Assembly (NCBI RefSeq): GCF_021735925.1
Contig: NZ_WMEA01000001.1
Location: 1,952,001-2,016,000 of the forward strand
Direction: 5' to 3'
DNA from: Loktanella sp. M215
Lineage (GTDB): Bacteria > Pseudomonadota > Alphaproteobacteria > Rhodobacterales > Rhodobacteraceae
DNA length: 64,000 nucleotides
Shown here: piece by piece, positions 1 to 64,000 of the stretch
Position numbering within the stretch: position 1 is the stretch's first letter
How the letters are laid out: the number at the start of each line of letters is the position of its first letter
Position numbers and translations under genes: made by a program
The notes under the pieces: model-generated
Seen by the model: only the letters and a program-made list of their open reading frames with translations
Database searches by the model: none
Told to the model about the DNA's origin: nothing

Positions 1-2255
1 GCGATCCGCAACAGGCTGATGATGGAGGCGTGACCCGAGCCAAAATCGTCGATTTCGATATCGATGCCAAGATCGGCTATGATCGCCAGATTTTCATCGA
101 TCCTCGAGTCTGCACCATCCAGAAAGACCGATTCCAGAAGCTCGAAGACAATCGTGCCCGGCGTGATATCCAATGCCCGCAGGGATGGACCCAATTTTGG
201 ATCGGTCAGCCGTTCGGCCGAGATGTTGACCGACACATGCGGCACGACGAGGCCCGCGGCCGTCCAGGCCTTCGTGTCGCGCAGCACCTGCCGCAGTACC
301 GCATCGTCCAGACGGGCCATCAGGCCCATGTCGGACGCGATGTTCAGGAACTGGTCCGGCATGATCAGGCCAAAGATCGGGCATTGCCAGCGCACCAGCG
401 CCTCCAGTCCCGTCAGTTTCAGGGTGCGGGCGTCAAACTGGGGCTGGTAGTGACAGATGATCTGATCCTGCGCGAAGGCCAGCGACAGCGCGTCTTCCAG
501 ACGCTTGCGGTGATTGGCCTCCTCCATCATCGCGGGGCGGTAGAACCGGCAGGCCGCGCGCCCGTCTTTCTTGGCGTGATAGAGCGCCATGTCGGCAAGG
601 ATGAACAGGCTTCCCCGCGCCCCGTCCTGTGGATCGGTACGCGCGATGCCGATGCTCATGCAGGTCCTGATCTGCGCCCCGTTGTAGGCAAAGGGCGCGG
701 CCAGAGCCTTGGTGATGCGGTCCGCGATGGCGCGCAGGGCGGCGTCGGTCGGTGCATCCACGAACAGCGCCACGAACTCGTCGCCACCCGCGCGCGCGAC
801 CAGCGCATCCTTTGGCATGTGGTCCCGCAGGATCGTCGCGGCGTGCCGCAAAGCCATGTCACCGGCATCGTGACCAAGGCTGTCGTTGATCTGCTTGAAG
901 CGGTCGATGTCAAAATGCATGGCGGCAATCGCGGGTGCCGGGTCCGAGTCGATCGCTGCGGCGAACACTTCGTCCAGACTGCGCCGGTTGGCCAGACCGG
1001 TCAGGGCGTCGTGGCGACTCTCGTATTGCAGCTGGCTGCGGGCCTGTTCCAGCGCACGCGTCTTGCGGTATTCCGGTGTCAGGTCGAAGTCGACGCCGAC
1101 ATAGGCGCCGCTGCCTTCGACCGAGGGCAGGAACTTGCCGCGCGTCCGGATATACCGCTCGGACCCGTCGTCCGTCAGGACGCGGTAGTCGTAGGCGATA
1201 TCCTCACGGTCCCGCAGGCGGGCCGCGTTGTAGTCGATCACGCCCTGCCGGTCATCGGGATGGATCAGATCGCTCCAGTGCGGGCCGGTCCGCGCGATGG
1301 CCTGCGCGTTCACGCCCAGCATTGCGGCGGCGCGGGCGTCCCAACTGGTGCGGCCAGTCTCGATATCGAACTCCCACTGTCCCATCTCGGCGACTTCCAT
1401 TGCAAGGGCAAGGCGCTCTGCCAGCCTCTTGCGTTCCTGCTCGACGGCCTTGATGTCGGAAATGTCCGTGTCTGTGCCGATGATGTGGACGGGAAAGCCG
1501 GCCGCATCCCGGCGCATCACCCGTCCGCGGCTGAGGATCCAGATCCAGTGCCCTGCCGCGTGCCGCTGGCGAAACGTGTAGTCAACGATATCCGTCAGGC
1601 CGGTTTCCTGCAGATGCAGCTGTTCACGGACCTTCTGAATGTCGTCGCGGTGGATGGTCAGCAGCCAGTCTTCGGTCGTTTCGGGGGCCGTGGCATCAGG
1701 GGCAAGGCCGCGCATGGTCCGCCAGGATTCCGACAGGTAGTGCCGGTTGCGTTCGAAATCGTGATCCCAGACACCCTGACTGGCGCTGAGCACGGCGGTT
1801 TTCCAGCGCAATTCCGTTTCGGCCAGCACGTCAAAGCGTTGGCCGGCGGCCCGTGCTGCGTCCTTGTCCGACTGCTCCGGCGACACCGGCGCCGCATACT
1901 GATAGATAATCCCGATGACTTTGTCATAGTCATCCGCCAGGGATGCTACGTGCCACACGCCGTCGCCCGTGGCGTGTTTCAGATGTATCGTCCGGTTCGG
2001 CGCGATCGGGTGATCCGACCCATCGTGCGTTACCCGGGTTTGCACCCCGGCAGAGGCATCACCGGCGACGAAATCCGCGATCGGCATGTTGCGCAACGCG
2101 TGCGCACCGGTGCCGGTCAGCAGATCGGCGGCAGATTCGTTCGCACAGACGATCTTTCCGTTCAGACCGACCAGAAACGTCGGCGCCCTCAGGCTAGCAA
2201 TCAGGCTGTCCGCCAAACCGCTTAACACGAAACCAGATTTGAAATTCACCTTCAT
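1..2255 (-). CDS. PAS-GGDEF-EAL sensor protein (cyclic-di-GMP turnover), C-terminus cut by window edge
   Basis: The minus strand is open from an ATG at 2255 to the left edge, giving about 751 residues without a stop. Translation shows two or three PAS-like sensor segments in roughly the first 390 residues. A GGDEF domain follows, with an intact GGDEF signature (ARAGGDEFVALF, near plus position 785). The EAL domain starts with HYQPQF and carries LEALVRW (near 385); it runs to the edge at IEIDDFGSGHASI. By family knowledge it makes and/or degrades cyclic-di-GMP in the cytoplasm. Both signatures look catalytically intact, so which activity dominates cannot be told. The last part of the EAL domain lies outside the window. 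The start has no strong ribosome-binding site. No transmembrane segment was seen in the N-terminal part. Confidence 0.85.
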   Translation of the reverse strand, partial: MKVNFKSGFVLSGLADSLIASLRAPTFLVGLNGKIVCANESAADLLTGTGAHALRNMPIADFVAGDASAGVQTRVTHDGSDHPIAPNRTIHLKHATGDGVWHVASLADDYDKVIGIIYQYAAPVSPEQSDKDAARAAGQRFDVLAETELRWKTAVLSASQGVWDHDFERNRHYLSESWRTMRGLAPDATAPETTEDWLLTIHRDDIQKVREQLHLQETGLTDIVDYTFRQRHAAGHWIWILSRGRVMRRDAAGFPVHIIGTDTDISDIKAVEQERKRLAERLALAMEVAEMGQWEFDIETGRTSWDARAAAMLGVNAQAIARTGPHWSDLIHPDDRQGVIDYNAARLRDREDIAYDYRVLTDDGSERYIRTRGKFLPSVEGSGAYVGVDFDLTPEYRKTRALEQARSQLQYESRHDALTGLANRRSLDEVFAAAIDSDPAPAIAAMHFDIDRFKQINDSLGHDAGDMALRHAATILRDHMPKDALVARAGGDEFVALFVDAPTDAALRAIADRITKALAAPFAYNGAQIRTCMSIGIARTDPQDGARGSLFILADMALYHAKKDGRAACRFYRPAMMEEANHRKRLEDALSLAFAQDQIICHYQPQFDARTLKLTGLEALVRWQCPIFGLIMPDQFLNIASDMGLMARLDDAVLRQVLRDTKAWTAAGLVVPHVSVNISAERLTDPKLGPSLRALDITPGTIVFELLESVFLDGADSRIDENLAIIADLGIDIEIDDFGSGHASIISLLRI

Positions 2256-2760
2256 CACCAACGTCAAGGTCCATAGCGGACGTTGTTAGTGCGTCAGGTG
2301 TTGCACGAATAAGTCAAGGACAGATGAGCGTCCGCGCGAGGATCGTCTTTAAGATGAAAACAGGATTTGAGCAGTCATACGTTGCATCTGTCCATGCCCG
2401 CTTTGCGCAGCGGGCGCGCCTGCAGCCGTGACGCCGACATCCGATCGGCCGGTCAACACGCTTGGGTTGATTTTTCTGGGTCGTAACGTCTTGAGGTAGA
2501 ACGTTTTCCGATGGGATGTTTTAACCGCAGGGCATAGGCCGTCCGGTCAACATCGGTCAGACAGCACGCCTGCGGGTCCGGTCCGGTGGCGTAAACGTCA
2601 GGGGTGGCCCGGTTGGGGTCCGCGCTGACTTGTCGCGCCTTTGCAACACCTCGTTGCCCGCCGTTTCAGTTCAAAATCCGCTTCGACGGACCACAGCCTG
2701 CATGGGCTGGTCCGCCGCACCGGGCTGGGCTAGGTCAGTGACAACCTGAAAGGACATGCC
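2256..2760. other. Intergenic region, no gene seen
   Basis: About 500 bp between the divergent GGDEF/EAL gene and the NYN gene. I see no convincing ORF, tRNA or strong terminator. It should hold the promoters of both flanking genes; AAAGGAC at 2749-2755 is the ribosome-binding site of the NYN gene. Confidence 0.5.
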
Positions 2761-3513
2761 ATGCCCGAACAACGCCCTCTGCTGGCCGTGCTGATCGACG
2801 CCGACAACACCTCGCCGAAATTTGCCGCAGCGATCTTCGAGGAGGTCGCGAGTTTCGGCGAGGCGAGCGTGCGCCGGATCTATGGCGATTTCTCAAGCCC
2901 GCAACTGGGCGGCTGGAACAAGATCCTGCTGGAACACGGTCTGAACCCGCAGCAAAGCCCGGCCTATACGACCGGCAAGAACTCCAGCGATATCGCGCTG
3001 GTGATTGACGCCATGGACCTGCTGCACACCGGGCGGTTCCAGGGCTTCGTCCTCGTCAGTTCCGACAGCGATTTCACCTCTCTCGCCAGCCGAATTCGAG
3101 AGCAGGGGCTGGATGTCTACGGCATCGGGCAGAAAAAGACGCCGGACGCCTTTCGCCGGGCCTGCAAGCGATTCATCTTTGTTGAAAACCTCGGTGCCGA
3201 CACGACGGACCCGGTACCCGCGGCACCCGGCGAAGCAGCGGCTCCGCGACCCGCGCAACCATCAGAGGTCAATACCAAGGAGCAGCCCAGCAAGGTCGTG
3301 CCACTGGTGATTTCCGCGATGAACAGCATCGACCCGGACGGCGACTGGTTCTCTCTGGGACAACTTGGCCAGTATCTGGTCAGCGCGAATCCGGAATTCG
3401 ATCCGCGCACCTACGGCAGCGCCAAACTGTCGGACCTGTTGCGCAAGTCGGGGCGTTTCGAAGTGGCGCAACGGCAGGGCGGCAATCATCTGGACGTGCG
3501 CCGCCTTGACTAG
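2761..3513 (+). CDS. NYN (LabA-like PIN) domain protein with C-terminal OST-HTH/LOTUS domain
   Basis: 250 residues. The N-terminal ~145 residues are a NYN/LabA-type PIN nuclease fold: VLIDADN with acidic D13 and D15, SSDIALVIDAMDLL, and VLVSSDSDF supply the acidic metal-binding residues. After a proline/alanine-rich linker (about 150-175), the last ~75 residues match an OST-HTH (LOTUS) RNA-binding module (DGDWFSLGQLGQYL ... FDPRTYGSAKLSDLL). NYN-LOTUS proteins are thought to act on RNA, but no substrate is established for bacterial members. The start is supported by AAAGGAC 5 bp upstream. It stands alone, upstream of mbfA with its own promoter gap. Confidence 0.85.
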   Translation: MPEQRPLLAVLIDADNTSPKFAAAIFEEVASFGEASVRRIYGDFSSPQLGGWNKILLEHGLNPQQSPAYTTGKNSSDIALVIDAMDLLHTGRFQGFVLVSSDSDFTSLASRIREQGLDVYGIGQKKTPDAFRRACKRFIFVENLGADTTDPVPAAPGEAAAPRPAQPSEVNTKEQPSKVVPLVISAMNSIDPDGDWFSLGQLGQYLVSANPEFDPRTYGSAKLSDLLRKSGRFEVAQRQGGNHLDVRRLD

Positions 3514-3540
3514 GTCTTGTCACGGCAACAAATCCGCGTA

Positions 3541-3559
3541 GTTTGGAATCATTCTAAAC
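3541..3559. promoter_or_regulatory. Irr-type iron control element (ICE) palindrome upstream of mbfA
   Basis: GTTTGGAATCATTCTAAAC is a near-perfect inverted repeat (GTTT.GAAT/ATTC.AAAC) centred 23 bp before the mbfA start. It closely resembles the alphaproteobacterial ICE/Irr box (TTTAGAA...TTCTAAA type). mbfA is a known Irr-repressed gene in rhizobia, and an irr gene lies in this window at 58922. Overlap of the box with the promoter would fit repression under low iron. Confidence 0.75.
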
Positions 3560-3572
3560 AGGATGTGCCACG

Positions 3573-4550
3573 ATGATTCCGGGTTTTGCCAACCGACGCC
3601 GTTTTTCCGACCTGAGCGAGCAGGAGGTGCTTGCCTTGGCGATTTCGTCCGAAGAGGACGATGGGCGCATCTACCGCAGCTATGCCGAAATGCTGCGCGC
3701 TGAATATCCGGCCTCGGCCGCGGTTTTTGACGGTATGGCAGAGGAAGAGGACCAGCACCGCAAACGGCTGATCGACCTGCACCAGCAGCGGTTCGGCAAC
3801 GTCATCCCGCTGATCCGGCGCGAGCATGTCTCGGGTTTCTACGCCCGCAAACCGGTGTGGTTGACCGCGAACCTGGGGCTGGAGCGGATTCGCGAAGAAG
3901 CGGGCCAGATGGAACGCGACGCGGAGCGGTTCTATCACACGGCGGCGCAGGCGACATCGGACGCAGAGACGCGCAAGCTGCTGGGCGATCTGGCGAGTGC
4001 CGAGAGCGGACATGTCGAGAAGGCCGACCAGCTGATCGAAAAGAACCTCGGTCCGGAGGCGAAAACCGAGGAAGAGGCGGCGGCGCATCGCCAGTTCGTG
4101 CTGACATGGGTGCAGCCGGGGCTGGCGGGCCTGATGGACGGGTCGGTCAGCACGCTGGCGCCGATCTTTGCAACGGCCTTTGCCACGCAGAACACGCATA
4201 CGACGTTCCTCGTGGGTCTGGCGGCCAGTATCGGTGCCGGAATTTCGATGGGTTTCACAGAGGCGGCGTCGGACGACGGCGCGATTTCCGGGCGCGGATC
4301 CCCGATCAAGCGGGGGATCGCGGCGGGCGTCATGACGACGCTGGGCGGTCTGGGTCACGCACTGCCCTATCTGATCCCGGACTTCTGGACAGCGACGACG
4401 ATCGCGATGGTCGTGGTGTTCATCGAACTCTGGGCCATCGCGTGGATCCAGAACCGCTACATGCAGACGCCCTTTCTGCGGGCGGCGTTTCAGGTCGTGG
4501 TCGGTGGGGCGCTCGTCTTTGGCGCGGGCGCTTTGATCGGCGCGGGGTAG
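3573..4550 (+). CDS. mbfA: Membrane-bound ferritin-like iron exporter MbfA (rubrerythrin-VIT1 fusion)
   Basis: 325 residues. The N-terminal ~150 residues form a rubrerythrin/erythrin-like four-helix domain with repeated E..E..H ligand patterns (SSEEDDGRIYRSYAE, GMAEEEDQHRKRL, ASAESGHVEKADQL). The C-terminal ~160 residues are a VIT1/CCC1-like membrane domain with about five hydrophobic helices (GLMDGSVSTLAPIFATAFAT..., GLAASIGAGISMGFTEAASD). This two-domain order and length are those of MbfA, which exports Fe(II) across the inner membrane and protects against iron and peroxide stress. An Irr-type palindrome sits just upstream. Transcription probably ends in the GC-rich repeat at 4581-4636. Confidence 0.9.
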   Translation: MIPGFANRRRFSDLSEQEVLALAISSEEDDGRIYRSYAEMLRAEYPASAAVFDGMAEEEDQHRKRLIDLHQQRFGNVIPLIRREHVSGFYARKPVWLTANLGLERIREEAGQMERDAERFYHTAAQATSDAETRKLLGDLASAESGHVEKADQLIEKNLGPEAKTEEEAAAHRQFVLTWVQPGLAGLMDGSVSTLAPIFATAFATQNTHTTFLVGLAASIGAGISMGFTEAASDDGAISGRGSPIKRGIAAGVMTTLGGLGHALPYLIPDFWTATTIAMVVVFIELWAIAWIQNRYMQTPFLRAAFQVVVGGALVFGAGALIGAG

Positions 4551-4580
4551 TCGATCTTTCGCCGCGTGATCGGCACAGAG

Positions 4581-4636
4581 GGGGGCCAGCCCCCCGGCCT
4601 GCGGCCGCCCCCCGAAGTATTTGCGACCAGAAGAAG
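4581..4636. repeat. Dispersed intergenic repeat, copy 1 (convergent gene ends)
   Basis: A GC-rich palindromic stretch containing GGGGGCCAGCCCCC is followed by GAAGTATTTGCGACCAGAAG. The reverse complement gives CTTCTTCTGGTC..AAATACTTC, the core also seen at 13852 and 55900. It lies between the convergent ends of mbfA and the GNAT gene, so it may act as a bidirectional terminator. Confidence 0.7.
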
Positions 4637-4637
4637 A

Positions 4638-5216
4638 TCAGACAGCGCGGATCATCGTGATCGTGCGGTGGAAGCCGAAGATGTGGCGCAGCGGGCCGAT
4701 CGAGGTTTCCTTTTCGACGTGGAAGCCGAGGCGGGTGTAAAGTGCCTGCGCGCGTGGGTTGGTATCGACTACATCGAGGCGCAGGGCCGGGTAGCCGCGG
4801 CGACGCGCCTCTTGTGACAGCGCATCGATCAGGGCGGTACCGACGCCGCGCCCGCGGGCGGCTTCCGCGACCGCAAGACCGTCGGTCAGAAGACGTCGGT
4901 TTTCCGTATCGCGCGCCAAAAGCGACAGCGTCGCACTGCGCCACAGGGCGCCCGGCAGACCGTAGCTGCGGGCGAGGTCGGTCAGACCGCCCGCAACGAA
5001 GGCACCGTGGTAGGTCTTGAATCCGGCGATGCCGATCAGGGTGCCGGCGGCATCGGTGGCGCTGATGGCGTGGCCGGGATCGATGACCTGCGTGATGAAA
5101 GCCAAGGCGCGGTCGTCGGGCCCGAGCACCCGGTGCAATTTGCCGCTGAAGGCTTGCCAGTAAAGGCGCGCCGCCGCCTCGGTCTGGCCGGGGGGCAGAC
5201 CGGCGGAAATGATCAC
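4638..5216 (-). CDS. GNAT family N-acetyltransferase
   Basis: 192 residues from a GTG start. The start overlaps the moeA stop as GTGA, the usual sign of translational coupling, so I prefer it over the longer open frame, whose upstream part is only antisense/alternate-frame moeA. The acetyl-CoA-binding motif is visible as AEAARGRGVGTALI (motif A, R/Q-x-x-G-x-G/A), followed by NPRAQALYTRLGF (motif B). Substrate unknown. It is the last gene of the fdhD-mobA-mobB-moeA operon; no role in cofactor synthesis is implied by sequence. Confidence 0.8.
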   Translation of the reverse strand: MIISAGLPPGQTEAAARLYWQAFSGKLHRVLGPDDRALAFITQVIDPGHAISATDAAGTLIGIAGFKTYHGAFVAGGLTDLARSYGLPGALWRSATLSLLARDTENRRLLTDGLAVAEAARGRGVGTALIDALSQEARRRGYPALRLDVVDTNPRAQALYTRLGFHVEKETSIGPLRHIFGFHRTITMIRAV

Positions 5217-6472
5217 AGGCCGAAGCTGCCGAAGGGCAAATAGGTGACGGAAGTGCCCGGCGCGATCTCTGCCGCGGCGTCGGGCAGTGCGACAAGGCCG
5301 GTGGCCCAGCTGAGCCCACTGACCCGGCCGGAGCCTTCGGAGGCGAAGACCACTGCCGCGCCGTCGGTGAGGCGGGCACGCAGGTATTCGCGGCGACCTG
5401 CCTTCTTTGATTTCGTGAAGGCGGCGGGGACGGTAAAGCCCTGTGGCGCCGGCCAGTCGGCCCCGGCCAGCACGGCGAGCGCCGGGTGGGCAAAGATCAG
5501 CGCGCAGACCTGTGCGGCAACGGGATTTCCGGGCAGGCCGAACACCGGTTTGCCTTGCCACAGCCCCAGCGCCAGCGGGCGACCCGGCTTCATCGCGATC
5601 CGCCACAGGGCGAGGCTGCCGGTGCCTTGCAGCAGGGCGGACATGTGATCTTCGTCCCCCGCGGATGCACCGCCAGAGGTCAGGATCGCGTCGCAGCGGG
5701 ATGCCGCGTCATCGAGGATTTTGCCAAGGCGCTGGCGATCGTCCGGCGCGATGCCGAGGTCGACCGGCTGGTGGCCCCAGCGTGCGACATCGGCCAGCAG
5801 CATCGCCCGGTTTGCGTCAAAGATCTGACCGGGGGCCGCAGTCCCACCCGGCGCGCGCAACTCGTCACCGGTGGACAACACGCCAACCCGCAGAAGGCGG
5901 TGGACCGCGACGGTGCCGGTGCCGCAGGCGGCGAGGGTGGCAAGGTCTGCGGGCGTCAGTCGGTGGCGGGCGGGAAGGATATCGTCACCGGCTTGCATGT
6001 CTTCGCCCGCACGGCGAGCGTTGGCGCCACGCTTGAGGGGGCCGTGCAGGGCGATGTGGGTCGCGCTGGCGGCGGTGTCCTCTTGCAGGACGACGGTGTC
6101 GGTGCCGTCGGGGATGTTGGCGCCGGTCAGGATGCGGATGGCGTGACCGGGCGGGACGGTGCCTGCGAAGGGGCTGCCCGCGGCGGCACGACCAGGATGC
6201 AGTGGCAGCGTGTGAGCGCCCGTGGACAAGGGGCCGGCAAAAGCGTAGCCGTCGACGGCGGCGTTGGCGTATGGTGGGTGGCTGCGGTTGGCGGTGACGG
6301 GTGTGGCCAGAATGCGCCCGGCGGCCTGCAGCAGCGGGATCTCTTCTGTGCCGGTGACAGCCGTCAGGTTAGTGCGCAGATGTGCGAGGGCCTCGTCCAC
6401 CGGCGTCCAGTGCGCGCCCTGCGGCATGGCAAAGCAATCGTTGCGCAGGGGCGGTGGGGTCAGGTCGGGCAT
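5213..6472 (-). CDS. moeA: Molybdopterin molybdenumtransferase MoeA
   Basis: 419 residues if started at the ATG at 6472, which has AAGAGG about 7 bp upstream. MoeA inserts molybdate into adenylated molybdopterin to form Moco. Family signatures are present: HPPYANAAVDGYAF (usual ..SAMDGYA), GVLSTGDEL, SGGASAGDEDHM and KPGRPLALG. The length matches stand-alone MoeA. The reading frame stays open upstream without any stop into the neighbouring conserved gene (see 6473-7310), so in the native state the two may be one fused polypeptide. The start given is a best guess for an independently translated MoeA. Confidence 0.85.
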   Translation of the reverse strand: MPDLTPPPLRNDCFAMPQGAHWTPVDEALAHLRTNLTAVTGTEEIPLLQAAGRILATPVTANRSHPPYANAAVDGYAFAGPLSTGAHTLPLHPGRAAAGSPFAGTVPPGHAIRILTGANIPDGTDTVVLQEDTAASATHIALHGPLKRGANARRAGEDMQAGDDILPARHRLTPADLATLAACGTGTVAVHRLLRVGVLSTGDELRAPGGTAAPGQIFDANRAMLLADVARWGHQPVDLGIAPDDRQRLGKILDDAASRCDAILTSGGASAGDEDHMSALLQGTGSLALWRIAMKPGRPLALGLWQGKPVFGLPGNPVAAQVCALIFAHPALAVLAGADWPAPQGFTVPAAFTKSKKAGRREYLRARLTDGAAVVFASEGSGRVSGLSWATGLVALPDAAAEIAPGTSVTYLPFGSFGL

Positions 6473-7310
6473 GGCGGCCTCTTGCAACAGGGTGGCTTGA
6501 CCGAGCCCCAGAACCCAGCCTTCTGGCGTGGGGTCCACGGCGAGGAGGCTGTCCCATCCGCCGGGGGTCAGGTTGGAAAAGGCACGGGCGTACAGCGAGA
6601 CCTGTGCCGCGTCGCGGATCGCGTGATCGGTCAGATGGGCGCTGGCGAGCAGGGAAAAATAGCTTTCCGCCAGAACGATCGGCCTGTCCGGGGGCTGGAA
6701 TGGCCAGACAGAAAGGGCCTGCCCGAAATGATGCCGCAACCGCGACAGCGTGGGCAGACCCATGATGACCTGACCGCCGACAGCACCGGCCCCTGACAAT
6801 TGCCACGGCGAAAAGGCACCCGGCGCGGCACGGTCGGTGGCGCGAAACTCTGGCAGGCCGTGATCCGCGCGGGCGCGTCCCTTGCGCGGCAGATGCGGCA
6901 CGTCGTGATGCGGACGGCCATTGCCCCAGAAGGGGCCGACGCCCGGAAACCGGGCGTTGATCTGTCCGGCCAGATCGAAGCGGTTGTTTTGCGCGGGCGT
7001 GTCGGTGACGCGGGCGGCGAACCAGTCCCAGAGGGCGAGGGGGGTCGTCAGCGCCCGTAAGCTGTGCGGCGAAACCGGTCGGGTAGGCGAAACAAAGGTC
7101 GAAAGCGGCCAGGGTGCGCCGACCGGCTGCGTGCTCGGCGGTCAGCGCGTCGATGATCCAGCGCTCGGCCACCTGCCGGTTGCGGTGGTAAAGCGGCGCC
7201 TCGGCCCGGCCCGCGCGCGCGATGCAGGTCCAGATCGCGTCACGCTTGGGGCTGGCCCCGCGGTCGTTGCCACCGGACCAGTCGACGGCGATGACGGTAT
7301 CGAAGCTCAC
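6473..7310 (-). pseudogene. Conserved Moco-operon protein, split by a +1 frameshift in a C6 run and in frame with MoeA
   Basis: It starts with MSFDTVIAVDWSGGNDRG at 7310 (ATGA overlap with mobB). It reads a conserved rhodobacteral protein sometimes annotated as molybdopterin guanine dinucleotide synthesis related. After LTGADDP the frame breaks at the G6 run at 7039-7044 (C6 on the coding strand). Removing one C restores LALWDWFAARV, NNRFDLAGQINARFPG, GPFWGNG, PHLPRKGR, WQLSGAGAVG and, at its end, EGWVLGLG. The restored frame continues without a stop into MoeA: 2097 nt, 699 codons including stop. It is either a real disruption or a homopolymer sequencing error. The biochemical function of this module is not known to me. 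Confidence 0.75.
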
Positions 7311-7810
7311 GGTCGCGCGGGCAGGCCGACCTGCCCGAGGATGAAGTCCGCAATGGCGGCGGTGTCGTTCAGGTCGAACTGCGGGCGCGCCAGCGCCAGC
7401 GGCGTATCCGTCGCAACCGCCACGATCGTAGGGTCGTCCGTGGCGATCAACGGGTTGCCGGTCGCAGCGCGGAAGGCCTCGATCTTGGGGTGGGTGTCGC
7501 GTTTGTAGCCTTCGACAAGGATCAGGTCGACAGGATCGAGATGGGCAAGCAATGCGCTGAGCGGCGGCTCGGCCTTGTCGCGCAGTTCCGTCATAAGCGC
7601 CCAGCGGGTCTGCGAGGCGAGGAGGACCTGCGACGCACCCGCGATGCGGTGGCGGTGGCTGTCCTTGCCCGGATGATCCACGTCAAAGCTGTGATGCGCG
7701 TGCTTCAGGGTCGAGACGGTAAAGCCGCGCGCGGTGATATCGCTGACAAGACGTTCCATCAGGCCGGTCTTGCCCGCGTTCTTCCATCCGGTAATGCCGA
7801 AGATGTTCAC
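7307..7810 (-). CDS. mobB: Molybdopterin-guanine dinucleotide biosynthesis adaptor MobB
   Basis: 167 residues. The P-loop GITGWKNAGKTGLMERLV at the N-terminus is the MobB Walker A. KHAHHSFDVDHPGKDSHRHR and DLILVEGYKRDTHPKIEAFR are further family motifs. MobB is a GTP-binding helper of MobA in converting Moco to the bis-MGD form used by DMSO-reductase-family enzymes. The gene overlaps mobA (7807-7810) and the next gene (7307-7310) by ATGA, so the operon is tightly coupled. Confidence 0.92.
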   Translation of the reverse strand: MNIFGITGWKNAGKTGLMERLVSDITARGFTVSTLKHAHHSFDVDHPGKDSHRHRIAGASQVLLASQTRWALMTELRDKAEPPLSALLAHLDPVDLILVEGYKRDTHPKIEAFRAATGNPLIATDDPTIVAVATDTPLALARPQFDLNDTAAIADFILGQVGLPARP

Positions 7811-8406
7811 AGCATGGCCTGCGCTGCCGCGTGGTCCTGCGGCGTGTTGACGTTGAAAAAGGCGGCGTCGTCGGGAAACCTTGCGGTTCCAGCCCCGCGC
7901 GCCGCGGTGAACTGCACGATCTTGCGCAACCCGTCGTTCAGCGCCTGCCGCAGGTCCGCGCGCAGGGATACCGGCCAGAGGCCGAAGGTCGGCTGACGCC
8001 CACCCGGCGACGCCGCAAGGGCAAAGCCCGCGTCGCCACCGGCCAGCAGAAGCTGCGGGACGAGGTCGCAGGGTAGGAACGGCGTATCGGCGGCGGCGGT
8101 AACGATATGGGTGGCACCCTGCGCCGCAGCCCAGTCGAGACCTGCGAGGATCCCAGCCAGCGGGCCGGCGTGATCGGGGATCGTGTCGGGTAGGACCGGC
8201 AGGTGCAGATGGGCGAGCCGGGCCGGATCGCCGTTGGCATTCAGGGCAACGCCGTCCGTTTGCGGCGCCAGTCGGTCGAGCACATGGCCGAGTATTGTCG
8301 TCTGACCAAGCGGCAGCAACCCCTTGTCGCCGCCGCCCATGCGGGTCGCCTGACCGCCCATCAGGATCAGTCCGAGGGGGGCGATCACGGACGCACCGCG
8401 CGGCAC
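7807..8406 (-). CDS. mobA: Molybdenum cofactor guanylyltransferase MobA
   Basis: 199 residues. The nucleotidyltransferase signature LILMGGQATRMGGGDKG matches LxGGxxxRMGxxDK of MobA. VTAAADTPFLPCDL holds the metal-binding aspartate. It transfers GMP from GTP to Moco. The GTG at 8406 is the first start in frame; a second GTG six codons in is also possible. It lies 28 bp after fdhD and overlaps mobB by 4 bp. Confidence 0.92.
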   Translation of the reverse strand: MPRGASVIAPLGLILMGGQATRMGGGDKGLLPLGQTTILGHVLDRLAPQTDGVALNANGDPARLAHLHLPVLPDTIPDHAGPLAGILAGLDWAAAQGATHIVTAAADTPFLPCDLVPQLLLAGGDAGFALAASPGGRQPTFGLWPVSLRADLRQALNDGLRKIVQFTAARGAGTARFPDDAAFFNVNTPQDHAAAQAML

Positions 8407-8434
8407 TTGGTAGTCTCCGGTTTGCTGAAGGTCG

Positions 8435-9313
8435 TCATTCGGCGGCCTTGCGTGACTGGCGATGCGGCTCGTCAGCGACCTCTGCCGGGTCCATGTCGCG
8501 GATCAGGCGTTGTTCGCCGGCGAGGCAGGTAAAGCGCTGGCCCTTCATCCGCCCGATCAGGGTCAGGCCGACCGTCTTCGCGATCTCGACCCCCCAGGCG
8601 GTAAAGCCGGAGCGGGAGACGAGGGTGGGGATACCCATCAGCGCGGTCTTGATGACCATTTCAGAGGTGAGACGGCCGGTGGTATAAAGCAGCTTGTCGG
8701 TCGCTGTGACACCTTCGGCGAACATCCAGCCCGCGATCTTGTCGACGGCGTTGTGACGGCCGACGTCCTCCATGTAGACAAGCGGCTGATCCGCCTGACA
8801 CAGCACCGTGCCGTGGATCGCCCCCGCTTCGAGGTAGAGCGACGGCGTGCGGTTGATCGTGGCGGCAAGCGTGTAAAGGTCGGACGTCCTGACCGGCGTT
8901 TCCGGCAGTTGCAGATCGTCCAGCCCCGCCATCATGTCGCCAAAGACCGTGCCCACTGCGCAGCCGGACGTCCGTGTCTTCTTCTGCAGCTTCGCTTCGT
9001 GGTCGGTCACGACGGCGGTGCGGACCACCACGACCTCCAGCTCCTCGTCGTAATCGACGCCGGTCACGGTGTCGTCGTCCGACAGCATCCCCTGATTGCG
9101 CAGAAACCCCAGCGCCAGATAGACCGGATAGTCGCCGATCGTCATGGCCGTGACGATTTCACGACTGTTGAGGTAGATGGTCAGAGGCCGCTCTTCGACC
9201 ACGCGCAAGTCGACCGTGCGGCCCGTTTGATCGGTGCCGGTGACGGCGCGTGTCAGGCGGGGCAGGGCCGGTTGCGGCGCGATGATGTAGGGCGTGTCGG
9301 TGAGGGTGGCCAA
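8435..9313 (-). CDS. fdhD: Formate dehydrogenase accessory sulfurtransferase FdhD
   Basis: 292 residues. The start is TTG at 9313, because an in-frame TGA lies two codons upstream and AGAGGA sits about 8 bp before it; no ATG occurs in the conserved N-terminus. FdhD passes sulfur from a cysteine desulfurase to bis-MGD of formate dehydrogenase. The sulfur-carrier loop reads TSGCAVGTVFGD with one cysteine, where E. coli has a C-x-x-C pair. Other family motifs: ERPLTIYLN, EDVGRHNAVDKIAGW and YTTGRLTSEMVIK. It is first in the Moco operon. No formate dehydrogenase structural gene lies in the window. Confidence 0.92.
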   Translation of the reverse strand: MATLTDTPYIIAPQPALPRLTRAVTGTDQTGRTVDLRVVEERPLTIYLNSREIVTAMTIGDYPVYLALGFLRNQGMLSDDDTVTGVDYDEELEVVVVRTAVVTDHEAKLQKKTRTSGCAVGTVFGDMMAGLDDLQLPETPVRTSDLYTLAATINRTPSLYLEAGAIHGTVLCQADQPLVYMEDVGRHNAVDKIAGWMFAEGVTATDKLLYTTGRLTSEMVIKTALMGIPTLVSRSGFTAWGVEIAKTVGLTLIGRMKGQRFTCLAGEQRLIRDMDPAEVADEPHRQSRKAAE

Positions 9314-9375
9314 TTGTCAATCCTCTGGCACAGGGGTAGGCATTGCGCGATTACTTCCAGACCTAGGCCAAACAC

Positions 9376-10071
9376 ATGACCTCTGCCACCACGAAATCCG
9401 TCTATTGGGAGGGGGTCCGGGCGGGTGCCCCTTTCGTGATCGTGGTCGTGCCGTTTTCGCTGCTGTTCGGCGTGGCCGCCACAGAGGCTGGCCTGACACT
9501 GGGGCAGGCGATGGGGTTCAGCGTGCTGGTGATCGCAGGGGCATCGCAGTTTGCCGCCCTGCAGATGATGGTGGATCATGCGGGGATCGCGCTGGTGCTG
9601 CTGGCAGCTTTGGCGGTCAACCTGCGGATGGCGATGTATTCGGCGGCCCTCGTGCCGTCGCTGGGACCGGCACCCCTGTGGCAGCGGGCATGCGTCGCCT
9701 ATCTGCTGTTCGACCAGACCTATCTTGCCAGCGTCAAGGCCTACGAGGAGCGGCCATCCCTGACGGTGCGCGAGCGCATCGTCTATTTCTTCGGGGTCGC
9801 GACACCGATCACCCCGATCTGGTGCGGCATGACGGCCGTGGGGGTGCTGGTCGGGGCCACGATCCCGCCTGCGATGGCACTCGATTTCGCCTTGCCGATC
9901 ACCTTTCTGGCCATGGTGGCGCCGATGCTGCGCACGCTTGCGCACGTGGCGGCGGCGGGCACATCCGTCGTTGTGGCACTGGCGTTGAGCGGTTTGCCGT
10001 CGGGCTTTGGCCTGCTGATTGCGGCGGCCTGCGCCATGGCGGTCGGCGTGCTGGTGGAGGAGCGGACATGA
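9376..10071 (+). CDS. azlC: AzlC family branched-chain amino acid exporter subunit
   Basis: 231 residues, mostly hydrophobic, with about five to six transmembrane helices. The N-terminus EGVRAGAPFVIVVVPFSLLFGVAATEAGL and GASQFAALQMM match AzlC (large subunit of two-component LIV exporters). It overlaps azlD by ATGA at 10068-10071, as in other azlCD pairs. It is divergent from fdhD with a 62-bp gap. The actual substrate is not shown by sequence. Confidence 0.88.
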   Translation: MTSATTKSVYWEGVRAGAPFVIVVVPFSLLFGVAATEAGLTLGQAMGFSVLVIAGASQFAALQMMVDHAGIALVLLAALAVNLRMAMYSAALVPSLGPAPLWQRACVAYLLFDQTYLASVKAYEERPSLTVRERIVYFFGVATPITPIWCGMTAVGVLVGATIPPAMALDFALPITFLAMVAPMLRTLAHVAAAGTSVVVALALSGLPSGFGLLIAAACAMAVGVLVEERT

Positions 10072-10403
10072 GTTACAGCACGGCAGAGATCTGGGGCATC
10101 ATCGCGGCACTGGCGGTGGCGACGTTCCTGATCCGGTTCTCGTTCCTTGGATTGATCGGAAACCGGGCGATGCCCCCGATCGTGTTGCGCCTGCTGCGCT
10201 ATACGCCGGTGGCCGTCCTGCCGGGGCTGGTGGCCCCGCTGGTGCTGTGGCCGGCAGCGACGGGCGGACAGCCCGATGCGGTGCGATTGGTCGCTGCGGC
10301 GGTCGCACTCGCTGTCGGGCTATGGACCCGCCAGGTCATCTGGGCGATTCTGTCGGGGTTTGCGGCGCTCTATATCGGGCTTTTCGTGGCCGGCGCCTTC
10401 TGA
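10068..10403 (+). CDS. azlD: AzlD family small membrane subunit
   Basis: 111 residues with about four hydrophobic segments; IRFSFLGLIGNRAMPP and LRYTPVAVLPGLVAPLVL are AzlD-like. Its start overlaps the azlC stop. It forms with AzlC the putative branched-chain amino acid exporter in the inner membrane. A short hairpin (10431-10452) follows and probably ends transcription. Confidence 0.85.
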   Translation: MSYSTAEIWGIIAALAVATFLIRFSFLGLIGNRAMPPIVLRLLRYTPVAVLPGLVAPLVLWPAATGGQPDAVRLVAAAVALAVGLWTRQVIWAILSGFAALYIGLFVAGAF

Positions 10404-10430
10404 GCGTCTTCACCACAGGTTGGCGCCTCT

Positions 10431-10452
10431 CCGATTTTTCACAGAAAATCGG
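10431..10452. terminator. Hairpin between convergent azlD and lipoprotein gene
   Basis: CCGATTTT ... AAAATCGG is an 8-bp perfect stem with a 6-nt loop and A/T runs on both sides. It sits between convergent gene ends and probably serves both. A related hairpin, CCGATTTTTCG/CGAAAAATCGG, lies at 55960. Confidence 0.6.
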
Positions 10453-10461
10453 CCTTGGCCC

Positions 10462-11076
10462 TCAGCGCAGCTGCATCTCGATTTCCGCCAGCGCCAGCGC
10501 CTTGTTGTCCGGATCGTTCTCGCGCCATTCCCGCGTCGTCACACCGGGCAACTGGCCAAACGCTTCGGCCAGCGTGTTGGGAAAGAAGGTCTGCGGCAGG
10601 TCCGACAGACCGGGCAATTGTCGCAACAGTCGCGATGTTGCGTTGGTGCAGAACGATTTGGGCACGGGCCCGTTGGTCAGCGCCAGTTGCAGGGCCTGTT
10701 CCGCGACCGCGTCGGTGACCGGCAGGGTCTGGCCCAGCACGTAGAAGGTCTCTCGGGCGTGGTAGCTTATGTAATAGGCTTCGACCTGGGGGGTCACACC
10801 GAATAGGACGTCGTTGCGTTCCGCGATCGTGCTGTGGCGAAAGCTGCCGGCAGGATCAAAGATCACCCGCTGGCTGGGCGCGTCGATCAGCAGGCTGGAG
10901 TGCGCGCCGCTGTCCGAGCTGACACTGCGCATCGTGAACAGCGTCAGGACCCGAGGACCGGGCCCTGCGAACCGCTTTTCCGCGATCATCTCTGGTGGGG
11001 AAGACGTCTGCGGCGCAGCACAGGCGGCGACTGCCGCCAGCGGCAGACCGCAGACCAGCGCGCGACGCGAGATCAT
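10462..11076 (-). CDS. Putative lipoprotein, possibly a permuted papain-like cysteine peptidase
   Basis: 204 residues. The N-terminus ISRRALVCGLPLAAVAACAAP is a lipoprotein signal with a lipobox-like AAVAAC. In the mature part, SGAHSSLLIDAPSQR is followed about 80 residues later by SFCTNATSRLL. A His segment preceding a Cys-Thr-Asn helix resembles the arrangement of permuted NlpC/P60- and YiiX-type proteins. This is a weak, fold-level suggestion. The start overlaps the stop of the upstream subunit IV gene (TGATG). Confidence 0.6.
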   Translation of the reverse strand: MISRRALVCGLPLAAVAACAAPQTSSPPEMIAEKRFAGPGPRVLTLFTMRSVSSDSGAHSSLLIDAPSQRVIFDPAGSFRHSTIAERNDVLFGVTPQVEAYYISYHARETFYVLGQTLPVTDAVAEQALQLALTNGPVPKSFCTNATSRLLRQLPGLSDLPQTFFPNTLAEAFGQLPGVTTREWRENDPDNKALALAEIEMQLR

Positions 11077-11210
11077 CAGCCGTTCGCGAGGGCGAGCAGG
11101 ATCAGAAGGACGACGATCGCGATGGCACCGCGTGATACGAACCAGATAAAGCTGTCGAAGGTCTTTTCCTGAACGGTGACGTCCATTTCGCCATGCTTGT
11201 GGTCTGCCAT
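11076..11210 (-). CDS. aa3-type cytochrome c oxidase subunit IV
   Basis: 44 residues: a hydrophilic N-terminus ADHKHGEMDVTVQEKTF, then one transmembrane helix (WFVSRGAIAIVVLLILLALAN). The MADHKHGxMD start and single helix are typical of the small bacterial aa3 oxidase subunit IV family of Rhodobacterales. AGGACG lies 5-11 bp upstream depending on which of two ATGs (11210 or 11216) is used; I chose the conserved one. The other oxidase subunits are not in the window. Confidence 0.85.
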   Translation of the reverse strand: MADHKHGEMDVTVQEKTFDSFIWFVSRGAIAIVVLLILLALANG

Positions 11211-11295
11211 CTGCATCGTCCTTGTCTGATGTGTCGACCCTGTCCTAGCCGATCCACGGACGCCTGTCACGCCCCCGTGGCAAGACCGTCCCACG

Positions 11296-12675
11296 TCAGT
11301 TTGCCGTCCGCGCCATGCGGTCCAGACCGCTGCGAAGCGCATCAATGCAATCGGGATCGAATGCGGTGCTGCGGTCCCGGTCGAGAATGGTAAAGACCTC
11401 GGCAATGGGCATCGCCGCGCGGTAGGGACGCTTGGCCGACAAGGCATCGAAGACATCCGCCACGGTGACGATGCGGGTGGAGAGTGGCAAACTGTCGCCG
11501 TCACAGCCGCTGGGATAGCCCTTGCCGTCCAGCCTTTCGTGGTGGTCACGGGCGAGGGGCGCGATGTCGCCGAACACCGCAATGTTGGACAGGATATCCG
11601 CACCGGTATCGGGATGCTGGCGGATGGCGGTCCATTCGCTGGAATCAAGCTTGCCCGCCTTGTCGAGGATCTGATTGCTGATACCGAGTTTGCCCAGATC
11701 GTGCAGAAGCGCGCCACGCCGCAGCCAGCGACGGCCGGCGGGATCGTGTCCCATCTGTTCCGCAATGATATCCGCGTAGAAGGTGACGCGGCGGGAGTGG
11801 TCGGCGGTAAAATTGCTTTTTGCGTCGATGACATCGGCAAAGGCCTGCGCGATGTCGTCCAGGTATCCGGCATCGACCACCGCAAGCCGGTGTCCCGAAG
11901 GCTGCGACAGGACAAGCGATTGAAGAAACGGCGATGTCAGATCGGCCCAGAACCCGGGATCGGCGGCAAGTCGTGTGAAGGTGGAAACCAGATCCGGGTC
12001 GAACCACGATCCCGCACGGCGCTGGACTTCCAGCAGGGCGGCGGCACGCCCGCCGCTGCTGTGAAAGATGTCGACGACCTGCGATAACAGGGCGATGCGC
12101 GCATTGAGCGGGATCGCCTCCCCCGCCAGTCCCGCAGGGCGACCGCCGCCATCCCAGTGTTCGTCAAGGCATCGGACCCCGTCCTGAACGGCAGTTGAAA
12201 ATCGCATGCGTGCGGCGATGTCAGCGCCACGGTGGCAACGGGTCTCGATCAGGTCGTCGACGATCTCGCCACCGTTGCGCAGGATGTTGATAATGGCGCC
12301 GATCCGTTCGGTAAGGCCCGATTCCAGCCCCGTCTTTGCGAAGACGAACCGCAGGGCCGCAGACAGGCTGCCGTCGATCGACTTGAAGTCGCGTTTGAAG
12401 GACAGATCATCTGCCAGATACAGCTCGCAGATCCGGGCGGCATTGGAGGAGCAGCCGAGATCCTTGAGCAGAAGGGTGTAGTAAAGATCGTCCATCTCGG
12501 CGTCATTCAGGCCCATCATCTCGCCAATGCGGGTGCCGATGTGGCAGCACCGGATGCAATGACCGGGCGCCTGACCTTCGGTCAGATCAAGGGCGTGGGA
12601 CAGCGGACCGAGGATATCGGCCAGGCGCAGTGCCGAGGCGTGACCGGACGTATGGGGGAGGATGTGCATTGTCAT
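11296..12675 (-). CDS. HD-GYP domain phosphohydrolase with two HD-like halves
   Basis: 459 residues from the ATG at 12675; a GTG at 12690 is possible. The C-terminal half is a full HD-GYP domain: DHSRRVTFYADIIAEQ, HDLGKLGISNQIL, HHERLDGKGYPSG and DVFDALSAKRPYR. The N-terminal half is a degenerate HD region (GHCIRCCHIGTRIGEMMGL, LLKDLGCSSNAARI). HD-GYP proteins hydrolyse cyclic-di-GMP to GMP; the GYP triplet is present as GKGYP. The paired degenerate and active arrangement is common in this family. No membrane segment was seen. Confidence 0.85.
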   Translation of the reverse strand: MTMHILPHTSGHASALRLADILGPLSHALDLTEGQAPGHCIRCCHIGTRIGEMMGLNDAEMDDLYYTLLLKDLGCSSNAARICELYLADDLSFKRDFKSIDGSLSAALRFVFAKTGLESGLTERIGAIINILRNGGEIVDDLIETRCHRGADIAARMRFSTAVQDGVRCLDEHWDGGGRPAGLAGEAIPLNARIALLSQVVDIFHSSGGRAAALLEVQRRAGSWFDPDLVSTFTRLAADPGFWADLTSPFLQSLVLSQPSGHRLAVVDAGYLDDIAQAFADVIDAKSNFTADHSRRVTFYADIIAEQMGHDPAGRRWLRRGALLHDLGKLGISNQILDKAGKLDSSEWTAIRQHPDTGADILSNIAVFGDIAPLARDHHERLDGKGYPSGCDGDSLPLSTRIVTVADVFDALSAKRPYRAAMPIAEVFTILDRDRSTAFDPDCIDALRSGLDRMARTAN

Positions 12676-12710
12676 GGCGCCACACTTCACATGTGATCAT
12701 TAATGCCACG

Positions 12711-13736
12711 TCAGGGAATGGCACGATAGTACCATGCATTGTCGGTACCTTTGGTCCGTGTCGCGCGACCGGTCTGGTGCAGGTGGTTCAGGTGGGCCAC
12801 CGCCTCGACGAGTGCGAGGCCGTAGGTCTCTGGACCGATGGTGCGCTTGAAGAGTGGCGCAAAGCAGTCCCCTGCGGTGCGCGGCGTGGCGATATGGCCG
12901 TGCAGACGGGCGAGGGCCGCGTGGTGATTGTCGATCATCTGGGTCAACCGCAGGGGCAGGCCGGTATAAGGCAGTTTGTGTCCGCCCAGCACCAGCTGGT
13001 CCGGGCGGGCGTGGGGCTGGAACCGCTGGCAGCTTGCGATCCAGTCACCGACGGGATCGGCATCGGGCTCCGTCGGGTAGACGCCGAGGTTCGGGCTGAT
13101 CGACAGCAGCAGCTGGTCGCCACCGATCACGAGGTGATCGTCGCGGGACCAGAATGTGGCATGCTCCGGCGCATGCCCGTCGCCCATCCGGATGTCCCAC
13201 GTCCGGCCGCCGATGCGGATCGTGGCGTCGTCGACCAGTCGGGTAAAGCCCAAGGGCAGCGGGTGAACGCAATCCGCGAAATTGAAGGGCCTGTCGTGCC
13301 GGCGCTGCGCGAGGGTCGCGGGATCCATGCCGGCCGCCTGCCAGTAGGCGATCTGCGCCGGCGTCGCCCGGTCCTGAACGTCGAGGGTCAGCATGCGTGC
13401 CATCAGCCAGGCGGTCCGCGGCATCAGCAGGACCGCCCCCTTTTCAATGAACCAGCCAGCGAGGCCGACGTGATCCGGGTGGTGGTGCGTGACGATCAGG
13501 CGCGTGACGGGCTTGCCCGCGAGGGGACCGTCCAGCAGGTCCTGCCAGAGGGCACGCGTCGTGCGGCTGTCAAAGCCGGTGTCGACGATCGTCCAACCGT
13601 CACCCTCGTCGAAGGCATAGATATTGACGTGATCGAGCGCCATCGGCAGGGGCAGGCGCATCCAGAGCACACCGGGCGCGACTTCGATCGCCGTGCCGGG
13701 GGTGGGGGGATCGGGAAAGGGTGTCGTGATTTTCAT
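12711..13736 (-). CDS. MBL-fold metallo-hydrolase
   Basis: 341 residues. The metal-binding motif THHHPDHVG (HxHxDH), then GDGHAPEHA, a conserved Asp (IGGDQLL) and GGHKLPY give the ligand set of the metallo-beta-lactamase fold. The extended C-terminal helical part (NHLHQTGRATR) is typical of the large LACTB2-like MBL hydrolases, whose substrates are often thioesters. The start at MKITTPFPD is preferred over the longer open frame because the upstream part covers the intergenic repeat. It lies 3' of the acyl-CoA dehydrogenase gene, same strand. Confidence 0.8.
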   Translation of the reverse strand: MKITTPFPDPPTPGTAIEVAPGVLWMRLPLPMALDHVNIYAFDEGDGWTIVDTGFDSRTTRALWQDLLDGPLAGKPVTRLIVTHHHPDHVGLAGWFIEKGAVLLMPRTAWLMARMLTLDVQDRATPAQIAYWQAAGMDPATLAQRRHDRPFNFADCVHPLPLGFTRLVDDATIRIGGRTWDIRMGDGHAPEHATFWSRDDHLVIGGDQLLLSISPNLGVYPTEPDADPVGDWIASCQRFQPHARPDQLVLGGHKLPYTGLPLRLTQMIDNHHAALARLHGHIATPRTAGDCFAPLFKRTIGPETYGLALVEAVAHLNHLHQTGRATRTKGTDNAWYYRAIP

Positions 13737-13839
13737 GCGAACGGCCTGACGGATCCTGCGCGGAACGTAAAGCGGGGTCGGTGCGCGACGCTGTTGCCCG
13801 CTGCGCGGGCAAGGCGCCCCGCCCACCGTCCCCCATGCC

Positions 13840-13915
13840 TGCGGCCAGCTGCTTCTTCTGGTCTAAAATACTTCCGCCGGAGGCATTCGGCCCGCAGGGC
13901 CGAACGGGGACATCC
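13840..13915. repeat. Dispersed intergenic repeat, copy 2
   Basis: The core CTTCTTCTGGTCTAAAATAC at 13852 onward is followed by TTCCGCCGGAGG and a GGC-rich inverted repeat (TTCGGCCC GCA GGGCCGAA). The same core occurs at 4614-4636 (opposite strand) and 55900-55922. It lies just downstream of the acyl-CoA dehydrogenase stop. Confidence 0.7.
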
Positions 13916-13920
13916 GCAAG

Positions 13921-15624
13921 TCACGCAGCCAGATCGTCGGGAGAAATCGCCAGAAGGTCGTCCGACCCTTCGCGCACCTGTGCCAGAAGGCCGGTCACGT
14001 CTGGCAGCAGTCGCTTGATGTAGAAGGTTGCAAGGCGGGCGCGGGCGGTATCGCCGTGGATCGCCGCTGCGAGGTGCGCGTGGCCACCGAGGACCCGGGC
14101 GAAAGCCGCAAGGTAGGGCACGGCGCCCGCGAACCGCTGTTGCAGGTCGGTCTGCGCAACCAGCCAGTCCGTCGTTTCGCGCAGGTCCTCCGCCGCCTGC
14201 CAGACCGCTTCTGTCAGGTCCGCGTGGGTCGATCGTGCGGCTTCGGCGCCGGTCTGGATTTCCTCGATCAGCAGGCGGGCGGCGTCGCCGCCGTCCATCA
14301 GCTTGCGGGCGACGAGGTCCATCGCCTGAATGCCGTTGGTGCCTTCGTAGATCGCCGTGACACGGACGTCGCGCAGATACTGGGCGGCCCCCGTTTCCTC
14401 GACAAAGCCCATGCCGCCGTGGACCTGCACCCCCATCGAGGCGACCTTGATGCCGGTGTCGGTTCCGAACGCCTTGGTGATGGGCGTGAGAAAGGCGGCG
14501 CGGGCGCGCCATGCGGCGTCGCCCGTGGCGGTCGTCATGTCGATGGCGCAGGCGCACATCAGGGCGATGGCGCGGGCGGCGAAGGTGTCGGCCTTCATCT
14601 CGGCCAGCATCCGGCGCACGTCGGCGTGTTCGATGATACTGCCGGTGCCGCCGACTTTGCCCTGTTTTCGGTCCTGCGCGTAGTGCAGCGCGTGCTGGTA
14701 GGCGCCGTCGGCGACACCGATGCCTTGCGTGCCGACCCCTAGGCGGGCGTTGTTCATCATGGTGAACATCGCCGCCATGCCGCCGTTTTCCGCGCCCACC
14801 ATCCAGCCGGTGGCCCCGGCATATTCCATGACAGCCGTTGGGCTGCCGTGCAGGCCCAGCTTGTGTTCCAGCGACACGACCCGCAGGTCGTTGGCTTTGC
14901 CGGGCTTGCCATCCGCATCGGGAATGAACTTCGGCACCAGAAACAGGCTGATCCCCTTGGTGCCCGGCACGCCGTCGGGCAGGCGAGCGAGGACAAGGTG
15001 GCAGACGTTGTCGGTAAAGTCGTTGTCAGCCCAAGAGATGTAGATCTTCTGTCCCGTGATCGCGTAGGTGCCGTCGCCGTTGTCCGTGGCCTTTGAGCGC
15101 AACGCGCCCACGTCGGAGCCCGCCTGCGGTTCGGTCAGGTTCATCGTGCCGCACCACTCGCCAGAGATCAGCTTGGGGATATACAGGTCGCGCAGCGTGT
15201 CCGATGCATGGTGCTCCAGCGCCTCGATCTGGCCCTGGGTCATCAACGGGTTCAGTTGCAGCGACAGGCAGGCCGCCGACATCATGTCGTTGACGGCGGT
15301 GGTCAATGCCATCGGCAGGCCCATGCCACCATTGGCGGGGTCGGCGGACATCCCGATCCATCCACCTTCCGCAATCGCCTTGTAGCCGTCGGCAAAGCCG
15401 GGGGAGGTGCGCACGATTCCGTTTTCCAGATGCGCCGGGTGCAGGTCGCCGGCGCGATTCAGCGGCGCGAGGACTTCTTCGCACATCTTCGCGGCCTCGG
15501 TCAGAATGGCGTCGGTCATGTCCGGGGTCGCCTCGCTGAACCTGTCGGTCGCGGTCACGGCGTCGAAACCTGCGAGGTGGTCGAGCAGAAAGCGGAAATC
15601 GGCGACGGGGGCACGGTACGGCAT
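13921..15624 (-). CDS. Acyl-CoA dehydrogenase (DmdC-like large subfamily)
   Basis: 567 residues from the ATG at 15624, preceded by AGGAGG. The N-terminus PYRAPVADFRFLLDHL, FAD/substrate motifs GTMNLTEPQAGSDVGALRS and QKIYISWAD, and late motifs GIGVADGAYQHALHYAQDRKQG and YEGTNGIQAMDLVARK define the ~590-residue acyl-CoA dehydrogenases that include DmdC (methylmercaptopropionyl-CoA dehydrogenase of DMSP demethylation). Roseobacters carry several paralogues, so the substrate is not settled. No other dmd gene is nearby. Confidence 0.85.
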   Translation of the reverse strand: MPYRAPVADFRFLLDHLAGFDAVTATDRFSEATPDMTDAILTEAAKMCEEVLAPLNRAGDLHPAHLENGIVRTSPGFADGYKAIAEGGWIGMSADPANGGMGLPMALTTAVNDMMSAACLSLQLNPLMTQGQIEALEHHASDTLRDLYIPKLISGEWCGTMNLTEPQAGSDVGALRSKATDNGDGTYAITGQKIYISWADNDFTDNVCHLVLARLPDGVPGTKGISLFLVPKFIPDADGKPGKANDLRVVSLEHKLGLHGSPTAVMEYAGATGWMVGAENGGMAAMFTMMNNARLGVGTQGIGVADGAYQHALHYAQDRKQGKVGGTGSIIEHADVRRMLAEMKADTFAARAIALMCACAIDMTTATGDAAWRARAAFLTPITKAFGTDTGIKVASMGVQVHGGMGFVEETGAAQYLRDVRVTAIYEGTNGIQAMDLVARKLMDGGDAARLLIEEIQTGAEAARSTHADLTEAVWQAAEDLRETTDWLVAQTDLQQRFAGAVPYLAAFARVLGGHAHLAAAIHGDTARARLATFYIKRLLPDVTGLLAQVREGSDDLLAISPDDLAA

Positions 15625-15704
15625 GGGGGCTCCTCCTGGGGTCTGCTTGGCAAGGCAGGTGCGCTGCGCTATGCACACGCGATCCTGACCAAGGTAGCCG
15701 CCCC

Positions 15705-16673
15705 ATGCAATCGCGCAATGACAACGCCACGTCAGAGACGGTCGTGCTTTCGACAGATGCGGCGGGGCTGGCCAGCGCGGCAGAGGTCCTGCGGGCAGGG
15801 GGTTTGATCGCCTTTCCGACCGAGACGGTCTATGGTCTGGGGGCCGATGCGCGGCAATCGGACGCGGTTGCGGGCATCTTTGCGGCCAAGGGCCGGCCGA
15901 GCTTCAATCCGTTGATCGTGCACGTGGCGGACCTTGCGGCGGCAGAGGCGCTGGTGACGTTTACCCCGCAGGCTTACCGTTTGGCGCAGGCCTTCTGGCC
16001 CGGCGCCTTGACACTTGTGCTGCCACTGCGGGCGGGTTCGGGCGTGTCATCGCTGGTGACAGCGGGTCTTGCGACGCTGGCCGTGCGGGTGCCGGATCAT
16101 CCCGTGGCGCAGGGACTTCTGCGCGCGTTCGGCGGTCCGGTGGCGGCACCGAGCGCCAATCCGTCCGGCCGCATCAGTCCGACGACCCCGGCGCATGTCC
16201 TGACCGGGCTGAACGGACGGATCGCGGGCATTGTCGATGGCGGTGCCTGCGGCGTTGGGGTCGAATCGACGATCGTTGACGTGACCGGCGACCCCGTGCT
16301 GTTGCGCGCCGGTGGCATCCCGGCAGAGGTGCTGGCGGAGGCGCTGGGCGCTCCGCTTGCGCATCCGTCCGCAGAGGGCACAATCGCGGCCCCCGGCATG
16401 ATGGCCAGCCACTATGCGCCGCAGGGGGCCGTGCGGTTGAACGCGACGGCGGCATTGCCGGGCGAAGTGTTGCTTGGCTTTGGCGCTGTGGCAGGGGATC
16501 TGACCCTGTCGCGCAGCGGCGATCTGCGCGAGGCGGCGGCAAACCTGTTCGACTGCCTGCACCGGTTGGATGCCATGGCGGCCACGGCGATTGCCGTGGC
16601 GCCGGTGCCCAATCACGGGCTTGGGGCCGCGATCAACGACCGTCTGCGGCGGGCGGCGGCGCCACGGGACTGA
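15705..16673 (+). CDS. L-threonylcarbamoyladenylate synthase (Sua5/YrdC)
   Basis: 322 residues, the long Sua5 form. The YrdC domain carries LRAGGLIAFPTETVYGLGAD, KGRPSFNPLIVHV, RVPDHPVAQ, PVAAPSANPSGRISPT and VESTIVD. The C-terminal Sua5 extension begins after PGMMASHYAPQ. The enzyme makes threonylcarbamoyl-AMP from threonine, bicarbonate and ATP for the t6A37 modification of ANN-decoding tRNAs. Divergent from the acyl-CoA dehydrogenase. Confidence 0.92.
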   Translation: MQSRNDNATSETVVLSTDAAGLASAAEVLRAGGLIAFPTETVYGLGADARQSDAVAGIFAAKGRPSFNPLIVHVADLAAAEALVTFTPQAYRLAQAFWPGALTLVLPLRAGSGVSSLVTAGLATLAVRVPDHPVAQGLLRAFGGPVAAPSANPSGRISPTTPAHVLTGLNGRIAGIVDGGACGVGVESTIVDVTGDPVLLRAGGIPAEVLAEALGAPLAHPSAEGTIAAPGMMASHYAPQGAVRLNATAALPGEVLLGFGAVAGDLTLSRSGDLREAAANLFDCLHRLDAMAATAIAVAPVPNHGLGAAINDRLRRAAAPRD

Positions 16674-16719
16674 ACTTCATGCCGCCGCGCGGCGTTGTTG
16701 CCAAAAGGGGAGCTGTTTC

Positions 16720-17670
16720 ATGGCCGGACATCATCATCACGTCGACCCGGGTGCAGGCGACCGCCGTATCGTGGCTGCCGTCGGCGTCAACCTGCTGCTG
16801 ACCGTGGCGCAGATCGTTGGTGGCATCTTTTCCGGCAGCCTCGCGCTGATTGCCGATGCGATCCACAATCTGTCCGACGCGCTGGCCCTCGTGATCGCGT
16901 TCGGGGCGCGCAAGATCGCGCGCAGGCCTGCGGACAAGGCAATGACCTTTGGCTATGCCCGGGCCGAGGTCGTGGCGGCGTTGATCAATTACACCACGCT
17001 GATCGTGATCGGGATCTGGCTGGTCTACGAAGGCATCGCGCGGCTGATCACGCCCGCAGGGGTCGATGGCTGGCTCGTGATCTGGATCGCGGCGCTCGCG
17101 CTGGTGATCGACCTGGTCACGGCAGCACTCACCTTCGCCATGAGCAAGGATAGCATGAACATCCGCGCGGCGTTCCTGCACAATGTCTCTGACGCGCTGG
17201 GATCGGTCGGCGTGATCGTGGCGGGCGTGCTGATCCTGACCTTCGGCTGGACATGGGTCGACCCCGTCGTGACGCTGGCAATCGCCGGCTACATTTTGTG
17301 GCAGTCCCTGACCGAGATCGGTCCCGTGATCCGCCTGCTGATGCTGGGCAGCCCGGTCGAGGCGGATGCGGACGCCATCGTGGCCGACATGCGCGCCGTG
17401 GACGGCGTGGCGGATGTCCACCATGTCCACCTGTGGATGATCGACGAGGCGCGCAACGCCGTCGATGCTCATGTCGTCGTGGCAGAGGGTGACTGGAACC
17501 GGGCCGACGCAGTAAAGGACGCGGTGCGTGCCGCGCTCTCAGGTCACGGTGTTTCGCATGCCACGCTCGAAATCGAGTGCAGTCGCCACGCCTGCCGCGA
17601 TCAGCAATTGTTCGGCTCAAAGCCTGCAGCGCGCGCCGGACATGGTGCCGTGCATGCACACGTCCACTAA
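16720..17670 (+). CDS. Cation diffusion facilitator (CDF) metal efflux transporter
   Basis: 316 residues. A His-rich N-terminus (GHHHHVD) is followed by about six transmembrane helices. LIADAIHNLSDALALVIAF (HxxxD, TM2) and FLHNVSDALGSVGVI (HxxxD, TM5) form the metal site of the ZitB/CzcD-type Zn family. The cytoplasmic C-terminal domain has VADVHHVHLWMID and ends in a His-containing tail. It probably exports Zn(II) or related divalent metals with proton exchange. AAAAGGGGAG lies upstream of the ATG. Confidence 0.9.
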   Translation: MAGHHHHVDPGAGDRRIVAAVGVNLLLTVAQIVGGIFSGSLALIADAIHNLSDALALVIAFGARKIARRPADKAMTFGYARAEVVAALINYTTLIVIGIWLVYEGIARLITPAGVDGWLVIWIAALALVIDLVTAALTFAMSKDSMNIRAAFLHNVSDALGSVGVIVAGVLILTFGWTWVDPVVTLAIAGYILWQSLTEIGPVIRLLMLGSPVEADADAIVADMRAVDGVADVHHVHLWMIDEARNAVDAHVVVAEGDWNRADAVKDAVRAALSGHGVSHATLEIECSRHACRDQQLFGSKPAARAGHGAVHAHVH

Positions 17671-17912
17671 GGGCAGTTCAAGGCGCCGACGGGTGCGGAT
17701 GCGGTTCTATCGGCGCTTCACCGGGACAAACGAATCGTCAAACGAAGGTATCCTGCGCAACGCCGCGTATCGGTGACCGTCCGCAGCCTTGCTGTCCCGC
17801 GCTGACGTCAGAATCGTGCGCGGGGCAATTCATGCGCGGATTTCCGCACAGTGTGTTAGCCTCATAGCAGTGCGTGATCATGCGTACTTTCCTGACCAAG
17901 ATCGGTTTTACG

Positions 17913-18263
17913 ATGCAAACTCCTACATGGACGAAACCCGGCCTTCTGGGCGCGGGTGTCGGCGCGATTGCGCTTGCGATACTTGGTTTCAACTGGGGCG
18001 GCTGGGTGACAGGCAGCACCGCGTCAGAAATGTCTGACACACTTGCGACAGCCGCCGTCGCGTCGGCTTTGACACCGTATTGCGTGCAATCTGCACAGAA
18101 CGATCCAACGTCGAAGACCGTGATGGCCGACATCGCGGATGCCAGCAGCTATCAACGGCGTGGCATCGTCGAGAAGGCGGGCTGGGCGACGCCGCTGGGG
18201 TCCGAAAACCCGGACCGCGCGCTGGCCGAGTCCTGCCTGACAGCCCTGACGCCGGACGCCTGA
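17913..18263 (+). CDS. Hypothetical protein with one N-terminal transmembrane segment
   Basis: 116 residues. After a short N-terminus, GLLGAGVGAIALAILGFNWGGW forms one hydrophobic helix. The rest (TASEMSDTLATAAVASALTPYCVQSAQ...) is alanine-rich with two cysteines about 50 residues apart. An upstream in-frame ATG at 17880 would add 11 residues; neither start has a clear Shine-Dalgarno. I do not recognise a function. A strong hairpin follows at 18270. Confidence 0.55.
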   Translation: MQTPTWTKPGLLGAGVGAIALAILGFNWGGWVTGSTASEMSDTLATAAVASALTPYCVQSAQNDPTSKTVMADIADASSYQRRGIVEKAGWATPLGSENPDRALAESCLTALTPDA

Positions 18264-18269
18264 AACACG

Positions 18270-18302
18270 AATGGCCGACAAACCAGTGGTTTGTCGGCCA
18301 TT
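18270..18302. terminator. Perfect 15-bp hairpin between convergent genes
   Basis: AATGGCCGACAAACC, a 3-nt loop and its exact complement GGTTTGTCGGCCATT. It lies 7 bp after the stop of the small membrane protein and 32 bp from the end of the convergent DJ-1-like gene. It fits a bidirectional terminator, although the U-tract is short. Confidence 0.7.
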
Positions 18303-18334
18303 GCTGACGCGCATCATGCGCGGTCGTGCCGCGA

Positions 18335-19009
18335 TCAGATCAGCGTCAGCAGACGTTTGGCGGCTTCTTCGGAGGACGCCGGGTTCTGGCCCGTGACGAT
18401 CTTGCCATCGGTCACGACGAACGACGCCCAATCGTCGCCCTTTTCATACTTTGCGCCATTGGCGATCAGCATGTCCTCGACAAGGAACGGCACGACGGCC
18501 GTCAGGCCCGCGCCCTCTTCCTCTGTATTGGTGAACCCGGTCACCGTGCGACCCGCGACCAGCGGCTTGCCGTCGGTCCCCTTAGTGTTCTTGAATACGG
18601 CAGGTGCGTGACAGACGGCGCCCAGCGGCGTCCCTGCAGCGGTGACGGTTTCGATCAGCGCGATGCTGTCGGCGTCTTCGGACAGATCCCACAGCGGACC
18701 GTGGCCACCGGGGTAGAAGACGGCGTCGAAACCGTCTGCATCGATCTCTGACAGTTTCGTCGTATGGGCCAGCAGTGTTTGCGCGTGATCGTCTTTCTTG
18801 AAACGGTCCGTTGCGGGGGTCTGGGCGTCTTCAGTATCCGACGAGGGATCGAGCGGCGGTTGCCCGCCCTTGGGCGAGGCCAGCGTGATGTCGGCACCGG
18901 CGTCCTTAAACACATAGTAGGGCGCGGCAAACTCTTCGAGCCAGAAGCCCGTTTTCTTGCCCGTATCGCCCAGCTTGTCATGCGAGGTGAGGATCATGAG
19001 AACTTTCAT
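18335..19009 (-). CDS. Type 1 glutamine amidotransferase-like (DJ-1/PfpI, Hsp31-like) protein
   Basis: 224 residues. The nucleophile elbow GAVCHAPAVF places C133 and H134, with E25 in GFWLEEFAAPYYVF, the triad layout of the class I GATase-like Hsp31/YhbO relatives. The length (~225) matches the stand-alone type 1 glutamine amidotransferase domain proteins. Members have glyoxalase III, deglycase or chaperone activity reported; which applies here is not visible. Confidence 0.88.
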   Translation of the reverse strand: MKVLMILTSHDKLGDTGKKTGFWLEEFAAPYYVFKDAGADITLASPKGGQPPLDPSSDTEDAQTPATDRFKKDDHAQTLLAHTTKLSEIDADGFDAVFYPGGHGPLWDLSEDADSIALIETVTAAGTPLGAVCHAPAVFKNTKGTDGKPLVAGRTVTGFTNTEEEGAGLTAVVPFLVEDMLIANGAKYEKGDDWASFVVTDGKIVTGQNPASSEEAAKRLLTLI

Positions 19010-19135
19010 GCGGTGTCCTTTCAGCGAAAACCAAAACGGACCGCGTGATCGCGGTCCGTGATATTGAGGTAACCGTGAAAGGGCAGGGCTGGTTCCCTGT
19101 CCCGTTCCGTCATGCGGGGCAGGGTGTGGCGCCGG

Positions 19136-19462
19136 TCAGCCGGCGTTCTGACGCTCGATGTAGGTGCGGTACTCTTCCGCTTCGCGCCGCGCATCGCGCA
19201 GACCGTCCATCGCAGCCCGCAGTTCCGCTTCGGTCTGGGACAACTGATTGGAAATTTCGGCCTCGCGCTGCTGCAGATAGGTGATCGCCTCGTCACGCGT
19301 CTCCTCGGCCTCGTGCAGGGCTTGGGCCATGCGGTCGAGTTCGCCGATTTCCGCCTTGGTCACGCGCGTCGCCCGGTTCACAAGCCAGCTCGCGAACCAG
19401 CCCATCACGAAAGCGGCAAAGAGGATGATCGCCGTGGCGACTATGAATTCAGTACGGTTCAC
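19136..19462 (-). CDS. Small membrane-anchored coiled-coil protein
   Basis: 108 residues: one N-terminal transmembrane helix (FIVATAIILFAAFVMGWFASWL), then a charged helix predicted to form a coiled coil (ELDRMAQALHEAEETRDEAITYLQQREAEIS...). It lies 18 bp downstream of the OmpA-family gene on the same strand, so it is probably co-transcribed and may work at the envelope with it. No known domain recognised. Confidence 0.7.
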   Translation of the reverse strand: MNRTEFIVATAIILFAAFVMGWFASWLVNRATRVTKAEIGELDRMAQALHEAEETRDEAITYLQQREAEISNQLSQTEAELRAAMDGLRDARREAEEYRTYIERQNAG

Positions 19463-19480
19463 GGCAATGTCCTGTTCTTG

Positions 19481-21373
19481 TTATTCGGTGGTCTCTGTCG
19501 CGGCGTCATCGGCTGCGGCGGGTTCGGTTGTCGTCTCGACCTCTTCCAGCGTGGTCGGATCCTCGACCGTCTGGATCAGCGAAAAGGCGATGCGGCGGTT
19601 GGCCTCGCGCCCCTCGGCGGTGTCGTTGTCGGCGATGGGGTCGGCCTCGCCATAACCCACGGAATCGAAGGTGCCGACCGACACGCGGCGGATGCGCAAG
19701 GCATTCAGCACGGCATCGGCACGGTTTTTCGACAGCTCTTGGTTCATGTCCTCGCCGCCTTGGCTGTCGGTGTAGCCGGCAATGCGCATCTGGATGTCCG
19801 GGCAGCGTTGGAGGATTTCGGCGATGTCGTCCAGCACAGGCTGGCTGTCCGACGTCAGGGTGGCAGAGCCGGGATCGAACAGGATCTTGCGCCCGTCGGT
19901 GACGTTGCCGATGTTGGCGATGCATTCCTCGGGCGTGGGCAGGCCGGCGATCGGGTCCAGTTCCTTGACGTAGGTGATGTCGAGGTCGGCCTCTGCCTCT
20001 GGCCCCAGTTTGTCGATCAACAGGTTGGTGACGATGGCGGGGGCCTTTGAATCGCCGGTGTTTCCCGTGACCGTGATCCGGTCCGGTGTGACGGTCACGG
20101 CCCCGTTGGACAATTGTGCCAGCGCCTCGATCCCGGCCAGGACGCGCACGTTCCAGTCCTGCGGCAGGTCCGCGACGACGCGGGTGCCCATCGTGACATT
20201 GGCTGCGCCGAACTTGGCGGCAGCATAGTTCTGCGCCGTTGTGTTTGACAGATCGTCCGTGACCCGGCCGCGCAACTGCACGGCACCTTCCGGGCTGCGG
20301 GTGGCCGAAAAGGTCGGCGGACCCTCGGCCGTTGCTTCGGCCTTGCGTGGCAGGTCCACAGTCAGGGCGTAGACGTCGGGCAGCGCATTTTCCAGAACGC
20401 CAGCCACGCGGTCAAAGGCGTCCTGATCGGTTTCCTCGGTGCCGACGAGTGTGACGTCCGTGTCGGCAATTGTCACGGTCCCGCCGCCGATGTCGGCCAC
20501 AGCCTTGATCGCCAGCGCCACGGCATTGCCCCACGTCCGCGATGGCACGCCAAGCGCCTCCACGCAGGTCGACCGCCCGGTAAAGCCCGCAGCGGCAGCG
20601 GCGGCCATGATCTTCTGTTCGGCCTCAGGGCTGTCCACGGCGCATGCGGCAAAGCGCGCGCCGTCCGCATCGATGGTGAAGCGCGTCGTGTACGGCGAGA
20701 TGACAGGGCGCGGTGCGGTAATCCGGACGGACCGCTTGACGCCGTCGGGCACATTGCGGGCCAAAGCCGTCTCGAAGCTGGATTTCTGCGCGGCGCTGTC
20801 GGCGATGGCGCTGATCGTCACCCGGTCAGAGCCGACCGAAATCTTGGACCGCGGCAACTGGTCCAGCGCGCGCAGGGCATAGGTCATCGCGTCGCGCCAA
20901 TGGGGCGGGATTGCATAATCCGCCGTTTCCAGCAGGTCCGTGACCGGCGCGCCCTTGGCGATCTCTTTCACCCGCGCATCAAGGGCCGCGCGGTCCGTCG
21001 CGGTGGGGATCAGGCCGATGATCGAAATGCCGCTGTCGCCGCGCAGGATCTCGACCGCGAACTCCGGTGCTTCGATGCTGGCGCTGTCGGCCACGGTCAT
21101 GTTGTCGATCACCCGGCTGGCATCCACGACGCGGCCCGCGGCCGAAATGGCACGGAACCGGCCTGCTTCGGTCGGGGCCTGTCCTTCGAGGATGACTTGC
21201 AGCCCGTCTCCCAGCACGCTGGCCCAAGACATGTCGCCGTCGACCAGATCCTCTTGCACGGACATGACGGACACGTCCTCGACCACGGCGACGGTGGCGC
21301 GGGCGGCGAACGTGCAGGCGACAGCGGCGATCAGAAAGACGCCGATGCGCGCGAACAGGTGTGACAGACGCAT
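19481..21373 (-). CDS. OmpA family protein with N-terminal BON-like repeats
   Basis: 630 residues. An N-terminal signal sequence/anchor (LFARIGVFLIAAVACTFAARA) precedes a long region of repeated ~70-residue alpha/beta units that look BON-like (for example VEILRGDSGISIIGLIP and FSATRSPEGAVQLRGRVTDD). The C-terminal OmpA domain binds peptidoglycan: KILFDPGSATLTSDSQPVLDDIA, RIAGYTDSQGGEDMNQELSKNRADAV, GYGEADPIADNDTAEGREANRRI. An acidic tail ends the protein. Expected in the periplasm, linked to the cell wall. Next gene: the 108-residue coiled-coil protein. Confidence 0.85.
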   Translation of the reverse strand: MRLSHLFARIGVFLIAAVACTFAARATVAVVEDVSVMSVQEDLVDGDMSWASVLGDGLQVILEGQAPTEAGRFRAISAAGRVVDASRVIDNMTVADSASIEAPEFAVEILRGDSGISIIGLIPTATDRAALDARVKEIAKGAPVTDLLETADYAIPPHWRDAMTYALRALDQLPRSKISVGSDRVTISAIADSAAQKSSFETALARNVPDGVKRSVRITAPRPVISPYTTRFTIDADGARFAACAVDSPEAEQKIMAAAAAAGFTGRSTCVEALGVPSRTWGNAVALAIKAVADIGGGTVTIADTDVTLVGTEETDQDAFDRVAGVLENALPDVYALTVDLPRKAEATAEGPPTFSATRSPEGAVQLRGRVTDDLSNTTAQNYAAAKFGAANVTMGTRVVADLPQDWNVRVLAGIEALAQLSNGAVTVTPDRITVTGNTGDSKAPAIVTNLLIDKLGPEAEADLDITYVKELDPIAGLPTPEECIANIGNVTDGRKILFDPGSATLTSDSQPVLDDIAEILQRCPDIQMRIAGYTDSQGGEDMNQELSKNRADAVLNALRIRRVSVGTFDSVGYGEADPIADNDTAEGREANRRIAFSLIQTVEDPTTLEEVETTTEPAAADDAATETTE

Positions 21374-21442
21374 GGGGCGGAATCCTCGGACTGGGTCTGG
21401 CGGTTAACTAAGCGGCGCTGCGGGGCGTGGCAATCAAAGGCG

Positions 21443-22429
21443 TCACAACAGCAGCGCACAGGCGAAAAACGGCAGGGGCAGCAGGCCAGCATCGCGGTTC
21501 GACCGGAACAGGCGCAGCAGGACAGCACTGTCGTCTGGCATGAATCGGGTCAGCTGCCAGGTCAGGTGCCAGGCCAGCGCCCAAGGTCCCAGCAATGCCA
21601 CCAACAAGGACGGCAGCGACCGGTCGATGCAGGCCCCGACCACGGCGACCGTCACCAGCGCCAGTGTCCCGACAAGAAAGCCGCGCAACCAGCGCGGGCT
21701 GTTCCCGCCAAACAGGCGCGCTGTGGACTTGACGCCGATCAGGGCGTCGTCTTCCGTGTCCTGATGGGCGTAGATCGTGTCGTAGAACAGCGTCCAGCTG
21801 ATCCCGCCGATATAAAGCACGACCGCGGGCCACCCGAGCGATCCGGTGTGTGCTGTCCACAGCAGCAGCGCGCCCCAGTTGAACGCAAGGCCCAGAAAGA
21901 CCTGTGGCCACCATGTGAACCGCTTGGCGAAGGGATAGACCGCGACCGGGATCAGCGCGGCAAAGCCTAATGCGATGGCGGCCAGCGGAAAGGTCAGCAG
22001 GATCCCAAAGGCCACGCCGCACTGCACGATCATCCACGCCAGCGCCTGTTTCACGCTGACCTGACCCGATGGAATGGGGCGCGACCGCGTGCGCGCGACG
22101 CTGCCGTCGATATGCCGGTCGGTGATGTCGTTCCAGGTGCAGCCCGCGCCCCGCATCAGGGCGGCCCCCACGGCGGAGCCTGCAATGAGCCAGACGTCGA
22201 ACCAGCTAAAGCTGTCGGTCGCCAGAGCCGCGAGCGCCACGGCCCACCAGCAGGGCAGCAGCAGCAGCCACGTCCCGATCGGCCGGTCGAGGCGCGACAG
22301 GCGCAGGTAGGGTTGCCACGACGACGGTGCGCGGGTGTCGACCCAGTTGCCGGCGGAATCGGCGACCTGTCCTTTCGGGGACGCGCCTTTCGGAGATGGG
22401 GCCTCTGGCATCCCGGTGGTCTGGGTCAT
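21443..22429 (-). CDS. ubiA: 4-hydroxybenzoate octaprenyltransferase UbiA
   Basis: 328 residues with about nine hydrophobic helices. The first aspartate-rich motif is GAGCTWNDITDRHIDGSVARTRSRP and the second DTIYAHQDTEDDALIGVKSTA; both bind prenyl diphosphate via Mg. It prenylates 4-hydroxybenzoate in ubiquinone synthesis at the inner membrane. The ~35-residue N-terminal extension contains a PSPKGASPKG repeat. Divergent from rsmE with only 11 bp between starts. Confidence 0.92.
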   Translation of the reverse strand: MTQTTGMPEAPSPKGASPKGQVADSAGNWVDTRAPSSWQPYLRLSRLDRPIGTWLLLLPCWWAVALAALATDSFSWFDVWLIAGSAVGAALMRGAGCTWNDITDRHIDGSVARTRSRPIPSGQVSVKQALAWMIVQCGVAFGILLTFPLAAIALGFAALIPVAVYPFAKRFTWWPQVFLGLAFNWGALLLWTAHTGSLGWPAVVLYIGGISWTLFYDTIYAHQDTEDDALIGVKSTARLFGGNSPRWLRGFLVGTLALVTVAVVGACIDRSLPSLLVALLGPWALAWHLTWQLTRFMPDDSAVLLRLFRSNRDAGLLPLPFFACALLL

Positions 22430-22440
22430 ATGTCTGGTCC

Positions 22441-23157
22441 ATGGCTTCCAAAGTTCGCCTTTTTGTAGAGCACCCCTTGGGGGAAGGGCAAACGGTTCCG
22501 CTGGATCGGGATCGGGCGCTGTATCTCTTTGCCGTGATGCGGCTGGGTGTCGGCGACGTGCTGACCCTGATCAACGGCCGTGACGGGGCCTGGGATGCGA
22601 CAGTGATCGAAGGGTCCAAGCGGGGCGGTGTCTTGCGCGCGGATCGCCGGACGGCCCCCCAGATCGCGCCGCCGGACCTGTGGCTGATGTTCGCGCCGAT
22701 CAAGAAGGTGCGCACGGATTTCATCGTGGAAAAGGCGGTGGAACTGGGTGTCGCGCGCATCCTGCCGATCGTGACGGATCACACGAACGAAAAGGCGCGG
22801 CAGGACAAGTTGCAGGCCCACGCGGTCGAAGCGGCAGAGCAATGCGGCGGCACCTTCGTGCCACAGGTGGCAGAGGTCGCGCGCCTGTCGGCCGTGCTGG
22901 ACGGCTGGGACGACCGCCGGATCCTGTTCTGCGACGAGGGTCTGGCAGGGACTGCGGCGCAACTGGACGCGCTGACTCCCGGGCCGTGGGCCGTGCTGAT
23001 CGGTCCCGAGGGCGGGTTTTCTGCCGATGAGCGCGCCCGATTGCACGCCATGCCGCAGGCGCAGGCCGTCAGCCTTGGCCCACGGATCCTGCGGGCGGAC
23101 ACGGCCGCGGTTGCGGCGCTGACGCTGTGGCAGGCGCGCCTTGGGGATTGGCGATGA
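22441..23157 (+). CDS. rsmE: 16S rRNA (uracil-1498-N3)-methyltransferase RsmE
   Basis: 238 residues from the ATG at 22441. The N-terminal PUA-like part (VRLFVEHPLGEGQTVPL, HYLFAVMRLG-type motif as ALYLFAVMRLGVGD) precedes the SPOUT knot: KKVRTDFIVEKAVELGVARILP, IGPEGGFSADE and SLGPRILRADTAAVAAL, all standard RsmE signatures. It methylates U1498 of 16S rRNA. Longer in-frame starts upstream lie inside ubiA and are rejected. Confidence 0.93.
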   Translation: MASKVRLFVEHPLGEGQTVPLDRDRALYLFAVMRLGVGDVLTLINGRDGAWDATVIEGSKRGGVLRADRRTAPQIAPPDLWLMFAPIKKVRTDFIVEKAVELGVARILPIVTDHTNEKARQDKLQAHAVEAAEQCGGTFVPQVAEVARLSAVLDGWDDRRILFCDEGLAGTAAQLDALTPGPWAVLIGPEGGFSADERARLHAMPQAQAVSLGPRILRADTAAVAALTLWQARLGDWR

Positions 23158-23221
23158 CTGTTTCCAAAGTGTTGTTTTTAGACAATCCATGGGAGGCGCC
23201 CCGGACTGGCGACGGGCGATC

Positions 23222-24052
23222 ATGATGTGGCGAGTGACGGCGGACAATCTGCCGGCGGTGCGCGCGCGGCTGGAGGTATCGCCGCATCTTGCGATGTTCC
23301 CGCTCGGCAATCTTGACCGATACGGTCTGGACGGCGATGCACCACGTGCGCCGATGCTATGGTCCGATGGGGCCGCAGTGCTGTGCGTCACGCGCGAGGG
23401 GATGGTGATGCCGTTCGGCCCGCCTGACAGTGCTGCAGCGATGGCCCGCGTGCTGGCAGGGCGCAGGGTCCGTGGAATCATCGGCGGGCGGGATATTGCC
23501 CGCGCGGTGCAACGCGCCGCCAGCCTCTGTGACGCCCCGGCCAAGATGGATGAGGACGAGCCGCAATTTCTGTTGTCGCTCGACGCCTTGCGCGTCCCCG
23601 CCGGGGCAGGTGACCTGATCCCGCTGGCAGATGCACCACGGCCGATGATGGAATCGTGGCGTGTCGCCTACGACGTCGAGGCGCTGGGCGACACCGAAGC
23701 GGCAGCCTTGGCGCGGGGCAGCGCGATCCTTGATGCCTATCTGGAGGCTGACAGCCACCGGGTGCTGCTGGTCGACGACCAGCCTGTGGCGATGACCGGT
23801 TTCAACACGGTGCAGCCGGCCATCGTGCAGGTTGGCGGCGTCTTTACGCCACCTGCGCTGCGCGGGCGCGGCTATGCCCGGCGCGCGGTCGCGCTGCATC
23901 TGGCGCAGGCGCGTGCGACTGGGGTCGCGCGGGCAACGCTTTTCGCCTCGGGGGCTGCGGCGGTCCGGGCCTATGCGGCGATCGGGTTCGCGCAGGTGGG
24001 GGACTGGACCCTGTTGCTGTTCAAGGATGACGGGGTGACGGTTGGTGGCTGA
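23222..24052 (+). CDS. GNAT family acetyltransferase (two-lobed)
   Basis: 276 residues from the double ATG at 23222/23225; an ATG at 23189 is also in frame. The C-terminal half has the acetyl-CoA motif VFTPPALRGRGYARRAVALHLAQA and VRAYAAIGFAQVGDW. The N-terminal half is a degenerate GNAT-like lobe (HLAMFPLGNLDRYGL). Substrate unknown. It overlaps the next gene by 8 bp; rsmE, this gene and the next form a plus-strand run leading to gshA. Confidence 0.75.
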   Translation: MMWRVTADNLPAVRARLEVSPHLAMFPLGNLDRYGLDGDAPRAPMLWSDGAAVLCVTREGMVMPFGPPDSAAAMARVLAGRRVRGIIGGRDIARAVQRAASLCDAPAKMDEDEPQFLLSLDALRVPAGAGDLIPLADAPRPMMESWRVAYDVEALGDTEAAALARGSAILDAYLEADSHRVLLVDDQPVAMTGFNTVQPAIVQVGGVFTPPALRGRGYARRAVALHLAQARATGVARATLFASGAAAVRAYAAIGFAQVGDWTLLLFKDDGVTVGG

Positions 24053-24563
24053 TTTTCTGAGACCGGAAGCACGTGCGACCCTTTGGCGCTGGCGCGAGGT
24101 TCTGGCAGCGGGCGCCCTGGAGGCGCTTGGCCTGTGGTGGGCGATCGAGAGCATGGGAATCGTCCGCTGGCTGGGGGTCACGCTGGTCCTGATCGCGACC
24201 GGCCTCGGCTTTGCCGGGGTCCAGCGCGCGCGGTTCCGTCAGGACGGGCAGGGGCCGGGGATCGTGATGCTGGACGAACGCAGGCTGGTCTACATGGGGC
24301 CGCTCACGGGTGGCGCGATGGACGTGGCGGACATGACACGGTTGGAACTGGAACCTGCCGCACTTCCCGCACCGCACTGGGTCATGACCGGCATCGGCGG
24401 GCAGACTTTGGCCATCCCCGTGAATGCAGAAGGGGCAGAGGCGCTGTTCGATGTCTTTGCCGCCTTGCCCGGCATTCGCAGCAATCAGATGCTGGATGTG
24501 CTGGAACGCACACCGGGTGCGCGGGTGACGGTCTGGGAAAAGACGCGGACCCTCTTGCATTGA
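24045..24563 (+). CDS. Conserved hypothetical membrane protein
   Basis: 172 residues from the GTG at 24045; a TTG one codon earlier is the alternative. Two hydrophobic helices (AGALEALGLWWAIESMGIV and WLGVTLVLIATGLGFAGV) are followed by a ~110-residue soluble beta-rich part with LDERRLVYMGPLTGGAMDVADM. The start lies inside the end of the GNAT gene, indicating coupling. Function not recognised. Confidence 0.7.
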   Translation: MADFLRPEARATLWRWREVLAAGALEALGLWWAIESMGIVRWLGVTLVLIATGLGFAGVQRARFRQDGQGPGIVMLDERRLVYMGPLTGGAMDVADMTRLELEPAALPAPHWVMTGIGGQTLAIPVNAEGAEALFDVFAALPGIRSNQMLDVLERTPGARVTVWEKTRTLLH

Positions 24564-24623
24564 CGACGGGTGTGGGTCACGCCAGATAGACGCGTGTAAT
24601 CTGTCGTTGCAAGAGGCTGCCCC

Positions 24624-25994
24624 ATGTCCATTCCCCAAACCGGTGGCGGCCCCATCGAGAGCCATGACCAACTGGCCGAGATGCTGTCAAAGGGCTGCAA
24701 GCCCAAGGACAAATGGCGGATCGGGACCGAGCACGAGAAGTTCGGCTACATCAAGGCGACCCATCTGCCGCTGCCCTACGAGGGCGACGTCGGCATCAAG
24801 GCGATGCTGGACGGCATGGCCCAGCGATTCGGGTGGGACCGGGTCGAAGAGGGCGGCAAGATCATCGGCCTGACCAAGGATGGCGCGAACGTCTCCCTTG
24901 AACCTGGCGGCCAGCTGGAACTCTCCGGCGCGCCGCTGGAGACGATCCACCAGACGTGTGACGAGGTGAACGATCACCTTGCAGAGGTGAAGGAGATCGC
25001 CGACGAGATGGGGGCGGGGTTCATCGGGCTGGGCGCTGCGCCTGAATGGACGCACGAGCAGATGCCGCTGATGCCCAAGGGCCGTTACAAGCTGATGGAC
25101 GCCTATATGGGCACTGTCGGCACGCATGGCACGCAGATGATGCGCCGGACCTGCACCGTGCAGGTCAACCTCGATTTCAGTTCCGAAGCCGATATGGTGC
25201 AGAAGTTGCGGGTCGCCATCGCCCTGCAGCCGGTGGCAACGGCGCTTTTCGCCAACTCGCCCTTTTTCGAGGGTAAGCCGAACGGCCACAAATCGTGGCG
25301 CAGCCGGGTGTGGCGCGGCCTCGACAATTCGCGCACCGGCATGCTGCCCTGGGTCTTCGAAGATGGCATGGGGTTCGAGCGCTGGGTGGACTGGGTCCTC
25401 GATGTGCCGATGTATTTCGTCTACCGCGACGGGAAATACATCGACGCGCTGGGCCAGTCGTTCCGCGACTTTCTGAAAGGCGAATTGCCCGCACTGCCGG
25501 GTGAAAAGCCCCTGCTGTCCGACTGGGCCGACCATCTGACGACGGTCTTCCCCGAAGCGCGGATCAAGCAGTTCATCGAAATGCGCGGCGCCGACGGTGG
25601 CCCGTGGCGCAGGCTTTGTGCGCTGCCCGCGTTCTGGGTCGGTCTGACCTACGATCAGGGTGCGCTCGATGCGGCATGGGACCTGTGCAAGGACTGGACC
25701 GCGGAACAGCGGCAGGCGCTGCTGGTCGCGTCCTCGGTCGACGGCTTGCAGGCGAAGGTCGACGGTATCGACATGCATGATCTGGCCCGCGCTTGCGTCA
25801 ACATTGCCCATGGCGGGCTCAAGGCGCGGGCAAAGCCCGGTGCCGGAGGCCTCGTGGCCGATGAGACGCATTTCCTGAACGCCCTTCAAGAAAGCATCGA
25901 AAGCGGGCAGGTGCCGGCGGACGAATTGTTGGCGAAATACCACGGCGAGTGGCACGGCGATCTGAGCCGCATCTATCCGGAATACTCTTACTGA
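24624..25994 (+). CDS. gshA: Glutamate-cysteine ligase (plant/alphaproteobacterial type)
   Basis: 456 residues. WRIGTEHEKFGY, VSLEPGGQLELSGAPL, TCTVQVNLDFSSEADM, ANSPFFEGKPNGHKSWRSRVW and MRGADGGPWRRLCALPAFWVG are the signatures of the GCS2 family found in plants and alphaproteobacteria. It joins glutamate and cysteine with ATP, the first step of glutathione synthesis. Plant enzymes are redox-controlled by disulfides; the equivalent cysteines were not checked here. A 13-bp hairpin follows at 26011. Confidence 0.95.
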   Translation: MSIPQTGGGPIESHDQLAEMLSKGCKPKDKWRIGTEHEKFGYIKATHLPLPYEGDVGIKAMLDGMAQRFGWDRVEEGGKIIGLTKDGANVSLEPGGQLELSGAPLETIHQTCDEVNDHLAEVKEIADEMGAGFIGLGAAPEWTHEQMPLMPKGRYKLMDAYMGTVGTHGTQMMRRTCTVQVNLDFSSEADMVQKLRVAIALQPVATALFANSPFFEGKPNGHKSWRSRVWRGLDNSRTGMLPWVFEDGMGFERWVDWVLDVPMYFVYRDGKYIDALGQSFRDFLKGELPALPGEKPLLSDWADHLTTVFPEARIKQFIEMRGADGGPWRRLCALPAFWVGLTYDQGALDAAWDLCKDWTAEQRQALLVASSVDGLQAKVDGIDMHDLARACVNIAHGGLKARAKPGAGGLVADETHFLNALQESIESGQVPADELLAKYHGEWHGDLSRIYPEYSY

Positions 25995-26010
25995 GGACCA
26001 TCAGCGACCG

Positions 26011-26053
26011 CTCCGCTGCGGTGGCCTTCCGTCCGGACCGCACCGCAGCGGAG
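26011..26053. terminator. Hairpin after gshA (convergent with the ArsR-type gene)
   Basis: CTCCGCTGCGGTG (26011-26023) pairs exactly with CACCGCAGCGGAG (26041-26053) around a 17-nt loop. It sits between the convergent ends of gshA and the ArsR-family gene. Confidence 0.6.
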
Positions 26054-26082
26054 AGCGTTAAAAGCGGTGGTCTGCAGCGATA

Positions 26083-26433
26083 TCAATCCCTGCCGCAGAA
26101 CAGGTCATAGACAAGGTCGATGATCCGGCGGGACCGATCATCCGCAAGGCTGTAATAAATGGCCTTGCCGTCACGACGGGGGACGACGAATCCTTCAAGC
26201 CTTAGGCGAGAGAGTTGCTGCGAAACTGCGGCCTGTCTGGCAGACAGCAGGTTATCCAACTCGGTCACCGACTTCTCGCCGCTCGCAAGATGGCACAGGA
26301 TCATCAGCCGCCCTTCGTGACTAATGGCCTTGAGGAAGTTTGCCGCCTCTGTCGCATTCGTCGTCATCTTGTCGAGATTTTTTGCACGACTATCGTCATC
26401 GATGATCGCAATGCCCACGGACCCGCCCATCAT
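26083..26433 (-). CDS. ArsR-family repressor of the SqrR/BigR persulfide-sensing type
   Basis: 116 residues with a winged helix: LKAISHEGRLMILCHLASGEKSVTEL, LLSARQAAVSQQLSRLRLEGFVVPRRDGKAIYYSL. Two cysteines, C47 (MILCHLA) and C113 (DLFCGRD), are 66 residues apart, exactly the spacing of the dithiol pair in SqrR/BigR (C41/C107) that closes through polysulfide links on H2S/persulfide exposure. It is therefore probably a sulfide-responsive repressor. No sqr or rhodanese target lies adjacent; the upstream region (26434-27001) holds no intact gene. An alternative start at 26367 would shorten it by 22 residues, but the cysteine numbering favours the longer form. Confidence 0.85.
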   Translation of the reverse strand: MMGGSVGIAIIDDDSRAKNLDKMTTNATEAANFLKAISHEGRLMILCHLASGEKSVTELDNLLSARQAAVSQQLSRLRLEGFVVPRRDGKAIYYSLADDRSRRIIDLVYDLFCGRD

Positions 26434-27001
26434 TTCAAGCCTACCTGCGTCTAGATGACCTTTAACCGAACAAATGCAAGCCGTCGGGCGTCTGATTGCC
26501 GTCCCCGTCTGCCACCTTGGCCAGCGTATTGTCCAGAAACGGCCCGAACGAATTTTGTCCGGTTATGACTGACAATCGGATCCATTCAAGATTGAAACGA
26601 TTGTCGGTGTAAAGGTCGTCGGTTGCCTCAGGTGTCGGATGGTCTGGTTCAACGCCTGCAGGTCGATCCGGCGGGTGGCATGCAACGCGGCGTCCCCGGT
26701 CTATTACAGCCGCGTCGTCAGCATGGCAGCGTATCGTTCAATCATGACGAGGCACAGCACGATGGCTGCCGATGTCGGGGCACGAAGCTTGATTGCCTGC
26801 CATCGGGGATGCCGCAGTTTATCCAGCTCTGCCGCGTGAGGCGACAGAAAGAAGGGGCAACCTAAAGGCTTTCAATTTCGGCGGGTCAGTCAAGAGAAAG
26901 TGGTTTCAGAAAACCTAAGATGCTGGATAATTGATGGGGGACTCGGGCGCCCGGTGCTTATACGATCCTCAAAAAGCCCATTCAGATCGAGATAGCCCAC
27001 C
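26434..27001. other. Gene-free region with possible decayed minus-strand coding stretches
   Basis: About 570 bp without an intact gene. On the minus strand, an open stretch ends at a TAA at 26462-26464 (..TGQNSFGPFLDNTLAKVADG..). Another stretch (..FFLSPHAAELDKLRH..) at about 26705-26865 ends in two stops and continues in the same frame as ..HATRRIDLQALNQTIRHL... Codon usage looks coding-like in pieces but frames do not join, so this may be a degraded gene. Family not recognised. Confidence 0.35.
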
Positions 27002-30000
27002 TTGCCCACGCGCTCTACAGTTCCTCTTGTCGGTATCGGTGCATCGGCTGGCGGGTTGGAAGCGTTGCTTGCGATGGTGGCCCATATCGGGCCGCGCACA
27101 GGTGCAGCCTATGTCATTGTCCAACATCTGTCGCCCAAGCAGAAATCGATCCTGCATGAACTGTTGCAGGACCACGTCGACGTGCCCGTCACGCAGATCC
27201 GGGACGGCGACAGCATCCTGCCGGATCATATCTTCGTCGTGCCACCGGGCATGGTGGTGGACATCAAAAAAGACCGACTGCACCTGACCGCCCGCGTCAA
27301 GGAAGAGATGCCGCATCGCCCGATCGATACGTTCTTTCAGGCGATGGCGCAGGCACGCGGGCGCGATGCCTATTGCGTGGTGCTGTCCGGCACCGGCAAT
27401 GACGGGTCCGCAGGGCTGCGGGCGGTGAAAAACAACGGCGGCTATGCCTTCGTGCAGGAAAGTGATGGCGCGCGGTTTCCGGGCATGCCGGACAGCGCGA
27501 TCGCGACAGGACTGGTGGATTTCATCCTGCCGGTCGAACGCATTGCAACCCAGTTGGCGGAAATCATCAGACATCGCCAGCGCCTGTCCAACGAAAACAT
27601 CGAACCCGACATCAAGCTGGCCATCGAAAAGGCCTTGCCGCGTTTTGCCGACCGTCTGTCGGATGTCGTCGGACACGATTTCTCGTCCTACAAGCCCGGC
27701 ACACTGGTGCGTCGGATCGAACGTCGGATGTCCGTCCTCCGCATCACCAAAGTCGATGCCTTTCTGGATGTGCTGAAGGACGAAGACGAAGCGCAGCTGC
27801 TGTCGCAGGAATTCCTGATCGGCGTGACTCAATTCTTTCGTGACCCCGATGCCTTCGCTGCACTGCGTGACACGGTCATCCCGGCCCTGCTGGATGGCAG
27901 TCAAGCGGCGTTGCGCGTCTGGGTGCCCGGCTGTTCGACCGGAGAGGAGGCCTATTCGATCGCCATCCTGTTTCTGGAGGAGATGGAGGCGCGTCAGGAC
28001 AGACGGGTCCTGCAGGTCTTTGGCACCGATATCGACACGGCGTCGCTGACGGCCGCGCGGTATGGCCGGTTTTCCGCAGCGGCGATTTCCGGTCTGGATC
28101 CGGCCTATGTCGAAAAATACTTCATGGACGAGCAGGACGAACATCGCGCCGTTCCGCTGTTGCGCGAGGCCTGCATCTTTGCGCCGCACAACATCATCCA
28201 GGACCCGCCGTTTTCACGGATCGACCTGATCTCTTGCCGCAATCTGCTGATCTATCTGTCGTCCGAATTGCAGCGGCAGGTCGTGCCCCGTTTCCACTTT
28301 GCCCTGCGTGACACCGGTTATCTGTTTCTGGGTCCGTCCGAGGGGTTGTCGGGCGAAGACCACCTGTTCGACTTCGTCGACAAGACGCACCGCATCTTCA
28401 TCAAGAACGCGAAGGCCAAGACCAGCTATTCCGCATTGCTCGACAAACCCCGGCGCGCGCTGTCACAGACGGCCGCCCCGCCAAGGCTGCCGCTGCCCGC
28501 AAGCATGAACCGCGATCTGTCGCGGGAAACCGGGGTAGAGCGTGAATTCTTGCGCAACTACGCACAGCCCTTTGCGCTGCTCACGGCCGGAGGAGACGTC
28601 ATCTATCTCTCGCAGCGGATGACGGCCTTCGTGCAGCCGTCCAGCGGGACGCCGTCGACTTCGATCGACGCGTTTCTGATGCCGGACCTGCGTCTTCCTG
28701 TGCGCATTGCGCTGCAACACTGCGTCGATACCGGAGAGGTCCAGAGCGTCGAGAATATCGTCGTGCAGACGGATACAAATCCGCGAATCTTCGACATCAG
28801 GATAGGCCCGTCGGGTGCCGACTACATTCTGTCCGTCACGGAGGCGCGCGCCATCGAAGTCGGTCGCATCGGCGATGTGATCGAGCAGCGTGAAGCGGTC
28901 GATAGGGACATCCTCGAGGCAGAGGTCATTCAGTTGCGCAAGCAACTGGCGCAAACCCTGCAAGAGACGGAAGTCTCGGGCGAGGAACTCAAAAGCTTCA
29001 ATGAAGAGCTGATGAGCATGAATGAAGAATTGCAGTCGTCGAACGAAGAATTGGAGACCTCGCGCGAGGAATTGCAGTCGATCAACGAGGAACTCGAAAC
29101 CGTCAACGCGGAGCTTCAGGAGAACAACCGCCAACTGACGCGGGCCAATTCCGACCTGAAGAACCTTTTTGAATCCACCGATCTGGCAGTGCTGTTCCTC
29201 GACGGACAGCTCTGCGTCAGAAGCTTTACCCCCAGTGTGTCAAAACTGTTTGGTATACGCGTGCGTGATATCGGTCGGCCGATCTCTGACCTCGCATCGC
29301 GGATCGATTACCCAGATCTGAAGGAGGACGCCGACCGGGTCGACGAAACGCTGGAGTCCTTCGAGCGCGAGGTCGTGATCCAGGCGACCGGCGAGACCTA
29401 CATCCTGCGCATCAAGCCTTACCGCACGACCGACAATCGGCTGGAAGGCTATGTTCTGTCATTCGTGGATATTACTCAGCGCAAGAATTACGAGGAGACG
29501 CTGAAACGGAACGAACGGGCGCTGGAACGGCAATATGCGGAACTGGAAAACCTCTATGACACGACACCGGTCTGCCTCGCCCTGGTCGATCGCAATCTGA
29601 GCTGGGTCAGGATCAACGACACACTGGCCCGGATCAACGGTTTTCCGGCGGCCGACCATATCGGCAAGTCGTTTCATGACCTGCTGCCAGAGCTGGCGGA
29701 GACGCTGACGCCACCTTACGAAGAGGTGTTTCGCACCGGAAAGCCCGTTCAGGGTCTGGAAATCGTCGGCGAGACCCATGCCGTCCCTGGAGAGACGCGC
29801 CACTGGATCGGCGATTTCTACCCCGTCTGGCAGGGACGTGACGTCTTTGCGGTCGGCGTCTGTGTCCGGGAGGTGACCGAGCAGGCGCGGATGGTCGAGC
29901 GGATCCGGGCGCAGAACGCTCAGCAGAAGATGCTGCTGGCCGAGTTGCAGCACCGGGTCAAGAATACGCTCGCCACGGTCAGTTCGATCTCGAAACTGCT

Positions 30001-30514
30001 TCTGAAGGGAATCGACGATCCGTCGGCGTATCAGGGCCGTCTGGAAGATCGGCTGGCGGCGATGTCCCGGACCCATGATCTGCTGACGGATGGCGATTGG
30101 AAATCGACCACGTATTCCCAGATCCTGGCCAATGAAACGCTGCCCTATCCGCAAGGTGATCGCGTGACGATGCGCGGCCCTGACCTGCCGCTGGTGCCGC
30201 GGATTGCCACATCGTTGGGCATGGCGACGCACGAGCTTGTCACCAATGCCGTCAAGTATGGCGCGCTGTCCGTCGAGGGCGGCCGTGTCGAGGTCCGCAC
30301 GATTCACGATGCCAGCGGTGAAGACAATCGGGCGCACATCATCTGGCAAGAGGTGGGTGGACCACGGATCGACGTCCCGCCGACACGTCAGGGCTTTGGC
30401 AGCATCGTTCTGAAACGCGTTTTGAAAAGCGATTTGAAGGCGACGATTACGGTCGATTACAGGCCGGACGGATTGCGCTACGAAATCATCTTCGATCTCG
30501 AGGAGAACGTCTGA
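27002..30514 (+). CDS. CheB-CheR-PAS-HWE histidine kinase fusion
   Basis: 1170 residues. The start is TTG at 27002, since an in-frame TAG lies two codons upstream and the CheB core begins at once. Order: CheB methylesterase (VGIGASAGGLEALL with S15, VIVQHLSPKQKS, LSGTGNDGSAG); CheR methyltransferase (FRDPDAFAALRDTVIP, WVPGCSTGEEAYSIAIL, FGTDIDTASL, DLISCRNLLIYL); a long coiled coil (~640-725, SNEELETSREELQSINEEL); two PAS domains; and a HWE/HisKA_2 kinase (LLAELQHRVKNTLATVSS, phospho-acceptor His near 984, ATHELVTNAVKYGAL, WQE, GFGSIVL). It likely senses a signal through the PAS domains and phosphorylates the adjacent receiver. Roles of the CheB/CheR halves in such fusions are unsettled. Confidence 0.9.
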   Translation: MPTRSTVPLVGIGASAGGLEALLAMVAHIGPRTGAAYVIVQHLSPKQKSILHELLQDHVDVPVTQIRDGDSILPDHIFVVPPGMVVDIKKDRLHLTARVKEEMPHRPIDTFFQAMAQARGRDAYCVVLSGTGNDGSAGLRAVKNNGGYAFVQESDGARFPGMPDSAIATGLVDFILPVERIATQLAEIIRHRQRLSNENIEPDIKLAIEKALPRFADRLSDVVGHDFSSYKPGTLVRRIERRMSVLRITKVDAFLDVLKDEDEAQLLSQEFLIGVTQFFRDPDAFAALRDTVIPALLDGSQAALRVWVPGCSTGEEAYSIAILFLEEMEARQDRRVLQVFGTDIDTASLTAARYGRFSAAAISGLDPAYVEKYFMDEQDEHRAVPLLREACIFAPHNIIQDPPFSRIDLISCRNLLIYLSSELQRQVVPRFHFALRDTGYLFLGPSEGLSGEDHLFDFVDKTHRIFIKNAKAKTSYSALLDKPRRALSQTAAPPRLPLPASMNRDLSRETGVEREFLRNYAQPFALLTAGGDVIYLSQRMTAFVQPSSGTPSTSIDAFLMPDLRLPVRIALQHCVDTGEVQSVENIVVQTDTNPRIFDIRIGPSGADYILSVTEARAIEVGRIGDVIEQREAVDRDILEAEVIQLRKQLAQTLQETEVSGEELKSFNEELMSMNEELQSSNEELETSREELQSINEELETVNAELQENNRQLTRANSDLKNLFESTDLAVLFLDGQLCVRSFTPSVSKLFGIRVRDIGRPISDLASRIDYPDLKEDADRVDETLESFEREVVIQATGETYILRIKPYRTTDNRLEGYVLSFVDITQRKNYEETLKRNERALERQYAELENLYDTTPVCLALVDRNLSWVRINDTLARINGFPAADHIGKSFHDLLPELAETLTPPYEEVFRTGKPVQGLEIVGETHAVPGETRHWIGDFYPVWQGRDVFAVGVCVREVTEQARMVERIRAQNAQQKMLLAELQHRVKNTLATVSSISKLLLKGIDDPSAYQGRLEDRLAAMSRTHDLLTDGDWKSTTYSQILANETLPYPQGDRVTMRGPDLPLVPRIATSLGMATHELVTNAVKYGALSVEGGRVEVRTIHDASGEDNRAHIIWQEVGGPRIDVPPTRQGFGSIVLKRVLKSDLKATITVDYRPDGLRYEIIFDLEENV

Positions 30515-30882
30515 TGCAGGCTCCCATCCTGGTGCTGGAGGACGAAGCCCTTATTGCTCTCGACATCGAAGACACGCTGGAAGGCGGTGGATTCACACCC
30601 GTCGTCATCTGCCACGATACGCATGAGGCGCTGAAACAGATCGACGCAGCCCGCCCTCGGTTCGCGTTTCTCGACCTCAATCTGGGTCACGGGGAAACCA
30701 GTCTGCCGGTTGCGCGCGCGCTGCTGACATTGCAAGTGCCGTTCGTCTTTTTAACCGGATATACGCGGGCGACAGTCGATCTGCCCGACGACATGAGCCA
30801 TGTCGCCCGGATGTCAAAGCCCTTTAAGGGTGCTGATTTGATTTTGGCTGCAAAAAAACTGCAGGCGAATACGCCAAATTGA
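30514..30882 (+). CDS. Single-domain response regulator receiver protein
   Basis: 122 residues, receiver domain only: VLEDEALIALDIEDTL (acidic pocket), FLDLNLGHGET (phosphorylated Asp in FLDLNL), FLTGYTR and MSKPFKG (conserved Lys). No output domain. The start overlaps the kinase stop (TGATG), so it is the probable partner of the HWE kinase. This arrangement is common for HWE kinases, whose cognate receiver may block or relay the signal. Confidence 0.9.
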   Translation: MQAPILVLEDEALIALDIEDTLEGGGFTPVVICHDTHEALKQIDAARPRFAFLDLNLGHGETSLPVARALLTLQVPFVFLTGYTRATVDLPDDMSHVARMSKPFKGADLILAAKKLQANTPN

Positions 30883-30964
30883 TACTAGGTGGTACCGTTA
30901 CGGATGTGGCAGCCGTGCCGTTTGCGTCCGATGCCCAGCGATGGTCCCTCGGGCACGCGACCGA

Positions 30965-33022
30965 TCACAGATCCTTCACAAGGCGCAGCGCGTCATAAAT
31001 CGCCGCGTGGGTGTTCCGGGACGCCACGGCATCGCCGATGCGGAACAGTTGAAAGGTGCCGTCGGCGCGCGTCGTGATGGTCTGCGGTCGGCCTGCGATC
31101 AATGCATCCTGATCGACCGCACCGTCGTTCACCGACAGCGGTCGCAGGGCATGGTAAAGCGCGTCCAGCGGCATCGTTCCATAGTTGAGCACGACCTGAT
31201 CGTAGTCCGCATGGGTCACCCGGTTGGAATAATCCGTACCGATGGCCACGCGCAGCCGGTTGCCGACATGCTCTACCCCCAGCATGCGCTGCGTCACGGT
31301 AAAGGTGACGTCATCGTGCTGCAGCGCCTTCATGTAGGGCACGAGGTTCATCGCCATGACCTCTGGCGCAAAGGTGCGATCGGGGGTCATGATCTCGACC
31401 TTGGCACCGGCGGTCAGCGCGACTTCTGCCGCCTGCAGGCCCGCGTGATCGCCCGCCTCGTCATAGATCAGGACGTGGCCCGCGGCTTTGACGTCGCCTG
31501 ACAGGATGTCCCAGCTTGTCACGACGAGGGGTTGGTCCTGCGCGGTTTCGTAAAGCTGCGTATGCGCCATGCCGCCGGTCGCGACGATCACGACATCGGG
31601 GGTCAGGGCCATGACGTCCGCTTCTTCGGCATAGGTGTTGAAATGGAACGTGACGCCCATCGCCTCGCATTGGGCCATGCGCCAGTCGACGATGCCCATC
31701 AGTTCCGACCGGCGCGGGGTGCGGGCGGTCGGGCGGATCTGGCCACCGGGCGCGTCCGCCGCCTCGAAGACCGTGACGCGGTGGCCGCGGGCCGCCGCCA
31801 CGCGCGCGGCCTCCAGCCCGGCCGGTCCGGCACCCACGATGACGACATGGCGCGGCACAGCAGCGGGCGGGATGTCGTGCGGCATCGTTTCCTCGCGCCC
31901 GGTCGCGGCGTTGTGGATGCACAATGCCATGCCGCCCTGATAGATGCGGTCAAGGCAGTAGTTGGCCCCTGTGCAGGGCCGGATATGCTGTTCGCGCCCT
32001 TCCATGATCTTGCGCACGATATGCGGGTCCGCCATGTGGGCGCGGGTCATCCCGACCATGTCCAGCAGGCCGTCCGCGATGGCGTGCCGCGCCGTGGCCA
32101 CGTCCTGAATGCGGCTGGCGTGGAACGTGGGCAAGCCGGTCGCGGCACGGATCTGGCCTGCGAAGTCCAGATGCGGCGCGCTGCGCATGCCGCCCACCGG
32201 GATCATCTGCGTCATCGCGGGGTCGGTATGGATGCGCCCCCGGTTGACGTTAAAGAAATCGACCATGCCGCTGTCACGCAGCAGTGTCGCAATCCGCACG
32301 CCATCGGCCGCGGTGATTCCGCCCGCCTGCATCTCGTCCGCCGTGCCGCGGATGCCGACGATAAAATCGGGGCCCACGCGTTTGCGGACCTCGGTCAGAA
32401 CGTCGAGCGTGAATCGCACGCGGTTTTCGATGCTGTCAGCCCCGTAGGGCCCGGTCAGCGTATTGGTCAGCGGCGACCAGAAACTGTCCAGCAGGTGGCC
32501 GCCCGCATAAAGCTCGATCCCGTCCATGCCGCCCGCCTGCATCCGTTCGGCGGCGTCGGCGAAATCGGTGATGATGCGGGCGATGTCCCAATCTTCCAGC
32601 ACCTTGGGAAAGGCACGGTGGGCAGGTTCGCGGTGCGGGCCGGGGCTGACAGCGGGCAGCCAATCGCCCTTTGACCATGTCGTGCGGCGACCCAGATGCG
32701 TCAGCTGAATCATCACCGCGCAGGCGTGTTCATGGCAGGCGTCCGTCAGTTCCGTAATCCACGGCACGACCTCGTCGCGGTAGGCGAGGACATTGTTGAA
32801 CACCGGCGGGCTGTCGCGGCTGACCGCCGCCGATCCCGCCGTCATCGCCAGCGCCACGCCGCCCTTGGCCCGTTCCGCGTGATAGGCGCGATAGCGTCCC
32901 TTTGGCATCCCGTCCTCGGGGTAGGCCGGTTCGTGACTGGTCGTCATGATCCGGTTCTTCAGCGTCAGGTGCTTCAGCCGGTACGGCTGCAGCAGGGGAT
33001 CGGTGGTGGCGCCGTCTTTCAT
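30965..33022 (-). CDS. DgcA/StcD-like demethylase (NADH:flavin oxidoreductase family)
   Basis: 685 residues. The N-terminal TIM barrel binds FMN (RIMTTSHEPAYPEDGMPKGRY, IQLTHLGRRTTWSKGDWLP, GMDGIELYAGGHLLDSFWSP). A Cys cluster CTGANYCLDRIYQGG..C binds Fe-S. The C-terminal half has FAD/NAD Rossmann parts (VVIVGAGPAGLEAARVAA) and ends RNTHAAIYDALRLVKDL. Sequence motifs closely follow dimethylglycine demethylase DgcA and methylproline demethylase StcD of the trimethylamine dehydrogenase-like group. Together with the Rieske oxygenase and reductase just upstream it should remove N-methyl groups from a betaine-derived amine. The exact substrate (dimethylglycine or N-methylproline) is not resolved. 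Confidence 0.8.
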   Translation of the reverse strand: MKDGATTDPLLQPYRLKHLTLKNRIMTTSHEPAYPEDGMPKGRYRAYHAERAKGGVALAMTAGSAAVSRDSPPVFNNVLAYRDEVVPWITELTDACHEHACAVMIQLTHLGRRTTWSKGDWLPAVSPGPHREPAHRAFPKVLEDWDIARIITDFADAAERMQAGGMDGIELYAGGHLLDSFWSPLTNTLTGPYGADSIENRVRFTLDVLTEVRKRVGPDFIVGIRGTADEMQAGGITAADGVRIATLLRDSGMVDFFNVNRGRIHTDPAMTQMIPVGGMRSAPHLDFAGQIRAATGLPTFHASRIQDVATARHAIADGLLDMVGMTRAHMADPHIVRKIMEGREQHIRPCTGANYCLDRIYQGGMALCIHNAATGREETMPHDIPPAAVPRHVVIVGAGPAGLEAARVAAARGHRVTVFEAADAPGGQIRPTARTPRRSELMGIVDWRMAQCEAMGVTFHFNTYAEEADVMALTPDVVIVATGGMAHTQLYETAQDQPLVVTSWDILSGDVKAAGHVLIYDEAGDHAGLQAAEVALTAGAKVEIMTPDRTFAPEVMAMNLVPYMKALQHDDVTFTVTQRMLGVEHVGNRLRVAIGTDYSNRVTHADYDQVVLNYGTMPLDALYHALRPLSVNDGAVDQDALIAGRPQTITTRADGTFQLFRIGDAVASRNTHAAIYDALRLVKDL

Positions 33023-33031
33023 GATCTCTTC

Positions 33032-34084
33032 CTAACAGTCGAGGACGATGTCGGTCAGCGGACGGCTGACGCAGGGCAGTATGAAACCGCGGTCGATCTC
33101 GCGCTGGCGAATGCCGCCGTCGTGGGCCATCGTGACCTCGCCGCTGTGCTTGAACGTCTTGCAGGTGCCGCACATACCCCGCGCGCAGGACGATGGCAGC
33201 GGCAGACCCGCCGCCTTGACCGCCGCGAGGATCATCGTCGTCTCGGCGCAGGCGAAGACCTTGCCGCTGCGGGCAAAGGTCACGTTGCGCAGGGGCGTGT
33301 CGGCGGTGGGCGTGATCTCGGCCTCGGGCGAGGAAAAGTCGAAGCTTTCCTCACCGTAGCTCTCCTGCGGCACGCCTGCGTCCCGGGCCATCGCGCGGAC
33401 CATCGCCATGAAAGGTTGCGGCCCGCAGCACAGCACGGTGCGGTCCGCCAGATCGGGGATCAGGCTGGTCAGCAGGTCGGACGTGGGCCGCAGGGCACCG
33501 GGCGTCCGGGTGGTGACGGGAATATGCGCGAGCCCCGGCAGGCGGCGCGTCAGCAGGGCAATGTCCTGCGTTGCGATCATGTCCGTGTGGTCCGGCGACA
33601 CCTGCACCAGCACCGCATCTAGGACGATCCCGCGATCCGCTGCCGTGCGCAGCATCGACAGCATCGGCGTCACACCACTGCCCGCCGCTATCAGCGCATA
33701 GCGCGCGCCGGGCCAGGACACCGGACCAAAGCGGCCCGACGGGCCGAAGGCTTCGATACGCGCGCCGGGGATCAGGCTGTCGTGCAGATGGCCCGAGGCG
33801 GCGCCGGCCTGACGTTTGACGGTGATCTCGATACCAGCGTCGCGGGCGGCAGAGGATGCGATAGTATAGCACCGCTCGACGATGCCGTCCGGGGTGGCAA
33901 TGCGCAGCGTCATGAACTGACCCGCGTCATGTTCGATCCGGCTGCCGTCTTCGGGGGTCAGCAGAAAGGTGCGGACGTCCGGGGTTTCGTCCCAGACCGC
34001 CTTGCAGATCAGGCTTGCCCATTTTTCGGGGGGAAAGCGGCGGCGGCGACGGGACCCCCAGTCGGCGGGATCGACGGCGATCAT
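33032..34084 (-). CDS. Rieske oxygenase reductase (GbcB-like, FNR plus C-terminal 2Fe-2S ferredoxin)
   Basis: 350 residues from the ATG at 34084, which overlaps the Rieske stop as ATGA. The FNR-type FAD domain (RCYTIASSA), NAD domain (LIAAGSGVTPMLSMLR, VLCCGPQPFMAMV) and C-terminal ferredoxin (SSCARGMCGTCKTF ... LPCVSRPLTD, four Cys of a plant-type 2Fe-2S cluster) are in the GbcB/CntB order. It passes electrons from NAD(P)H to the neighbouring oxygenase. It lies 9 bp before the DgcA/StcD-like gene. Confidence 0.88.
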   Translation of the reverse strand: MIAVDPADWGSRRRRRFPPEKWASLICKAVWDETPDVRTFLLTPEDGSRIEHDAGQFMTLRIATPDGIVERCYTIASSAARDAGIEITVKRQAGAASGHLHDSLIPGARIEAFGPSGRFGPVSWPGARYALIAAGSGVTPMLSMLRTAADRGIVLDAVLVQVSPDHTDMIATQDIALLTRRLPGLAHIPVTTRTPGALRPTSDLLTSLIPDLADRTVLCCGPQPFMAMVRAMARDAGVPQESYGEESFDFSSPEAEITPTADTPLRNVTFARSGKVFACAETTMILAAVKAAGLPLPSSCARGMCGTCKTFKHSGEVTMAHDGGIRQREIDRGFILPCVSRPLTDIVLDC

Positions 34085-35343
34085 GCCCCCGTCCCGGCGG
34101 TCATGCGGTCCACGTACCATGTCGCGAATTCGTCCAGCGCGCGTTCGGTGAAGCGCGAGTAGGGGCCGGGGCGATAGCCCGGCGACAAGGCGCCCTGATG
34201 GGCAAGGGCGACCAGATGCGCGTCTTCGGCATTGGTCTGCTTCCAGACGGCGGTGAGGTTGTCGAGGTCGTAATCCTCACCTTCGACCGCGTCGCGATTG
34301 ACCAGCCATTTCGTCCGCACCAGCGTCTTGTTGGGCGCGATCGGGAAGGCCGTGAAGATCACCGCATGGTCCGACATGACGTGGTTCCACGAATTGATCC
34401 CCCACAGGTGCACGTCGCCCATGCCGGGGCGGTCGGTGTCGCCAAGCGGCACGCTGACGGCGGCGCGGGTGTCGGGGGTCTGGCTTTCGCCAAGCCCCGC
34501 AATGATCAGACGCTGAGTGCGGAAATTCGTGGGCCATCCGACGGTGTGTTCGACGGCCGCATGGGGCAGGCCCTGCGCATCCCAGATCGCACCGTGGCGG
34601 GCGTAGGCGTCCAGCAGGCCGTTGGCCTCGGCCTTTTCGGTGTCGGTCAGGTTGTCGGGGTCATAGCCGAAGTCGGCGGCGTGGAACGACAGGGACAGTT
34701 GCGGATGGTTCGACGCGCAGTGATAGCACTCGCGGTTGTTCTCCATCGTCAGCTTCCAGTTGCCGTCTTCGATGACGTCCTGCTCAAACGCGATGCGGGC
34801 GTTGCGCAGGTCGTAGGGGGCAAGGCGCGGTTCCATCACCGCCGCCAGTTCGGCAATATCGTCTGGCGGAGTGTCCGACAGGCAGGCGTAAAGGATGCCG
34901 CCCACGTCGCGCAGCGCCACCGGTTTCAGGTGGTGCAGGTCGCGGGCGAAATCCACCCCCATGTGCGGGGCCAGCGCCAGCGCCCCGTCAAGGTCGTAGG
35001 TCCACTGGTGATAGGGGCACACCAGCTTGCCAACGACGGACCGCCCCGGCGGCACCAGTCGTGCGCCGCGGTGCGAACAGACGTTGTGAAAGGCGCGCAA
35101 CTGATTGTCGTCATCGCGCAGGATCAAGATCGAGGCCGCACCGATGTCGAGTGCCATGACATCGCCCGCTTCTTCGACATCGCAGGCGACGCCCACCGCG
35201 ATCCAGTGACGACCGAAGATCTTGGCGCAATCGGCCTCGAAAGCGGCCTGCGACGTGTAAAGCGGCGCAGGCAGGGTGTGGCCTGATTTTCTGGCTGCAA
35301 GCAGTGTGGTGACGGTGGAGACGTCGGAACGATCGTCAAGCAT
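34081..35343 (-). CDS. Rieske non-haem iron N-demethylase/oxygenase alpha subunit (GbcA/Stc2/CntA-like)
   Basis: 420 residues from the ATG at 35343, with GAGGG about 8 bp upstream; an in-frame GTG lies at 35364. The Rieske 2Fe-2S motif is CSHRGARL ... CPYHQW (C89, H91, C109, H112). The mononuclear iron site is ENNRECYHCASNHP with E205, H208 and H213; the Glu-xx-His pattern is that of quaternary-amine oxygenases such as CntA and GbcA. By family it hydroxylates and so demethylates a quaternary ammonium compound (glycine betaine, stachydrine or similar). First gene of the three-gene minus-strand operon. Confidence 0.85.
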   Translation of the reverse strand: MLDDRSDVSTVTTLLAARKSGHTLPAPLYTSQAAFEADCAKIFGRHWIAVGVACDVEEAGDVMALDIGAASILILRDDDNQLRAFHNVCSHRGARLVPPGRSVVGKLVCPYHQWTYDLDGALALAPHMGVDFARDLHHLKPVALRDVGGILYACLSDTPPDDIAELAAVMEPRLAPYDLRNARIAFEQDVIEDGNWKLTMENNRECYHCASNHPQLSLSFHAADFGYDPDNLTDTEKAEANGLLDAYARHGAIWDAQGLPHAAVEHTVGWPTNFRTQRLIIAGLGESQTPDTRAAVSVPLGDTDRPGMGDVHLWGINSWNHVMSDHAVIFTAFPIAPNKTLVRTKWLVNRDAVEGEDYDLDNLTAVWKQTNAEDAHLVALAHQGALSPGYRPGPYSRFTERALDEFATWYVDRMTAGTGA

Positions 35344-35930
35344 GGGAGGAGCCCTCTGTTTCACGAGGGATCATGATCTATTCCGGACAATCCATGTGAC
35401 AGAATACGACGGCTGCGTGTCGTTTGCGTCCGCGCCCGTTTCAGATGGTGCGCCACGCAGTGTCTCTTGCGTGACTGTCGTGCCGTCCGAACGTGGTCGC
35501 AAGGTCCCCGCGTGTCGACCACGGTGACCGGCAGCTTCGACAGCCCGGGCAATGCCCACTGAACGCTGGCACCCTGATGTTACGATGCCAACAGCATCCG
35601 GCGCCATTCATCGCGCGGCAGCAAACCCCCGTCCAACCTGCGCCATGTGCCTGAGCGATTTGACGGCACCGCGCGGGGCTCGCTTGCCACCGTCGAAAGA
35701 AATGTCTGTCAAACCCAATGACGCGCGTTCGACCTGGCGGATGACCGCGGGGCAGGTCAACGCCAACACGCAAAGATAGCGCTGCAATCGTCCACCGCAT
35801 GGATCCACCTCCTGACGAAGACGATGGACCGCGACCCGCAATCAGAAAAGCCTCCCCTTTTGCAGGGGAGGCTTCAATAGTCAGGTCAGAGGCTGGCCCC
35901 AACGGGCCAGACTCATCGTCCGGCATCGGC
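35344..35930. other. Intergenic region without an intact gene
   Basis: About 590 bp between the Rieske gene start and the katG stop. Minus-strand frames hold only short pieces; one (RHFFRRWQASPARCRQ, about 35660-35730) faintly recalls an AraC-type HTH end, which could be a lost regulator, but this is weak. The katG terminator lies at 35848-35874. Confidence 0.4.
35848..35874 (-). terminator. Intrinsic terminator of katG
   Basis: AAGCCTCCCC pairs with GGGGAGGCTT around a 7-nt loop, and on the minus strand the stem is followed by TT. It sits 57 bp after the katG stop. Confidence 0.85.
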
Positions 35931-38222
35931 TCAGCAGACGGCGACGGCCTTCGCGCGCTCTTCCGGTACGTCGAATCGGTCGAGCATCATCACTTTGTGC
36001 CAGGCCTTCACGAAGTCCTTGACCAGACGGGCGTGACCGTCATCAGCGGCATAGACCTCTGCCACCTGACGCAGCTGCGCGTTGGCACCGAAGACCAGAT
36101 CGCAGCGCGTTGCCGTATGGCGGGACTGACCGCCTTCACGGGTCACGAGGTCGAACATCATCTCGTCGTCGCCTTGCGGCTCCCACGAATACTCCATGCT
36201 GCACAGCGTCTTGAAGAAGTCGTTGGTCAGCACGCCGGGCCGGTCGGTGAACACACCGGCGGACGACCCGTCGTAGTTGCCCGCCAGCACCTTCAGACCG
36301 CCGGTGATGGCCGTCCATTCGGGGGCCGTCAGGCTCAGCAGATGCGCCTTATCGAGGAAGATGTGCTCGGGAGCGACGTTATAGCCCACGGCTTCGTTGA
36401 TGTAGTTGCGGAAGCCGTCGACGACCGGTTGCAACCAGTTGAACTGCTCCACGTCCGTCAGCTCTTGCGTGGTGTCCATGCGGCCACCGATGAAAGGCAC
36501 GGTCACTTCGACACCCGCATCGCGCGCGGCCTTTTCGACCCCGGCGCAACCGGCCAGCACGATCAGGTCGGCCATCGACACGCGGCCAAAGTCGGCCTTC
36601 ACGCCTTCCAGCGTGTCCAGCACGTGACCCAGACGGCCGGGATTGTTGACCTCCCAGCTGCGCTGCGGTTCCAGCCGCAGACGGCCGCCGTTGGCACCGC
36701 CACGGTTGTCCGACTTGCGGTAGGTCGAGGCTGCGGCCCATGCGGACGAGACGAGGTCCTGCACGGACAGGCCCGTTGCGTGGATCTTGTCCTTCAGGGT
36801 CGCGACATCCGCATCGGACAGGCTGTAGCCGTCGTTCGCAGGGATCGGATCTTGCCACAGGAACTCTTCCGCCGGCACTTCCTTGCCGAGGTAGCGGACC
36901 TTCGGACCCATGTCGCGGTGCACCAGCTTGTACCACGCCTTGGAGAAGGCTTCCGTGAAGTAGTCGAAGTCGTTCAGGAACCGCTGGCAGATCGCGTTAT
37001 AGGCGGGGTCCACCTTCAGCGCGATGTCAGAGGTCATCATCATCAGCGTGTTCATCTGACCTTCGACATGGGCGTCGGGCGTCTTGGGTGCGTTCGGATC
37101 GACAGGCTTCCACTGGGTTGCACCGGCGGGGGATTTCGTCTGCTCCCATTCGAACCTGAACAGGTTCGTCAGATAATCGTTGTCCCATGCCACGGGGTTC
37201 GGGGTCCAGGATCCTTCGATACCGTTGGTCATCGTATACTGGCCGAAGCCGGTACCCTTGGGGTTCTGCCAGCCCATGCCCATCGCCTTCATCGGCGCAC
37301 CTTCTGGTGCGGGACCGATCTCGTCCGGCGAGGTCATGCCGTGCGATTTGCCAAACGCGTGGCCACCGGCGATCAGGGCGACGGTTTCCTCGTCGTTCAT
37401 CGCCATCCGGGCAAAGGTTTCGCGGATGTCGCGGGCGGAATCCATTGGCACGCCGTTGCCGTTCGGGCCTTCGGGGTCGACGTAGATCAGCGACTGGTTC
37501 GACGCGGCCAGCGGGTTTTCGAGGTCGTAGTAATCCTCTTTCACGTCACCCTTCCAGCGCAGGGTCCGTGTGACCATCTGGTCCGGGTGACCTTCGTGCG
37601 GGCCGGCAGGCGTGTCCTGCGGGCGCTTGCCATTCCAGCCTTCGGGGCCCCAGTAGGTCGCCTTGTCGGCTTCCCAAGCGTCGATGCGACCGCCGCCGAA
37701 GCCGAAGGTCGGAAAGTTCATGATTTCCAGCGCGCAATTGCCGGTCAGAACGATCAGGTCGGCCCAGCTGATCTTGGAGCCGTATTTCAGCTTGATCGGC
37801 GCCAGCAGGCGGCGCGACTTGTCGGTGTTGCCGTTGTCCCACCAGCTGTTGATCGGGGCAAAACGCTGCATGGCCTGTGCGGCACCGCCACGACCGTCGG
37901 CGATCCGGTAAGTCCCGGCAGAGTGCCAGGCCATGCGGACCATCTGCGGACCGTAGTTGTGATAGTCGGACGGCCACCACTCGACGGAGGTCGTCAGGAA
38001 GTCCTTGATATCGGCCTTGATCGCGTCAAGGTCGAGTTCCAAGAACCGCGATGCATAGTCCTCGTCCTTCATCGGGTTTGCGAAAGGCGGGTCCTGATGC
38101 AGCAACTCGACCTTCAGCCGGTTCGGCCACCAATGGTCCAGTTGCGGTTCGGACCCCAAGGCGCCGCCGACGCGGGTGCCGCGAAAGGGGCACGCGCCCT
38201 GAGTTGCTGCATGATCTTTCAT
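35931..38222 (-). CDS. katG: Catalase-peroxidase KatG
   Basis: 763 residues, full length. The distal haem pocket is [13 protein letters not shown] (R96, W99, H100). The Met-Tyr-Trp cross-link partners needed for catalase activity are present: W99, Y247 (SLIYVDPEG) and M273 ([12 protein letters not shown]). The proximal His is in [13 protein letters not shown] (H288). The C-terminal degenerate peroxidase half follows ([25 protein letters not shown]). It removes H2O2 in the cytoplasm. AGGAAAG precedes the start. No oxyR is adjacent. Confidence 0.95.
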
Positions 38223-38479
38223 GATGTCACTTTCCTGATCTCAATTTCGGTTGCGGGTCGGGACCCGCCAGCATCCGGGTACATCGGGCAGTCCGTAGGA
38301 TTGGCCCGTTTCCGGTCACATCTGCAGATCGTCCGGCCGTCCGGTTGCGGGTTGAAACGCGACCGGGACAGGCAAAGTTCCTCTTCATGTCGGACGAGGA
38401 TCGTTTGCGCGGCGCGACACACTGTCCGGGGGACGTGGTGGCGGCGTGAACTCCGGTGCGGGTGAGGAATTGCGCAGGG

Positions 38480-39952
38480 TCAGGACGCCACGGCGCGCGA
38501 TGCCTCGATCCGCAGGGCGGGGCCGTCCTGCATGGCGCGGCGCAGGCGACGTGACAGCGTGTCCACCGCCAGTGTCAGCGCGACTGACACCACCAGAAGC
38601 GCGATCACCCGGTCCATCCGCAGCGTCTGCACATTACTCTGGATGTAAAATCCCAAGGTGCCGATTCCCAGCAGGCCCATGATGGCGCTGTCGCGCAGAA
38701 TGATCTCCCACCGATAAAGGCAAAGCGCCCAGAACGATGGCGTCAGACGCGGCAGCAGATCCCACGCCCAAAGCGTCAGGCCCCGCGGCGCGTCTGGACG
38801 CTGCGGCAGGCCGCGCGCCTCGCGGCCCAGCAGATGCGCGATGATCGCGCCGTTGTGAAGCCCGAGCGCCAGGGCGGCCGGCAACATCGACGGCCCGAGG
38901 ATCTGCAACAACACGAAGGCCAGCATGTAATCCGGGATCGATCGCAGGACGACCAGAACACCGTGCCCCACCAGCGCACCCGCCCGGCCCACGATGCGCG
39001 GCACGATGGCCGGAAAGGCCAGCGCGGCCAGCACTGCCGCCCCGGCCAGCGCGATCTGCGACAGCACCAGCGTCGCGACCGACCCCGGCAGCGCCTGCGC
39101 GACGAAGACCTTGTGCAGCCAGTCGCCCCAGTCCGCACCGCTGCGCAGCGGTGCGGGCACGATGTCGGTCAGGAACCGCAGCACGGTACCATCGCCCATA
39201 GGCGGCACGGCGACCGTCATCAGTGCGGCGACAGAAGCGAGAAGGAACACCGGCACCAGCCGCCAGATCATCCAGATCCGCAAGGGCAGGATCAGCGCCA
39301 GAAACAGCGCCAGAACCGCGACGGCCTGCCCGTACTGCGCCTGCTTGAACGCCGTCTCCAACTGGAACCCCAGCGTCGGCAAACCGATGAAACCCAGCAC
39401 GGCAGAGGACCGCAGGCCACATTCCAGACGGTACAGGGTATAGGTCTGCATCTGTGGCAAGGCCTGTGGCAGTTGCACCCACAGCAGCCGGGTCAGGCGC
39501 GGCACCGTCCCCGGCAGGCGGGCCGCGGCGGGCGTGTCGTCGAGGTATTCCGAAAAGACCTTGGCGAAAATCCCCGCGTAGGGCAGCCCGATGGCCAGCA
39601 CGCCGGTCAGCGGCGACAGGCCCGTGACGCTGAACAGCAGCAAGGCCCAGAATAGCTCGTGCACCGCACGCAGGCAGATGCAGGCCAGCCGCACCGGCGT
39701 CACGGCATAAAACGGTGCCAGCAACAGGCCCGCCACGGCGCCAAGGGCGACGCCGCAGAATGCGAAGGCGACGGTCAACGCCGCAGCCCAGAGCATGCCG
39801 CCGGGATCGCTGAAATCCGGGTGCAGCACGCCGCGCCCGATGGCCGCCAATGTCATCCACGGATCGGGCCGTGCGGCACTCAGGTCCGCCAGCCACAGCG
39901 CCGCGACCGTCGCCAGCCCAAACCCCGCCAGAACGTCGCGACGGCGGATCAT
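38480..39952 (-). CDS. ABC transporter permease, duplicated PhnE-type (putative selenate/phosphonate family)
   Basis: 490 residues with about twelve hydrophobic helices in two homologous halves. Each half ends with the EAA-like permease loop: SAVLGFIGLPTLGFQLE in the first, DSAIMGLLGIGTLGFYIQ in the second. So two PhnE-type permease domains are fused in one chain. Its start overlaps the ATPase stop by 4 bp. It forms the membrane channel of the importer with the two genes upstream. Confidence 0.85.
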   Translation of the reverse strand: MIRRRDVLAGFGLATVAALWLADLSAARPDPWMTLAAIGRGVLHPDFSDPGGMLWAAALTVAFAFCGVALGAVAGLLLAPFYAVTPVRLACICLRAVHELFWALLLFSVTGLSPLTGVLAIGLPYAGIFAKVFSEYLDDTPAAARLPGTVPRLTRLLWVQLPQALPQMQTYTLYRLECGLRSSAVLGFIGLPTLGFQLETAFKQAQYGQAVAVLALFLALILPLRIWMIWRLVPVFLLASVAALMTVAVPPMGDGTVLRFLTDIVPAPLRSGADWGDWLHKVFVAQALPGSVATLVLSQIALAGAAVLAALAFPAIVPRIVGRAGALVGHGVLVVLRSIPDYMLAFVLLQILGPSMLPAALALGLHNGAIIAHLLGREARGLPQRPDAPRGLTLWAWDLLPRLTPSFWALCLYRWEIILRDSAIMGLLGIGTLGFYIQSNVQTLRMDRVIALLVVSVALTLAVDTLSRRLRRAMQDGPALRIEASRAVAS

Positions 39953-40608
39953 CGGTAAAGCGCCAGCAGGTCGGCCTCGGTCAAATCGCCTGCAGGCGCG
40001 TCGACGGCGATGCCCCCGGCCCGCAGGCCGACGATGCGCGTGGCGACCCGCAGCGCCTGATCCACATCGTGCAGCGCCAGGATCGAGGTCTTGAACCGTG
40101 CGCCCAGATGATCCAGCAGCGCCGCCCCCTGCGCGGGATCCAGCGCCGTCACCGGTTCGTCCCCCAGCACCACGGCGCCACCGCGCAGCAGCGCGCGCCC
40201 CAGCGCCACGCGCTGGCGCTGCCCGCCGGACAGTTGCGCGACACGGCGCCGCCCCATTCCGGACAGTCCGACGATGTCGAGTGTGTCTTCGACCCGCGCC
40301 CGCTCTGCCCGGCGCGGCCAGAGCAGACAGCGCAGGTTTTGGGCCGTGCCGTGATCGTCCAGCACGCCCATCCAGATGTTGTGAAAGACCGACAGGCTGC
40401 CGACCAGCCCGTGATCCTGCGGCACCAGTGCGGTGCGCAGGGCCATCCGGTCGTGCAGCGTGGCCAGCAACGTACTTTTGCCCACGCCGCTGCGCCCCAG
40501 CAGAACGATACGCTCGCCCGCCTCGATCCGCAGGGTCACGCCCCGCAGCACCGCCTGCCCACCCCAGCCCAGCGTCTGGTCCGTCAGCGCGACAAGCGGC
40601 GGTGTCAT
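39949..40608 (-). CDS. ABC transporter ATP-binding protein (PhnC-like)
   Basis: 219 residues. Walker A GRSGVGKST, Q-loop VPQDHGL, signature LSGGQRQRVALGRALLR, Walker B VVLGDEPVTALDP and switch LALHDVD. Walker B keeps the catalytic Glu but has Gly before DEP. Length and order are of PhnC-type ATPases. It overlaps both neighbours (1 bp with the binding protein gene, ATGA with the permease). Confidence 0.88.
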   Translation of the reverse strand: MTPPLVALTDQTLGWGGQAVLRGVTLRIEAGERIVLLGRSGVGKSTLLATLHDRMALRTALVPQDHGLVGSLSVFHNIWMGVLDDHGTAQNLRCLLWPRRAERARVEDTLDIVGLSGMGRRRVAQLSGGQRQRVALGRALLRGGAVVLGDEPVTALDPAQGAALLDHLGARFKTSILALHDVDQALRVATRIVGLRAGGIAVDAPAGDLTEADLLALYR

Positions 40609-41456
40609 CAGTCGATCAGGTCCAGCGCCCGCGCCGTGTCGACGATCGGCTGATACAACGCGTCGTCGGCGGCAATGAAGGCGCTCCGGGGGAACGATGC
40701 CAAAAGATTGGGATCGTCCATCGCGATCAGCGCGGCCTGTACCTTGTCCGCAAACCCGGCACCGAACCGGGCATCGACATCGCCACGGATCGTCCAGTTG
40801 TAGTCGGGGTAGGGCGGGGTTTGCCAGATGATCGTTGTGGCCGCAGCCTCGGGGGTGCCATCGGCGACGGCGGTGTCGTAGACCGCATAATTCAGCGCAC
40901 CAACCTCATAGGCACCGGACGCGACCAGTCGCAGCGTCTGACCGTGGTCGCCGGAAAAGCCGACGGCACTGAACAGATCGGACGGCGCCTCGCCCGTTGC
41001 CTCGCGGATCCAGTATTCCGGCATCAGACGACCAGAGGTCGAGGTTTCGGCCCCGAAGGTAAAGCTGCGCTCTGCCAGATCCGGAAAATCCTCGGTTCTG
41101 GTCAGACCGGTGTCGGTGTTGGCGATGAAATAGGTGACGAAGGTCTCGTCCTCCGCCCCCTGCGCAATCGCGTGGCTATCGGGCACGGCAATGCGTGCCT
41201 GCACGCCCGACAGCCCGCCGAACCAGCCCAGCTGGATCTGGTCGTTGGCGAAGGCGGTCACGGCGGCGGCATAGCTTTTCACCGGCACGTATTGCACATC
41301 GACGTCCAGTGCCTCTGACAGATAGTCGGCCACCGCGCCGAAGCGTTCGACCAGCCGTGATTCGTCGTCGTCGGGGATGGCCGAGAAATAGAGTGTTTGC
41401 GCCGCGGCAGACTGACCAGCCATGATCGCAAGCAGACAAACGAATAGTGTGCGCAT
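40608..41456 (-). CDS. Periplasmic substrate-binding protein, putative selenate-type PhnD family
   Basis: 282 residues with a signal peptide (RTLFVCLLAIMAGQSAAAQ). SAIPDDDESRLVERF, VPVKSYAAAVTAFANDQIQLGWFGGLSGVQAR, FTFGAETSTSGRLMPEYW, GALNYAVYD and IIWQTPPYPDYNW follow the PhnD-like subfamily annotated as putative selenate binding proteins rather than true phosphonate PhnD. The ligand is inferred from that family name only. No selenophosphate or selenocysteine gene is in the window. First gene of the three-gene transporter operon. Confidence 0.8.
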   Translation of the reverse strand: MRTLFVCLLAIMAGQSAAAQTLYFSAIPDDDESRLVERFGAVADYLSEALDVDVQYVPVKSYAAAVTAFANDQIQLGWFGGLSGVQARIAVPDSHAIAQGAEDETFVTYFIANTDTGLTRTEDFPDLAERSFTFGAETSTSGRLMPEYWIREATGEAPSDLFSAVGFSGDHGQTLRLVASGAYEVGALNYAVYDTAVADGTPEAAATTIIWQTPPYPDYNWTIRGDVDARFGAGFADKVQAALIAMDDPNLLASFPRSAFIAADDALYQPIVDTARALDLID

Positions 41457-41720
41457 CGTCGCGAACTCCTGATAATTGCCGCCGTTGCCTAGCGGAATGC
41501 CTCAGCATTGACCATGCCCGGCCAAGCTCAATCCTGAACAGCAGCCGGTGTTCCCGCCGCAATCGTCGTCTGTGTCCGTGGTGAGGCAACACGGGTCATG
41601 GACCGCCACGATCCGCGGCAACCTGCCGTCAATGACCTGCAGGGGCGACTCGAAAGGACAGTCCGCTGAAATGGCACGAGGCATTGCGCCGCAAATTTCG
41701 AGCGGGTATCAGACCCTACC

Positions 41721-41797
41721 GGTCCCGTAGCTCAACCGGATAGAGCACCTGACTTCTAATCAGGATGTTGGGGGTTCGAGTCCTCCCGGGATCGCCA
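41721..41797 (+). tRNA. tRNA-Arg (anticodon UCU)
   Basis: A 77-nt cloverleaf. Acceptor GGTCCCG pairs with CGGGATC, D-arm AGCTCAACCGGATAGAGC, anticodon stem CCTGA/TCAGG with loop CTTCTAA (anticodon TCT), T-arm GGGGGTTCGAGTCCTCC, then discriminator G and an encoded CCA. No integrase or duplicated tRNA end was seen nearby. Confidence 0.95.
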
Positions 41798-41897
41798 CGA
41801 CGGCACGGATGCAAAGCCCGTTGTTTGAATACTCATGCGAAAACAGCGGTCCTTTCTGGCAAGTCCAAGCTGTTCGGCGTCGTGTATCTGCACGGGG

Positions 41898-44639
41898 TCA
41901 GGATACTGCAGCCAAACGGCGCGCGATCACGACGGCTTCGGCTTGCGTCAGACCCGCACCCTCGCGCACCAGCGCGGAAGAAGCGTCGCCAAGGACCTGC
42001 GCCACCTCGGCCTCGTACCTCTGGAACTCGGCCTCGTCACTTGGCTCGAAGGCCGCACCGGCGCGTTCCAGAAGCGCGCGTGTCGCGCCCAGCAGGCGCG
42101 CGGCTTGGGCATGTTCGCCCCGCACGACCCCGACACCGCCCATCCCCATCAGGTACAGCAGCACGAGAATGTGGTAGCCGTTCGTCCCGGCCAAGGCATA
42201 GGTCCGGTTCAGCAGGGTCACGGCGTCTTCCCAGCGTCCCTCTCTCAGGCGAAAATGTGCGAGGTTCTGCAGGATACCGCCGGGCCACCACGTGTTGCCC
42301 AGCCGCTCTAGAATGGTCAGTGCCTCGTGATAGCAGGACTCGGCGGTCGCGACATCGCCGCCATAGCGGGCGCCTTCGCCAAGCGCGACCAGCGCGATGG
42401 CGACACCCTCGTCGTCCGCGTTCGCCTTGGCGGCCTCCAGCGAGGCCATGATCATCTCCGGCCCCGCCGGGAACTGGCCGGAGGCGGCGAGGGTGATGCC
42501 GTAGGTCGCCTTTGCACGCCCATGCTCGTGCGCCTGTCCGTGATCGGCATAGAGGGCATGCGCCATTTCGCAGCTTTCCAGCGCGCCTTCGTAATCGCCC
42601 GAAAAGATGCGGAACCAGCCGGCGACGTCGTGGATGATCGCCTTGGCGCGGCCATCGGGCTGGGTCTTGGCCTGCGTCAGCGCCGCCTCGATCCAAGTCC
42701 GGCCTTCGGAATAGAGGCCCTGCGGGATCCAGAACCACAACAGACCGCGCAGCAGATCGGCGGTCAGATCGGCGGTCGGCTGCTGTGTCGCCCAGCGCAG
42801 GGCCGCCCGCAGATTGGCCATTTCGTCATGCAGCCGGGTCACCGCCGCGCGTTGCGCCGCGCCGACCAGATCGTCCGCCAGTGCGACCACCATGTCGCGG
42901 TAATGCGCGGCGTGTCGCGCGCGCAAGGTGTCGGCATGGTGTCCGCTTTCCAGTTCGTCGGTGACGAAGCTGCGGACCGTTTCCAGCATGCGCAGGCGGG
43001 TCTCGCCGCTGACCTCGTCCTCTCGCAACAGACTGCGGTTCAGGAGGGAGACGATCAGATCGAAGGTATCGGCGCCCACATTGTGATCGGCACAGACGGC
43101 CACTGCAGAATCGACGGTGAAGCCGCCGCCGAACACGGACAGAGCGGCCAGGGCCTGCTGTTCCGGTGGGTCCAGCAGGTCATAGCTCCATGCAATCGTG
43201 TCACGCAGGGTGCGGTGCCGTCCCTCCTCGTCGCGGCGACCGCCAGCCAGCACGTCGATACTTTGTTCCAGCCGGTGGTCGATCATCTGTGGCGTCATCA
43301 GACGAATCCGCGAGGCTGCCAGTTCGATTGCCAGCGGCAGGCCGTCCAGCTGGTTGCAGATCGACAGCACGGATTGCAGGTTTTCGGCGGTCAGCGCAAA
43401 GCCCTTGCGCGCGGCAGCGGCGCGTTCAACGAACAGGCGCACGGCCGGATAGGACAGGGCGGCGTCGGCCCCGATGGACGCGTCGACCGGCGGGGACGGC
43501 AAGAGGCCCACGTCGTAAAGCTGCTCGTGCCTGATGTTCAACGGCTCCAGACTTGTCACGAGGATTTTCAGATCGGGGCAATCGGCCAGCAGGTTGCCCA
43601 CGGTGCCTGCGGCCTCGATCACGTGTTCCATGTTGTCGAGCACGAGCAGGGTGGGCCCCTGGGTCAGGGCGGCGCGCAGGCTGCGGTCGAGCGGCATGCC
43701 GGGGAATTCACGCACGCCCATCGCTTGCGCGATCGCGATCGGGACCATCGCCGGGTCCTGAATGGGGGCGAGGGGCACGAAGAACACGCCCGACGGAAAG
43801 TGATCCAGCAGTCCGTGCGCGGTTTCCAGCGCCAGCATGGTCTTGCCCGCACCGCCGGGTCCCGTCAGGGTCACCAGCCGGGTTGCGTCCTTGCTGAACA
43901 GGTGGTGCAGCACGGCCATTTCGTCATCGCGGCCGATGGGCAGGTTATTCGACGTCGGCAGATTGTTCGGACTGTTGCGGTTCGTCTTGATCGATGCCGC
44001 GATATCCTCCAGCCCGTCGATCGTCAGCATGTAAAGGTGTTCGGGATACCGCAGATCCTTGAGGTAATGCAGCCCGAGGTCTGCGGCCGACACGCCGTTC
44101 GGCAGGCCGTCCGGCCCGATGGCGGACAGCAGCGAGGCAGAGATCAGCACCTGTCCGCCGTGTCCGGCGGCGCTGATCCGGGCGGCGCGGTGCACGTCCA
44201 ACCCCCGGTAGCCCTGTTCGGGTGAATAGCGGACCTCTCCCAGATGCAGGCCCATGCGGACCCGCAACGGCATGTCGCCGGGCCAGTCCTGCCGGGCCAG
44301 CGCCTTTTGCGCCGCCACCGTCGCGGCAAGGGCCCGTCCGGGATCAGAGAAGACCGCAAAGAACGAGTCTCCGGCGGTGCTGACTTCGGTGCCGCCGTGG
44401 GTTTTCAGGACCTTGCGGATCACTGTGTTATGCAGCGTCAGTGCGGCGTCATATGCCGGCCCCAACCGCTGCAGCAGCCGCGTCGATCCCTCGATATCGG
44501 TGAACAGCAACGACAGTTCCAACTGACGTTCGGATGGTTCAGCGGTCGCACTGACCGGCGTCATGATCTGTAGTCCCGTCACGTTCAGTCCAATCCCGTC
44601 TGCCCCGCGCGGCGACTTGCTCGCCGCGCCGGAGGACAT
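41898..44639 (-). CDS. Class III cyclase-like domain, NB-ARC/AAA-type ATPase and TPR protein
   Basis: 913 residues. The N-terminal class III nucleotide cyclase domain (~40-210) keeps LFTDIEGSTRLL and STAGDSFFAVF (metal-binding aspartates) and RVRMGLHLGEV. The middle ATPase (~235-560) has P-loop LTGPGGAGKTMLA and LLVLDNMEHV (Walker B), as in LuxR/AfsR-like regulators. The C-terminal ~330 residues are TPR-like helices. There is no DNA-binding domain. It begins 20 bp after the stop of the 64-residue peptide gene on the same strand, so the two are probably co-transcribed. It may sense a ligand or peptide and make cyclic AMP; that is inference. Confidence 0.82.
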   Translation of the reverse strand: MSSGAASKSPRGADGIGLNVTGLQIMTPVSATAEPSERQLELSLLFTDIEGSTRLLQRLGPAYDAALTLHNTVIRKVLKTHGGTEVSTAGDSFFAVFSDPGRALAATVAAQKALARQDWPGDMPLRVRMGLHLGEVRYSPEQGYRGLDVHRAARISAAGHGGQVLISASLLSAIGPDGLPNGVSAADLGLHYLKDLRYPEHLYMLTIDGLEDIAASIKTNRNSPNNLPTSNNLPIGRDDEMAVLHHLFSKDATRLVTLTGPGGAGKTMLALETAHGLLDHFPSGVFFVPLAPIQDPAMVPIAIAQAMGVREFPGMPLDRSLRAALTQGPTLLVLDNMEHVIEAAGTVGNLLADCPDLKILVTSLEPLNIRHEQLYDVGLLPSPPVDASIGADAALSYPAVRLFVERAAAARKGFALTAENLQSVLSICNQLDGLPLAIELAASRIRLMTPQMIDHRLEQSIDVLAGGRRDEEGRHRTLRDTIAWSYDLLDPPEQQALAALSVFGGGFTVDSAVAVCADHNVGADTFDLIVSLLNRSLLREDEVSGETRLRMLETVRSFVTDELESGHHADTLRARHAAHYRDMVVALADDLVGAAQRAAVTRLHDEMANLRAALRWATQQPTADLTADLLRGLLWFWIPQGLYSEGRTWIEAALTQAKTQPDGRAKAIIHDVAGWFRIFSGDYEGALESCEMAHALYADHGQAHEHGRAKATYGITLAASGQFPAGPEMIMASLEAAKANADDEGVAIALVALGEGARYGGDVATAESCYHEALTILERLGNTWWPGGILQNLAHFRLREGRWEDAVTLLNRTYALAGTNGYHILVLLYLMGMGGVGVVRGEHAQAARLLGATRALLERAGAAFEPSDEAEFQRYEAEVAQVLGDASSALVREGAGLTQAEAVVIARRLAAVS

Positions 44640-44659
44640 CTTGCAAGCGGCGGTGCTGC

Positions 44660-44854
44660 CTAGAAAAAGCCGCCTTCGCTCGACGGCTTCAGGGGATGCT
44701 TCGACCCCAGCAGGTCGCGCGCCTTGATCAGTGCCTTGACCTCGTCATCCGACAATTCGGAATTCAGGGCCCGGTGGTGCTCCTCTGTCATCTCGCTCGT
44801 GTCCAGAACGCCGGCTTCCTGCAATTTCGTGACGTTCGATTTTTCTTCGGACAT
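44660..44854 (-). CDS. 64-residue acidic peptide, candidate precursor, C-terminus GGFF
   Basis: The start at 44854 is set by AAGGGAG 7 bp upstream; the ATG at 44860 is too close to it. The N-terminal ~50 residues are acidic and helical (VTKLQEAGVLDTSEM, LSDDEVKALIKARDLLG), like a leader. The last ~14 are Lys/Pro/Ser-rich and end SSEGGFF. There is no signal peptide and no cysteine. It lies upstream of the cyclase/ATPase gene and divergent from the diiron oxidase and S41 peptidase. I do not recognise a named family. A ribosomally made precursor or a small regulatory protein are both possible. Confidence 0.65.
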   Translation of the reverse strand: MSEEKSNVTKLQEAGVLDTSEMTEEHHRALNSELSDDEVKALIKARDLLGSKHPLKPSSEGGFF

Positions 44855-44991
44855 GCTCATGCTCCCTTTGAAATCAATGTGATTGGAAAACGGATCAGCA
44901 AAGACTTTGTAAAACAACCGCTTGATGCCTCGGTGACAAGGCCGGTCGGTACAGGCCGGTCGCATGCGGCCAACGCAATATCGCTGCGTCA

Positions 44992-45013
44992 AAGATTAAC
45001 ATACATTAATCTT
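44992..45013. promoter_or_regulatory. Palindromic operator candidate in the divergent region
   Basis: AAGATTAA, 6-nt spacer CATACA, TTAATCTT: 8-bp perfect arms in an unusually AT-rich stretch, 38 bp before the diiron oxidase start and 138 bp from the peptide start. A transcription-factor site controlling the divergent units is likely; no candidate regulator with a DNA-binding domain is adjacent. Confidence 0.5.
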
Positions 45014-45050
45014 CCAAAAATGTGTATATATTCAAAAGGGGAGTGAGACG

Positions 45051-45731
45051 ATGGATGGAACCACCCGACCGGCCAGCGTGCAGATCCGCACCAAGCTCGA
45101 GATGTTCCGGACCGGACTGGGACAATCCTTTGCCGAGGTCTGGGCCCGCGACGATCTGAACGTGGCCTATCCGGCCTTTCTGGGCATGGTCTACCAGATC
45201 ATCCGTGCCAGCGTCCCCCTGATGGAAGCTGCCCGCTTGGAGGCGGAACGGCGCAGCGGCGCGGATGCCATCTGCGGACCGCTGGCCGCCTATTTCGCCA
45301 AGCATATCCCCGAAGAGCGGCACCACGACGTCTGGACGCTGGAGGATCTTGGCGCGATCGGCCAGGATACCGATGCGATCGCCCGGGCGATGCCGAAGGC
45401 GGACGTGGCCCAGATGGTCGGCGCGCAGTATTACTGGATCCATCACCACCATCCGGTCGCCTTGCTGGGCTATATTTCCGTTCTCGAAGGGCAGCCGCCG
45501 TCCGTTGCACATATCGACCGGGTGCAGGCGCGCAGCGGTCTGCCAGACGCCGCGTTCCGCACCTATCGCTATCACGCGGGTGTCGATCCCCATCACAAGG
45601 ACGATCTGGACGCGCTGCTGGACAGCCTGCCGCTGACCCAGCGCGAGATTGGCTGGATCGGCGTTTCTGCCATCCAGACCCTGCAAAGCTATAAAATCTG
45701 CGTGGACAGGCTGCTCGACGATCTGGATTGA
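45051..45731 (+). CDS. Haem-oxygenase-like diiron oxidase (iron-containing redox enzyme family)
   Basis: 226 residues, all-helical. Putative diiron ligands are in HIPEERHHDVWTLEDLG (E88/E89, H91/H92, D93), ALLGYISVLEG (E146) and YRYHAGVDPHHKDDLDALL (H175, D179, H181/H182), the pattern of HDO enzymes related to UndA, BesC and SznF and to TenA/PqqC folds. Such enzymes use O2 in natural-product chemistry. AGGGGAG precedes the start. It lies 13 bp before the S41 peptidase gene and divergent from the 64-residue peptide gene. Substrate unknown; the peptide's C-terminus is one inferred possibility. Confidence 0.78.
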   Translation: MDGTTRPASVQIRTKLEMFRTGLGQSFAEVWARDDLNVAYPAFLGMVYQIIRASVPLMEAARLEAERRSGADAICGPLAAYFAKHIPEERHHDVWTLEDLGAIGQDTDAIARAMPKADVAQMVGAQYYWIHHHHPVALLGYISVLEGQPPSVAHIDRVQARSGLPDAAFRTYRYHAGVDPHHKDDLDALLDSLPLTQREIGWIGVSAIQTLQSYKICVDRLLDDLD

Positions 45732-45744
45732 ACGGAGGCGCATC

Positions 45745-47880
45745 ATGTACGAGCGACAGGACCTCGACCTTGCGGCACTCGATGCGGCGCTGGTCTCGCT
45801 CGGGCAGATCCTGACCGTCGAAGAGGCCGAGGCGATGGCGGCCACGATGACACCGGACGAGCGTCTGCAAACGATAGATCAGGCCATCCGCGTGATTGCG
45901 GACCTCTATGTCCATCTGCCGATGAAGCGGCCCCGTTACGCGGTCGATCCTGTCGCCACGTTGCGCCTGCTGCGCCGGGAATCGCCGGTCCTGCCCGACG
46001 ACATCTTTCAAAGCCGCCTGATCGCCATCCTGGATTCGCTGCGGGACGTGCATCTGGCCTATACGCCGCCTGCGCCCTACGACGCGCTGGTGGCGTTCCT
46101 GCCGTTCCTGATGGAAAGGACGGGCAGGTCCCTTGACCCTGCGGCCCGATTTTACGTCACGCGGCTGGTCGCAGAATTTGCCCACCCCACGTTTCGTCCC
46201 GGGGTCGAGATCATCAGCTGGGACGGCACACCCATTCAGCGGGCCTTGGGGCAGATGGCCGACGTCGAGGGTGGCAACAACCACTACTCCCGTGCGGCAC
46301 TGGCGCTGCAGTTCATGACCGTGCGCTGGCTGGGGTCGAACCGCCTGCCGGATGCCCGCTGGGTGGCGGTGGGATACCGGGGCGAAGATGGCAGGGCCTA
46401 CGAGATACGCATGCCGTGGCGTGTCCTGAACATCGACGCCGACGCCGGTTTCATGTTCGGGTCGCAGGCGGTGTGGATGCTGGAAGACATGGCCGCAAAG
46501 GTCGAAGATGAGGCACCTGTCGTCTTGCGCCGGGCGCCGGGAATCAGAAGCGTCTCCCTGCGTTCTCAGGTCGAGACGAAAACACGGCGGCGGTTGTTCA
46601 GGACAGGCGTGACGCGGGACACCGACCTTATCTATGCCGAAGACGCACCCGCCCGACGCGAAAACCGGCAGAAACTGGGTCGCGCCATCGCGGAGGGCAC
46701 GAAAGGCGCAGACCTTTTGGCGATTGCGCCGGATCTGACCTCGACCCTGCCGCGCCATTTTGAGGCCGAGATCATCGCAAGCGACGACGGGCGGTCCTAT
46801 GGCTATATCGGCATCCGGTCGTTCGAGCATCAGGACTGGCTTGAATTCGCGGCAGAGTTCCGGCGGCTGCTGGCCCTGATGCCGGCAAGCGGGCTTGCCA
46901 TCGACGTGCGCGGAAACCCCGGAGGGGTCATTCAGTGCGCAGAGGGCATCCTGCAGTTCATCAGCCCCTGCCGCATTCAGCCACTGAAGTTCCAATGTCT
47001 GGGCACCGAGATTTCGCGGCTGCTGGCCGATCCGGCGGGCGGCGGCGTTGCAGCCCCGATCGAGGAGGTTGTAACGGCGGAAGACGGCTGGGTCCGGGCG
47101 GTCGATATCGCCATGGCCACCGGTGCGATCTATTCCCACAGCATCGCGCTCAGCGATGCCGATCACACCAATGTCTTCGGTCAGGAATACTATGGCCCTT
47201 GCGCCGTCGTCATCGATGCGACCAGTTTCAGCTCTGCCGAGATGTTCGCGGCCGGGTTTCAGGATCACGGTATCGGTCCGGTGATCGGCGCGGATCCGAC
47301 GACGGGCGGTGCAGGCGCGAATTGCTGGACCTTCGACCAGTTGACCGGGCTCGGTCCGGCCGCGGACGCGCTTTTGGGAATCCTGCCACTGCCCAGCGGG
47401 GCGCGAATCCGTTTTTCCGCGCGGCGCTGCGTGCGGATCGGTCCCAGCGACGGCGTCCCGCTGGAGGAACTGGGCGTCTCTGCCGATCTGATCCATGATC
47501 CGACGCCGCGGGATCTGCTGGACAATAACGCCGACCTGAAGGCGATGATCTGCACCACGCTCGCCGGTCTTCAGGCCACATCGCTCGACGTGACAGCGCA
47601 GGCCGACGCGCAGGGCCTGCACCTTTGCATTTCAGGTGCGCCGATTGACCGGGTGGATGTGATCATCGATGGCCGGATCCTCGCCAGCCTCGACTATGCG
47701 GCGGCGCCGCTGTCTGTGACCCTGGCGCTGCCGTCCGCGCCGTCGGCCGGCCCCGTCGCAATGCGCGTCGAGGCCTATCGCCGGGGCCATGTCGTGGCCA
47801 ATCACTGTGCCCTGCTGCGAAGGCCGCCAGCCAGCCCGTGCGAGTCGGAAGTGTCCGGGGCTCAGGCCCAGAACGCGTGA
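45745..47880 (+). CDS. S41 family peptidase without signal peptide
   Basis: 711 residues from the ATG at 45745, with GGAGG just upstream. The S41 core is in the second half: SGLAIDVRGNPGGVIQCAEGIL (substrate-binding strand), VVIDATSFSSAEMFAAGFQDHG with the nucleophile at Ser496/497, and GADPTTGGAGAN. The N-terminal ~300 residues are helical and poorly conserved. The C-terminal ~120 residues form a beta-rich domain. No export signal, so a cytoplasmic protease, unlike most Ctp enzymes. Co-transcribed with the diiron oxidase. Confidence 0.8.
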   Translation: MYERQDLDLAALDAALVSLGQILTVEEAEAMAATMTPDERLQTIDQAIRVIADLYVHLPMKRPRYAVDPVATLRLLRRESPVLPDDIFQSRLIAILDSLRDVHLAYTPPAPYDALVAFLPFLMERTGRSLDPAARFYVTRLVAEFAHPTFRPGVEIISWDGTPIQRALGQMADVEGGNNHYSRAALALQFMTVRWLGSNRLPDARWVAVGYRGEDGRAYEIRMPWRVLNIDADAGFMFGSQAVWMLEDMAAKVEDEAPVVLRRAPGIRSVSLRSQVETKTRRRLFRTGVTRDTDLIYAEDAPARRENRQKLGRAIAEGTKGADLLAIAPDLTSTLPRHFEAEIIASDDGRSYGYIGIRSFEHQDWLEFAAEFRRLLALMPASGLAIDVRGNPGGVIQCAEGILQFISPCRIQPLKFQCLGTEISRLLADPAGGGVAAPIEEVVTAEDGWVRAVDIAMATGAIYSHSIALSDADHTNVFGQEYYGPCAVVIDATSFSSAEMFAAGFQDHGIGPVIGADPTTGGAGANCWTFDQLTGLGPAADALLGILPLPSGARIRFSARRCVRIGPSDGVPLEELGVSADLIHDPTPRDLLDNNADLKAMICTTLAGLQATSLDVTAQADAQGLHLCISGAPIDRVDVIIDGRILASLDYAAAPLSVTLALPSAPSAGPVAMRVEAYRRGHVVANHCALLRRPPASPCESEVSGAQAQNA

Positions 47881-48414
47881 CCCGGACCGTCTGACTGAGC
47901 GCCAGATGTCTGAGTGACCGCCGCCGCGGGACGGTCGAATGGCGTCGCGTCTTGCTCACGCGGCCGCCGTCGCACACACAAGACGGCATCGCCCGTTAGA
48001 GCAATCATCGCAATGGCTCAGGCCATCATCGGCGAGCCTTTCGGAGACGCAAGTGAGGTTGATGAAGCCTCAGGTGTTATCCCAGAAATTCCCTTCCATC
48101 CGCAGCGTCCCAATCGAAAGGTCTGCCAATGAAACCACCTCTCGGGATCAGGCTGGCAAATTGCATGGAGGGGGGAACCCGTGGGTGTGGGATGCGCTGC
48201 AGAACGATGAGACGAGCCCTTTCCGACTCCCGGCGCAAACTGACACCTGGGCGCGACGACGACAGTACTGCCGGACCGCATGTATCGCAGGGACATCAGA
48301 TGCGGCGGGTCGCCGGCTTATCGCTCGGACGATCTGATGGCGTGGCGCGTCGTACAGGGTTTACATTGGACCGCTCCGGTAGCGATGATGGCCGCACCCC
48401 ATCAGGACATCACC
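47881..48414. other. Gene-free region
   Basis: About 530 bp between the S41 peptidase and the cupin gene. Open frames here are short and unlike known proteins; no RNA gene or strong terminator was recognised. Confidence 0.4.
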
Positions 48415-48819
48415 ATGAAGATCACTGCCCGCGCCGACCTTCCCGTCAAGCCTGCCAACAGCGCCTGGTTCACCGGCGATGTCATGATGAGTCCGCTGTT
48501 TCACGACGATGCACCGTCCCGTGTGGCCGGGGCAGAGGTGACCTTTCAGCCCGGCGCCCGCACCAACTGGCACACCCACCCACTGGGCCAGATCCTGATC
48601 GTCACGCAAGGCGAGGGGCGGGTGCAGCGGGAGGGTGGTCCGGTCATGGCGATCAGCGCGGGCGACGTCATCCGCTTTGCCCCCGACGAGCGGCACTGGC
48701 ACGGCGCGGCACCCGACACTAGCATGAGCCATATCGCGATCCACGAAGCGGTGGACGGCAGCGCCGTGACATGGGCTGAGCCGGTCACCGATGCGGACTA
48801 CGCAGGTGAGAGTGGGTGA
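48415..48819 (+). CDS. Cupin domain protein
   Basis: 134 residues from MKITARADLPVK; the longer upstream frame is rejected. The cupin motif 1 is PGARTNWHTHPLGQILIVTQGEGRV (two His), and motif 2 is ISAGDVIRFAPDERHWHGAAP. One metal-binding cupin fold, of the small family related to carboxymuconolactone-decarboxylase-linked cupins. Substrate unknown. AGGA lies about 10 bp upstream. Confidence 0.8.
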   Translation: MKITARADLPVKPANSAWFTGDVMMSPLFHDDAPSRVAGAEVTFQPGARTNWHTHPLGQILIVTQGEGRVQREGGPVMAISAGDVIRFAPDERHWHGAAPDTSMSHIAIHEAVDGSAVTWAEPVTDADYAGESG

Positions 48820-49126
48820 GGGTCGCGGGGCGCCGGGCAGTGACCGCATTTTCGAGCCGTGATTGACCCGGTTGACCCCATTGGAGCCTCCGACGGGCGT
48901 TCATCTTTTAAAGTGAATGCGGATCGCAGAGGGGCCGCCGCAGGGCGATTTACTTGGCTGTCCGTTTTTCCGAGGCCAGATCGTTGGTTTTGCCGCGGCG
49001 GTGATGGTCGTGTCCATGGCCACCCCGATCATGCCGCGACCGGTTCAGTCCGGCGCGGGGCAAGGGGAGGATCGATGCCGACGACTTTCAGGCCCCTGTG
49101 GCAGCCTATGACATGCCGTCAGGCCG
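48820..49126. other. Gene-free region between convergent genes
   Basis: About 300 bp between the cupin gene and the convergent alcohol dehydrogenase. No supported gene or RNA. Confidence 0.4.
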
Positions 49127-50209
49127 TCAGTCGAATACGATGACGTTGCGCTTGGCAGCACCCGTCTTGGTGTCGGCGATGGCCTCGTTGATCTGGTCGA
49201 GGGGCCAGGTTTTGCTGACCAGTTCATCCAGTTTCAGACGATCCTGACGGTAAAGGTCGACGAGCCACGGGATGTCGCGCGCGATGACGACGTCACCCAT
49301 CTTGGACCCGATCATGCCCTGTCCGGTGGCGGCGATCATGACCGGTTCATAGGTGGACGTGGCCCCCGAATGCGGCATCCCCACCATGATGACCTTGCCG
49401 CCCATCGCAAGGTATTGCGGCGCCGTGTCGTAGGCGGGGATCGCACCCACGGTTACGACGACGACGTCGGCGCCTTTGCCCATCGCCTTCTTGGCGACGC
49501 GCCAAGGCTTCTCCTCGGTCGCCAGCACGCCGTCGGTGGCGCCGAAGTCGCGGGCGATAGCGAGCTTTTCTTCAGTCATGTCGACGGCGATAATGCGGCG
49601 GGCGCCCGCGATGCGCGCCCCCTGGATGGCGTTCAGGCCGACGCCGCCGGCCCCGATCACGACGACGTCCTGCCCGGCGCGCAACCCGGCCGCGTTCACC
49701 ACGGCGCCGACACCGGTGATGACACCGCAGGCCAGCAGAGAAGCCGAGACCATGTCCATGTCGGCGGGCAGCTTCACGATCTGGCTCTGGTCGACCACGA
49801 CCCGTTCGGCAAAAGCGCCGCTGTCCATCGCCTGGACGATCGGACCGCCGTCCAGCGTCGTCAACGGGCCGTCATAGCGCGGCGGGGTGGCGCAAAGCAC
49901 GGGCATTCCGCCGCCGCAGGTCGCACAGGTACCGCAGGCGCGGATCAGCGTCACGACCACCGGATCGCCGACCGCGACGCCCCGGATCCCCTCGCCGATG
50001 GCGGTGACGTGTCCCGCCGCCTCATGGCCAAAGATCGCCGGCAGTTTGCCGCCCCAGGCGCCTTCGGCAAAATGGATGTCCGAATGGCAGATGGCACAGG
50101 CCTTCAGTGTGACCTCGACCTCGCCCATGCCGGGCGCGCGCAGGTTGACGGTCTCGATCTGCAGCGGGGCCCCGTGGGCGTGACAGACGGCGGCCTTGAT
50201 CTGGGTCAT
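49127..50209 (-). CDS. Zinc-dependent alcohol dehydrogenase (class III-like MDR)
   Basis: 360 residues. Catalytic zinc ligands are in CAICHSDIHF and FGHEAAGHV. The structural zinc lobe is RACGTCATCGGGMPVLC. The Rossmann motif is VVVIGAGGVGLNAIQGARIAGA, followed by IIAVDMTEEKL, with an Asp typical for NAD preference. It oxidises an alcohol or hydroxymethyl adduct; the substrate is not visible. It stands 63 bp downstream of the MFS gene, same strand. Confidence 0.88.
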   Translation of the reverse strand: MTQIKAAVCHAHGAPLQIETVNLRAPGMGEVEVTLKACAICHSDIHFAEGAWGGKLPAIFGHEAAGHVTAIGEGIRGVAVGDPVVVTLIRACGTCATCGGGMPVLCATPPRYDGPLTTLDGGPIVQAMDSGAFAERVVVDQSQIVKLPADMDMVSASLLACGVITGVGAVVNAAGLRAGQDVVVIGAGGVGLNAIQGARIAGARRIIAVDMTEEKLAIARDFGATDGVLATEEKPWRVAKKAMGKGADVVVVTVGAIPAYDTAPQYLAMGGKVIMVGMPHSGATSTYEPVMIAATGQGMIGSKMGDVVIARDIPWLVDLYRQDRLKLDELVSKTWPLDQINEAIADTKTGAAKRNVIVFD

Positions 50210-50272
50210 GGGTGTTCTCTCGGGCTGATTTCTGCGCCCATCCTGTGTCGGCAGAAAGGCCCCCGCAACCCC

Positions 50273-51481
50273 CTATTGCAAGGTGGCGCTGCTGGGCCGC
50301 GTCGCAGCGAAGACCGCGATGCAGACAGCGACGAGCCCTGCCGCCAGCAGGAACGGTGCGCCGGGCAGGTAGATGGGTGCGGTCGACGCGGTGAACAGCC
50401 AGAAGGTCTGAGTCATCAAGAGGGGAGCTATAATCGTGGCGATGGCGTTGACGCCCGTCAGCACACCCTGCAACTCGCCCTGCTGGTTGTCGGCGGCCGT
50501 GCGGGACATGATGCCCTGCAGCGCGGGCCCCGCGACGGACCCGAGCGCTGTCAGCGGTGTCAGCGCCAGCGCCAGCCACCCGTTGCTGACAAGGCCGAGG
50601 AACAGGAACGTCACCACGTCGAGCGACAGCCCGAAGATCACCGTGTTCCGCTCGCCAAACCGGGCGATGATCGGCCTGATCAGCAGGCCCTGCACGATGG
50701 CGATGCCGACGCCGAAGGCGCCCAGCGACAGACCGATCATCCCCGGCCCCCAGCCAAAGCGCGCCTGACCGAAGTAGGCCCAGACCGCCGGATAGACGAA
50801 AAAGGCGATGGCATAGACGAAGCTGACCGTCAGCAGGCGGCCCAGTCCCGGCAGCGCCGCGATGTGGCGCAGCGCGCCTGCGGGATTGGCGCGCGACCAG
50901 CGGAACGGGCGGCGGATGCGGTCGGTCACGGTCTCTGGCAGGATGAACCAGCCGAAGGTGAAGTTCAGCGCCGACAGGATCGCCGCGGCATAGAAGGGCG
51001 CCCGCACGCCCCAGACGCCCAGCAGTCCGCCGATCAGCGGGCCGATGACAAAGCCCACGCCGAAGGCCGCGCCGATCAGGCCAAAGTTTGCGGACTTCTC
51101 TTCGGGTTTCGAGATGTCGGCCATGTAGGCCGCCCCGGTCGATTGCGTCGCCGCGGTGATGCCGCCGATGATGCGCCCGAGGATCAGCAGCCAGATCGTG
51201 TGCGCCACCGCCATCAGCAGGTAGTCCAGCGCCATCACGGCCAGCGCCAGCAGCAGGACGGGTCTGCGGCCACGGCTGTCGGACACAGCGCCGATCAGTG
51301 GGCCGAACAGGAACTGCATGACCGCAAAGATCGTCGCCAGCAGACCGCCCCACAGGGCGGCATTGGCAAGGCTGCCGCCCTCGACCGCCCTGATCAGGTC
51401 CGGCATCACCGGCAGGATCAACCCGATGCCCATCGCATCGATGACGACAGTGATCAGGATGAACAGGACCGGCAGCGGCAT
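50273..51481 (-). CDS. TetA-like MFS transporter
   Basis: 402 residues with 12 predicted transmembrane helices. The motif A loop GPLIGAVSDSRGRRPVLLLAL after TM2 and the N-terminal VVIDAMGIGLILPVMPDLI are typical of the TCR/Tet (DHA1) drug:H+ antiporters. The substrate is unproven; chromosomal homologues in roseobacters are usually uncharacterised. It starts one base after the pcaD stop, so the two are co-translated. Confidence 0.85.
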   Translation of the reverse strand: MPLPVLFILITVVIDAMGIGLILPVMPDLIRAVEGGSLANAALWGGLLATIFAVMQFLFGPLIGAVSDSRGRRPVLLLALAVMALDYLLMAVAHTIWLLILGRIIGGITAATQSTGAAYMADISKPEEKSANFGLIGAAFGVGFVIGPLIGGLLGVWGVRAPFYAAAILSALNFTFGWFILPETVTDRIRRPFRWSRANPAGALRHIAALPGLGRLLTVSFVYAIAFFVYPAVWAYFGQARFGWGPGMIGLSLGAFGVGIAIVQGLLIRPIIARFGERNTVIFGLSLDVVTFLFLGLVSNGWLALALTPLTALGSVAGPALQGIMSRTAADNQQGELQGVLTGVNAIATIIAPLLMTQTFWLFTASTAPIYLPGAPFLLAAGLVAVCIAVFAATRPSSATLQ

Positions 51482-51482
51482 C

Positions 51483-52286
51483 TCAGGTGATGGTGCCGGT
51501 GCGCGTCAGGAAGTCCGTCAACAGGCGGGCATAGGCCTCTGGTTGTTCGACGCAGGGCAGGTGCCCCGCGCGACGGATGATGTGAAAGCTGCTGCCGGGG
51601 ATCAGGTCGACGGTTTCTCTGACCAGATCGGGGGGCGTGGACCCGTCGTCGCTGCCCGCGATTCCCATGGTGGGCAGGCGCAGCCCGCTGGTCGGCGTCA
51701 TGAAATCCGTACCCGAAATCGCGGCGCAGACGCCGGTATAGCCCTGCACCGGCGTTGCCTCCAGCATCGCCTGCCAAGGGGCCATGGCCGCGGTGCCGTT
51801 GAAGTCGCGGCCGAACCAGCGTTGCATGACGCTGTCGGCGATCGGTCCCATGCCATCGCGGGTCACGGCGGCGATCCGGTCGGACCAGAGCTTGGGGTTG
51901 CCAATCTTGGCTGCCGTATTCGACAGCACCATGGCGCGCACGATGTCCATGCGCTTGACCGCCAGACCCTGGGCGATCATGCCGCCGACGCTGAGGCCCA
52001 CGAACACACAGTTGCGCACATCAAGCTGATCGCAGACCGCCTCGGCGTCCGACACGAGTTGCCCCATGGTATAGGGCGCGTCGGGTGCGTCAGACTGACC
52101 GTGCCCCCGCTTGTCCCAGCGGACATAGCGCAGACCTTGCGGCAGCAGGTCCATGATGGGATCCCACAGGTGGAGCGTCGTCCCCAGAGAATTGGCAAAG
52201 ACCACTGTCGGCGCGCCGGCATCGGTGGACCCGTCGGTGCGGGCGTGCAGGGTGATGCCGTCGCGGGTGATGCGGTGATCGGTCAT
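51483..52286 (-). CDS. pcaD: 3-oxoadipate enol-lactonase (PcaD-like alpha/beta hydrolase)
   Basis: 267 residues. VVFANSLGTTLHLWDPIM (oxyanion region), nucleophile elbow FVGLSVGGMIAQGLA (S99), Asp in GIAGSDDGSTPP and His in RRAGHLPCVEQPE follow PcaD of the beta-ketoadipate pathway. The rest of the pca operon is not in the window; alone with an MFS gene the assignment rests on sequence motifs. Confidence 0.8.
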   Translation of the reverse strand: MTDHRITRDGITLHARTDGSTDAGAPTVVFANSLGTTLHLWDPIMDLLPQGLRYVRWDKRGHGQSDAPDAPYTMGQLVSDAEAVCDQLDVRNCVFVGLSVGGMIAQGLAVKRMDIVRAMVLSNTAAKIGNPKLWSDRIAAVTRDGMGPIADSVMQRWFGRDFNGTAAMAPWQAMLEATPVQGYTGVCAAISGTDFMTPTSGLRLPTMGIAGSDDGSTPPDLVRETVDLIPGSSFHIIRRAGHLPCVEQPEAYARLLTDFLTRTGTIT

Positions 52287-52432
52287 GGAAGTCTCCTGTC
52301 GCGTGATCCTGCAGACAGACCCGCAATAGGCGGCGCGGTCAAGCGGTGACGCATAGGGGACTGGCGTCCCGCGATCGGGCAGGACTCCGGTAGGGGAGGC
52401 TTGGTCACGCGATCGGACGGGCAGACCCTGTC

Positions 52433-53401
52433 CTAATACCGCCTGATCGTCTCCGCGAACAGCGCGGGGTCAACGTTGCCGCCGGTCGCGATGGCGATCA
52501 CGGCTTCGCCCTCGACCCTGTCCGGATGGAACAGCGCCGCGGCAAGGGCTGCGGCACCGCCCGGCTCCACCACGATACGCAGGCGATGAAAGGCCAGCGC
52601 CATGGCGCGCAGGCAGTCATCGTCGCTGACGGCGATGCCCGGTCCGCACAGGTTCTTCATGATCGGAAAGGTCAGATCGCCCGGTTGCGGCGTCACGATG
52701 GCGTCGCAGATCGACCCTTCGGCACGGTCGTTCCGCTGGATCGTCCCTGCGGCGAGGCTGCGCGTCGCATCGTCGAACCCCTCCGGTTCACAGGGCCGTG
52801 CGCGCAGGCCCGAGGCGTCGGCCTGCAGGGCCAGCGCCACGCCAGAGGTCAGCCCGCCGCCACCGCAGCAGACCAGCACATCGGCCTGCGTGACGCCGGC
52901 TTCGGCGGCCTGCGCCGCGATCTCCAGCCCGCAGGTGCCTTGACCTGCGATGACCTGCGGGTCGTCGTAGGGTCGGATCAGGGTCAGGCCGCGGTCTGAC
53001 GCCAGACGGTCGCCGATGGCCTCACGGCTCTCGGTGGCGCGGTCGTACAACACGACCTCCGCCCCCAGCGCGCGGGTATTGGCGATCTTCACCGCCGGGG
53101 CGTTGGCGGGCATGATGATGACGGCAGGTGCTGCGTGCATCCGGGCCGCCAGCGCCACGCCCTGTGCATGGTTGCCGGACGAAAAGGCGATGACCCCGCT
53201 GCTGCGCTGCGCGTCCGTCAGCGCAGAGACCGCCGCCCAGCCGCCCCGGAACTTGAAGCTGCCGGTGTGTTGCAGGCATTCGGCCTTCACCAGCACGCGC
53301 CGCCCGGCGATCTCGTCCAGAAAGGGCGAGGACAACAGCGGTGTCACGCGCACATGGCCATCAAGGCGCCGGGCCGCGGCACGGATCAGGTCGATGTTCA
53401 T
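52433..53401 (-). CDS. PLP-dependent threonine/serine dehydratase
   Basis: 322 residues. PLP lysine K50 in TGSFKFRG; SSGNHAQGVALAARM binds substrate carboxylate and phosphate; CCGGGGLTSG is the phosphate-binding loop; IATGGNVDP near the end. Fold type II, without a C-terminal ACT domain, so a catabolic or eutB-like dehydratase or serine racemase. The start overlaps the stop of the alpha/beta hydrolase by ATGA. Confidence 0.85.
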   Translation of the reverse strand: MNIDLIRAAARRLDGHVRVTPLLSSPFLDEIAGRRVLVKAECLQHTGSFKFRGGWAAVSALTDAQRSSGVIAFSSGNHAQGVALAARMHAAPAVIIMPANAPAVKIANTRALGAEVVLYDRATESREAIGDRLASDRGLTLIRPYDDPQVIAGQGTCGLEIAAQAAEAGVTQADVLVCCGGGGLTSGVALALQADASGLRARPCEPEGFDDATRSLAAGTIQRNDRAEGSICDAIVTPQPGDLTFPIMKNLCGPGIAVSDDDCLRAMALAFHRLRIVVEPGGAAALAAALFHPDRVEGEAVIAIATGGNVDPALFAETIRRY

Positions 53402-54213
53402 GCCATGGACTCCAGCCAGCTTTGCAGCGCCGCAACGGCGGGCGGTTCATCAAGAAACGGCACATGGCCGCGGTCCGGCACCTGGGCAAAGATCCCGTCG
53501 GGGCGACGGCGCTGCATCTCGTCCCATGTGGCCTGAGACAACAGATCGCTGTTCGCCCCCCGGATCGCCGACAGCGGCAGGCCCGCCGTTGCGTCGTAAA
53601 TAGGCCACAGGTCCGGCATGCCGGTCTTACCGTCGCCCAGGGTTGTGGCAAGCGCCGGGTCATAGCGGATCACCAGACCATCCCCGGTCTCGGCATAGTG
53701 TTGTTCCACCTCCGCCAACCAGCGCGCCATCGGCACATCCTTGAAAGTGGCCCATGTTTTGGCACGGACAGCCGCCGCTTCGGCATAGGTCTTCTGCGCC
53801 GGGTTATGACCGACATATCCCGTGATGACCTTCAGTCCGGCAGGGTCGATCACCGGTCCGATGTCGTTCAGTGCCACGCCCAGCAGCCGTCCGTGCGCCG
53901 TGGCGGCCAGCATCATCGCGATCAGCCCGCCGCGCGAGGTGCCAAGGATTGCAGCCTTCTCCAGCCCGAGGTGATCCAGCAGCGCCAGCGCGTCAGCCGC
54001 CTCGTTCGGCACGGTGTAGGTCGCAGGCGCGGCCCAGTCCGACTTGCCGCGTCCCCGGTAATCCAGCCGGATCAACCGGCAGCGCAGATGCGGCGCCACA
54101 TGATTGAAATCGGTGCCGTTGCGCGTCAGGCCAGCCAGCGCAAGGACCGGCAGCCCTTCACCGGCCTCCTCGTAATAGAGCGATGTGCCATCGGGGGCGT
54201 TGAAATGGGGCAT
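53398..54213 (-). CDS. Alpha/beta hydrolase
   Basis: 271 residues. Elbow AILGTSRGGLIAMM (S93), RLDYRGRGKSDW, and a late His in PDRGHVPFLDEP give the Ser-Asp-His triad of the fold. Substrate not predictable. It overlaps the HAD gene (TGATG) and the dehydratase gene (ATGA), in a tightly packed three-gene operon. Confidence 0.82.
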   Translation of the reverse strand: MPHFNAPDGTSLYYEEAGEGLPVLALAGLTRNGTDFNHVAPHLRCRLIRLDYRGRGKSDWAAPATYTVPNEAADALALLDHLGLEKAAILGTSRGGLIAMMLAATAHGRLLGVALNDIGPVIDPAGLKVITGYVGHNPAQKTYAEAAAVRAKTWATFKDVPMARWLAEVEQHYAETGDGLVIRYDPALATTLGDGKTGMPDLWPIYDATAGLPLSAIRGANSDLLSQATWDEMQRRRPDGIFAQVPDRGHVPFLDEPPAVAALQSWLESMA

Positions 54214-54890
54214 CAGATGATCTCCGGGATCGTGGTCAGGTCGGGCAGGATGTGTGCGGGCCGGGCATAGAGCCGGTCGACGGGCGCACCATTGCGGTTC
54301 GCCCAGACCGTGTGAAAGCCGTAGCCTGCGGCGCCCGCCGCATCCCAGCCATTGGACGAGACAAAAAGAACGTCATCGCGCCGGCAGCCGAACCGCTTGC
54401 CCACCATGTCGTAGACCTGCGCATGCGGCTTGAAGACGCCGACATCCTCGACCGATAGCGCATCATCCAGAAGGTCCGTCAGCCCGGCCAGCGTGATCGC
54501 TGCCCGCAGCATGTCGGGCGCCCCGTTCGACAGGATCGCGGTCTGCAACCCGCGATCCTTCAGGGTCCGCAGCATCTGCGGCACCTCCGGGTAAGCCTCC
54601 AGTTCCCAGTACAGCGCCAGCAGACGCTTGCGCAGCGCGTCATCCTCCAGTCCCGCAGCCTCCATCGCCCAGTCGAGGCCGTCCTGCGTGATCTGCCAGA
54701 AATCGCAGTGCCGGTCAGCAATGGCGCGCAGCCAGCTGTATTCCAGCTGCTTTTGCCGCCAGTCGCGCGCCAGCTGCGGCCAGACCGCGGCCAGCTTGTC
54801 CTGACCCGGTTCTTCCGCAGCACGTCGGGCGGCGGAATTGACGTCGAACAGCGTGCCGTAGGCATCGAATATGCAAGTGGTGATGGTCAT
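54213..54890 (-). CDS. Type II (S)-2-haloacid dehalogenase (HAD superfamily)
   Basis: 225 residues from the ATG at 54890 with AGGAG upstream; the upstream frame extension is rejected. The nucleophile is in TCIFDAYGTLFD (D9), then ILSNGAPDML, VGVFKPHAQVYDMV (Lys) and FVSSNGWDAAGAAGYGF, which are the motifs of L-2-haloacid dehalogenases (SNGWD with the Asp). It releases halide from 2-haloalkanoates, likely a marine halogenated-compound function. Confidence 0.88.
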   Translation of the reverse strand: MTITTCIFDAYGTLFDVNSAARRAAEEPGQDKLAAVWPQLARDWRQKQLEYSWLRAIADRHCDFWQITQDGLDWAMEAAGLEDDALRKRLLALYWELEAYPEVPQMLRTLKDRGLQTAILSNGAPDMLRAAITLAGLTDLLDDALSVEDVGVFKPHAQVYDMVGKRFGCRRDDVLFVSSNGWDAAGAAGYGFHTVWANRNGAPVDRLYARPAHILPDLTTIPEII

Positions 54891-55009
54891 GTGATCTCCT
54901 GTCGCTCTGGGGCGGACAGTGGCACGCCACGCGGGCGCGGGCAAAGCGGTTTGCATCCCGGCCCATGATTCGTTACCGTCTGCCCGATTTTGTAATGAAA
55001 GGACGCAAC

Positions 55010-55444
55010 ATGACGACTGCAAAACAGGGCGACACGGTCCGCATCCACTACAAGGGGACCCTCACCGACGGGACCGTCTTCGACACATCCGAAGGCCGCG
55101 ATCCGCTGGAATTCGAGGTCGGCTCCGGCACGATCATCCCCGGTCTGGACGCCGCCATCCCCGGCATGACCGTGGGCGATGAAAAGACCGTCAACGTGCC
55201 TGCCGAACAGGCTTACGGCCCGGTCAACGATCAGGCGCGCCAGGCGATCCCGCGCACCGACATTCCGGCGGACATTCCTGTCGAAGTCGGCACGCAACTG
55301 CAGATGCAGACACCGCAGGGGCAGGTCGTGCCGGTCACCGTGGCCGATGTCACCGACAGCGAAGTGACGCTGGATGCGAACCACCCGCTGGCCGGCAAGG
55401 ATCTGACCTTCGCCATCCAGATGGTCGAGATCAAGGCCGCCTGA
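55010..55444 (+). CDS. SlyD-like FKBP-type peptidyl-prolyl isomerase
   Basis: 144 residues from the ATG at 55010 with AAAGGA upstream. GDTVRIHYKGTLTDGTVFDTSEGRDPLEFEVG, IIPGLDAAIPGMTVGD, and an inserted IF-domain segment (AYGPVNDQARQAIPRTDIPADI) are of the SlyD-type FKBPs, but there is no His-rich metal tail. Acts as a cytoplasmic folding helper. Convergent with a decayed VOC gene. Confidence 0.9.
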   Translation: MTTAKQGDTVRIHYKGTLTDGTVFDTSEGRDPLEFEVGSGTIIPGLDAAIPGMTVGDEKTVNVPAEQAYGPVNDQARQAIPRTDIPADIPVEVGTQLQMQTPQGQVVPVTVADVTDSEVTLDANHPLAGKDLTFAIQMVEIKAA

Positions 55445-55853
55445 TCCGGCTGCCCTTCGACGGCCGCGGGGTTCATCCAGAAGGATTCGAACACGTGGCC
55501 GTCGGGATCGCAGATCGTGCGACCGTCCATGAGGCCGTCCATGTCCTGCACCTTGCCGGTGTCACTGCCGCCGTCGGCCAGTGCGGCATCCACCACCGCC
55601 AGAACAGCGGCGCGTCAGTCGCTAGACGGCGCGAACACAGCCCCTGTCGTGGCCTGCGTGTCGGCGATCGGTTTTAGTGAACCGCCGCTGAATTTGGCCG
55701 CCTCGGTAATCATGACATGGACAGAGTCCGCACTCACGACGCAGGCCGCAGTCTCATCGGCAAACTGAGGATTTACGGAAAATCCCAGTCCGTCGTAGCA
55801 AGCCCGGCTGCGGCGATGTCTTTCATTGGCAGATTTACGAAGGTCATGCGCAT
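55442..55853 (-). pseudogene. Decayed VOC/glyoxalase family protein
   Basis: Translation of the minus strand gives pieces of one VOC protein in two frames with an extra stop. It starts MRMTFVNLPMKDIAAA at 55853, then a one-base loss after IAAA shifts to the frame of YDGLGFSVNPQFADETAACV...VHVMITEAAKF...KPIADTQATT. That frame meets a TGA after FAPSSD (about 55620), beyond which the same frame resumes RAAVLAVVDAALADGGSD...DPDGHVFESFWMNPAAVEGQPDQAA. The expected stop after QAA is also missing. Two or more lesions in different places argue against a sequencing error. Confidence 0.85.
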
Positions 55854-55899
55854 GGGCTTGCACCTCCTGAAAACCATGCGCCGACGCTCACCCGCCCAT

Positions 55900-55958
55900 C
55901 TTCTTCTGGTCACAAATACTTCGGGGGGAGTCGCACCGCGACGGGGGGCTGGCCCCCC
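55900..55958. repeat. Dispersed intergenic repeat, copy 3
   Basis: CTTCTTCTGGTCACAAATACTT followed by a GC-rich palindromic part with GGGGGGCTGGCCCCCC. The core is 23 nt shared with 4614-4636 (opposite strand) and 13852-13874. It lies downstream of fabI. Confidence 0.75.
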
Positions 55959-55959
55959 G

Positions 55960-55981
55960 CCGATTTTTCGCGAAAAATCGG
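55960..55981 (-). terminator. Palindromic hairpin after fabI
   Basis: CCGATTTTTCG and its exact complement CGAAAAATCGG form an 11-bp self-complementary 22-mer, 7 bp beyond the fabI stop, next to repeat copy 3. A similar hairpin follows azlD at 10431. Confidence 0.75.
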
Positions 55982-55988
55982 AGAGACG

Positions 55989-56780
55989 CTACAGATGATC
56001 CGGTTGAGGCATGCCCAACACGTGGAAGCCGCCATCGACGCGGATGATCTCTCCGTTCGTGAACTTGCCCACGTCGGACGCAAGATAGACCGCCGTGCCG
56101 CCCACCGCTTCCAGCGTGGCATTCGACCGCGCCGGCGTGTTCATTTCCGTGTGCTTGAAGGTGCGTCGCGCACCGGCGATGGCCGATCCCGCGAGCGTTT
56201 TCATCGGACCGGGGCTGATTGCATTCACGCGGATGCCTTGCGGACCCAGATCATTGGCCAGATAGCGCACGGCGCTTTCCAGCGCCGCCTTTGCGACACC
56301 CATGACGTTATAGAACGGCGTGACCCGGTTGCTGCCCTGGTAGGTCAGGGTCAGGATCGTGCCGCCCTCGGGCATCAATTCGGACGCCCGCTTTGCCACA
56401 TCGATCAGCGAGTAGCAGGAAATCGTCATCGAGTTCTTGAAGTTCGCGCGGCTGGTATTGATGAAACGGCCCGCCAGTTCCGACTTGTCCGAATAGGCGA
56501 TCGCGTGGACGACGAAGTCGAGGCTGCCCCAGCGGTCCTTCAGCGTCCGGAACGCCGCGTCCATGCTGTCGTCATCGGTCACGTCGACGTCGATCATGAT
56601 GTCCGACCCGACGCTTTCCGCCAAGGGAGCAAGCCGCTTGCCGAACGCCTCGCCTTGATAGGTGAAGGCCAGTTCCGCGCCTGCGTCCGCCATCGCCTTC
56701 GCGATGCCCCATGCGATGGACCGATCGTTCGCGACCCCCATGATAAGCCCGCGTTTGCCTTGCAATCCGATCATACCCAT
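55989..56780 (-). CDS. fabI: Enoyl-[acyl-carrier-protein] reductase (NADH) FabI
   Basis: 263 residues from the ATG at 56780, which overlaps the fabB stop as TAATG; a second ATG at 56774 is also possible. GKRGLIMGVANDRSIAWGIAKAM (NAD-binding), the Y-x6-K catalytic pair in PFYNVMGVAKAALE, and ISPGPMKTLAGSAI are FabI hallmarks. It reduces trans-2-enoyl-ACP in the last step of fatty-acid elongation. Last gene of fabA-fabB-fabI. Confidence 0.94.
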   Translation of the reverse strand: MGMIGLQGKRGLIMGVANDRSIAWGIAKAMADAGAELAFTYQGEAFGKRLAPLAESVGSDIMIDVDVTDDDSMDAAFRTLKDRWGSLDFVVHAIAYSDKSELAGRFINTSRANFKNSMTISCYSLIDVAKRASELMPEGGTILTLTYQGSNRVTPFYNVMGVAKAALESAVRYLANDLGPQGIRVNAISPGPMKTLAGSAIAGARRTFKHTEMNTPARSNATLEAVGGTAVYLASDVGKFTNGEIIRVDGGFHVLGMPQPDHL

Positions 56781-58009
56781 TACCCCTTGAACCGCGACAA
56801 CAGCATCGACCCGTTGGTGCCGCCAAACCCGAACGAATTCGTCATGATCGTATCGAGACCCGCGTCGTCGACGCGCACCGTGGCGATTTCCGCCGGATCC
56901 AGTGCGGGGTCCAACGTCTCGACATTGATCGAGGGGGCGATGAAGTCGTCCTGCAGCATCAGCAGGCAATAGATCGCCTCCTGCGCGCCGGTGGCGCCCT
57001 GACTGTGCCCCGTCATCGACTTGGTCGAACTGATCGGTGGCGTTGTACCACGCCCGAAGACGCGGCGCACGGCCTCGACCTCGCCCACGTCGCCGACAGG
57101 CGTGCTGGTGCCGTGAGCGTTGATGTAACTGACCTTGCGGCCCTCTGGCAGCGTCGCCAAGGCCAGCCGCATGGCCCGTTCGCCGCCCTCGCCAGAGGGG
57201 GCGACCATGTCGGCCCCGTCGGACGTGGCGGAAAAGCCGGTCACTTCCGCATAGATCTTCGCGCCGCGGGACTGCGCTGATTCAAGCGTCTCAAGCACGA
57301 CGATGCCACCACCGCCCGCGATGACAAAGCCGTCGCGGCCCGCATCGAAGGCGCGAGAGGCCTTGGTCGGGGTGTCGTTGTACTTGCTGCTCATCGCACC
57401 CATGGCATCGAAGAGGCAGGATAGGGTCCAGTCCAGTTCCTCACCGCCGCCCGCGAACATGATGTCCTGCGTGCCAAGCGCCACCTGTTGGGCCGCCATG
57501 CCGATGCAATGCAGCGAGGTGGAGCATGCGGAGGTGATCGAGAAGTTCATACCCTTGATCTTGAAGGCCGTCGCAAGGTTGGCGCTGATCGTCGAGGACA
57601 TCGTCTTGGGCACCGCGAAGGGTCCGATTCGCTTCGTCGCACCGGTCGCCAGGACGGACTGGTGGGCGGCGAACATGGCGGACGTGGACGGCCCGCCAGA
57701 GCCAGCGATGACGCCCGTCATCGGGTTCACGACCTGCGCTTCGGTCAGGCCCGCGTCGGCGATGGCCTGGGTCATCGCGATATGGGCATAGGCAGCACCC
57801 GGTCCCATGAACCGCAGCGTCCGCTTGTCGACGTGATCGGCCACGTCGATCTTGAGCGTGCCGGCGATGCGGCTGCGAAAGCCGTGCTCCGCCATCTCGG
57901 GCGACGCTTCGATTCCGCTGGTCCCGGCCCTGAGCGCGGCGGTGACCTCGGCGGCGGTGTTCCCGATGGGCGAGACGATACCGAGCCCGGTGATGACGAC
58001 GCGACGCAT
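56780..58009 (-). CDS. fabB: Beta-ketoacyl-ACP synthase I FabB
   Basis: 409 residues from the ATG at 58009 with AAGGAG upstream. Cys-His-His triad: ITSACSTSLHCIG (C162), NAHGTSTPVGD and MTGHSQGATGAQE. Condenses acyl-ACP with malonyl-ACP and is needed with FabA for unsaturated fatty acids. It is 226 bp downstream of fabA and overlaps fabI. Confidence 0.94.
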   Translation of the reverse strand: MRRVVITGLGIVSPIGNTAAEVTAALRAGTSGIEASPEMAEHGFRSRIAGTLKIDVADHVDKRTLRFMGPGAAYAHIAMTQAIADAGLTEAQVVNPMTGVIAGSGGPSTSAMFAAHQSVLATGATKRIGPFAVPKTMSSTISANLATAFKIKGMNFSITSACSTSLHCIGMAAQQVALGTQDIMFAGGGEELDWTLSCLFDAMGAMSSKYNDTPTKASRAFDAGRDGFVIAGGGGIVVLETLESAQSRGAKIYAEVTGFSATSDGADMVAPSGEGGERAMRLALATLPEGRKVSYINAHGTSTPVGDVGEVEAVRRVFGRGTTPPISSTKSMTGHSQGATGAQEAIYCLLMLQDDFIAPSINVETLDPALDPAEIATVRVDDAGLDTIMTNSFGFGGTNGSMLLSRFKG

Positions 58010-58235
58010 GACGCACTCCTTCAATGACGTGTCCTGTTTAGGCCAGCGAGGGGCCGTGCCGCAACCACATAGGGCGCTTGCCTTGGTGTGTGGGGCCAGA
58101 TTGTGGGGTCTGATCGCGGGAAATGGCGCGGTTCATGCCCTTTTGCCGAACTTCAGGGGGCCAGCGGTCTGACCCCCAAACGTCTTTTCAACCAGACGAT
58201 CTGGGACAGTCCGTCCGGCTGGAAGGTTGCTGCGC

Positions 58236-58745
58236 TCAGCTCTCGCTCAGCGCCACTTTCATGTCCTTGACTTGATAGATCACATCGCCGTCCGCTTCGA
58301 CGATCCCGTCGGCGACGCCCATGGTCAGACGGCGCGTCTGGATCGCCTTGGTGAAGTCGATCTTGTAGGTCAGCAACTTGCGGTCCGGGCGCACCATGCC
58401 GGTCAGCTTCACCTCTCCGACGCCAAGCGCATAGCCACGCCCCTGCCAGCCGCGCCAGCCGAGGTTGAACCCCGTCAGCTGCCACAATCCATCAAGGCCA
58501 AGGCAGCCGGGCATGATCGGATTGCCCGGAAAGTGACAGTCGAAGAACCACAGATCCGGCGTGATATCGAATTCGGCGACGACATGGCCCTTGCCATGGG
58601 CACCACCATCGCCCGAGATCTCGGTGATCCGGTCCATCATCAGCATCGGCGGGGCTGGAAGCTGGGCATTGCCAGGTCCGAAGAGTTCGCCGCGGGCACA
58701 GGCCAAGAGGGCGTCTTTGTCGAAATGCGAGGGGAAATCGGCCAT
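58236..58745 (-). CDS. fabA: 3-hydroxydecanoyl-ACP dehydratase/isomerase FabA
   Basis: 169 residues. Catalytic H71 and D85 lie in [21 protein letters not shown], the FabA signature. It dehydrates 3-hydroxydecanoyl-ACP and isomerises the product to the cis-3 form, the branch point to unsaturated fatty acids. It starts at 58745, divergent from irr across ~175 bp. Confidence 0.95.
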
Positions 58746-58921
58746 GGCGGTCCTTCTGATCCGGATCCGGGCACCCTGTGGCACGCGGACTTTGTTGCGC
58801 GTGACGTCTAGCACCGGCGGCTTTGTGCGTGCAAGCCTGCGGCCCGTGACCAGCAGCAGACCGGCACTGCGGTCGGAAAAACCATTGATCCATGTCCCTG
58901 CCATCCCATATGTATGCGGAT

Positions 58922-59356
58922 ATGACCGATTTTGCGACACTGACATCCGACGCAACCGATCACGGCAGCCGCTGGCTGGCCGCTGCCGGTTTGCGACCGA
59001 CACGCCAGCGCCTGACCCTCGCCGCGCTTCTGATAGGGGACGGCATGGATCGGCATGCCACGGCCGAAGGATTGTTCGCTGCAGCGGCACTGCGTGACGA
59101 ACGGGTGTCTCTGGCGACGGTCTACAATACCTTGCGTGCCTTCTGTGACGCCGGCCTGCTGCGAGAGATCACGGTGGACGGCGCGAAAAGCTATTTCGAT
59201 ACCGACATGTGCGATCACCCGCATTTCTATTGGGAAGATACGGCCGAACTGACCGACGCACCGCGCGAGGCGCTGGAAATCCGGCGCCTGCCGCAGGCGC
59301 CGGCGGGCGCAAAGGTCGTGGCTGTCGATGTCGTGATCCGCCTGCGGCGCGTCTGA
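58922..59356 (+). CDS. irr: Iron response regulator Irr (Fur family)
   Basis: 144 residues. Winged helix [15 protein letters not shown] ... [22 protein letters not shown]; the dimer/metal part carries [14 protein letters not shown], with the H-x-H of Irr (haem/metal) rather than a full Fur set. Irr represses iron export and haem-rich protein genes under low iron. Starts at 58892 or 58910 are also in frame; none has a clear Shine-Dalgarno. A likely target (mbfA) with an Irr-type box lies at 3541. The irr-fabA neighbourhood is usual in Rhodobacteraceae. Confidence 0.9.
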
Positions 59357-59430
59357 GGACAGGCCGCATCAGCGGATCATGCAATGATCTGTTAATCGTG
59401 CGTTAACCCTCTTCGATACAGGGTGGATGC

Positions 59431-59964
59431 ATGATGCTGATTAACCCGATTCCCACACCGACACGCCATTCAGTCTTCTTCACGGTCCGTCTGCGCGATG
59501 ACAGCGCAGACCTGCTGGTGCGTCACATTGAAATCCTGCGCCTTTCCGTGCGTCTGTGTCAGCTTCGGTATCCGTTCACGATCGACGATGCCGTGATACT
59601 GCCGAACCGGGTGCACATGATCTGGTCCCTGCCGCGCGACGATCAGGAGTATGCCAAGCGCTGGAAGGTCATCAAGGCAACCTTTGTCCAGAACCTGCCG
59701 CGGCAGTCTGGCGCGGATGCCTCGACCGCACCGCGGGTCAATATCTGGCAGCGCCGCTTTTGGGACCGGCCGATCTTGTCCCGCCAGGCCATGGAAGAGT
59801 GCCGTGACATGATCCGTATGGCGCCGGTTCAGGCCGGACTGGTCGACGATCCCGCGGCCTGGCCCTATTCCCGCGACGCGCGGTTGCTTGCGCAAGTACG
59901 GCAGACAGCCAAGGCGCCAGTTCTGCCTGCAAAGGCACCCGTTCTGCGTCTGGTCAAGGGATGA
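59431..59964 (+). CDS. REP-associated (Y1/IS200-like) transposase relative with altered HUH motif
   Basis: 177 residues. RHSVFFTVRLRDDSADLLV, YPFTIDDAVILPNRVHMIWSLP, YAKRWKVIKATFV and NIWQRRFWDRPILSRQ follow the REP-associated tyrosine transposase family. The canonical metal-binding PNHVH (His-hydrophobic-His) is here PNRVH, so one His is lost; catalysis may be impaired. No inverted repeats or target duplications flank it, so it looks like a single-copy, possibly domesticated gene. Confidence 0.78.
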   Translation: MMLINPIPTPTRHSVFFTVRLRDDSADLLVRHIEILRLSVRLCQLRYPFTIDDAVILPNRVHMIWSLPRDDQEYAKRWKVIKATFVQNLPRQSGADASTAPRVNIWQRRFWDRPILSRQAMEECRDMIRMAPVQAGLVDDPAAWPYSRDARLLAQVRQTAKAPVLPAKAPVLRLVKG

Positions 59965-60030
59965 CAGGGCAGGGTTTGCACAGGGTCTGAACGTACCGCC
60001 GCTGACCCATCTCTGATCAGTTGGGCCGAT

Positions 60031-60945
60031 TTAGAACCATTGCCCCGGCTCCATCAGCCCCAGATCGAGCAACTGCTGCGACCGCCAGTGAAACGGCGCC
60101 GAATTGTGCCATTTAAAGGTCTTGATATGCGGCGCTGACCCCGGATTGCGCCGCAGCGCCTTGGCCGTGCGGAACGAGCAAAGACTGGCCGTCAGACTGT
60201 TGTGCCATGGGCAGGCGTAGGTGTTGTATTCCGGGTCCGAAAACGTGTGGTCGCCGCGCAGCTGCAAGCCGGGCTGCGCACGGAATAACGCCACGCGGTC
60301 GATCCGGCGCCGCGGCGGCGGTACATGCTCCTCGTGGCGCCACCGAAGTCCGCCGAAGAAATCCAGTTGCCGCTCCAGCAGGGTATCGTCCTTGTCCTTG
60401 CGGGCGAGCGCGTAATAGCCTGATTTGTCGAGGTACGCGTCACTCAGGCTGACTGCCGTCGGGTGCGCATCAAGGTCGTCGGCGTAAAGGTCCACCACGA
60501 AGGTCAGCAGACTGTAGCGCCGCTCCTCGGTCGAAAATGCGACCATCTCGCCCACGGTGCGCGTCTCGCAGAACGGAAAGAACAGATACTCTGCATTGTA
60601 GGCGTAGTGGATCCACTGGCCGGGGGCTGCGGCGATGACACCGTTTACGATATCTTCCAGTGCGTTGTCGGCCTGCATGTCGTGATGCACGCGCACGACG
60701 TGATCGGCCAGATCGGCGTCCACAGCGATCCGCGGCGCACCGACCGCCACGACGCGGTGAAATCCCGCCTTGATCGCGTGCCGCAGGCTGCTGTCGACCT
60801 CGATCTGATCTTCCAGCAGGATCAGCGCGATCGGACCCTTGGCCAGCAGGCCACGACCGTTGGTCAGAAAATCGCGCAGGCTGGGGAAAATCATCGCAGG
60901 CGTCCGGATCAGGTCGCGCGCAAGGTCCGCGAAATCGCTTCGCAT
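60031..60945 (-). CDS. Hypothetical protein, possible glycosyltransferase-like
   Basis: 304 residues from MRSDFADLARDL. LALILLEDQ-type strand (GPIALILLEDQIEVDSSLRHAIKAGFHRVVAVG) followed by IHYAYNAEYLFFPFCE suggests a GT2-like alpha/beta half, then an arginine-rich middle (RWRHEEHVPPPRRRIDRVALFR) and HWRSQQLLDLGLM. I am not sure of the family. Divergent from miaB across 67 bp. Confidence 0.55.
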   Translation of the reverse strand: MRSDFADLARDLIRTPAMIFPSLRDFLTNGRGLLAKGPIALILLEDQIEVDSSLRHAIKAGFHRVVAVGAPRIAVDADLADHVVRVHHDMQADNALEDIVNGVIAAAPGQWIHYAYNAEYLFFPFCETRTVGEMVAFSTEERRYSLLTFVVDLYADDLDAHPTAVSLSDAYLDKSGYYALARKDKDDTLLERQLDFFGGLRWRHEEHVPPPRRRIDRVALFRAQPGLQLRGDHTFSDPEYNTYACPWHNSLTASLCSFRTAKALRRNPGSAPHIKTFKWHNSAPFHWRSQQLLDLGLMEPGQWF

Positions 60946-61012
60946 TGCAAGCCCGGCCCCTGCGCGGTAAGGACAGGGCCGTCTCCTTTCCCGACAGTCA
61001 GGCACCCCGATC

Positions 61013-62323
61013 ATGACCGCCCCCCGCAAGCTTTTCGTCAAGACCTACGGCTGCCAGATGAACGTCTATGATTCCGAACGGATGACCGAGGCGCTGGGGG
61101 CCGAAGGCTATGTTCCGACCGACCGGGCCGACGATGCGGACATGATCCTGCTGAACACCTGCCACATCCGCGAAAAGGCGGCGGAAAAGGTCTATTCCGA
61201 ACTGGGTCGCCTGCGGGTGCTGAAGGATGCCAATCCTGACCTCAAGATCGGCGTTGCCGGCTGCGTGGCGCAGGCCGAGGGCGAAGAGATCATGCGCCGC
61301 GCGCCGTTGGTCGATCTGGTGGTCGGGCCGCAAAGCTATCACCGCCTTCCCGCGATGGACCGCGCCGTGCGGGCAGGAGAGCGGGCGCTGGATACGGATT
61401 TCCCGCTCGATGACAAGTTCGACACGCTGAAAGCACGCCCCAAGGCGCGCCGGGCGCCGGCGGCCTTTCTGACCGTGCAGGAAGGCTGCGACAAGTTCTG
61501 TGCCTTCTGCGTCGTGCCATACACCCGCGGGACAGAGGTCAGCCGCCCCGCAGACCGGGTGCTGCGCGAGGCCCGCGATCTGGTCGAGGCGGGGGTCGTC
61601 GAGATCACGTTGCTGGGCCAGAACGTGAATGCCTATCATGGCCATGACGGCGGGCTGGCCGGTCTGATCCGCGATCTGGCAAAGATCGACGAGCTGCAGC
61701 GGATTCGGTTCACGACAAGCCACCCGAACGACATGGACGACGCCCTGATCGCGGCGCACGGCGATTGCGAAAAACTGATGCCTTATCTGCACCTGCCGGT
61801 GCAGTCGGGGTCGGACCGGATGCTGAAGGCGATGAACCGCAAGCATACGGCGGCGCAATACCTGAAACTGGTTGAACGGATCCGCGCCGCACGCCCCGAC
61901 CTGATGCTGTCGTCCGACTTCATCGTGGGCTTCCCAGGAGAGACCGATGCCGATTTCGAGGCCACGCTGGATCTGATCCGCACGGTCGAATTCGGTCAGG
62001 CCTATTCCTTCAAATATTCGACGCGCCCCGGCACGCCGGCCGCCGAAAAGCCACAATTGCCCGAAGAGGTCATGTCGGAACGCCTTGCGCGGTTGCAGGT
62101 CCTGCTGACGCAGCAGCAGCGCGCAATACAGGACAGCATGATCGGCCGGACCGTGGGGGTTCTGTTTGAAAAGCCAGGCCGCATCGCAGGCCAGATGATT
62201 GGCAAGTCTGACTACCTGCACGCGGTTCACGCCGAGGCGCCCGCCACGGTTCTGGGTCAGGTGATGCCGATCAGAATCATCAGCGCCGGCACGAATTCGC
62301 TGGGCGGGCAGTTGCTGGGCTGA
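61013..62323 (+). CDS. miaB: tRNA-2-methylthio-N6-dimethylallyladenosine synthase MiaB
   Basis: 436 residues. The N-terminal UPF0004 domain has three cluster cysteines ([30 protein letters not shown]). The radical-SAM motif is [19 protein letters not shown]-terminal TRAM-like domain binds tRNA. It adds methylthio groups to i6A37 of tRNAs decoding U-starting codons. phoH follows beyond two small envelope genes, where miaB-phoH-ybeY order is usual. Confidence 0.94.
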
Positions 62324-62522
62324 AATAAGCCCACACGGGTCTGTGTTAATGCCATGTTATGAAATTGCGGCCACTGGCGGTTATTGTTGCGTTTTGAGAC
62401 ACAATATCTGGTGTTTTTTTCTTTATGATGTGGTGAAGCTTGCTATGATGCGTCGTATTGAGTGTCATTAGTGCGACCGCACACCTGAGATGGTGTGCCC
62501 GTACAATCAAGAGGATTTCGCC

Positions 62523-63083
62523 GTGGCAACCACACCGTCCCAATTTGCAAGGACCGCATTTGCGGGCGTTCTGGCATTGACCATGATCGCTGGATCCACC
62601 GTTTCCGCCCAGCAGACTAGCCGGCCGGAAATCTATGAACCGACGATCTGGATCGACCCGGATGGATGCGAGCATTGGGCGATGGACGACGGTGCCGAAG
62701 GCTTCATGTCGCCGCACCGCCGTCGCGACGGCAGCGCGGTGTGCCACCGGTCCGAAATCTGCGGCGTGTTCCCGACGGACCAGCTGTTTGCGACCGACAA
62801 ATATGCGCTCAGCGCCTCGGCGCGTGCGACCTTGCAGAACTTCTTCCAGACGGCGAATGCCTTTGGGTTCATGATCTATGGGCACACGGACAGCCGCGCG
62901 TCGGATGAATATAACATCCGTCTGTCGAACAACCGCGCCGCAGCCGTCGGCAACGTGGCACAAGGCGTCGGCGCGCGCGTCGTCGATCTGAAGGGGTTCG
63001 GCGAGCGCATGCCCCGCGCAACCAATGACACCGCCGCCGGGATGCAGCAGAACCGCCGCGTCGAAATCTACTGCATCCGCTGA
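62523..63083 (+). CDS. OmpA-like envelope protein with signal peptide
   Basis: 186 residues from the GTG at 62523 (AGAGGA 9 bp upstream). Signal peptide FARTAFAGVLALTMIAGSTVSAQ. Next is a ~35-residue unit IWIDPDGCEHWAMDDGAEG..DG..VC, shared with the next gene. The C-terminal part is an OmpA-type peptidoglycan-binding domain: FATDKYALSASARATLQNFF, IYGHTDSRASDEYNIRLSNNRAAAV, GFGERMPRATNDTAAGMQQNRRVEI. Confidence 0.82.
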   Translation: MATTPSQFARTAFAGVLALTMIAGSTVSAQQTSRPEIYEPTIWIDPDGCEHWAMDDGAEGFMSPHRRRDGSAVCHRSEICGVFPTDQLFATDKYALSASARATLQNFFQTANAFGFMIYGHTDSRASDEYNIRLSNNRAAAVGNVAQGVGARVVDLKGFGERMPRATNDTAAGMQQNRRVEIYCIR

Positions 63084-63095
63084 AGGGGATCGAAC

Positions 63096-63422
63096 ATGAA
63101 CACGATGAAATTGCTCGGTCTTCTGGGTGCCGGTCTGGCCCTGACCGCGTGCGATCAGGCCGTCGGCCCCAACAAGGGCTTTGACCGCGGGATCAATGCC
63201 CACAGCCTGTCGACCATGGTCGCAGGTATCTGGGTCGACCCTGAAGGTTGCGATCACTGGATCATCGACGACGGCGTCGAAGGCTATCTGTCAGAGCGTC
63301 TGACACCCGATGGCCGCCCGGTCTGTTCCGGTGTCGCCCCGCCCAATACGGTCGTGGGGCCGTTCAAGTCCGGGTCGCCGATCTATGACCCGACACGGCC
63401 CGATGACTTCCCCCCCGCATGA
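63096..63422 (+). CDS. Small lipoprotein sharing a domain with the upstream OmpA-like protein
   Basis: 108 residues. Lipobox in LLGAGLALTACDQ. It carries IWVDPEGCDHWIIDDGVEG..DG..VC, matching the OmpA-like protein's N-terminal unit. It lies 12 bp downstream, so co-transcribed. Function unknown; the OmpA-type domain is absent here. Followed by a strong terminator at 63430. Confidence 0.75.
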   Translation: MNTMKLLGLLGAGLALTACDQAVGPNKGFDRGINAHSLSTMVAGIWVDPEGCDHWIIDDGVEGYLSERLTPDGRPVCSGVAPPNTVVGPFKSGSPIYDPTRPDDFPPA

Positions 63423-63429
63423 TCCTTCC

Positions 63430-63463
63430 AAGAAGCCGCAGATCACCTCTGCGGCTTCTTTCT
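63430..63463 (+). terminator. Intrinsic terminator after the lipoprotein gene
   Basis: AAGAAGCCGCAGA pairs perfectly with TCTGCGGCTTCTT around a 5-nt loop and is followed by TCTT. A 13-bp stem 8 bp after the lipoprotein stop. Confidence 0.9.
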
Positions 63464-63567
63464 TGGGCGCTGCCGGGTCAAATCCCGCGCAATGTCACCC
63501 CGAGGGTTGTCATTGTCCGCCCCGGTCGCCACTTTGAACGCAACGATGCTTCACCCCGGAGATTTGA

Positions 63568-64000
63568 TTGCCCACAGGCGCGCTGACCCCCACCGCTGAA
63601 AATGTTTCGGAATCCGTTCTGGAATTTCCCGATAACTTCCTGCTGATTGACCTGTGCGGCCAGTACGACCGCAACCTCACCGCCATCGAAAGCGCGCTGG
63701 GCGTTCAGGTCCTGCGCCGCGGCAACCGGCTGGAGGTGATCGGTGAAGAGGTGCCGCGCAAGGACGCGCTGGATATCCTGAAATCGCTCTACCAGCGGCT
63801 TGAGGCGGGCAAGACGCTGGAACCCGGCGACATCGACCGCGAATTGCGAATGCACCCGGACGAAAGCCTGATGACCGGCGAGCAGAAGGAACTGTTCAAG
63901 GGCGAGCTGGCCGACCGGGTCGAGATCAAGACCCGCAAGAAGCTGGTCGAACCCCGGACCGAGGCGCAGAAGGCCTACGTGCGCGCCCTGTTCGACAACG
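63568..64000 (+). CDS. phoH: PhoH family protein (partial, N-terminus only)
   Basis: The TTG start at 63568 has GGAG upstream, and an ATG at 63545 is out of frame. About 144 residues reach the window edge. VLEFPDNFLLIDLCGQYDRNLTAIESALGVQVLRRGNRLEV and KKLVEPRTEAQKAYVRALFDN match the N-terminal part of PhoH-like ATPases; the P-loop lies beyond the edge. Position after miaB supports the call. Confidence 0.85.
   Translation, partial: MPTGALTPTAENVSESVLEFPDNFLLIDLCGQYDRNLTAIESALGVQVLRRGNRLEVIGEEVPRKDALDILKSLYQRLEAGKTLEPGDIDRELRMHPDESLMTGEQKELFKGELADRVEIKTRKKLVEPRTEAQKAYVRALFDN

Follow-up and report, generated by a model that had tools for sequence, protein, structure and literature searches.

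A haem-oxygenase-like oxidase gene kept beside a small leader-type peptide gene: a candidate RiPP-type cluster with its own S41 peptidase in Loktanella sp. M215

Introduction

Haem-oxygenase-like dimetal oxidases (HDOs) are known mainly from small-molecule chemistry. In the available part of PMC13108848 the substrates of the HDOs covered are small molecules or the enzymes themselves, and the modification of a ribosomal peptide is mentioned once, with a citation of the VarO paper. The same part states that UndA decarboxylates a fatty acid and that in five HDOs of known structure the substrates bind Fe1. In the literature searched, VarO of the thiovarsolin pathway is the one HDO for which an effect on RiPP biosynthesis has been reported. 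When varO was deleted, only the two heavier thiovarsolins remained, which the authors attributed to the loss of a dehydrogenation (PMC6511847, available part). Furthermore, TfuA-YcaO clusters of Sinorhizobium contain a haem-oxygenase-like gene (PMC8120280), and the available part of that paper does not describe a peptide-HDO pair outside YcaO clusters. We found no paper beyond these two on a peptide-HDO unit in general or without YcaO, in a search that left subscription journals mostly uncovered.

Here we describe a locus in Loktanella sp. M215 in which an HDO gene lies next to a gene for a small peptide. An initial annotation, made from the sequence alone, knew of no described system with the four parts of this locus; in the parts of both papers available, VarO (PMC6511847) and the Sinorhizobium clusters (PMC8120280) are instead precedents for an HDO in a RiPP cluster.

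Organization and origin of the locus

The window is the whole stretch of DNA that was analysed, 64,000 nucleotides of contig NZ_WMEA01000001.1. Its positions 41898-47880 hold two divergent gene pairs, peptide and cyclase on the minus strand and HDO and S41 peptidase on the plus strand:

41721..41797, plus strand: tRNA-Arg(tct), 100 bp before the cluster start
41898..44639, minus strand: gene of the cyclase/STAND/TPR protein, 913 aa
44660..44854, minus strand: gene of the precursor-like peptide, 64 aa
44855..45050, no strand: divergent intergenic region common to both operons, 196 bp, 46% GC
45051..45731, plus strand: gene of the haem-oxygenase-like dimetal oxidase (HDO), 226 aa
45745..47880, plus strand: gene of the S41 (CPAF/CtpA-like) serine peptidase, 711 aa

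The four genes, their places, the gaps of 20 bp (peptide to cyclase) and 13 bp (HDO to S41) and the common upstream region, all part of the initial annotation, were borne out by an ORF check. Of two in-frame ATGs, the second, which has GGGAG upstream, is the start of the peptide gene; a start at 44860 would give 66 aa. The GC content of the intergenic region compares with 64.6% for the whole window, and a promoter scan of positions 44855-45050 gave no sigma-70 consensus site. No YcaO, TfuA, radical SAM or transporter gene was found in the cluster, and Pfam and NCBIfam profile searches assigned its four proteins to families other than YcaO and TfuA.

The interval between the tRNA and cupin genes had no match listed in any of eight congeners, when 33 of up to 397 candidate stretches were scored per genome. 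Both flanks were matched in six of these genomes and the right flank alone in two. The cluster is an accessory unit and was probably acquired. The adjoining cupin protein (48280-48819) matched the NCBIfam model for (R)-mandelonitrile lyase with 174.8 bits (cut-off 140), and the cupin DNA was matched in six of the eight congeners.

The HDO protein

The window HDO matched Pfam Haem_oxygenas_2 with 44.2 bits and its modelled structure has the haem-oxygenase-like fold. The fold by itself is no proof of an HDO, since in the structure list for this model haem oxygenases score better than CADD and HrmI. Residues H85, E88, E89, H92, E146, H175, D179 and H182 are invariant; E88/E89, H92, E146, H175, D179 and H182 are kept in 34 sequences and have counterparts in the 3dde sequence. 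The superfamily pattern of three His and three carboxylate ligands is therefore present, with E88 or E89 as predicted ligand.

At E 1e-3 or better the protein had 1,828 matches, of which the subfamily makes up some part, and a viral-contig scan gave no relatives. A quick tree, in which 48 of 145 inner branches were left open, placed the window clade apart from the YcaO-linked clade, both of them starred. On this tree the S41-linked HDOs fell into more than one group; they needed 4 changes, and 100 of 500 shuffles gave a number as low. Another, commoner HDO family gave weak matches in at least 76 of 369 Pseudomonadota genomes (L140, L141, L142, L092). Its gene in L092 lies between genes annotated as AMP-binding and SDR, and by eye L140-L142 are similar.

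The peptide and its conserved C-terminus

The peptide consists of a putative aroma-sacti-type leader (about residues 7-46) and a short conserved C-terminal part ending KHPLKPSSEGGFF. Its score against NCBIfam NF045560 (aroma-sacti cluster domain) was 20.4 bits, under the cut-off of 30. This model was matched at E 0.5 or better by 16 of the 19 HDO-linked peptides scanned, and the cut-off was reached by three: P0172, which is 83% identical to the window peptide (30.3 bits), L138 (33.2) and L172 (30.7). The other 16, the window peptide among them, missed it. With regard to sactipeptides, the window peptide is devoid of Cys and there is no radical SAM gene among the four genes. A search of 5.8 billion proteins returned five homologues of 66-98% identity, with C-termini GGFF in four and DGFF in one; the 98% homologue (P0170) is listed without a source and may share its cluster with the window's own protein. 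A plasmid search gave no relatives of the peptide.

The initial annotation had proposed to look for a variable core. In the alignment the C-terminus turned out to be conserved instead and not hypervariable. In all 28 unique aroma-sacti-like peptides the last residue is F (10), L (12), I (4) or V (2), an ending that is newly described here, and all 16 unique gammaproteobacterial ones end in G-[IVLA]-x-[ILVF]. For comparison, a wider hydrophobic set was found at the end of 98 of 253 ORFs of at least 150 aa in the same loci, some of which are not genes. The two NHLP-type peptides (L181 and L182) have a C-terminal Thr, outside this pattern, and were excluded from the count of 28; their matches to NH_RiPP_Os17 were 25.0 and 27.5 bits (cut-off 40). 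The linker ahead of the C-terminus varies in length. Because a fixed end follows a loose linker, the sequences suggest that the C-terminus itself may be the recognised element.

Conservation of the peptide-HDO neighbourhood

Strong relatives of the HDO are uncommon. At E 1e-20 only the window's own was found in 385 alphaproteobacterial genomes. Within families they occurred in at least 3 of 394 genomes in that of the window (own included), at least 4 of 180 in that of G1068 and at least 17 of 177, with 19 copies, in that of G1058, all lower bounds because 7 or 16 candidates were scored per genome. On plasmids 13 records matched, the best being four Sinorhizobium fredii plasmids. We read 27 strong copies, eight alphaproteobacterial (the window included, the four S. 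fredii records counted as one) and 19 from one gammaproteobacterial family.

A small peptide ORF adjoins the HDO gene in all 27 copies, as a RiPP precursor adjoins its enzyme, although these are not 27 independent events because the HDOs and peptides of L179 and L180 are identical and L091 and L165 are close. The ORFs are 56 to 94 aa long as called, the one of L164 forming the end of a longer open frame. The window and S. fredii peptides served as seeds (S. fredii by eye); searches with the window-type HMM or the S. fredii peptide recovered 23 of the 27, the weakest at E 7e-4 (L103), and L181 and L182 were recognized by eye. As a control, two peptide HMMs were run on 27 weaker HDO loci from a phylum draw and gave no match at E 10, a result that covers only aroma-sacti-like types because the same HMMs also miss L181 and L182; three of these loci were also read over 12-19 kb.

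The eight alphaproteobacterial loci (window, S. fredii, G523, G499, G1068, G1158, G1165 and G1238) share one order, with the peptide operon divergent from the HDO gene and the cyclase/AAA-STAND gene last. The partner genes vary. YcaO and TfuA genes lie between peptide and cyclase in six loci, the window has the S41 gene, and G1068 (L138) has neither, as YcaO, TfuA and S41 were without a match in its 18.5 kb beside peptide, cyclase and HDO. Thus, of the four-gene set first proposed, peptide, HDO and cyclase are kept in all eight loci and the S41 peptidase is not. Since BLASTP gave no alignment between the S. fredii and window peptides, the only links between these two types are their synteny, an alignment and weak matches of the leader.

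In all 19 gammaproteobacterial copies the peptide ORF lies just upstream of the HDO gene on the same strand, and the two genes overlap or nearly so. Of 17 loci, 11 have a member of a papain-like peptidase family within 7 kb, 10 have one of a radical SAM family, and in 15 there is a member of a group to which a giant hybrid sensor belongs. These counts may be inflated, that of the giant-sensor group above all, because of BLASTP linkage and domain sharing. One or two members of each group were checked with HMMs (L172 for radical SAM and papain-like peptidase; L177 for radical SAM with Pfam). The radical SAM protein of L172 matched TIGR03975 (RiPP maturation C-methyltransferase) with 665 bits (cut-off 282). 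No YcaO or TfuA was found in the 17 stretches read (5.9-19.5 kb). Two of these genomes (L168, L171) each carry two tandem peptide-HDO pairs.

The cyclase/STAND/TPR protein

The 913-aa protein combines a class III cyclase-like domain, a STAND/NB-ARC-like ATPase (motifs GPGGAGKT from residue 260 and LLVLDN from residue 331) and TPR. Pfam matches to Guanylate_cyc (35.6 bits) and TPR_12 (40 bits) were over cut-off, and the NB-ARC match (21.7 bits) was under its cut-off of 23.5. This protein is likely a sensor or regulator. Plasmid searches with it matched 228 records, the four full-length best of which came from S. fredii (38% identity, 97% cover); these genes sit in a peptide-YcaO-TfuA operon beside an HDO gene. 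Six of the 228 records were read, namely the four of S. fredii and those of S. medicae (L099) and S. meliloti (L100). The latter two were rejected as related clusters, as their annotated neighbours are not RiPP genes.

The TOMM kinase/cyclase model TIGR03903 gave no match to the window protein at E 1 in a profile search. The cyclases of G523 and G499 (L103, L104) belong to another type with a SAM domain and scored 425 and 432 bits against this model (cut-off 706); that of G1158 is close to the one of G523. A defence system was rejected, the sole PADLOC match being a weak one of 19.8 bits between PycC and the cyclase domain. Elsewhere in the window genome, at about 3.335-3.339 Mb of C1 (L107 7239-11025), the one YcaO gene found in this genome lies beside another cyclase/TPR gene.

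The S41 peptidase

The 711-aa protein matched Pfam Peptidase_S41 with 58.4 bits. It has the S41 fold and catalytic residues, and H103, S496 and E574 are invariant in 20 sequences. No signal peptide was evident by eye and the enzyme is probably cytoplasmic. The S41 peptidase fold elsewhere recognises free C-termini.

This gene is the least conserved neighbour of the window HDO and was found beside an HDO gene only in the window among all loci whose DNA was read. On metagenome contigs, relatives of HDO and S41 occurred four times on contigs of equal length, with 0.30 expected and at most 2 in 600 shifts, and from these equal lengths we infer that some metagenome contigs pair the two genes. The S41 peptidase was rejected as the diagnostic gene of the cluster, because no match to HDO or peptide came up in the best 30 of 80 distant S41 loci (L008-L037), several of which lie on short contigs (3-8 kb); the remaining 50 matched over short stretches only and are outside this count.

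TOMM clusters of a congener (L105) and of two of the 30 named genome loci (L021, L025) contain relatives of the S41 peptidase. There a CPAF-like S41 gene lies directly 3' of SagCD and SagB (L105 6987-14130, L021 5216-11647, L025 4264-11587), and the precursors are NHLP- or thiocillin-like. These peptidases are possibly a TOMM-linked protease family. In eight of 49 S41 relatives (P0026, P0031-P0033, P0036, P0043, P0046, P0047), of about 1,100-1,200 aa, an amidohydrolase domain (PF07969/PF01979) is fused to the S41 domain. In Belnapia (L032 3866-12022) a TIGR03975 radical SAM gene, a TIGR03903-like cyclase gene and an S41 gene adjoin; HDO is absent.

Discussion

We consider it likely that the locus is a small RiPP-type cluster, in which a precursor is oxidised by the HDO and cleaved by the S41 peptidase under a cyclase/STAND/TPR regulator. 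The 64-residue peptide would be the precursor, with an aroma-sacti-like leader that tethers it to the enzyme and a short conserved C-terminal segment as the substrate. The dimetal site would oxidise this segment, most likely at the last residues, and to judge from the conserved ends the HDO may well act near the peptide C-terminus. The S41 peptidase could then cut the peptide for release or clearance, and the cyclase/STAND/TPR protein, encoded in the same operon as the precursor, may act as regulator or sensor. An oxidised candidate precursor with a cyclase/ATPase regulator had already been put forward in the initial annotation, and the idea is supported by the kept neighbourhood and by the RiPP families beside the peptide-HDO pair.

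A more specific and rather unlikely version of this chemistry is a RiPP class in which the HDO, as the sole constant tailoring enzyme, oxidatively decarboxylates the last residue at the free C-terminus to give an enamide. We raise it because UndA decarboxylates a fatty acid and HDO substrates bind Fe1 (PMC13108848, available part). By analogy, the C-terminal carboxylate would bind the dimetal site as the fatty acid does in UndA. The last residues F, L, I and V all have a beta-hydrogen, and a change of about -46.0 Da would be expected. The product might then be one conserved small molecule on a ribosomal scaffold, a signal or cofactor and not a variable bacteriocin, which the S41 peptidase would free in the window.

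The YcaO and TfuA genes between peptide and cyclase in six of the eight alphaproteobacterial loci could also mean that the window holds the remnant of a TfuA-YcaO thioamide cluster, with the HDO as an accessory of thioamidation and YcaO and TfuA lost, or YcaO encoded elsewhere in the genome. One YcaO was indeed found in the window genome (C1:3337951-3338910), about 1.34 Mb off and beside another cyclase gene. However, it matched the SagD model best (145 bits, cut-off 219) and the thioamidation model with 57 bits. Moreover, G1068 and the 17 gammaproteobacterial stretches are without a YcaO or TfuA match, and the window and YcaO-linked HDO clades are separate on the tree, so that a remnant seems distinctly improbable.

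We give little credence to the peptide being a small regulatory protein or a carrier for an HDO whose substrate is a free amino or fatty acid. Such a role would suit the HDOs of PMC13108848, which, one RiPP mention aside, act on small molecules or themselves in its available part, and also a C-terminus that is conserved, unlike a variable bacteriocin core. Against it stand RiPP-typical enzymes (YcaO-TfuA, TIGR03975) beside the same pair, the resemblance of the peptide leader to RiPP leader domains and the precedent of VarO. Finally, the region without a listed match in the eight congeners and the inconstant S41 gene would agree with four independent genes that happen to lie together next to a tRNA gene in an accessory region, but this is very unlikely and largely refuted for three of the four genes, as all eight alphaproteobacterial loci, from at least two families (f1 and f174, to the latter of which S. 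fredii may belong), contain peptide, cyclase and HDO in one and the same divergent arrangement.

The HDO subfamily thus accompanies small leader-type peptides in both alpha- and gammaproteobacteria while its partners are interchangeable, and the window holds a rare version with its own protease. This pairing suggests that HDO-type enzymes alter a class of ribosomal peptides that has hardly been explored. If the peptide is the substrate, peptide and oxidase would form a two-gene system open to co-expression and a route to new O2-dependent peptide chemistry.

Comparison with known systems

With UndA, CADD and HrmI the window HDO shares the fold and the His/carboxylate pattern; the substrates of these enzymes and of AetD are small molecules or the enzymes themselves, and identities in the structure list are 9-17%. 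AetD gave only a weak profile match (E 0.009). The peptide may share with the aroma-sacti domain peptides (NF045560) a leader-like N-terminal domain. By its name this model implies a sactipeptide-type context, whereas the window peptide is free of Cys and of an adjoining radical SAM gene. The TOMM clusters of L105, L021 and L025 have S41 relatives of the same family but encode a cyclodehydratase and a SagB-type dehydrogenase and no HDO. S41 mentions were found only in the reference list in the available part of PMC10885120, on leader proteases.

The other related systems are clusters with YcaO and TfuA. A haem-oxygenase-like protein, VarO, acts in the thiovarsolin pathway, as is proposed for the HDO of the window, together with VarA, the YcaO VarY and the TfuA VarT (PMC6511847, available part). 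This likeness is drawn from the published description. VarA is a repeating precursor that comes with YcaO and TfuA, neither of which the window has, and the window adds the S41 peptidase and the cyclase/STAND/TPR protein. The Sinorhizobium clusters described in the available part of PMC8120280 are probably of the same kind as the S. fredii locus (L091), whose HDO and cyclase are 41% and 38% identical to those of the window and whose divergent order is alike. Unlike the window, these clusters have YcaO and TfuA and lack S41. What the sequences add to these precedents is a peptide and an HDO that appear to form a constant core, also without YcaO.
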